A stretch of DNA of 22,648 bases, taken from IMG/VR virus record IMGVR_UViG_3300029908_000677, positions 1-22,648 of that record. One strand, 5' to 3'. The stretch's first letter is position 1; every line of letters begins with the position of its first letter. A model generated the notes under the pieces. It made no database searches. It was not told the DNA's origin and worked only from the letters and a program-made list of their open reading frames with translations. This document shows positions 1-22,648 of the stretch, in pieces. Origin of the DNA: a virus. Both the position numbers and the translations under genes were made by a program.

Positions 1-447
1 TTTATCATGCATTTCTCTATCAAAATGCCAGCAGTCTGGTATTGGTTGATTCCATAACTTACACCATTCCTGTATAAAGTTATTTAAAACATCATCTATA
101 TCGAGTGCTATTTTTGGTTTGTCTATAAAAGTATGAATCCGATCATCTCCTTCTGGATAGTGCTTATAATAAGAAAGTAAAGCCATTGCATTCCAAGCTA
201 TATGAGCGGCATGTAACATACCTGTTTCTTCATCATAGTCTATTCCTCGTTCATAAGCGTTAAGATGTCTCTTAAGAGATGCTGTGATTTTAGACCACTT
301 CATACCTTTAAGCCAATTATGTGGAGCATACTTTTCAGAACCTGCTGTAAATACTTTAGCTAATTCGTTTATAGCAAATGGTTCAAGAAGATCATGTCTT
401 ACTTTAGAGTCATTATGTCGAGCTCCCGCTCCCCTATCTTCTCTCAT
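1..447 (-). CDS. DUF5664 (dATP/dGTP diphosphohydrolase N-terminal-like) fused to HAD 5'-nucleotidase-like domain, partial
   Basis: An open frame starts with ATG at 447 and runs off the left edge, giving 149 codons. Residues about 9-100 match the common phage DUF5664/PF18909 family: the [14 protein letters not shown] start, the [14 protein letters not shown] segment, and [16 protein letters not shown] near its end. From about residue 110 a second domain begins with [13 protein letters not shown], which has the DxDD nucleophile motif of HAD 5'(3')-deoxynucleotidases. Both parts suggest nucleotide-pool work, such as removing phosphates from (deoxy)nucleotides during infection. The start overlaps the RecA stop as ATGA, so the two genes are translationally coupled. 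The rest of the HAD domain lies outside the window. Family assignments are from memory of the motifs; exact substrates are unknown. Confidence 0.8.
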
Positions 448-1478
448 CGTATCAACCTCCTTCTTATTTCTGCTTCTATTTCTGTGGCTAGTTCTGGATT
501 GTCTTTTAAGAACTGTTTTAAAGCTTCTTTACCTTGAATTCGAAGATCCTTGCCATATTGAAACCAGGAGCCGCTTTTTTCTATTAATTCAAGTTCAATA
601 GCAATATTAACTATTTCTTCTAAGTGATCAATTCCTTCTCCGTAGATAATATCAAATTCACATTTTCCAAAGGGAGGTGCAATCTTTGACTTTATTACTT
701 TAACGGTAGTTTGATTACCTACTTTAGTTTCTCCATTCATTACAGCATTAGCGGCAGTTAATGAGCGACGAACATCCAGTCGTACTGAAGCGTAGAACTT
801 AAGAGAATTGCCGCCAGTAGTCACTTCTGGTGAACCAAACATAACTCCAATTTTCTCTCGTAATTGATTGATGAAAATAAGTAATGTGTTAGTCTTAGAA
901 ACAACTCCTGTTAGTTTCCTTAGCGCTTGAGACATTAATCTCGCATGGAGGCCTAGTTTGTTTTCTCCCATTTCACCTTCAACTTCAGCTTTTGGTACAA
1001 GCGCAGCTACTGAATCTATGAGAACTACATCATAAGCTCCAGAAGATATTAATCTTTCTGCTATTTCAAGTCCCTGCTCACCATAATCAGGTTGAGAGAA
1101 ATCTAATTCACTTACATTAACCCCAAGATTCTGAGCATACTTCTTGTCAAAACTGTGTTCAGCGTCTATTACAGCACATAATCCTCCTAGTTTCTGAGCT
1201 TCAGCTATTAAGTGAATAGCCAGAGTAGTCTTTCCAGATGATTCTGGGCCATAAATCTCGACGATTCGTCCACGAGGAAGTCCACCTACGCCAAGAGCAA
1301 TATCGAGCCCTAATGAGCCTGTAGAAATAACTTCTACATCCATGTCACCCTTATCACAGAGACACATTACTGAACCTTTACCAAGATCTTTACAAATCTT
1401 AGCTTTAGCTTCAGCAGCTTTTAACAAATTCTTTTCCTTTCGGTCTTCAGACCGCACTATTTCGTTCTTCTCTTTCAT
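444..1478 (-). CDS. recA: RecA recombinase
   Basis: A 344-aa protein of normal bacterial RecA length. It forms ATP-dependent filaments on single-stranded DNA and drives strand exchange. Visible landmarks are the Walker A motif GPESSGKT at residues 77-84, the [12 protein letters not shown] Walker B region, [10 protein letters not shown], the loop 2 stretch ending [18 protein letters not shown], and the C-terminal domain with KSGSWFQYG. The first 40 residues are charged and differ from typical RecA. It follows a 61-aa protein at a 7-nt gap and overlaps the DUF5664 gene by 4 nt, so it belongs to the unit that starts at the 1957-1988 promoter. Phages of this size often carry RecA or UvsX for replication-linked recombination. 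No inactivating change is visible. Confidence 0.97.
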
Positions 1479-1485
1479 TTAGTTT

Positions 1486-1671
1486 TTAAATGTAATCGTC
1501 ATCTAAATCTAATCCCATTAGATTTAATTCATCCTGCTCAAGTAACCATTCTATTTCGCGATCTCTAGAAAAAGTATATGGTTTTCCAAATTCAGCAGAA
1601 TCTATGAATAGATCTTCATATTCACCAGTCTTTTCATCTAATACCTTGATTTTCTTGTTTTGTTTACTCAT
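1486..1671 (-). CDS. small acidic phage protein, unknown function
   Basis: A 61-aa protein, basic in its first nine residues and acidic in its C-terminal half, which ends LMGLDLDDDYI. No domain is recognised. Its ATG overlaps the stop of the preceding 92-aa gene by one base (TAATG), and it ends 7 nt before recA, so it is embedded in the recA unit and is very probably expressed. It could be a small accessory to recombination, but that rests only on position. Confidence 0.65.
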   Translation of the reverse strand: MSKQNKKIKVLDEKTGEYEDLFIDSAEFGKPYTFSRDREIEWLLEQDELNLMGLDLDDDYI

Positions 1672-1949
1672 TATGATATTCTATCTATTTCTGCACAAAG
1701 TAAAGCTGCCGCTATAATTAATCGTTCCTTATAAGGTTTATTTAGCATTTTATTCCATATAGTATGTTCCCAGTCATCTGGACATCTATTAGCCTCTAAA
1801 TCATCAAATTCAATAGCAGGCTGTGTCAAAGATAGTACAGCATCTGTAAGTTGAAATTTATAATTGAACTTTTTATCTAATTCAATAGTTCTTCCGTGTT
1901 TCTCAATCTGTTCCTTGCGCTCTTGCGCTACTAATTCTATTCCTGTCAT
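1671..1949 (-). CDS. conserved phage protein with ERxxQIEKHG motif
   Basis: A 92-aa protein starting MTGIELVAQERKEQIEKHG and ending LIIAAALLCAEIDRI. This pattern (ERxxQI near the N-terminus, a central PDDWEHTIW, a closing KERLIIAAALLCAEIDR helix) is familiar from many small uncharacterised phage proteins. Some of these are loosely called MazG-like, but no metal-binding EExxE motif is visible here. An ATG 18 nt upstream is in frame, but it lies inside the -7 promoter element, so the internal ATG at 1949 is chosen as the start. It is the first gene of the unit leading to recA, followed by the 61-aa gene with a one-base overlap. Confidence 0.75.
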   Translation of the reverse strand: MTGIELVAQERKEQIEKHGRTIELDKKFNYKFQLTDAVLSLTQPAIEFDDLEANRCPDDWEHTIWNKMLNKPYKERLIIAAALLCAEIDRIS

Positions 1950-1956
1950 ATTCTTG

Positions 1957-1988
1957 CAAAGATACAACTTTATTGTTGTTTCTCCAAA
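1957..1988 (-). promoter_or_regulatory. Bacteroidota-type promoter for the recA unit
   Basis: On the minus strand TTTG (1988-1985) is followed by exactly 20 nt and then TATCTTTG (1964-1957), a full match to the Bacteroides sigma-ABfr consensus TTTG / TAnnTTTG. The start codon at 1949 lies only 7 nt beyond the -7 box, so the mRNA would be almost leaderless. It sits just after the hairpin at 2003-2030. Confidence 0.8.
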
Positions 1989-2002
1989 TCTTTTTTAAAG
2001 AA

Positions 2003-2030
2003 GAGCGGCCCCTACTTCTAGAGACCGCTC
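2003..2030 (-). terminator. hairpin terminator after the 115-aa gene
   Basis: GAGCGG (2003-2008) pairs with CCGCTC (2025-2030). On the minus strand the hairpin is followed by TTCTTTAAAAAAG, a weak T-rich tail. It lies between the stop of the 115-aa gene and the recA-unit promoter, a logical place for termination. Confidence 0.55.
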
Positions 2031-2042
2031 ACTTTACTCAAA

Positions 2043-2390
2043 CTACACTACAGTACTTCCTTCTGCAGTCTTTTTTAATACTTTTATCTTTTCTCCTGGA
2101 AGCTTAACATTAGAAAGAAATACTTTCCAGAGAAGGGCTTTATCTTCTTTAGAAAACCCTGCCACCGCTAAAGCAAATGTCGTCTTTCTTGCTAAAGGTT
2201 TACTATCCTGATCTGTATGATATCTGGTTATAGTAGTCTCTGCAAGAACCGTCTCACCCTGTCTGATAAAGCAAGTGGTACATTGTTGCGATACTATAGT
2301 ATCACCTTTAGAGTGTTTTAATGATTTGTTGCAAGTTCCGTATTGCCATCCTATGCTCGCTATGGAGCCATCTGTTAATGTACATTTCAT
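2043..2390 (-). CDS. 115-aa phage protein, unknown function
   Basis: A 115-aa protein of no recognised family. It is rich in Ser/Thr/Lys. It has cysteines at about residues 3, 20, 37 and 40, including a CTTC pair, followed by a beta-rich central part and a C-terminal GFSKEDKALLWKVFL segment. It sits alone between two hairpins, downstream of the NAMPT gene and upstream of the recA-unit promoter. Transcription may come from read-through or from a weak TTTG-N18-TAATTTTT element at about 2444-2415. The LWK codons contain one of the over-represented TTTCCAGA octamers. The two spaced cysteine pairs could bind a metal, but this is speculative. Confidence 0.65.
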   Translation of the reverse strand: MKCTLTDGSIASIGWQYGTCNKSLKHSKGDTIVSQQCTTCFIRQGETVLAETTITRYHTDQDSKPLARKTTFALAVAGFSKEDKALLWKVFLSNVKLPGEKIKVLKKTAEGSTVV

Positions 2391-2414
2391 GTTCTATGAA
2401 GTTTTTAATTGTTT

Positions 2415-2440
2415 AAAAATTACTAAGAGTTCTTTCTTAG
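2415..2440 (-). terminator. possible weak terminator after the NAMPT gene
   Basis: A 6-bp hairpin (CTAAGA 2423-2428 with TCTTAG 2435-2440) is followed on the minus strand by TAATTTTTAAA. It lies 38 nt past the NAMPT stop. The same stretch could instead hold a weak promoter for the 115-aa gene, with the hairpin as the spacer. Confidence 0.4.
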
Positions 2441-2477
2441 CAAAATAGTTTTCCTAACCAGATTAATATTTGTTTGC

Positions 2478-3974
2478 TCATAAGTATTTTGATAGATTTT
2501 CTCGTACTTCTGCAAGAGTAAACTTCTTTGTGAGTTTACCATTAAGAAATACTGTTTTTAGTTCACAGTTGTTTGCTTCTTTCCAGGAAACCTGGTCAGC
2601 AAGATAAACATCATTTCCTGCAGCATGACGATATACAGCAAGAAGACCTTTAGCTGATTTCTTAGTTCCATCATCAGTAATGGGGTCTTTGAAGATTTCA
2701 CGTCCTTTTCCTTCTACTTCAACATAAGTTGATTTAATAGCACTACCTTGAGAGTCTCTTGACGCCATTCCTAACTGGAAAGATCCTACACCAAGAACTA
2801 TATTAGTTGAAGCAAATCCTTTAGCTTCTAGACGTTTACAAATCTCTTCAGCGCGATCGAGTGTGATTCCATCTCCGTAGATGCAACCAATATGAGAATC
2901 AAGAACTTTATACCCTTGTTCTGTCGTAGTACCTCCAAAAACATCCCAGAGTAATTCTATGACACCTTTAGCTTCATTTTTACTAACAAATGCTAATGGT
3001 CCATCCTGTGTTAGATACTTATCATCAACTTGTATAGTTAAAATTCCACAGATAATCTCCACTGGATCTCCACTATCAGGACGAATTACTAACTTACCAT
3101 CGCGAGCTAAGATTTGTTCTTTTAACTTTGGTAAATATTCAGTACAGACTTTCCAGAGATCGAAGGAATCCGAAACCATAGAAAGAATTCCTGTAGGAAA
3201 GATGCTCATAACTCGTTCAAAACAAGAAATTTCATCTTCTTTACCATATGCTGTTAAAACAGAATGTTCCGAAGCCGGCACACTAAATCCTGCGTTTTGT
3301 TCATCATAATAATACTCAGCAGCAAGAAGTGCTGGAACTGTATCCGTTCCCTTAAAAGAAGTCAAAAACCCAAGATCAGAACTTATTGCTGCTTCTGGTG
3401 ATTGCATACCACGATAGGCAAAATCATGACATTGAAAATCAACAAAAGCTAAAGCATCTGGATTTGTCTTTTTAGCATAACTTAAGAGAATTTTCTTAAA
3501 CCCAAAAGCTATAGCGGCGGAGTGCAGTGGTTTCCAGAGAAGACAACTAATAAGTGTTTCAAGAAAATTAGTTAACCAAAAGAATTCTGGTAATGTATTA
3601 TGAATAGTCATAATAGGAATCCTTACACCAACAATGCTACCTTCAGGAAGAGCTTTAACTTCTATGGGTAAATAACCTAAATCATGTAAAGCTTCAAAAT
3701 GAGATATATTATAATTTACCCCTAAATAAGAAGATAGAATTCTTTTAGCTTCACCACAAACTTCTTCTTTTGGTTTACTAAAGAACTCTTTATTATAAAG
3801 ATCATTGATATATATAATAGTATACTGTATACCAAATACTACAATCTCCTTGGCTTGATTTGGCATTCGAGATACAGATCGTGGAGTAAAATTAGAATAA
3901 ACTAATGTAGTACCTTTTGGATACATTAGATGATGGCCTGTTTTATAGCCATCAGTCATTAGAAGTGGATTCAT
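2478..3974 (-). CDS. nadV: nicotinamide phosphoribosyltransferase family protein (NAMPT/NadV or Namat-like)
   Basis: A 498-aa protein, close to the 460-500 aa of the family. NAMPT joins nicotinamide with PRPP to make NMN; the related phage Namat uses ADP-ribose pyrophosphate to make NAD+ directly. The N-terminus has the family pattern MTDGYKTGHHLMYPKGT, then CHDFAYRGM at about 182-190, the active-site histidine in VPASEHSVLTAYG (His237), the phosphoribosyl-binding RPDSGD at 298-303, and GDGI with LGVGSF further on. All key residues look intact. It is the last gene of a unit with the DnaA-like gene, PRPP synthetase and HAD phosphatase. Reading alone cannot tell Nampt from Namat, so the symbol is provisional. 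Confidence 0.9.
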   Translation of the reverse strand: MNPLLMTDGYKTGHHLMYPKGTTLVYSNFTPRSVSRMPNQAKEIVVFGIQYTIIYINDLYNKEFFSKPKEEVCGEAKRILSSYLGVNYNISHFEALHDLGYLPIEVKALPEGSIVGVRIPIMTIHNTLPEFFWLTNFLETLISCLLWKPLHSAAIAFGFKKILLSYAKKTNPDALAFVDFQCHDFAYRGMQSPEAAISSDLGFLTSFKGTDTVPALLAAEYYYDEQNAGFSVPASEHSVLTAYGKEDEISCFERVMSIFPTGILSMVSDSFDLWKVCTEYLPKLKEQILARDGKLVIRPDSGDPVEIICGILTIQVDDKYLTQDGPLAFVSKNEAKGVIELLWDVFGGTTTEQGYKVLDSHIGCIYGDGITLDRAEEICKRLEAKGFASTNIVLGVGSFQLGMASRDSQGSAIKSTYVEVEGKGREIFKDPITDDGTKKSAKGLLAVYRHAAGNDVYLADQVSWKEANNCELKTVFLNGKLTKKFTLAEVRENLSKYL

Positions 3975-3997
3975 ACATCAAAGTTTTGAGTGTGAGG

Positions 3998-4555
3998 TTA
4001 AAATTCTACTGTTTGTTCGGTTACTTGATTTTTTTCTGATTTTACTCGATAACAGCAATATTCAAGTATATTTAAAGATTCAACTAAAGCAGCTCTATCA
4101 TCTAATAAATGATTGTAGTAGATCTTCTTATGTAATCCAAAAGGTAAAGAAATTGGATTTTCATTAATAGAATCTACTATAATTCCTACAGATTTACAGT
4201 AAGCTTTAATCTCTTCAAAACGATCTTGATGACAAGCTGTCCAGATAGTAATATAAGCTCCTACTTCTCTGGCTAGTTTAACAATAGAAATAGTACGTTT
4301 AATATCTGATAAATTATTTAACGTTTTCCATGGAGAGATTGTCGAGTCGAAGTCAACAGCAAGGACTATCTTACCGTGAGTTTTCCATTCGTCTATCAAA
4401 CGTTCAGCGTAGATATTTCCTTTGTAATTACTATACTCTGGGATAGTAAAACACTCTGGGCAAGCCTCTCTTAATAGATGATCTTGTTCTCTTGCCCATT
4501 CATCATCTCTTTTCTTCTTTCCAGAAAGAAGGATTTTTGTAAATTTCTTTAGCAT
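3998..4555 (-). CDS. HAD-superfamily phosphatase-like protein
   Basis: A 185-aa protein with HAD motifs: IVLAVDFDSTISPW (DxDxT nucleophile, about residues 63-76), ITIWTAC (motif II Thr) at about 100-106, and YYNHLLDDRAAL (motif IV acidic pair) near 145-156. HAD enzymes remove or transfer phosphate. The N-terminal 60 residues are basic, with a CPECF segment. It lies between the PRPP-synthetase gene (one-base TAATG overlap) and the NAMPT gene (23-nt gap), so it may trim a phosphorylated nucleotide or ADP-ribose species in the same NAD pathway. That role is inferred from position. The start codon overlap supports the chosen start. Confidence 0.8.
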   Translation of the reverse strand: MLKKFTKILLSGKKKRDDEWAREQDHLLREACPECFTIPEYSNYKGNIYAERLIDEWKTHGKIVLAVDFDSTISPWKTLNNLSDIKRTISIVKLAREVGAYITIWTACHQDRFEEIKAYCKSVGIIVDSINENPISLPFGLHKKIYYNHLLDDRAALVESLNILEYCCYRVKSEKNQVTEQTVEF

Positions 4556-5427
4556 TAGAATACATTTAAAATGTGAACTCGATCAAACTCCTGAGTAAAC
4601 TCTTGAAAGGAATTTGTTGTATAAATTTGATCTATTTCTGTAGGAAACCCCTTGGAGAAAATGCCATGTGTGACTACAAGATGTATATTACCAGCACCCT
4701 TCTTCTTTGCTGCTTCTGCAAGTTTAATAAATGTATACCCACCATCACAAATATCATCTACTATAATACATTCGTCACCTTGAAAGTCTACATCCACAGG
4801 AATATCTGTAGAAGTAATCTTTCCAGTAAGTTTATCGCGATGTTTTGTACACTCTACAACATTACCTTTGAATGCAGATTCTTTTATAGTCTCATAAGCT
4901 TTATCAACAGCTCCTTTATCTGGAATAAGCCAAACTAGATCTCTACTACTTCCTTCATCTGGTGCTGACCGAGTTTTTAAAAGATGATCCAAAGCAAAAC
5001 TAACGAGCCGCTCATTAGAAATTACTTTGAAGTTATTCAACCCCATTTCAAGACAATGTGAATGTGGATCCATTGTAGAGATTGATTCCAGACCCAAACT
5101 GTTAAGAATAGGACAAATTACTTGTTTAAGGTAGTTTATTCCCATCTTCTGGAAAGATCTATCAGAACGCGCCCCTAAGAAATAAGGACAATAGAGATGA
5201 ATCTTCTTTATACCATGATTTCTAAGAGCAGCTACAGCAGAAATAATATACTGTAAATCTGTCCAAGACATTCTAGAAGATATCTGAATCGGCTCTTTTT
5301 CATCAAGAGTAAAACCAAATCTTTGATATTCTTCAGACAAATTCAAAAGAATCTGTGTATCAGTGAATTTAATCACTGAGTATTTTATATCACTCTTTTC
5401 GGGTGATACTAAGGAAAGTACGCGCAT
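4555..5427 (-). CDS. prs: ribose-phosphate pyrophosphokinase homologue (Prs / Adps-like)
   Basis: A 290-aa protein, slightly shorter than cellular Prs (about 315 aa). Prs makes PRPP from ribose-5-phosphate and ATP; phage Adps relatives pyrophosphorylate ADP-ribose instead. Visible are PYFLGARSDR at 81-90 (the ATP-loop region, equal to the PYARQDR of Prs), DPHSH at 120-124, the LIPDKGA pyrophosphate loop near 168-174, catalytic-region KHRDKLTGKI at about 195-204, and the PRPP loop VDDICDGGYT at 223-232. It lies 4 nt after the DnaA-like gene and is coupled to the HAD gene. Pairing with NAMPT strongly suggests supply of the phosphoribosyl or ADP-ribosyl donor. Substrate choice cannot be read from the sequence. 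Confidence 0.9.
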   Translation of the reverse strand: MRVLSLVSPEKSDIKYSVIKFTDTQILLNLSEEYQRFGFTLDEKEPIQISSRMSWTDLQYIISAVAALRNHGIKKIHLYCPYFLGARSDRSFQKMGINYLKQVICPILNSLGLESISTMDPHSHCLEMGLNNFKVISNERLVSFALDHLLKTRSAPDEGSSRDLVWLIPDKGAVDKAYETIKESAFKGNVVECTKHRDKLTGKITSTDIPVDVDFQGDECIIVDDICDGGYTFIKLAEAAKKKGAGNIHLVVTHGIFSKGFPTEIDQIYTTNSFQEFTQEFDRVHILNVF

Positions 5428-5431
5428 AATG

Positions 5432-5857
5432 TTATCTTTGAATAGTTTTTCGAATAAGATGTTTTAATTCATCATCATAAAAGAGAAGTCTCTGTCTCAC
5501 TAAAGAAAGTTCAGAAACTGTCATTTTTACGAGTTCAGTCTGTCCAGGAAAGATGGTTTTAAGTAGATGAACTCCTGAGTTAGGACATACGAAGTTACGA
5601 AACTCATCATAGGAATCATGAAAATCTTTATTATTTTCATAAAGATAATCTGCTCTACGAATAGCATTAATTACTGTAGTTCTATCTGTATTTAGAATAA
5701 TACCTATTTCAGTATCATCTTGATTCATTACTCTGGCTAACTTACAAATAAATTGTCTTATTTGTATTATGTGCCCATAACGAACCTTTTCTACTATTTC
5801 CTCTTGAGAATTCCCAAAGAAAATAGATGCTTTTTGAAGTATTTCTTGTGTGTTCAT
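5432..5857 (-). CDS. DnaA domain IV-like (Bac_DnaA_C) HTH protein
   Basis: A 141-aa protein whose first 75 residues resemble the DNA-binding domain IV of DnaA: an initial helix, RQFICKLARVMNQDDTEIG (like the ARxIAMYLxRELT segment) and ILNTDRTTVINAIRRA (like the DHTTVLHAxRK signature that reads the DnaA box). It lacks the AAA+ ATPase part. The rest is charged and helical without a known domain. Such stand-alone DnaA-C proteins occur in phages of Bacteroidota and could bind DnaA-box-like sites to influence replication or transcription. It is the first gene after the terminator at 5893-5918 and heads the NAD unit; no good promoter was found in front of it. Confidence 0.75.
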   Translation of the reverse strand: MNTQEILQKASIFFGNSQEEIVEKVRYGHIIQIRQFICKLARVMNQDDTEIGIILNTDRTTVINAIRRADYLYENNKDFHDSYDEFRNFVCPNSGVHLLKTIFPGQTELVKMTVSELSLVRQRLLFYDDELKHLIRKTIQR

Positions 5858-5884
5858 TGGAAGTATTTAGTAAATAGTTTGAAA

Positions 5885-5918
5885 TAAAAAGAAAAGCACA
5901 GACGCCAATCTGTGCTTT
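5885..5918 (-). terminator. strong rho-independent terminator
   Basis: A perfect 10-bp stem (AAAGCACAGA 5893-5902 with TCTGTGCTTT 5909-5918) with a 6-nt loop is followed on the minus strand by TCTTTTTATTT. It closes the unit that begins at the 10116-10147 promoter, 20 nt after the 72-aa gene. Confidence 0.85.
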
Positions 5919-5938
5919 CTCAACATGGATACATTTTT

Positions 5939-6157
5939 CTATAATTCACTTTGATAAGCTTCAAATTTTACTCGAGTATTATACTCAGAACTAAGTCGTC
6001 GCCATTCAGTTCTAAGTTTTTTTCGTTTATCCTTAGCTTTTTCTACTTTCCAGAGTTCTGTAAGTAGAAAAAGCTCTTCTTGAAGTTCAATAAGAGTTAA
6101 CTCTCTTTGTTCTTCTTCATCATTTTGTGGGCTGTAGAATTCGTAAGTAGTAATCAT
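5939..6157 (-). CDS. small coiled-coil phage protein, unknown function
   Basis: A 72-aa protein, almost entirely charged and leucine-rich, from ELTLIELQEELFLL to KKLRTEWRRL, with heptad-like spacing that predicts a coiled coil. There is no known domain. It overlaps the preceding gene by 38 nt and is the last gene before the strong terminator at 5893-5918. A later start is possible, but there is no other Met in the frame, so the ATG at 6157 is kept. Confidence 0.65.
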   Translation of the reverse strand: MITTYEFYSPQNDEEEQRELTLIELQEELFLLTELWKVEKAKDKRKKLRTEWRRLSSEYNTRVKFEAYQSEL

Positions 6158-6596
6158 AGATTTTAAACATCTCGTTTTCTAAATCCTCCTTAAGATACCA
6201 CTCTTCTTTACGAAGAACTTCAGAACCATCCTTAGATCTAACTTCAGGAATATAGTCATAAAGTTTAGCATTATCAGAATGATTAAGGGGGCCGTGAATC
6301 TTTTCCATTTCCATTGTAGCTATTCTACGACATATCTTATGGAGAGAAACTAATGGGCCGCCATCATTAAACTGACGATTCCTAAACTTATAACCAGGAA
6401 GTTCTTCAGCTTCATATGTGAAATCAGTATGATTTATGGTTTCAAAATCTCGATTAATTCGTTCATCACAAAAAGTTTGCATATCCGATTTAGCTCTAAG
6501 GATAGCGTCTTGTTCAGGATGTTCTTTATTAAGCATTGACTTAGGATATTCAAATATCTTAATAGCTTTTACGAGTATTACGTGTTTTTTATCCAT
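6120..6596 (-). CDS. 158-aa phage protein, unknown function
   Basis: An unrecognised 158-aa protein beginning MDKKHVILVKAIKIFEYP. The open frame extends 23 codons further upstream to another possible start at 6665. The ATG at 6596 is preferred because it overlaps the stop of the preceding 350-aa gene in the compact ATGGATAA arrangement typical of this genome. The protein has HKICRRIATMEMEKIHGP near the middle and an acidic helical C-terminus. Nothing suggests membrane location. It lies in the 10.1-5.9 kb unit of mostly unknown genes. Confidence 0.65.
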   Translation of the reverse strand: MDKKHVILVKAIKIFEYPKSMLNKEHPEQDAILRAKSDMQTFCDERINRDFETINHTDFTYEAEELPGYKFRNRQFNDGGPLVSLHKICRRIATMEMEKIHGPLNHSDNAKLYDYIPEVRSKDGSEVLRKEEWYLKEDLENEMFKIYDYYLRILQPTK

Positions 6597-7641
6597 CTTT
6601 ATTTCGTTTAAATGATGAGATGTTTTTAAGATATTTTTTATAAGCCGTTTGATAATCTGAACCATGAGTTTTCAAGTTAAAATCTTTAATCAAAGAACAT
6701 TCTTCCATAGCTAAGAAATCAGCTAACTCAGAAAGAAGAATAATACATTCTTCATCTTCATTAATTGGTTTTTCTTTTTCTATGTATTTTAACTCAGGAA
6801 ACATCTTTAAAACGGTTTGATAACCAGCTTTGCAGAATACACCATATTCACTATTTGTTAGATTTCTAGAGAAGAGCGCGCCATCTAGATAATAACCACC
6901 ATCTACAAAAGGAGGTTTAACTTCTTCCCCTAATGTCTTTCTCGTGGTTTTCTTAATTACCTTTTTCTCAGGCATTAAAGAAGCCGGCACATCATTACCG
7001 TCACCATCGTTAATAGCTGGTCTTCCAGTACGTCTTGGTTTACGTAAAGCATCTAAAGTTTCAAAGGGACTAGCATTTTTAACTGTTTCCCAGTTTATCT
7101 TTGGTACTTCTCTAGATTTCTCAAGCAACCCACCCTCATCCTGGAAAGGTTCGTCAAGAATATTCATAACTTCATCTACACCATCTCCTATACGCATATT
7201 ATCTCTCTGATCAAAAAAATAATCATGCATAGCCATTTTTCTATCATTATAATCATCAGTAGATTCACCAAAATCTCGAGCTGGTTCTAATGCTAAAATA
7301 GATTCATCAGTCATATTTTTTAAAGATTCTCTATGAATCATTAAACCATGAGATGTTATAAATTGAGATGGTGCTGGTATAGCCTCTGGCTCGTAAATTT
7401 TAGAACGAAAATATTCTGGTAAAGTAAAACTTTTAAAAGTTATAGAATCTGAAGTAACTATTGTTCCTGCATTACTTGGGAATAAGCCAGGATTACTAGC
7501 CGTTTGCTGAAATTTAGACACCTGTACTTCAGCCGACTGTTGAATAGTAGTTCTTAACTGATCATATAGACCCTTGCTTGATGTAGTCTGTTCTGAATTC
7601 TTCTGTACTTTATCTTCCTGTTTTAGTTTTGTTAGATTCAT
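6589..7641 (-). CDS. 350-aa phage protein, unknown function
   Basis: A 350-aa protein of no recognised family. Residues 1-60 are polar, Gln/Ser/Thr-rich and probably disordered. The middle is acidic with several DExF-type segments. A basic linker (ALRKPRRTGRPA, then KKVIKKTTRKTLG) precedes a C-terminal region with PFVDGGYYLDGALFSRNLT and a helical end. Order and basic linkers suggest a multi-part adaptor or nucleic-acid-associated protein, but no motif proves this. It overlaps the 82-aa gene upstream by ATGA and the 158-aa gene downstream by 8 nt. Confidence 0.7.
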   Translation of the reverse strand: MNLTKLKQEDKVQKNSEQTTSSKGLYDQLRTTIQQSAEVQVSKFQQTASNPGLFPSNAGTIVTSDSITFKSFTLPEYFRSKIYEPEAIPAPSQFITSHGLMIHRESLKNMTDESILALEPARDFGESTDDYNDRKMAMHDYFFDQRDNMRIGDGVDEVMNILDEPFQDEGGLLEKSREVPKINWETVKNASPFETLDALRKPRRTGRPAINDGDGNDVPASLMPEKKVIKKTTRKTLGEEVKPPFVDGGYYLDGALFSRNLTNSEYGVFCKAGYQTVLKMFPELKYIEKEKPINEDEECIILLSELADFLAMEECSLIKDFNLKTHGSDYQTAYKKYLKNISSFKRNKDG

Positions 7642-7886
7642 TTTGTTATTATCATTAAATACTCATTACCTTGTGATCTAGCTGCTTTTAGCATTTGATT
7701 AATTCTTTCGTGTGCTATAGAATGAGCTGGAATGTAAATGTTGGTAGCAATTATATAATGTTCTCCTAAAGAGTTGTCTTTTCTTAGTAGAGACCCTTTC
7801 TTTCCAGAAAGAGGGGTTAAAAGAATTTGATCTAAGATTGTTTCTTCTAAAAGAGCCTGTGTATTATGTAATACTAATACATTCAT
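7638..7886 (-). CDS. 82-aa phage protein, unknown function
   Basis: A small protein of 82 aa with alternating hydrophobic stretches (MNVLVLHNTQALLEE, EHYIIATNIYIPAHS) and an AHERINQMLKAARSQG helix near the end. It is not recognised. ATGA overlaps on both sides (with the phosphoesterase gene before it and the 350-aa gene after it) make it a confident member of the unit. It contains a TTTCCAGA octamer within LSGKKG codons. Confidence 0.65.
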   Translation of the reverse strand: MNVLVLHNTQALLEETILDQILLTPLSGKKGSLLRKDNSLGEHYIIATNIYIPAHSIAHERINQMLKAARSQGNEYLMIITK

Positions 7887-8644
7887 ATCTCTAATTCTAG
7901 GAATTGTGTTTTAGCGTGAAGACAATCTGTAAATGTAATACTTGTAGATTCACTCCTCTTTTTGTGAGGATAAATTCTAGTTATGTGATTTACATTATTA
8001 TGACCTACTATTTGAGCATAACCTACTAAAGGAGAATTAAGTAATTCCTCTTTATCAGCCCATAAAGGACCGCCATGATCAGAATCCATACCACCTCTTT
8101 TTGCTCCCACTGTATGTAGAATTGGAGCGTTAGAAGTTTGACCAACTCCTTCAAGAATTAACCAGAGATTCTGAGCAGTAATAGTTTCTATACCCATTCT
8201 CTTAGCTGTTGATAGAAGAGTTTTATAATTAGCCAAATACCAATTTAAACTTACTCCTGCATGAGTAAAGAGATGATTTTTAATACCAAAAGCATACTGC
8301 CATAACCTTCTTTCTGGAAAGATTAAAGCATGTAAAGCAGGATAAAGAGTTTGTCTAAAACCAGAACATCTATACTCTTCCGGATCTTCTAAGAAATAAG
8401 GGTAGGTATGATTAGAATGTAAGAGAATAACACGGTCTGGAAACATCTTCTTTATAGGAATCATAATATTAACATTCCTCATCATATCACCGTCCTTTCT
8501 CGTCCAATGATCTACTTCATCTCCTAAGAATACTAAATAGTCAAACTCTTTCTTTAAGAAGCGATTAATACATTGCGTAGTAGCTTCAAAATCACCGTGG
8601 GTGTCGGGGCAACATAAGACTTTTGTTTTCTTTTCTGTTGTCAT
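7883..8644 (-). CDS. calcineurin-like metallophosphoesterase
   Basis: A 253-aa protein with the order of metal-binding motifs of calcineurin-type phosphoesterases: PDTHGD at 13-18 (DxH), FLGDEVDHW at about 39-47 (GDxxD), LLHSNHTY near 74-81 (a variant of GNHD with Ser for Gly), then FTHAGVS and VGHNNV, which supply late histidines. Such enzymes hydrolyse phosphomonoesters or diesters, acting on proteins, nucleotides or nucleic acids, usually with two metals. The length fits stand-alone phage phosphatases. It lies in a unit of unknown genes and overlaps both neighbours by 4 nt, so the start is secure. The substrate cannot be inferred. Confidence 0.88.
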   Translation of the reverse strand: MTTEKKTKVLCCPDTHGDFEATTQCINRFLKKEFDYLVFLGDEVDHWTRKDGDMMRNVNIMIPIKKMFPDRVILLHSNHTYPYFLEDPEEYRCSGFRQTLYPALHALIFPERRLWQYAFGIKNHLFTHAGVSLNWYLANYKTLLSTAKRMGIETITAQNLWLILEGVGQTSNAPILHTVGAKRGGMDSDHGGPLWADKEELLNSPLVGYAQIVGHNNVNHITRIYPHKKRSESTSITFTDCLHAKTQFLELEI

Positions 8645-8880
8645 ATTACAAGTTGCATTCTGTCTGCGTATTCAGATACTGTGAAAGTAACTCCCATTTC
8701 ATTAATTCCTTTTATAGTACAAAGTGGTGAAGTCATGCCCATATCTTCTACTTTATAAATCATAGCACGTTTCCAACCATATACTTCACAAGTAAAAGAT
8801 CTATATCCTTTTCTAGGTTCTACAGTCTGCCCACGAGCTGGAAACTTCTCCATTGATTTTAGTGTTATTGGTAGTTGCAT
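8641..8880 (-). CDS. 79-aa phage protein, unknown function
   Basis: A small beta-rich protein with KGYRSFTCEVYGWKRAMIY and INEMGVTFTVSEYADRM, of no recognised family. The frame is open up to 8937, but several ATGs are possible; the one at 8880 (MQLPITLKSMEKF) is preferred, and 8853 is an alternative. With any of these it overlaps the preceding 235-aa gene by 40-125 nt, more than the usual 1-8 nt in this genome, so the start is uncertain. It is joined to the phosphoesterase by an ATGA overlap. Confidence 0.6.
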   Translation of the reverse strand: MQLPITLKSMEKFPARGQTVEPRKGYRSFTCEVYGWKRAMIYKVEDMGMTSPLCTIKGINEMGVTFTVSEYADRMQLVI

Positions 8881-9520
8881 AATGATAAATTTCTTCAGCT
8901 TCATGAACAGAATCGTAGCACTCATCCCACGTATCAATTTCCTTACGAAAACGAACAGCTTGTTCAGTGGTTGTAGTTGAAGGGTTGATAAATGATCGAG
9001 CTATTTGATCTTTACAAGTAGTAGATTTATGAAGAATTCCCCATTCTCTTGATTCACCATAGGAATCGTATTGAGGAAATTTAGATTTGTAATCCTTTGA
9101 CATCTTAGAGTACTGTGAAGCTTTGAAATAGTCAAAGTCATCTTCCCATCTCTTAGGAACTTGCATTACAATCATTAATAGATTGTTATCTCCCTCCATT
9201 CCTACTACATAATCACAGACAAATTGTGTCTTATAAAATTCATTAGTAGTTAGAATTTTATAAAATTCAACCCAAACTCTATCAGTAAAACTACGAACAG
9301 ACATTAAGAGAAATAGCGGCCGCGCCACTTCTTTCTGGAAAGACTCATCATCAAGATAAGCATTCTTAAGAAACTTAGCAACTGCTTTTCCTGAAATATT
9401 TAAGTCTATCATAGGAAGACAAAACATAGTTGTCTTATTATACTTACCGTTGAATTTGTTTGTCTTAGACTTATAATCCTCTCTAAGTACTTCGTTTATG
9501 TTTACTGAGTTTTTTGTCAT
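8813..9520 (-). CDS. 235-aa phage protein, unknown function
   Basis: An unrecognised 235-aa protein. The N-terminal third is basic and the centre has aromatic-rich helices (VWVEFYKILTTNEFYKTQF, then YFKASQYSKMSKDYKSKFP). The C-terminus contains an acidic DTWDECYDSVHEAEEIYHY segment. There is no signal peptide or clear membrane segment. The start ATG overlaps the stop of the 56-aa gene (ATGA). The C-terminal 23 codons overlap the next gene in another frame, which hints that either the end of this gene or the start of the next has shifted recently. Confidence 0.7.
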   Translation of the reverse strand: MTKNSVNINEVLREDYKSKTNKFNGKYNKTTMFCLPMIDLNISGKAVAKFLKNAYLDDESFQKEVARPLFLLMSVRSFTDRVWVEFYKILTTNEFYKTQFVCDYVVGMEGDNNLLMIVMQVPKRWEDDFDYFKASQYSKMSKDYKSKFPQYDSYGESREWGILHKSTTCKDQIARSFINPSTTTTEQAVRFRKEIDTWDECYDSVHEAEEIYHYATTNNTKINGEVSSSWADCRT

Positions 9521-9687
9521 ACTAAAAGTTCAGATTCTTCCAAAATATCTTCTTTAAACACTTCTTTTGCTGAAAGAACATCTCTTACATTAAGCGTATA
9601 CTCACGCGTCTTATAAAGAGTTTGTTCCACGCCTTCCTGGATCTGACGAAGTCGCTGTAAGGCGTCTTCGAGTTCTAATGCTGTCAT
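9517..9687 (-). CDS. 56-aa coiled-coil protein, small ORF
   Basis: A 56-codon frame beginning MTALELEDALQRLRQIQEG and ending DILEESELLV. Its ATG overlaps the stop of the SegE-like gene (ATGA at 9687-9684) and its TGA overlaps the ATG of the 235-aa gene (9520-9517). Exact coupling on both sides is strong evidence of a real gene despite its length. The protein is acidic and helical with leucine heptads, likely a coiled coil. Function unknown. Confidence 0.75.
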   Translation of the reverse strand: MTALELEDALQRLRQIQEGVEQTLYKTREYTLNVRDVLSAKEVFKEDILEESELLV

Positions 9688-10112
9688 TTGTCTTTTACTT
9701 TGAACCAGCGAGAAGCTATGTTTCCATTATATGTGTTATTTTCTAATACATCTAATCGAAACTGATGCCATACCTCGCGATAATTGAGATCTCTCTTTGA
9801 GAAACAAAATTCTATTATTTCTCGTTGAAAGTGTTCTTCACCTAATTCCTTTACTTCTTGTTGGAGTTCTTTGCAACTTGACCAATAATCAAGCCATGAA
9901 CTTTCAGAAACAGTTGTTTTAAACGTTTTACGGCTCATTGTAGCCTCTTTCTCACGTTTGCTTAGTCTAGTACGTCTAGAAGAAAACAACTGTTTTTTTC
10001 CAACATAATACTTTCCAGAAGAATGGGTGATAAGATATATAAATCCCACGGCACCTTCTGGGACTTGTTCTAAAGAAGTAATCTCAACTCCTTGGTGTAA
10101 CCATTTGCTCAT
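9684..10112 (-). CDS. SegE-like GIY-YIG endonuclease
   Basis: A 142-aa protein with an N-terminal GIY-YIG core: GFIYLITHSSGKYYVGKKQL (GxIY and YVGKK), then a basic segment, SSWLDYWSSCKELQQEV and a Glu-containing REIIEFCFSKRDLNYREV helix. This layout matches SegE-type phage GIY-YIG proteins, thought to cut DNA and promote their own spread. A TTG two codons upstream lies in the promoter, so the ATG at 10112 is chosen. It is first in the 10.1-5.9 kb unit. One TTTCCAGA octamer lies in its SGKYY codons, unlike the other endonucleases here, suggesting longer residence in this genome. Confidence 0.82.
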   Translation of the reverse strand: MSKWLHQGVEITSLEQVPEGAVGFIYLITHSSGKYYVGKKQLFSSRRTRLSKREKEATMSRKTFKTTVSESSWLDYWSSCKELQQEVKELGEEHFQREIIEFCFSKRDLNYREVWHQFRLDVLENNTYNGNIASRWFKVKDK

Positions 10113-10115
10113 ATG

Positions 10116-10147
10116 CAAATATACATCAAAAAGTTGAGACTACCAAA
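10116..10147 (-). promoter_or_regulatory. Bacteroidota-type promoter for the SegE-like unit
   Basis: On the minus strand TTTG (10147-10144), exactly 20 nt, then TATATTTG (10123-10116) match TTTG / TAnnTTTG completely. The ATG at 10112 follows after only 3 nt, implying a leaderless transcript. The full -33 region reads TTTGGTA, also seen at two other endonuclease promoters in this window. Confidence 0.82.
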
Positions 10148-10152
10148 ATAAA

Positions 10153-10248
10153 TTAGAGAGTTGGCTAAGTTCTGTCTAGCAGTTGCGACCTGCAGATTTG
10201 TAAAGGACACATCCGGCCACCTTATCCTTAAATCGGTTTACTCTCTAA
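10153..10248 (-). ncRNA. structured element E1 (96 nt) between amidoligase gene and SegE promoter
   Basis: Ends are closed by a perfect 9-bp stem (10153-10161 TTAGAGAGT with 10240-10248 ACTCTCTAA). Within it, on the minus strand, GATTTAAGGA can pair with TCCTT and AAATC around a 3-nt bulge, and GCAG/CTGC or GCTA/TAGC hairpins follow. It starts directly after the amidoligase stop. It is not a canonical tRNA: no T-arm can be made. It could be an untranslated RNA, a processing element or an endonuclease target. Confidence 0.4.
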
Positions 10249-10252
10249 ATTC

Positions 10253-11761
10253 TTAAAACAAAGCTCGTCCATCCACTTTAAATTCAAACTTAGAATCTAA
10301 GCGTATATCGTGCTCACTTATGTAGTCTTCCTTAGCTTTATCTGCTGCAAAACGTTTACATTGTGATTCATAAAACTCACACAGATAACGTGTTAAGAAG
10401 ATTGCATCCTCATTTCCTGGAAAGGCTGACTGATAATAAGAGAAAACATCTAAGATAGATATCTTCTTTTTAGCAGTGAGAATAGCTTCTGCATTGTGTT
10501 CTGCATATTTAATAAAGCTATTAACAAAATACAACCACATCGTATATTTGTATGCAGAAAGCGAAGGGGTAAAGAGACGAAACTCTACTGTTTTACTCGG
10601 ATGAAAAATTGTGTTAATAAGATTAAGTCCGAAATATCTTGAGTCCCTACTCCATTTGTCCCTTATGGGATGCTGCAAATGTCCACGATTTGTATCTTCA
10701 GAGGGGGGCGTTCCACAAGAGAGAAATGTAAAGAGTTTTACATAAACCTCATCAATATAACTTTCATAACCCTCCTTAGAACAGTCTACCAGAGGATGTA
10801 TAGACATCTTCTTTAGCTTGTGGCAGTAGTTCTTTTTCTTTAAACCACGACAATCTGTTTTATAATAAGGAAACATTTTGAATAGTTCATCTTGTATCTT
10901 ATAGAATAATACATAATATACTACAAGACTCTTACGATCAACTGGAACATTTCCTACATGAATATGAACTGAACAAGACATATCTATGGTAACACGTTTT
11001 TGAAGTTCTTGAGCAAGATTTACTAAAGTTTGAACTCCTTTCGCACCAGACATTGGTACTAGACAAATTTCTGGTCCATGAATTGAGCCATCCCTACAGA
11101 TAACAGTACCACATTTATTTTGTGTTGGCTCATCCAGGTTACCCTGATCTGCTTCAATCTCAAATCCATATGTAATGTCTCCAAGAAACCTAGCATATCT
11201 CCTTACTTCTTTTGTAATCTCAGTAGGAAACTCTTTATAAGCTAGTTTCTTTTGTTCATACTCAACTTTGTTGTCCTCAATATTATAGCCTTTACGATGA
11301 TGATCTACCTCATTTCTGATAGAAATCATCTTTTGATACTGCTGATCAGTAACTTTAGTTCGCGGGTACCACTTACAGAAGCCAATATCTTCAAAATATC
11401 CGTGCTTCTTTAAGAAGTCACTATTCTGAGCTTTTACTGTATTTCCATCGTACCAGCAATCTACATTCTTATAAGGATTTGCAGAAAAGTGCCCCATTAC
11501 AGGAGAACCTGAAGAAGTAATATCAATTATACCGTTGAAGAGTTTAACTTCACTTTTTAATACCCAAGCTTTTACCTCATGATCAAACTCAATTTTACCT
11601 GAATCCTTCCGATACCACTTGTTATTTACTAAAAAAGCGTCTTCCTCTTTTAAGTAATACTTTTCTTGAATGAACGTACAGTTCCTTCTGTATTCTTTTT
11701 TTCCTTTTACTGTTGTTATGACTTTAAGCGGAAGGCTCTGGTCATTTTTATAAAGAATCAC
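10253..11761 (-). CDS. amidoligase (PF12224-type COOH-NH2 ligase)
   Basis: A 502-aa protein. The amidoligase fold, a relative of glutamine synthetase and GCS, uses ATP to join a carboxylate and an amine. Family signatures in order are ITYGFEIEAD at 196-205 (metal/ATP GxExE), CRDGSIHGPE at 222-231, SVHIHVG at 264-270 and TVEFRLF at 391-397. The first 190 residues are a phage-specific extension. The ATG overlaps the class II GATase stop by 4 nt, so both are co-expressed. In phage clusters described by Iyer, Aravind and colleagues such ligases occur with ATP-grasp and GATase genes and are predicted to make peptide-like products or modify cell-wall peptides. The substrate is unknown. Confidence 0.85.
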   Translation of the reverse strand: MILYKNDQSLPLKVITTVKGKKEYRRNCTFIQEKYYLKEEDAFLVNNKWYRKDSGKIEFDHEVKAWVLKSEVKLFNGIIDITSSGSPVMGHFSANPYKNVDCWYDGNTVKAQNSDFLKKHGYFEDIGFCKWYPRTKVTDQQYQKMISIRNEVDHHRKGYNIEDNKVEYEQKKLAYKEFPTEITKEVRRYARFLGDITYGFEIEADQGNLDEPTQNKCGTVICRDGSIHGPEICLVPMSGAKGVQTLVNLAQELQKRVTIDMSCSVHIHVGNVPVDRKSLVVYYVLFYKIQDELFKMFPYYKTDCRGLKKKNYCHKLKKMSIHPLVDCSKEGYESYIDEVYVKLFTFLSCGTPPSEDTNRGHLQHPIRDKWSRDSRYFGLNLINTIFHPSKTVEFRLFTPSLSAYKYTMWLYFVNSFIKYAEHNAEAILTAKKKISILDVFSYYQSAFPGNEDAIFLTRYLCEFYESQCKRFAADKAKEDYISEHDIRLDSKFEFKVDGRALF

Positions 11762-14085
11762 TCAGCGTTAGTTTGATTTACTTTTTTAAAATTAGAGTCA
11801 TCGTGATGATCTGCGGCGAGTTTTTCAATGTCTTTTTTAGTTACTCTGATATTTCTACGCATTGCTTGTGTTATTTGTTGAGCGTATGGAGTTTTAATTA
11901 GTTCCATTTCATCTGTAATGGTTGCGGTTTCTTCTATGTTATTAAGAAGTTCTTCTACTTTATCACAAGCTTCGGAATGAGCTTCAATTTGATTAGATTC
12001 GTGTTGAGCAAGAACTTCGTCTATGGCTTCTTGAGCAAGCTTTCCAGAAGAAGGATTATTAAACTTTTGGTAAGCATCATAAAGAGCTTCATAATCATTA
12101 AACTCTTCTTCCTCCTTCATATCTGATTCAGCAGTTACACAAGCAAATCTAGATTTTGCTGCTGCTTTAGTGTTAAAGTTATCCTTCACAAACTCCCAAG
12201 GTGGTAATTTAGCTTCTGACGAAGCTATTTCACAATAACCATAAGCTTCAAACATTATCTCATCATCAGTTAAAGTCTCTGATTCTTCTTTTGGTTTAGT
12301 CAATACTTTAAGATAACCTTCTAAAGCATTATCATTATCGTTAAGAATCTCACGAATAGTCTTTTGCTTAGGAAGTTCGTTCTTAATTAAACACCAAACC
12401 TCAGATTGAACTTGTTTTATGTCTGGAGAAATAATCATTTCTGCTTTCATCTCATCAAACATAAAAGCTTCTATCGCTGCAACTTCATTATCCTCAAGAG
12501 TATTCATCATTTCAGATAAATCTTTAAAGATTATATCAAAACAATTATCCTCTTTCTGGAAAGAATCACTATCTGCTATTCTCTGTAAGAAACCATTCTT
12601 TATAATATAGGTCTTTCCAGAAAACAGGGGAGTAATGTTCGCTACTAAAGCGCGAGCATCATCTTTATACCAAGAGAATCTGAAATAATCATCTTCATCA
12701 ATACATTCAGTAAGAAGATTACAAACAGGATCTTTAGAGTAACGACTCATATAACAAGCATAATTACTCTCAGGTGAAAGTAACCAACTATTAGGTAAAG
12801 CCGCCTCTCTGGAAAGACTACGATAAGAAGGTTCATCTTTTAACATTACACCTCTCCAAAACCAATAACAAGTACTATTATCAGTTTGTTCTGAATGAAC
12901 AATTCCGCGATCTGCAATCCATTGTTGGCCATGAATAAAATCACCAGTACTTAGGTAATAACGGCCTTTATGAAAAAAAGTATAAATCTTTCCAGATTGA
13001 GCAAGTGTCATCTTAGGCGCCGGCTCTTCCCAACAAATATTAGTCTTTGGAACCTCTAATCCAGTAGCTTTAGAAGCAATTCTCTTTCGAGATTCCTCTA
13101 TAACATTTCTACCAATATTATTTAAAGCTGAAGAAAAGCTTGAACGTTCTGAAGTACGTTGCTGAGAAGGATAACCAATCTCTCCTTGCTGGTAATAATC
13201 TGAACTATATACTTTATTGAGATTAGCTTCCTCGCGATTAATAGTAACAAAGTCTTTAGAGAATTTACCATTAGTAATTTTTAGAACAGCATTCATCTTA
13301 AGCCATTCTGGTTTCTCTTTATCAGATTCGCGAATAGCATTAAGATAACGTGCCTCTGAAGCAAAGTAACAACCTTCTTCAGTATGCATATAATAAAGTG
13401 GCCGCTCCTCTGTTAAAGTTTTATCCCATTTACTCTTAAGAGAAGCTCCATGATAAACCCATAAAGTATTAGGTTGAGAAGGCTTAGTCCAGATAAGAGC
13501 TGCATCTCCTTGATATTCTTCAAGAACTTTGGTGCCGCCTCTAACTAAAAGATGTCCTAATGCAAGAGAGTCAGAGTTAATATGAAGATCTACATGATCT
13601 ATTTCATATTGTTTGCAGAGAGTCCAGTGGTTGGAAAGGGTCCCATTATGAATTAGAATAATATCATCCTTCTCTGTTTCTCCTTTAATGTGAAAAGGAT
13701 GAGTATTAGCATCTATTTTAGCTACACCATAAGACGCTGCTCTAACATGACCTAACATAATATTAGTCTTTGTAATATCAAGTTGTGGCCAAGTAAACTC
13801 TTCTTGCATTAGAAAGTCATCAAATTCAGTAGTGTCTTTTGAGCCAATCTTATCACCTTTAATGATATTTCCGTTTACAAAAATACCACATGCATCCTTA
13901 CCTCTACTTGGAAACATAAGTGTACCAAGTAATTTAAGTTTTTGAGTGGCAATGCGAGCCTGTTCTTTAGAAACACCTTTAATCAAACTTACAGCGAACA
14001 CTCCACAAAGAGCAAATCCACCTCTCTTCTGGAAAGTAAGATTTAAAATTAATTGAATTAACAGATAATAAGTAAGTACTGTCAT
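11758..14085 (-). CDS. class II glutamine amidotransferase with long C-terminal extension
   Basis: A 775-aa protein. Residues 27-250 are an Ntn-type glutaminase domain: CGVFAVSL with nucleophile Cys27, RGKDACGIF at 61-69, GHVRAASYG at 112-120, NTHPFHI, IHNGTLSNH at about 145-153 and NSDSLALG. It would release ammonia from glutamine or cleave a gamma-glutamyl bond. The remaining ~500 residues match no known synthase domain (no PP-loop or SIS motifs) and end in acidic helical stretches. Oddly, 26 residues, many hydrophobic, precede the Cys, which normally must be N-terminal; they would have to be removed. It is coupled to the amidoligase gene by ATGA. It contains five TTTCCAGA octamers. Confidence 0.85.
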   Translation of the reverse strand: MTVLTYYLLIQLILNLTFQKRGGFALCGVFAVSLIKGVSKEQARIATQKLKLLGTLMFPSRGKDACGIFVNGNIIKGDKIGSKDTTEFDDFLMQEEFTWPQLDITKTNIMLGHVRAASYGVAKIDANTHPFHIKGETEKDDIILIHNGTLSNHWTLCKQYEIDHVDLHINSDSLALGHLLVRGGTKVLEEYQGDAALIWTKPSQPNTLWVYHGASLKSKWDKTLTEERPLYYMHTEEGCYFASEARYLNAIRESDKEKPEWLKMNAVLKITNGKFSKDFVTINREEANLNKVYSSDYYQQGEIGYPSQQRTSERSSFSSALNNIGRNVIEESRKRIASKATGLEVPKTNICWEEPAPKMTLAQSGKIYTFFHKGRYYLSTGDFIHGQQWIADRGIVHSEQTDNSTCYWFWRGVMLKDEPSYRSLSREAALPNSWLLSPESNYACYMSRYSKDPVCNLLTECIDEDDYFRFSWYKDDARALVANITPLFSGKTYIIKNGFLQRIADSDSFQKEDNCFDIIFKDLSEMMNTLEDNEVAAIEAFMFDEMKAEMIISPDIKQVQSEVWCLIKNELPKQKTIREILNDNDNALEGYLKVLTKPKEESETLTDDEIMFEAYGYCEIASSEAKLPPWEFVKDNFNTKAAAKSRFACVTAESDMKEEEEFNDYEALYDAYQKFNNPSSGKLAQEAIDEVLAQHESNQIEAHSEACDKVEELLNNIEETATITDEMELIKTPYAQQITQAMRRNIRVTKKDIEKLAADHHDDSNFKKVNQTNAE

Positions 14086-14104
14086 AGTTTATGTTTGTTA
14101 AAAA

Positions 14105-14202
14105 TAAATAGGGGTTGCTCTATACTATTAACGAAATAGTGATTCCGCAATGATCAATATAGGTGTCTTACAATTAGACGAATAAAGCACTCTCCCTATT
14201 TA
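14105..14202 (-). ncRNA. structured element E2 (98 nt) before the class II GATase gene
   Basis: A perfect 9-bp closing stem (14105-14113 TAAATAGGG with 14194-14202 CCCTATTTA) surrounds, on the minus strand, a GTCT/AGAC hairpin and a CTATA/TATAG stem that itself encloses TGAT/ATCA and CTATT/AATAG hairpins. It ends 19 nt before the GATase ATG, so it lies in that gene's leader. No canonical tRNA or known riboswitch was recognised. It could control the GATase or be a target site for the neighbouring endonuclease. Confidence 0.4.
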
Positions 14203-14236
14203 CTTTGTTAAATAATATTAAACTGTTTTGCTTTAT

Positions 14237-14339
14237 AATAACAGACAGTGTTGGCGTGATACCTTTTCGGTCTATAGACGGAAGTAATTACTATTCCCTA
14301 TTGCTTACTAATCAGTTGGCACTATTTCTATCTGTTATT
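14237..14339 (-). ncRNA. structured element E3 (103 nt) at the 3' end of the GIY-YIG gene
   Basis: A 12-bp closing stem joins 14237-14248 and 14328-14339. One position is a U-G wobble only if read as minus-strand RNA (it is C-A on the plus strand), suggesting the minus transcript is the functional one. It overlaps the last codons of the endonuclease gene. Inside are a GTC/GAC hairpin and a GGAA/TTCC hairpin. No known RNA family was recognised. Confidence 0.38.
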
Positions 14340-15168
14340 CTTGTTTTAATTTTTCACGATAAAAGTAAAACTGTTTAGGTTTTTTAAAAGGTTTACTTAG
14401 ACCTTGTCTAACTGTTGGATATTTTTTATTACATTCTGAAACACTTTCAAACTCCTCTATAAAGTTATGATCTTTATCATAAACATAAACAGAAACTCGT
14501 CTCAGTTGTTGAATAGCAGACAAATTAGATGGTGTTTTTCCTTTTAATAAGGCACTATGTTTTTCTCTAGCCTCAATAGACTGAGCTTTACCTAGTTTCT
14601 TTTCTCGCATTTTTGCACGAGTTTCATCAGATACTCTTGGTTTATTATTAGCAAGAAAGAGACGTTGTTCAAGATTTTCTTGATTAACATCTTCTTTATA
14701 AAGCCAGACAAATCCCATATAGTATCTATATTCTCCTCGACAACACCCTGATATTCCTCCACCAGCACATCCAATTTCTTCTGCAGCTATAGTACAATTT
14801 TTATGTATTTTAACTAGATCACCATTAAATGAATACTGATAAACATTTCTTACTTCAGGATTACATTCTTTAGGAAAACCTGAAGAAGTAGACATATTGT
14901 AACCTATTTTATTATCATAAGTCTGATATTTATCTAGATATAATTGTTCTACTTTCCTCATGTCTTCTTCAGAAGATAATTTTTGTAAGATAACAAATAC
15001 GAAATTATCTTTTCCGTGTTTATTATAGCTTAGTTGTAAATGCTCAGAGTGGTGCTTATTACGTTTAAGTTCACTAAGATGTTTTTGCTTTCTTCGAGCA
15101 AAATTGCTAGTACTTCCGATGTATTTCTTACCGTTTACTAGATTGATTATAGCATAAATGCATTTCAT
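14335..15168 (-). CDS. GIY-YIG homing endonuclease with NUMOD domains
   Basis: A 277-aa protein. The GIY-YIG nuclease domain is at residues 3-90 (CIYAIINLVNGKKYIGSTSNF, RRKQKH, a catalytic-Glu region RKVEQLYLDKY). The rest holds DNA-binding modules typical of phage homing enzymes: a NUMOD1-like VYQYSFNGDLVKIHKN, NUMOD3-like repeats SDETRAKMREKKLGK and SIEAREKHSALLKGK, and a second NUMOD1-like VYVYDKDHNFIEEF near the end. It lies between the ATP-grasp and class II GATase genes with its own promoter and is free-standing: no group I core was found around it. It has no TTTCCAGA octamer, fitting recent arrival. Confidence 0.9.
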   Translation of the reverse strand: MKCIYAIINLVNGKKYIGSTSNFARRKQKHLSELKRNKHHSEHLQLSYNKHGKDNFVFVILQKLSSEEDMRKVEQLYLDKYQTYDNKIGYNMSTSSGFPKECNPEVRNVYQYSFNGDLVKIHKNCTIAAEEIGCAGGGISGCCRGEYRYYMGFVWLYKEDVNQENLEQRLFLANNKPRVSDETRAKMREKKLGKAQSIEAREKHSALLKGKTPSNLSAIQQLRRVSVYVYDKDHNFIEEFESVSECNKKYPTVRQGLSKPFKKPKQFYFYREKLKQE

Positions 15169-15187
15169 AGTTGTATATCCTTATACA

Positions 15188-15219
15188 AGAATATACGCTA
15201 TTTATTTCAATCTACCAAA
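15188..15219 (-). promoter_or_regulatory. promoter of the GIY-YIG endonuclease gene
   Basis: On the minus strand TTTG (15219-15216), exactly 20 nt, then TATATTCT (15195-15188). The ATG lies about 19 nt further. It starts right after the ATP-grasp stop codon and shares TTTGGTA and CGTATATT with the LAGLIDADG-gene promoter. Confidence 0.65.
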
Positions 15220-15220
15220 T

Positions 15221-16105
15221 TTATTTTAGAAGTCCGTGTTTTTGTGCTATTTTTGTTGCAAGTTTTGGGATCATATCTATATATTTTTGTAATACGATAG
15301 GAGCCATCCCCGAAGCAGAATTTGTTTCTATAACACACCAGTCACAACTTTTACGTGTATTGCCTTTTTCGTCAGTTGCTCCTTGACAACGTAAATCTAC
15401 GGATCCTACATCTAATCCTACAGCAACAATTGCTTTTGTACAATCATCAACTATCTCCTGCCAATTCACTGGTTTCTCAAACTGTGGATTCTCTTCCAAG
15501 ATCCATACTGAATTTGAGTCGTTTTTAAACCATTGTTTGTCTTTAGGAGTATCTTTCTTAAGCATCTTTCTACAAGTATAGAAGCAGCCGTCCTCTGTTA
15601 TATGAAGACGATATTCTTTAGAGTAGTTATAGAATCTTTCGAAGATGTAGTTAGAAGGAGTGTGCCTTTCCAGAAAAGAGGTGAGTTGTGCTGCTGTATC
15701 GAGTTTGTAGTTACCCTGGCAGCGGCTCCCGTAATGACTCTTAGCAATAATCGGATAAGGAAGTTTATTAATATCTACTTCCTTAGGGGTGTCAAGTTGT
15801 TGAAAGAACTTTCCTCCTTGATATAAATACCAATCTGCTGTTTTTACTTTAGCTTTTTGAAAACATTGCTTCATTAAGAGCTTAGAAGCACTATTTCGTA
15901 CACCTTGAACTGAGTTGATTTCTACTCGTCGACCTCCTTTCTGGATAGAATCTTGAATACTGGTCTGACTGCCCATATGTAGACAAGATCTAAAAGGAAG
16001 TAAAGGCAACAACGTTCTTAGAGGACGATGAGTATTGTGGCGAGAATATACTGCAGTCCTAAATCGTGTTAGAGATTTCTTTACTGGAACTAATTTGTTT
16101 TTCAT
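15221..16105 (-). CDS. ATP-grasp carboxylate-amine ligase
   Basis: A 294-aa protein with ATP-grasp features: VEINSVQGVRNSASKLLMK at about 61-79, PIIAKSHYGSRCQGN at 118-132 (Lys and flexible loop contacting phosphates), FERFYNYSKEYRLHI at 155-169, VGLDVGSVDL, and metal-binding VIETNSASGM at 258-267. This family activates a carboxylate as acyl-phosphate and attacks it with an amine. The first 60 residues are basic and Arg-rich. It follows the split class I GATase by 3 nt, in one operon. With the two amidoligases it gives this cluster three separate ATP-dependent bond-forming enzymes. It resembles RimK-like phage proteins; the substrate is unknown. Confidence 0.85.
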   Translation of the reverse strand: MKNKLVPVKKSLTRFRTAVYSRHNTHRPLRTLLPLLPFRSCLHMGSQTSIQDSIQKGGRRVEINSVQGVRNSASKLLMKQCFQKAKVKTADWYLYQGGKFFQQLDTPKEVDINKLPYPIIAKSHYGSRCQGNYKLDTAAQLTSFLERHTPSNYIFERFYNYSKEYRLHITEDGCFYTCRKMLKKDTPKDKQWFKNDSNSVWILEENPQFEKPVNWQEIVDDCTKAIVAVGLDVGSVDLRCQGATDEKGNTRKSCDWCVIETNSASGMAPIVLQKYIDMIPKLATKIAQKHGLLK

Positions 16106-16108
16106 AGG

Positions 16109-16521
16109 TTAAAGTTTTGAATTTTCCTCAGCAGAAATAGTACGAACTTCTTCGGTATCAAGTTCTCCTGCCATAAACCTGTCTAATAGATTACGACCAT
16201 ATTTTACTACATCACTCGTATTAGACATTGCCTCCATATGATATTGTGACCCTAGAAATTTGATTTTGGGAAAATAACATAATTCAGGTTCTACTGGAGG
16301 ATTCATTTCTTGCATATCACCATCTTCATGATGTTCAGATAAATTCTCTGCCCAAGCTATAAGTTGATAATCCTCTTTTGGTAAATCAAAAGGATAGATC
16401 GCCTGATGATGCATGCTATTTACTTGTAATATATCACCTTCTTTTGTAACTATTGGATGCATCCAAGGATGAGACAAGTCTTGAATTAACGTACCTCCTG
16501 CTAGAACACATGCCCATTGTA
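16109..16521 (-). CDS. class I glutamine amidotransferase A, exon 2
   Basis: This is the C-terminal part of a gene cut by the 16522-16752 intron. After splicing the reading frame continues GTCKGL-QWACVLAGGTLIQDL, the normal GxCxGLQ...GGTLxQDL pattern of C26-type class I GATases. The catalytic His-x-Glu pair is visible in GSQYHMEA. A conceptual open frame within this exon could begin at a TTG at 16477, but it would lack the beta-strand with the GG turn, so it is not the true start. Exons of 250 and 413 nt sum to 663 nt, an exact 221 codons including the stop. The gene ends 3 nt before the ATP-grasp ATG. Confidence 0.85.
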
Positions 16522-16752
16522 CATTTTGTTATCCTAAAGGCTTTTTATCCCTTAGTTCTTATAGTTTCCTATAAGTTCAGCATATATTTTCAATCTAATG
16601 ATTGTTGAGCACTCTTGGAAGAATTATATTTATTCATCTTCTATGCGTTACACTGATTATCAACCTTTTCGTAATTTGATAATTTAGCACGGTATTAGCA
16701 GTTAAGCCTTCACCGTTTTTGCTCAATTTTAAAAGGGCTACATTTTAAATTA
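16522..16752 (-). ncRNA. group I intron A (231 nt, no ORF)
   Basis: On the minus strand the upstream exon end AAAGGGU (16759-16753) pairs with GCCCUUU (16738-16732), a 7-bp P1 with the U-G pair at the splice site. P3 is UUGAGC (16726-16721) with GCUCAA (16610-16605). P8 is CAAUC/GAUUG (16604-16591). Two P9-type hairpins follow (CUUAUAG-GAAA-CUAUAAG and CUAAGGG/CCUUUAG). The intron ends in G16522. P7 is less clear. The 3' end (CTAAGGGATAAA...GATAACAA) resembles intron B, so the two are related. There is no endonuclease inside. Confidence 0.82.
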
Positions 16753-17002
16753 ACCCTTTACATGTTCCCCAGATACGTTTATCTAGAGATATTGCTTTTT
16801 TGAGTGCATTATACTCATGATCACCACGAGAATAACCCCAAGTTGCTGGATGTCCTTTCTTCGCGTAGTGCTGATATGGAACATCACTACCACCTTCAGC
16901 AACTACTAGATCGGCTTCTTCCATAGTATCTACTATTTCGCCTTCCATCCAGTTTGCATATCCTGTACTGCCATTAATGCAGTATATTTTTCTTTTGCTC
17001 AA
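16753..17002 (-). CDS. class I glutamine amidotransferase A, exon 1
   Basis: This is the N-terminal 83 codons plus one base of a 220-aa GATase. It begins KRKIYCINGSTGYANW, then ADLVVAEGGSDV (the strand and turn before the GATase elbow), and ends at the nucleophile elbow GTCKG with Cys81. The intron interrupts right after it. The only available start is TTG at 17002, directly preceded by a TAA in frame and lying inside the last codons of the LAGLIDADG gene; no Shine-Dalgarno is seen. Insertion of that gene seems to have replaced the original start region. The enzyme would hydrolyse glutamine or a gamma-glutamyl amide for the amidoligase cluster. Confidence 0.8.
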
Positions 17003-17789
17003 TTAGTTGTTTTATTTGTTGTGCTTTTTCAAACTTTCGTTTACAATATAAAGTACAATCATTAGGATAAATTAGATTAATTAATTTAATAGTTGCTTTA
17101 ACGCTTAATTGCATTCGATAATGTGTATGGACATTATCGTGTGGTTTAGTAATAGACAAGCAACCTTGTATATTATTTTTATTCAAGTATACAATGTATT
17201 TGTCTATTAACTTTTTAGATGAACTAGAAAAAACACAAGATACTTTATTCCTAGAAATTCCAAAATGACCATCCCCTTCAATTAACCCACGTACAAATTC
17301 ATTTGTAAATGTTATGTTCGGATCAATCGTTAAAGATTTATTTTCTGTAATTCCTAAACTTTTGAGAAAATCAAATGTTTCTTTATGCCCAAATCGAATT
17401 GTTAATCTAGTATCCCAATTTTTGTCTTTATTCTTATAATACATTATTTTGGACTCTTCTATGCCTAAAAACTTACAATAGTTTTGAGCGACATCTAAAT
17501 CTTTTAATGTAGTAGTAATATTTATTCTCTTATCGTGTAAGTTTCCATCAGTTACAATCCAACCTAGCCAATACTGAACTTCAGGATTAGCTAGATCTTC
17601 AAACGGATTATAATTAACAGTTTTTATGGAGAAGGGTTTATAATTGCAATTACTTTTCTTTATCCAAAGACGAGCAATTCCCTCTGTTGTATTTAGTCTT
17701 TTAGCAATTTGAACTCTACCTAAACCTTCTTTTTGAAGATTTTGTATTTGTTCTCTCAGTTCTTGACTGATGTCATAATACTCTGGCAT
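16974..17789 (-). CDS. LAGLIDADG homing endonuclease (free-standing)
   Basis: A 271-aa protein. An N-terminal helix-turn-helix (QIAKRLNTTEGIARLWIKK, about residues 27-45) precedes two LAGLIDADG-type motifs, YWLGWIVTDGNLHD near 73-86 and FVRGLIEGDGHFG near 165-177, each with the acidic residue needed for metal binding. It is a monomeric two-motif enzyme that would cut a long asymmetric site. It lies between the COOH-NH2 ligase gene and GATase A, overlapping the GATase start by 29 nt. No intron core surrounds it. Its own promoter is nearly identical to that of the antisense endonuclease in intron B. It may mobilise the ORF-less intron A nearby. Confidence 0.9.
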   Translation of the reverse strand: MPEYYDISQELREQIQNLQKEGLGRVQIAKRLNTTEGIARLWIKKSNCNYKPFSIKTVNYNPFEDLANPEVQYWLGWIVTDGNLHDKRINITTTLKDLDVAQNYCKFLGIEESKIMYYKNKDKNWDTRLTIRFGHKETFDFLKSLGITENKSLTIDPNITFTNEFVRGLIEGDGHFGISRNKVSCVFSSSSKKLIDKYIVYLNKNNIQGCLSITKPHDNVHTHYRMQLSVKATIKLINLIYPNDCTLYCKRKFEKAQQIKQLIEQKKNILH

Positions 17790-17810
17790 TTCTTTAGTGT
17801 TGGTACACTA

Positions 17811-17842
17811 AAAATATACGACAATTTATTGACATTACCAAA
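17811..17842 (-). promoter_or_regulatory. promoter of the LAGLIDADG gene
   Basis: On the minus strand TTTG (17842-17839), 20 nt, TATATTTT (17818-17811). Including the next two bases, 30 of 34 positions equal the plus-strand promoter at 21236-21269. The ATG of the gene follows 21 nt after the -7 box. A GGAGGA lies just upstream, after the ligase stop codon. Confidence 0.75.
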
Positions 17843-17855
17843 TAAATCCTCCAGG

Positions 17856-18668
17856 TTAAACCAACTCTATTCCAAAATCCTTACAGATCATCTCTGCAAG
17901 TGCTTTATCTTCTTGGTTAATTGTTTGTTGAATTAATTCACCCATATCATAGATCCTTTCTACTTCACGAGAGTTAACGTATGCTATTGCTCTTTCTGAA
18001 CCTCTAAAACACCATTCTATTAGGTTCTTTCCAGAAGAAAAGTGACTTGATAAGCTGCGATATTCTACACCTGGTTTTGTATTTCTGTAGTTACCAGCAC
18101 AACCATAACCAACTTTCTTACGTTCATTAGTTGGCTCGATAAGAATACTTGGCACACCTAAGAATAAATCAAGAGCACGAATTAGATCACGATTTGTTTC
18201 AGGCGTTGGTGAGTTATATCCATAATGCCAGTGCATTCCTGCACTACGAAGGTTATCTCCTGTTGGATGAGGAATAACTTCTTCATCATGATAACAACAA
18301 AGTGAAGGCTCACAACCGAAAATCTGTGCGGTTTCACTCTGTAACTGATCTTCCTCTAGTCGTGCGGCTGGAATAGCGAGAGTAGTAAGACCACTTGGAA
18401 GCGTAGAGTTAATATAGTTACGAAGTTTCTCCAAAGAAAGAAACATTTCTAATGGAGATTGCACTACGTTGGTGTTCACTTCCGCAAGCACACAATCCAG
18501 AGAGGTTGCGTGATATTTGTTTTCTGGATCAAAGTGATAAGGATCCTTTTTTGTTCCTTTTACAAGATTTTCTGCAGTTAGAATTTTACCAGTAGTTGTA
18601 TCTTGTACAAACCACTCGCAATCTCCGCCCCACGTCCAATCCTGTATTAATTGCTTTTTTACTTCCAT
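17856..18668 (-). CDS. phiEco32-like COOH-NH2 ligase type 2
   Basis: A 270-aa protein fitting the phage COOH-NH2 ligase-type 2 family (PF14395). Signatures are WGGDCEWFVQD at 13-23 (GxDxE metal site), LAEVNTNVVQSP at 61-72, AGMHWHYGYN at 143-152 (paired His) and PGVEYRSLS at 199-207. The family belongs to the glutamine-synthetase/GCS superfamily and is predicted to form an amide or peptide bond with ATP. Its ATG directly follows the stop of the 380-aa gene (TAAATG). It is the second amidoligase in the cluster, of a different family from the PF12224-type enzyme at 10253-11761, so two different bonds may be made. Confidence 0.87.
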   Translation of the reverse strand: MEVKKQLIQDWTWGGDCEWFVQDTTTGKILTAENLVKGTKKDPYHFDPENKYHATSLDCVLAEVNTNVVQSPLEMFLSLEKLRNYINSTLPSGLTTLAIPAARLEEDQLQSETAQIFGCEPSLCCYHDEEVIPHPTGDNLRSAGMHWHYGYNSPTPETNRDLIRALDLFLGVPSILIEPTNERKKVGYGCAGNYRNTKPGVEYRSLSSHFSSGKNLIEWCFRGSERAIAYVNSREVERIYDMGELIQQTINQEDKALAEMICKDFGIELV

Positions 18669-19811
18669 TTACTTTTTCTCTTCAGGGATTATAGTACGTA
18701 GATAGTTATAAAGTCCTACGTAGTCTTGTTTTTTAAAGAATTCTGTGAGGATTGTGGTATTAACTTTTCCTCTAATATATTCAAAAGAGGTATTCATTGA
18801 CTTATTTTGCCAAGTTGTTGTTAATTTTGTAAATACATCACCTTTCTTCTGGAAAGGATTAACTACTACTGTCTTATCTAATTCAGAAGTAAACTGATTC
18901 TGAACTAAACAATAATAACCATCATATTGTTTATAAAGATGTGCCATAAGAAGCGCCTCCCAACAAGAAACACGATCTCCAAGAGCATCTTTTATCTGCA
19001 TAGCGAGGCCAGGAATATTCCAATAAGAATCATTATAAAGATAACGAAGACAGATGAAATTCAGATAAGTTAAATAACATTCTGTGGAAGCTTTAAACTT
19101 AACAGAGCTAAATCCAGTAAGTCCATTTTGATAAACAGATAGTATTCTCATAGGATCAGTACTAGGCGCTTCTGTAATACCAGTTTTATTATTTACTTTA
19201 GAAACAAATCCTTGTGAAAGATCACAGTCTTTCAACCATTCACACTCATATCCTATAGCATTTTTAAGAAAAGCAAACCATTTAAGAATATCTGCTTCTG
19301 AGTATTCATAAAGATTTAACCAGATCTTAGGAATCCATATTTGTACAGGAAGAGTAGTACGAGTAAAAGCACAGCATTGTTGAAGATAAATGAGTTCTCC
19401 GCCTTTATCTGCATAGTTATAAATTGTAGAAAAATATCCTTTATCTTCCCAGAAGAAGGTGTGATCTTTATAACTAGTCGTAGATTCTGTCTTATAAAGT
19501 GACTGAAACTTAGCAACTCTCACAGAAATTTCTTTTTCAAAGAGATTATTAAACTCTTGATAAGAATCTGGAACCTCATCTATATCTTCCCATTTAATGA
19601 GTTGGGTTTTTATTTTTAAAAAAGGCGCCACCTTTGTATAGATTACTAAAGCGTAATCTGGGGAGCCACAATAATATTTAGCTTTCTCTTGAGAGTTAGC
19701 TAAAAGTCCTGAAATCTTCTTATCACAAATAATCTGATAATCACTACCATATTTTGAAATGTCCCCTTTAAAAAGAACACGTTGTCCTTCTTTTGCGTGT
19801 GTAGAATTCAT
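18669..19811 (-). CDS. 380-aa cluster protein, unknown function
   Basis: A 380-aa protein without a recognised domain. It has many aromatic residues and scattered cysteines (DKKISGLL, YYCGSPDYALVIY, YLQQCCAFTR, GYECEWLKDCDL, ISTECYLTYLN-like helices) and a charged C-terminal part ending RTIIPEEKK. There is no signal peptide or clear membrane helix. It is placed immediately before the type 2 ligase with no spacer and one base after the 87-aa gene, so it is translated with them. Constant proximity could make it a substrate, carrier or scaffold for the ligases, but that is speculation from context. Confidence 0.75.
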   Translation of the reverse strand: MNSTHAKEGQRVLFKGDISKYGSDYQIICDKKISGLLANSQEKAKYYCGSPDYALVIYTKVAPFLKIKTQLIKWEDIDEVPDSYQEFNNLFEKEISVRVAKFQSLYKTESTTSYKDHTFFWEDKGYFSTIYNYADKGGELIYLQQCCAFTRTTLPVQIWIPKIWLNLYEYSEADILKWFAFLKNAIGYECEWLKDCDLSQGFVSKVNNKTGITEAPSTDPMRILSVYQNGLTGFSSVKFKASTECYLTYLNFICLRYLYNDSYWNIPGLAMQIKDALGDRVSCWEALLMAHLYKQYDGYYCLVQNQFTSELDKTVVVNPFQKKGDVFTKLTTTWQNKSMNTSFEYIRGKVNTTILTEFFKKQDYVGLYNYLRTIIPEEKK

Positions 19812-19812
19812 A

Positions 19813-20076
19813 TTAAAGTTGAGTTACTTTTCCGAAACGTGCTTCTTCAAAGACTCCTAGTATTTTTGTTAGTTTTAATTTATCAAGTTTTGCTGAGGCC
19901 TGACGATAAAGATCACCCTGTGTCCATCCCGGTAACATCCATAAATCATAATTTTCCCAATCCGGTTTAGAAGAAAATTTAACGAGTAACTGTACACGAG
20001 CTGTCTTTTTTAAAGCATTATTAATATCTACTAAAACTTCAGTTGTAGTACGAATTCCTTTATATAATGTTACCAT
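19813..20076 (-). CDS. 87-aa cluster protein, unknown function
   Basis: A small protein with a basic N-terminal half and the segment DLWMLPGWTQGDLYRQASAKL in its middle, of no recognised family. Its ATG overlaps the end of the UDG-like gene (ATGGTAA, 7 nt) and it ends one base before the 380-aa gene, so it is a firm member of the operon. The length and coupling would suit a small partner of either neighbour. Confidence 0.7.
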   Translation of the reverse strand: MVTLYKGIRTTTEVLVDINNALKKTARVQLLVKFSSKPDWENYDLWMLPGWTQGDLYRQASAKLDKLKLTKILGVFEEARFGKVTQL

Positions 20077-20786
20077 TTAATTTCAATATTATTAGTTTTT
20101 CGGTGAAAGTCATGAATAGATTTAAAACAATCTCTATGAAACCATTGTCTATTCATGTATTTAGCTGCCATAATAGGTTCGCAAGTACATTTATAAAAAG
20201 TATTGTTAGTTAAAAGCTTATTAATATCAATCTTAGGAGAACCTATTATAATAAAACCTATACTATCTTTTTGTGAATTAATCATAGATAATATATATTC
20301 TATAAAGGGATGCCAAAGATCTAAATGTTCGTGTTCTTTCCCTATTAAAGTAGTAAGACTACAGTTTAAAAGAAGAATGCCTTGATTTGCCCATGATTTA
20401 AGATCATAGCCTGCTAATGATTGTTCATAATTCCAATGTGGTACTGGCGTATAATGTCCAGCATAAACTGTTTCGTCTAGAACTTGATGAACCGTCTCTA
20501 ACTGAACGGGAGCTAGTTCTGAGTTTCTTGCAGAAAAAGCCAATCCATCAGCTACTCTAATTCCGTCTTTTGTAAGTTGAGAATAGGGGCCCAAATTAAG
20601 AATTACTGTATGTAATCTTTCCCAAGGACATTCTAAGAAACAGCGATAGATTTGAGATAACTCTGGAGTCACCTTCTTCTGGATAGGAATTAAGGCTTCT
20701 CCAATAATTTTATATTCCTCTGACTCAAGAAAAGGGCCGAGCACTTTTGCCCAGCCCTCTCCAAAGTATTTTTTGTAGAAACTCAT
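20070..20786 (-). CDS. uracil-DNA glycosylase (family 1)-fold protein with degenerate active site
   Basis: A 238-aa protein that follows Ung along its whole length: WAKVLGPFL at the start, HTVILNLGPYSQ at 59-70, DGLAFSAR at 80-87, SWANQGILLLN at 131-141, and a C-terminal FHRDCFKSIHDFHRK like the FxxxHFxxxNxxL of Ung. The catalytic GQDPYH is replaced by NLGPYS, so the water-activating Asp is Gly66, and HPSPLS is replaced by CEPIMA, losing the catalytic His. Asn141, the uracil-contact residue, remains. The protein is probably not a glycosylase; it may bind DNA or a partner, as poxvirus D4 does in a processivity complex. It is coupled to GATase B by ATGA. Confidence 0.8.
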   Translation of the reverse strand: MSFYKKYFGEGWAKVLGPFLESEEYKIIGEALIPIQKKVTPELSQIYRCFLECPWERLHTVILNLGPYSQLTKDGIRVADGLAFSARNSELAPVQLETVHQVLDETVYAGHYTPVPHWNYEQSLAGYDLKSWANQGILLLNCSLTTLIGKEHEHLDLWHPFIEYILSMINSQKDSIGFIIIGSPKIDINKLLTNNTFYKCTCEPIMAAKYMNRQWFHRDCFKSIHDFHRKTNNIEIKW

Positions 20787-21152
20787 AAACCAAGAAGTTC
20801 TGTAATTAGTTGATCAGAATACTCATCATAAAGCTCCTCCGGATGCCATTGTATACCAATAATTGGTAATATGTTATGCCGAAAAGCTTCAACAATTCGT
20901 CCATCATGATCATCATAATAAGCAAGTGTTGTTAAATGCTCATTACTAGGATCGTGAATAATTCCCTGATGATGATGAGAGTTTACACGCATTAATTTTG
21001 CAAGATCTTCTTTTTCATTTTTATCCTTGCGAATAACAACTTCATGTCCTACAATTTGAATAGGATGGCCGGTTTCCCAGCGATCGCGAGATTGTGGATG
21101 CCACTTGAAATTTTGCTTAAGTTTATACCCAAACATTACTGCTAATTGTTGA
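20783..21152 (-). CDS. class I glutamine amidotransferase B, exon 2
   Basis: This is the C-terminal part of the GATase cut by intron B. From the splice site the frame reads QQLAVMFGYKLKQN, then RVNSHHHQGI (the NSxHxQ segment typical of PuuD-like C26 GATases), and the catalytic GIQWHPEELYDE with His and Glu. The stretch of open frame upstream of 21152 (NNCQQ preceded by 11 codons) is intron. Exon lengths 302 and 370 nt sum to 672, exactly 224 codons including the stop. The stop overlaps the UDG-like ATG. Confidence 0.85.
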
Positions 21153-21235
21153 CAATTGTTATCTCTAAGGCTCTTTATCCTTAGATTCACATACTTTCAT
21201 ATGTGTTCAGACTATATCATATTCTTTATAAAATA

Positions 21236-21267
21236 TTTGTTAATGTCAGAAAATTGTTGTATATTTT
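21236..21267 (+). promoter_or_regulatory. promoter of the intron B endonuclease gene
   Basis: TTTG (21236-21239), 20 nt, TATATTTT (21260-21267), with ATG only 3 nt later at 21271, suggesting a leaderless message. It matches the LAGLIDADG-gene promoter at 30 of 34 positions although the two proteins are unrelated. Confidence 0.75.
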
Positions 21268-21270
21268 TAT

Positions 21271-21996
21271 ATGGCAACAAACTCCGAACTTTTTCTTGAA
21301 TTGTATTATCAAGGACTTAGTAACACCAAAATTAGCGAAATTCTTAAGATAAACAGAAAATCTGTTGATAAATTAAGAAATGATTTAGGACTTCCTAGAC
21401 GAACCTCTAGTATCAAATATGGCCCACAAATAACTGAATTAGTTAATAAGGGATTAAATGATGGAGAAATTAGTCGAGAATTAGGTATTAATCACAAGCA
21501 AGTAGAATACATTAGAAATAGGCGACTAAAATTAAAAACTAACAATGTAATTAAAAAATACTTTGATAATCTTACGCTTTTAAAAAGTCTAATGTTACGC
21601 AATTTAAGACATTCCGCTAAAGCTAGAAATCTTGAATTTAATCTTACAATTGATGATTTAAATCTACCAACTCATTGTCCTATTTTAGGAATTAAATTAT
21701 CATATGGAAAAGATCCAAATACACAAGTTGGAGCTTCAGTAGATAGAATAGACAATACAAAAGGATATGTTAAAGGAAATATCGTGATAATGTCTAGAAA
21801 AGCTAATGCTATGAAAAATAGTGCTAGTATTGATGAACTTCAAACTTTTATTAATAATATTCAAAAATTAATTACTTTTTATAAAGATCAAGGCGCTCTT
21901 GGAAGTATTACTGACGTGTTTTCTGAAATAAAATTTATTACAGAAGATTTAGTCTCGACTTCTAGTCGTTGCACTTATAAAAGCGTTTCCGCTTAA
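21271..21996 (+). CDS. intron-encoded homing endonuclease with DRIDNxKGY motif (HNH-like)
   Basis: A 241-aa protein and the only clear plus-strand gene. Residues 1-90 hold two helix-turn-helix repeats (TKISEILKINRKSVDKLRNDLGL and EISRELGINHKQVEYIRNRRL). Residues 105-200 are the nuclease region: HSAKARNLEFNLTIDDL, CPILGIKLSYG, then ASVDRIDNTKGYVKGN and VIMSRKANAMKN. This pattern is common in phage HNH-like endonucleases; the exact family is uncertain because no classical HNH triad stands out. It is antisense to the GATase gene inside intron B. Its last 15 or so codons overlap the intron's P7 5' strand and core. It has no TTTCCAGA octamer. Confidence 0.82.
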   Translation: MATNSELFLELYYQGLSNTKISEILKINRKSVDKLRNDLGLPRRTSSIKYGPQITELVNKGLNDGEISRELGINHKQVEYIRNRRLKLKTNNVIKKYFDNLTLLKSLMLRNLRHSAKARNLEFNLTIDDLNLPTHCPILGIKLSYGKDPNTQVGASVDRIDNTKGYVKGNIVIMSRKANAMKNSASIDELQTFINNIQKLITFYKDQGALGSITDVFSEIKFITEDLVSTSSRCTYKSVSA

Positions 21997-22096
21997 ATTT
22001 AGCTCATGATTGGCATAGATTTCTCTTTAGCGTTCCATGAATTCACCTCGTTTTTAACTACAGATCACTCTATAGTGGGTCCCAACATTTTAGTTT

Positions 22097-22398
22097 AACC
22101 CGGCACATATACCAAAAATCGGTATACGTCTGTCTACATAAGACAGAAGACGCTTATCAAAGAAGAACTGCTTGAAAACATCCGTATTAGAAGTTTTAAA
22201 ACCAGGAATCTCTCCGTAGGAAGAAGGATTTACGTCAAGACCTCCAGGAAGATATAAAGCGTCTATATCTACGTTCTCTTCTTCAGGAAGTATTATTCGT
22301 GGAATTCCATATTGAGATATGAATTCTAGGTGCGTTACCCCAACGCCGATAGAAGTATCAGTTTTATATGCTGGGCAACCAATACGTAATTTTGGCAT
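22097..22398 (-). CDS. class I glutamine amidotransferase B, exon 1
   Basis: This is the N-terminal 100 codons plus two bases of a 223-aa GATase of the peptidase C26 / PuuD type. It begins MPKLRIGCPAYKTD, has IDALYLPGGLDVNPSSYGE (the PGGxDVxPxxYGE signature) at about 45-63, and ends at the nucleophile elbow FGICAG with Cys98. The open frame runs two codons into the intron before a stop. PuuD-like enzymes hydrolyse gamma-glutamyl amide bonds, so this gene may cut or turn over a gamma-glutamylated product of the cluster rather than feed ammonia. It begins 32 nt after the small gene to its right. Confidence 0.85.
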
Positions 22399-22430
22399 AA
22401 GTAGTAGTTTGGTTTGTTAAGAAATGTTGT

Positions 22431-22648
22431 TTACTTAATGATGAAGTGCTGTTTGTCGATTTTGATCTCCTTAATGTTGTTTAGCTTAACATCCATTACG
22501 GGAACTGGCGCTGCTGCACGATGACGCAGATAAGGATTCATTTGAGTTATTTCTTCGGAAGTCATTTCACGACTATCCAGCAGATAGGTGACTTTTTGTG
22601 CCTTCGCATTTGGCTTAGAATGCACGTAAGTTTCTCCTTTATTAATAA
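22431..22648 (-). CDS. C-terminal part of an unknown protein, partial
   Basis: The frame is open to the right edge, so the gene may begin outside the window. A GTG at 22625 preceded by AAAGGAG 7 nt upstream is a possible internal start, unusual here because other genes lack a Shine-Dalgarno. The visible 64-72 residues contain REMTSEEITQMNPYLRHRAAAPVP and a basic beta-rich end. No family is recognised. It would precede GATase B in the operon. Confidence 0.55.
   Translation of the reverse strand, partial: INKGETYVHSKPNAKAQKVTYLLDSREMTSEEITQMNPYLRHRAAAPVPVMDVKLNNIKEIKIDKQHFIIK

Follow-up and report, generated by a model that had tools for sequence, protein, structure and literature searches.

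Known NAD+ reconstitution systems

NARP1 has been described as a two-enzyme pathway, formed by Adps and Namat. Lan et al. (PMC12774641) described in Namat a selectivity clamp, a GSX.X.X.TRD motif (the SCH) with aromatic residues at positions 3 and 7 (F392 and Y396), to which the clamp loop adds the stacking residue R40. Joint loss of R40 and F392 abolishes protection and reduces the use of ADPR-PP most, single changes in the clamp have modest effects, and Namat still turns PRPP into NMN at about half the rate of human Nampt (PMC12774641). An accessory enzyme is also on record: the glycosidase RyDEP acts on cyclic ADPR signals and can supply ADP-ribose to Adps (PMC13232231). A phosphatase in a NARP1 context is mentioned in neither PMC12774641 nor PMC13232231, the papers to which this survey extends, the NARP1 discovery paper (Nature 2024) lying outside it; in the accessible part of PMC9503650, HADs come up solely in connection with RNA repair and ARGs. 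What is new here is a recurrent HAD gene beside the same two enzymes.

Organization of the Prs-HAD-NAMPT locus

The window, that is, the whole stretch of DNA analysed, is the 22,648-base IMG/VR virus record IMGVR_UViG_3300029908_000677, a fragment from a virus of bacteria. Three genes are arranged on the minus strand between 5427 and 2478 in the order Prs-like, HAD, and NAMPT-like (Table 1). Their family matches are far beyond chance, and the NAMPT-like protein additionally matches NF006629 (548 bits) and phrog_448 (7e-182). The stop codon of the Prs-like gene overlaps the start of the HAD gene as TAATG, and the HAD and NAMPT-like genes are separated by 23 nt, which gives the locus the appearance of a translationally coupled operon. 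The operon of three ORFs proposed in the preliminary description was confirmed, with the positions and family memberships given there. A gap of 4 nt separates the Prs-like gene from a helix-turn-helix gene upstream of it, which may be co-transcribed with the operon, either as its first gene or as a regulator. In two relatives (L002 and L004), the NadD encoded beside NAMPT carries a fused DnaA_C domain, and comparison of the window HTH domain with the DnaA_C domain of these fusions did not establish direct homology. No tRNA was found in the window. On the evidence presented below, we consider it fairly probable that the locus reconstitutes NAD+ as a NARP1-type operon that includes a dedicated third gene.

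Table 1. Genes of the putative operon and its upstream neighbour in the window
Gene	Coordinates	Strand	Length	Assignment	Family match
DnaA domain-IV-like HTH	5857-5432	minus		Stand-alone HTH protein	PF08299, 6.1e-8
Prs-like (Adps-like)	5427-4555	minus	290 aa	Predicted ADP-ribose pyrophosphokinase	phrog_619, 2.4e-55
HAD	4555-3998	minus	185 aa	Capless HAD-superfamily phosphatase, BT_0820-type	phrog_1238, 2.2e-22
NAMPT-like (Namat-like)	3974-2478	minus	498 aa	Predicted nicotinamide ADP-ribose transferase	PF04095, 6.7e-42

The Prs-like enzyme

Scored against TIGR01251, the Prs-like protein gave 96.4 and 96.2 bits and did not reach the canonical Prs cut-off of 113, whereas ten canonical Prs proteins of the hosts (Bacteroidota) scored 347-367 bits. 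Phylogenetic analysis placed it with the Adps-type proteins of phages SPbetaL1 and ICP1, a Felixounavirus, and mycobacteriophage Bromden, in a separate clade of 136 that holds all four of these reference phage proteins, with the canonical Prs apart. A loop with the sequence DTGGT or DTAGT in canonical Prs is DGGYT in the window and DGGxT in most relatives. Judged by its sequence, the protein is a predicted Adps homologue distinct from canonical Prs. The low score and the position outside the canonical clade also argue against an ordinary nicotinamide salvage route, which we regard as unlikely. In such a route, the Prs-like enzyme would make PRPP, the NAMPT-like enzyme would form NMN, a phage or host NadD-type adenylyltransferase would complete NAD+, and the HAD would be a general nucleotide or sugar phosphatase.

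The NAMPT-like enzyme

The catalytic residues of the NAMPT-like protein, including the NAM/ribose pocket and H237, are intact. Its top sequence match in the PDB is SPbetaL1 Namat (9W5W/9W5X, 476 bits), followed by H. ducreyi NadV (423 bits) and human and mouse NAMPT (about 260 [264] bits). The AlphaFold model (pLDDT 90.7) superimposes on SPbetaL1 Namat with a Z score of 46.2, an rmsd of 1.5 and 49% identity, and on human NAMPT with a Z score of 41.5, an rmsd of 2.0 and 36% identity. The window protein is closer to Namat than to Nampt.

Analysis of the clamp region revealed the motif GSFQLGMASRD at 397-407, together with R36 in the clamp loop, which aligns with R40 of Namat. The equivalents of Namat S391, F392, R399, D400, and R40 are kept, and the departures are Met for Y396, Leu for Y394, and Ser for T398. 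Read against the SCH signature, position 3 matches with its Phe, position 7 is a non-aromatic Met, and the Thr is replaced by Ser. In canonical Nampts, position 391 is Gly, position 392 is Gly in most cases, and position 396 is charged or polar. The partly eroded clamp speaks for the salvage route, and the retention of F392 and R40 speaks against it. As a putative Namat in which only one of the two adenine-stacking aromatics survives, the window protein is a test of the proposed clamp rule. Among 141 relatives, 13 share the Met at SCH position 7, a residue that is commoner there in HAD-linked loci (12/57 versus 1/84); a connection between the HAD and clamp loss was rejected, and the association is not counted as evidence because most of the HAD-linked loci with Met are closely related.

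A tree built from 146 non-redundant loci and two references unites all Prs-linked NAMPT proteins in one clade of 141 (support 0.90), which a long stem separates from human NAMPT and the phage Nampts. This clade contains the proteins of the window, SPbetaL1, the Felixounavirus, ICP1, and Bromden, and every Namat included falls there; within it, the reference Namats all lie outside the half that holds the window protein, with a support of only 0.21 at the separating node. H. ducreyi NadV, which is encoded on plasmid pNAD1 and is described as NMN-bound in its PDB title, also lies inside the clade, so clade membership by itself is no proof of ADPR-PP use. Its position counts in favour of the salvage route. 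This NadV, however, has Gln and Arg at the two clamp aromatics and has no Prs gene beside it, which distinguishes it from the window protein. Placement among canonical Prs and NadV, which the preliminary description had named as counter-evidence, was sought in both trees, and neither enzyme shows a clear placement of that kind.

Adenylyltransferases and a possible NMN route

The salvage route depends on an adenylyltransferase acting on NMN. No PF01467 adenylyltransferase was detected in the complete phages that carry all three genes (DAC15, VPT02, PhAER-3, cr111, cr126, and Phass-1), or in the NARP1 phages SPbetaL1, ICP1, and a Felixounavirus; a phage with a canonical Nampt (V05) has one. The window, itself a 22.6-kb genome fragment, contains neither an NTase motif nor an NMN adenylyltransferase. 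The absence from six complete phages and from the window weighs against salvage. On the other side, the DnaA_C-NadD fusions of L002 and L004 follow directly after the NAMPT gene (TIGR00482, 99.9 bits in L002), and the NAMPT proteins of both relatives are near that of the window (64% identity in each case). In the phage of a third relative, L080, whose RecA (76%) and a number of flanking genes are shared with the window, a weaker NadD-like gene lies away from the locus. The presence of NadD-like genes in close relatives makes a route from PRPP through NMN to NAD+ possible in this lineage, and the residual activity of Namat on PRPP (PMC12774641) is compatible with it.

The same residual activity, the mixed clamp, and the NadD-like genes of some relatives are also what would be expected of a dual-use module, in which both enzymes would run ADPR-PP to NAD+ as well as PRPP to NMN, with the NadD of some relatives capturing the NMN. 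We rate this as less likely still than plain salvage. It requires a Prs-like enzyme able to use ADPR as well as R5P, and the window contig, though a fragment, has no NadD. The NARP1-type pair suggested in the preliminary description is thus upheld in part: both enzymes place with phage Adps and Namat proteins, but the clamp is kept only partly, a NadV shares the clade, and NadD occurs in relatives.

Sequence and fold of the HAD phosphatase

The catalytic residues of the HAD protein (D68/D70/T72, T106, K144, and D152/D153) are intact, and 73 non-redundant relatives preserve the HAD motifs as well as N131, Y146, N148, and R154. N131, Y146, N148, and R52 are predicted to contact the substrate. 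With dN/dS values mostly between 0.01 and 0.27 among relatives, the family is under purifying selection. The structural model (pLDDT 86.8) has its closest fold in BT_0820 (2OBB, Z 10.7), and the protein scored 20.2 bits against the NCBIfam BT0820 equivalog NF046079, which does not reach the cut-off of 165. The second Foldseek match is phage AfhF (9IQW), titled D-arabinose 1,5-diphosphate phosphatase, and this match suggests a pentose-phosphate substrate class. From the combined analysis, the HAD is most likely a pentose- or ADP-ribose-phosphate phosphatase, the exact substrate being a guess.

Two other assignments were considered and set aside. An RNA-repair HAD would be represented by T4 Pnkp, which matches with a Z score of only 6.8, below the 10.7 of 2OBB and in a range prone to unreliable matches. 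The name phosphoheptose isomerase, attached to phrog_1238 and several records, is a carried-over label and was rejected because the protein has HAD motifs and a HAD fold.

Linkage of the HAD gene to Prs and NAMPT genes

Scans of IMG/VR with the window Prs-like or HAD protein as the lone query returned no relatives. The NAMPT-like protein has 67 relatives there; a Prs gene is present in the fetched stretch of 63 of these, and 12 also have a HAD gene next to the pair. An alignment of NAMPT-linked HADs was then used to search IMG/VR, with NAMPT ignored as a criterion, and gave 80 loci, 58 of them non-redundant. A NAMPT gene lies within 6 kb in 47 of the 58 and a NAMPT or Prs gene in 50, always on the same strand, counts that carry an ascertainment bias because the search alignment was built from linked HADs. 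At 40 non-redundant loci, the HAD gene is within 400 nt of Prs or NAMPT. When the loci were binned by the identity of their HAD to the window protein, linkage was found in 28 of 30 loci at 45% or more, 17 of 19 at 38-45%, and 5 of 9 below 38%.

When the window HAD alone was compared with named phages, the full trio was found in cr126, cr111, DAC15, Phass-1, PhAER-3, and VPT02, which include isolated phages (DAC15, VPT02, and PhAER-3) and crAss-like phages. Lak-B5 and Lak-C1 have only Prs and HAD within 6 kb, and the uncultured phage LR756501 has a HAD match with neither Prs nor NAMPT nearby. Bacteroidota contigs carry the trio as well (L171, L182, L183, L200, L219, L223, and L234). Both gene orders were found among the HAD-linked loci, and at none of the loci is the HAD fused to Prs or NAMPT.

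These observations bear on the possibility that the HAD adjoins the pair by coincidence, as a widespread phage phosphatase of RNA ends or sugars located in early-gene clusters, with no relation to NAD+ synthesis. In favour of this, the 3'-phosphatase of T4 Pnkp is among the weaker fold matches, and some members lie away from NARP1, such as SPO1 gp30.2 and 8 of the 58 viral loci. The linkage in 50 of 58 loci, on a single strand, in phages and Bacteroidota, in both orders and within 400 nt at 40 loci, together with the trio in six distinct isolated or complete phages retrieved with the window HAD only, makes such a coincidence very improbable, and the window shows no recognisable RNA ligase or kinase as a partner.

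The HAD is absent from most NARP1-type loci, and the gene is therefore not essential in general. Mapped onto the 98 tips of the reference-bearing part of the NAMPT tree, the HAD label switches about 20 times, against a shuffled mean of 28, indicating that the HAD has been gained or lost repeatedly. The window Prs-like and HAD proteins are closest to those of L080 (50% and 53%), whereas its NAMPT is closest to that of L047 (68%, versus 40% for L080). A slot that is kept while its parts are swapped fits the expectation for a functional module. Taking linkage, conservation, and fold together, the HAD is apparently a dedicated third NARP1 gene, and the suggestion in the preliminary description of an extra HAD that could process phosphorylated ADP-ribose or NMN-type intermediates gains strength, as the gene is a recurrent neighbour and not a one-off.

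Proposed mechanism

The gene set probably rebuilds NAD+ after bacterial defences have destroyed it. By homology, the Prs-like enzyme (Adps) would transfer pyrophosphate from ATP to ADP-ribose, yielding ADPR-PP, the ADP-ribose presumably arising from NAD+ cleaved by a host NADase. The NAMPT-like enzyme (Namat), again by homology, would join ADPR-PP with nicotinamide to give NAD+ directly. From its linkage and fold, we infer that the HAD most likely makes phosphorylated ADP-ribose or pentose available again. Phosphorylated ADPR would arise from the decay of ADPR-PP and from NADP+ cleavage. Candidate substrates of the HAD would be ADPR-1''-phosphate from decayed ADPR-PP and phospho-ADPR from cleaved NADP+. 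We tentatively propose, at somewhat below even chance, a three-enzyme NARP1 variant, Adps-HAD-Namat, in which the capless phosphatase would convert phosphorylated ADP-ribose to ADP-ribose. If so, phages with these three genes would have more kinds of breakdown product to draw on for NAD+ recovery. A third gene shared by unrelated phages and bacterial genomes points to a missing step, possibly the repair of a dead-end intermediate or the exploitation of another product of NAD(P)+ breakdown. Since isolated phages with the trio exist, such as DAC15 on B. thetaiotaomicron, the question of the HAD is directly testable.

Comparison with known systems

The HAD resembles the BT_0820-family HAD (2OBB) and phage AfhF (9IQW) in its small capless fold and in the DxDxT, K, and DD(R/K) motifs, but it shares only about 20% and 15% identity with them and has different partners. 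NadV of H. ducreyi pNAD1 (PDB 9KE8) is 45% identical to the NAMPT-like protein and belongs to the same tree clade; unlike the window protein, it has no Prs neighbour, carries Gln/Arg instead of aromatics in the clamp, and is titled as an NMN complex. Vibriophage ICP1 encodes a homologous pair, NrsA/NrsB (33% and 47% identical; PMC11559045), without a HAD gene. The operon is similar to the NARP1 (Adps and Namat) of Bacillus phage SPbetaL1 (PMC12774641), in which a Prs-like gene is likewise followed by a NAMPT-like gene. The NAMPT-like protein is 48-49% identical to SPbetaL1 Namat, with the same pocket, the GSX...RD signature, and the clamp Arg/Phe; it differs in having Met for Tyr396, Leu for Tyr394, and Ser for Thr398, and in SPbetaL1 the Adps and Namat genes have no HAD gene between them. 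Insertion of an extra enzyme gene into the operon has a parallel in the NARP1 of mycobacteriophage DyoEdafos, which contains RyDEP (PMC13232231), whereas the insert in the window is an unrelated HAD phosphatase. The arrangement that marks NARP1, adjacent Prs-like and NAMPT-like genes, is present in the window with one HAD gene between its two members.

NAMPT relatives and variant loci

The 80 best bacterial NAMPT matches listed (L160–L239) come nearly all from Bacteroidota, with identities of 51–56%; an Adps-like gene lies near many of them, and HAD is also present at some. The NadV of H. ducreyi pNAD1 (L288) was placed within the Namat clade of the NAMPT tree, and it has no accompanying Prs gene and, at SCH-motif positions 3 and 7, lacks the aromatic residues of the clamp. 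This NadV is a possible case of reversion from Namat to Nampt.

Within the compared locus L043, the SCH motif of the NAMPT ORF (773 aa) is interrupted between GSF and TYQHVTRD by an insertion that resembles an intein; this point lies in the adenine-binding site. The HAD of the NARP1-type locus L154 is fused to a C-terminal domain that by eye resembles a nucleoside deoxyribosyltransferase. In Phass-1 (L279), a gene annotated as nicotinamidase is followed by Prs, NAMPT, and HAD genes.

Coordinates of features in the window and compared loci
Locus	Coordinates	Feature	Position
Window	5432-5857	DnaA_C-like HTH gene	4 nt upstream of Prs-like gene
L002	9520-10587	DnaA domain-IV HTH fused to NadD-type nicotinate/nicotinamide mononucleotide adenylyltransferase	immediately 3' of NAMPT
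L004	9565-10629	as in L002	immediately 3' of NAMPT
Window	10253-18668	Amidoligase, class II glutamine amidotransferase, ATP-grasp-like protein, phiEco32-like COOH-NH2 ligase cluster	
Window	16109-17789; 20783-22398	Two apparently split class I glutamine amidotransferase genes	
L043	4993-7314	NAMPT with insertion	
L154	5947-6846	HAD with fused domain	
L279	863-5301	Gene annotated as nicotinamidase, then Prs, NAMPT, HAD	

Accompanying genes and comparison with other phages

The DnaA_C-like protein of the window stands alone at the head of the operon and is possibly its regulator, whereas in L002 and L004, which encode near relatives of the window NAMPT, a DnaA domain-IV HTH is joined to a NadD-type enzyme. 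By eye, two class I glutamine amidotransferase genes of the window each appear to be in two halves, and a LAGLIDADG-like or HNH-like ORF lies between these parts or overlaps them; the arrangement suggests introns or the insertion of homing endonucleases. A gene set resembling the amidoligase/ligase cluster is found in Leptolyngbya phage Lbo-JY46 (L070), where it adjoins Prs/NAMPT.
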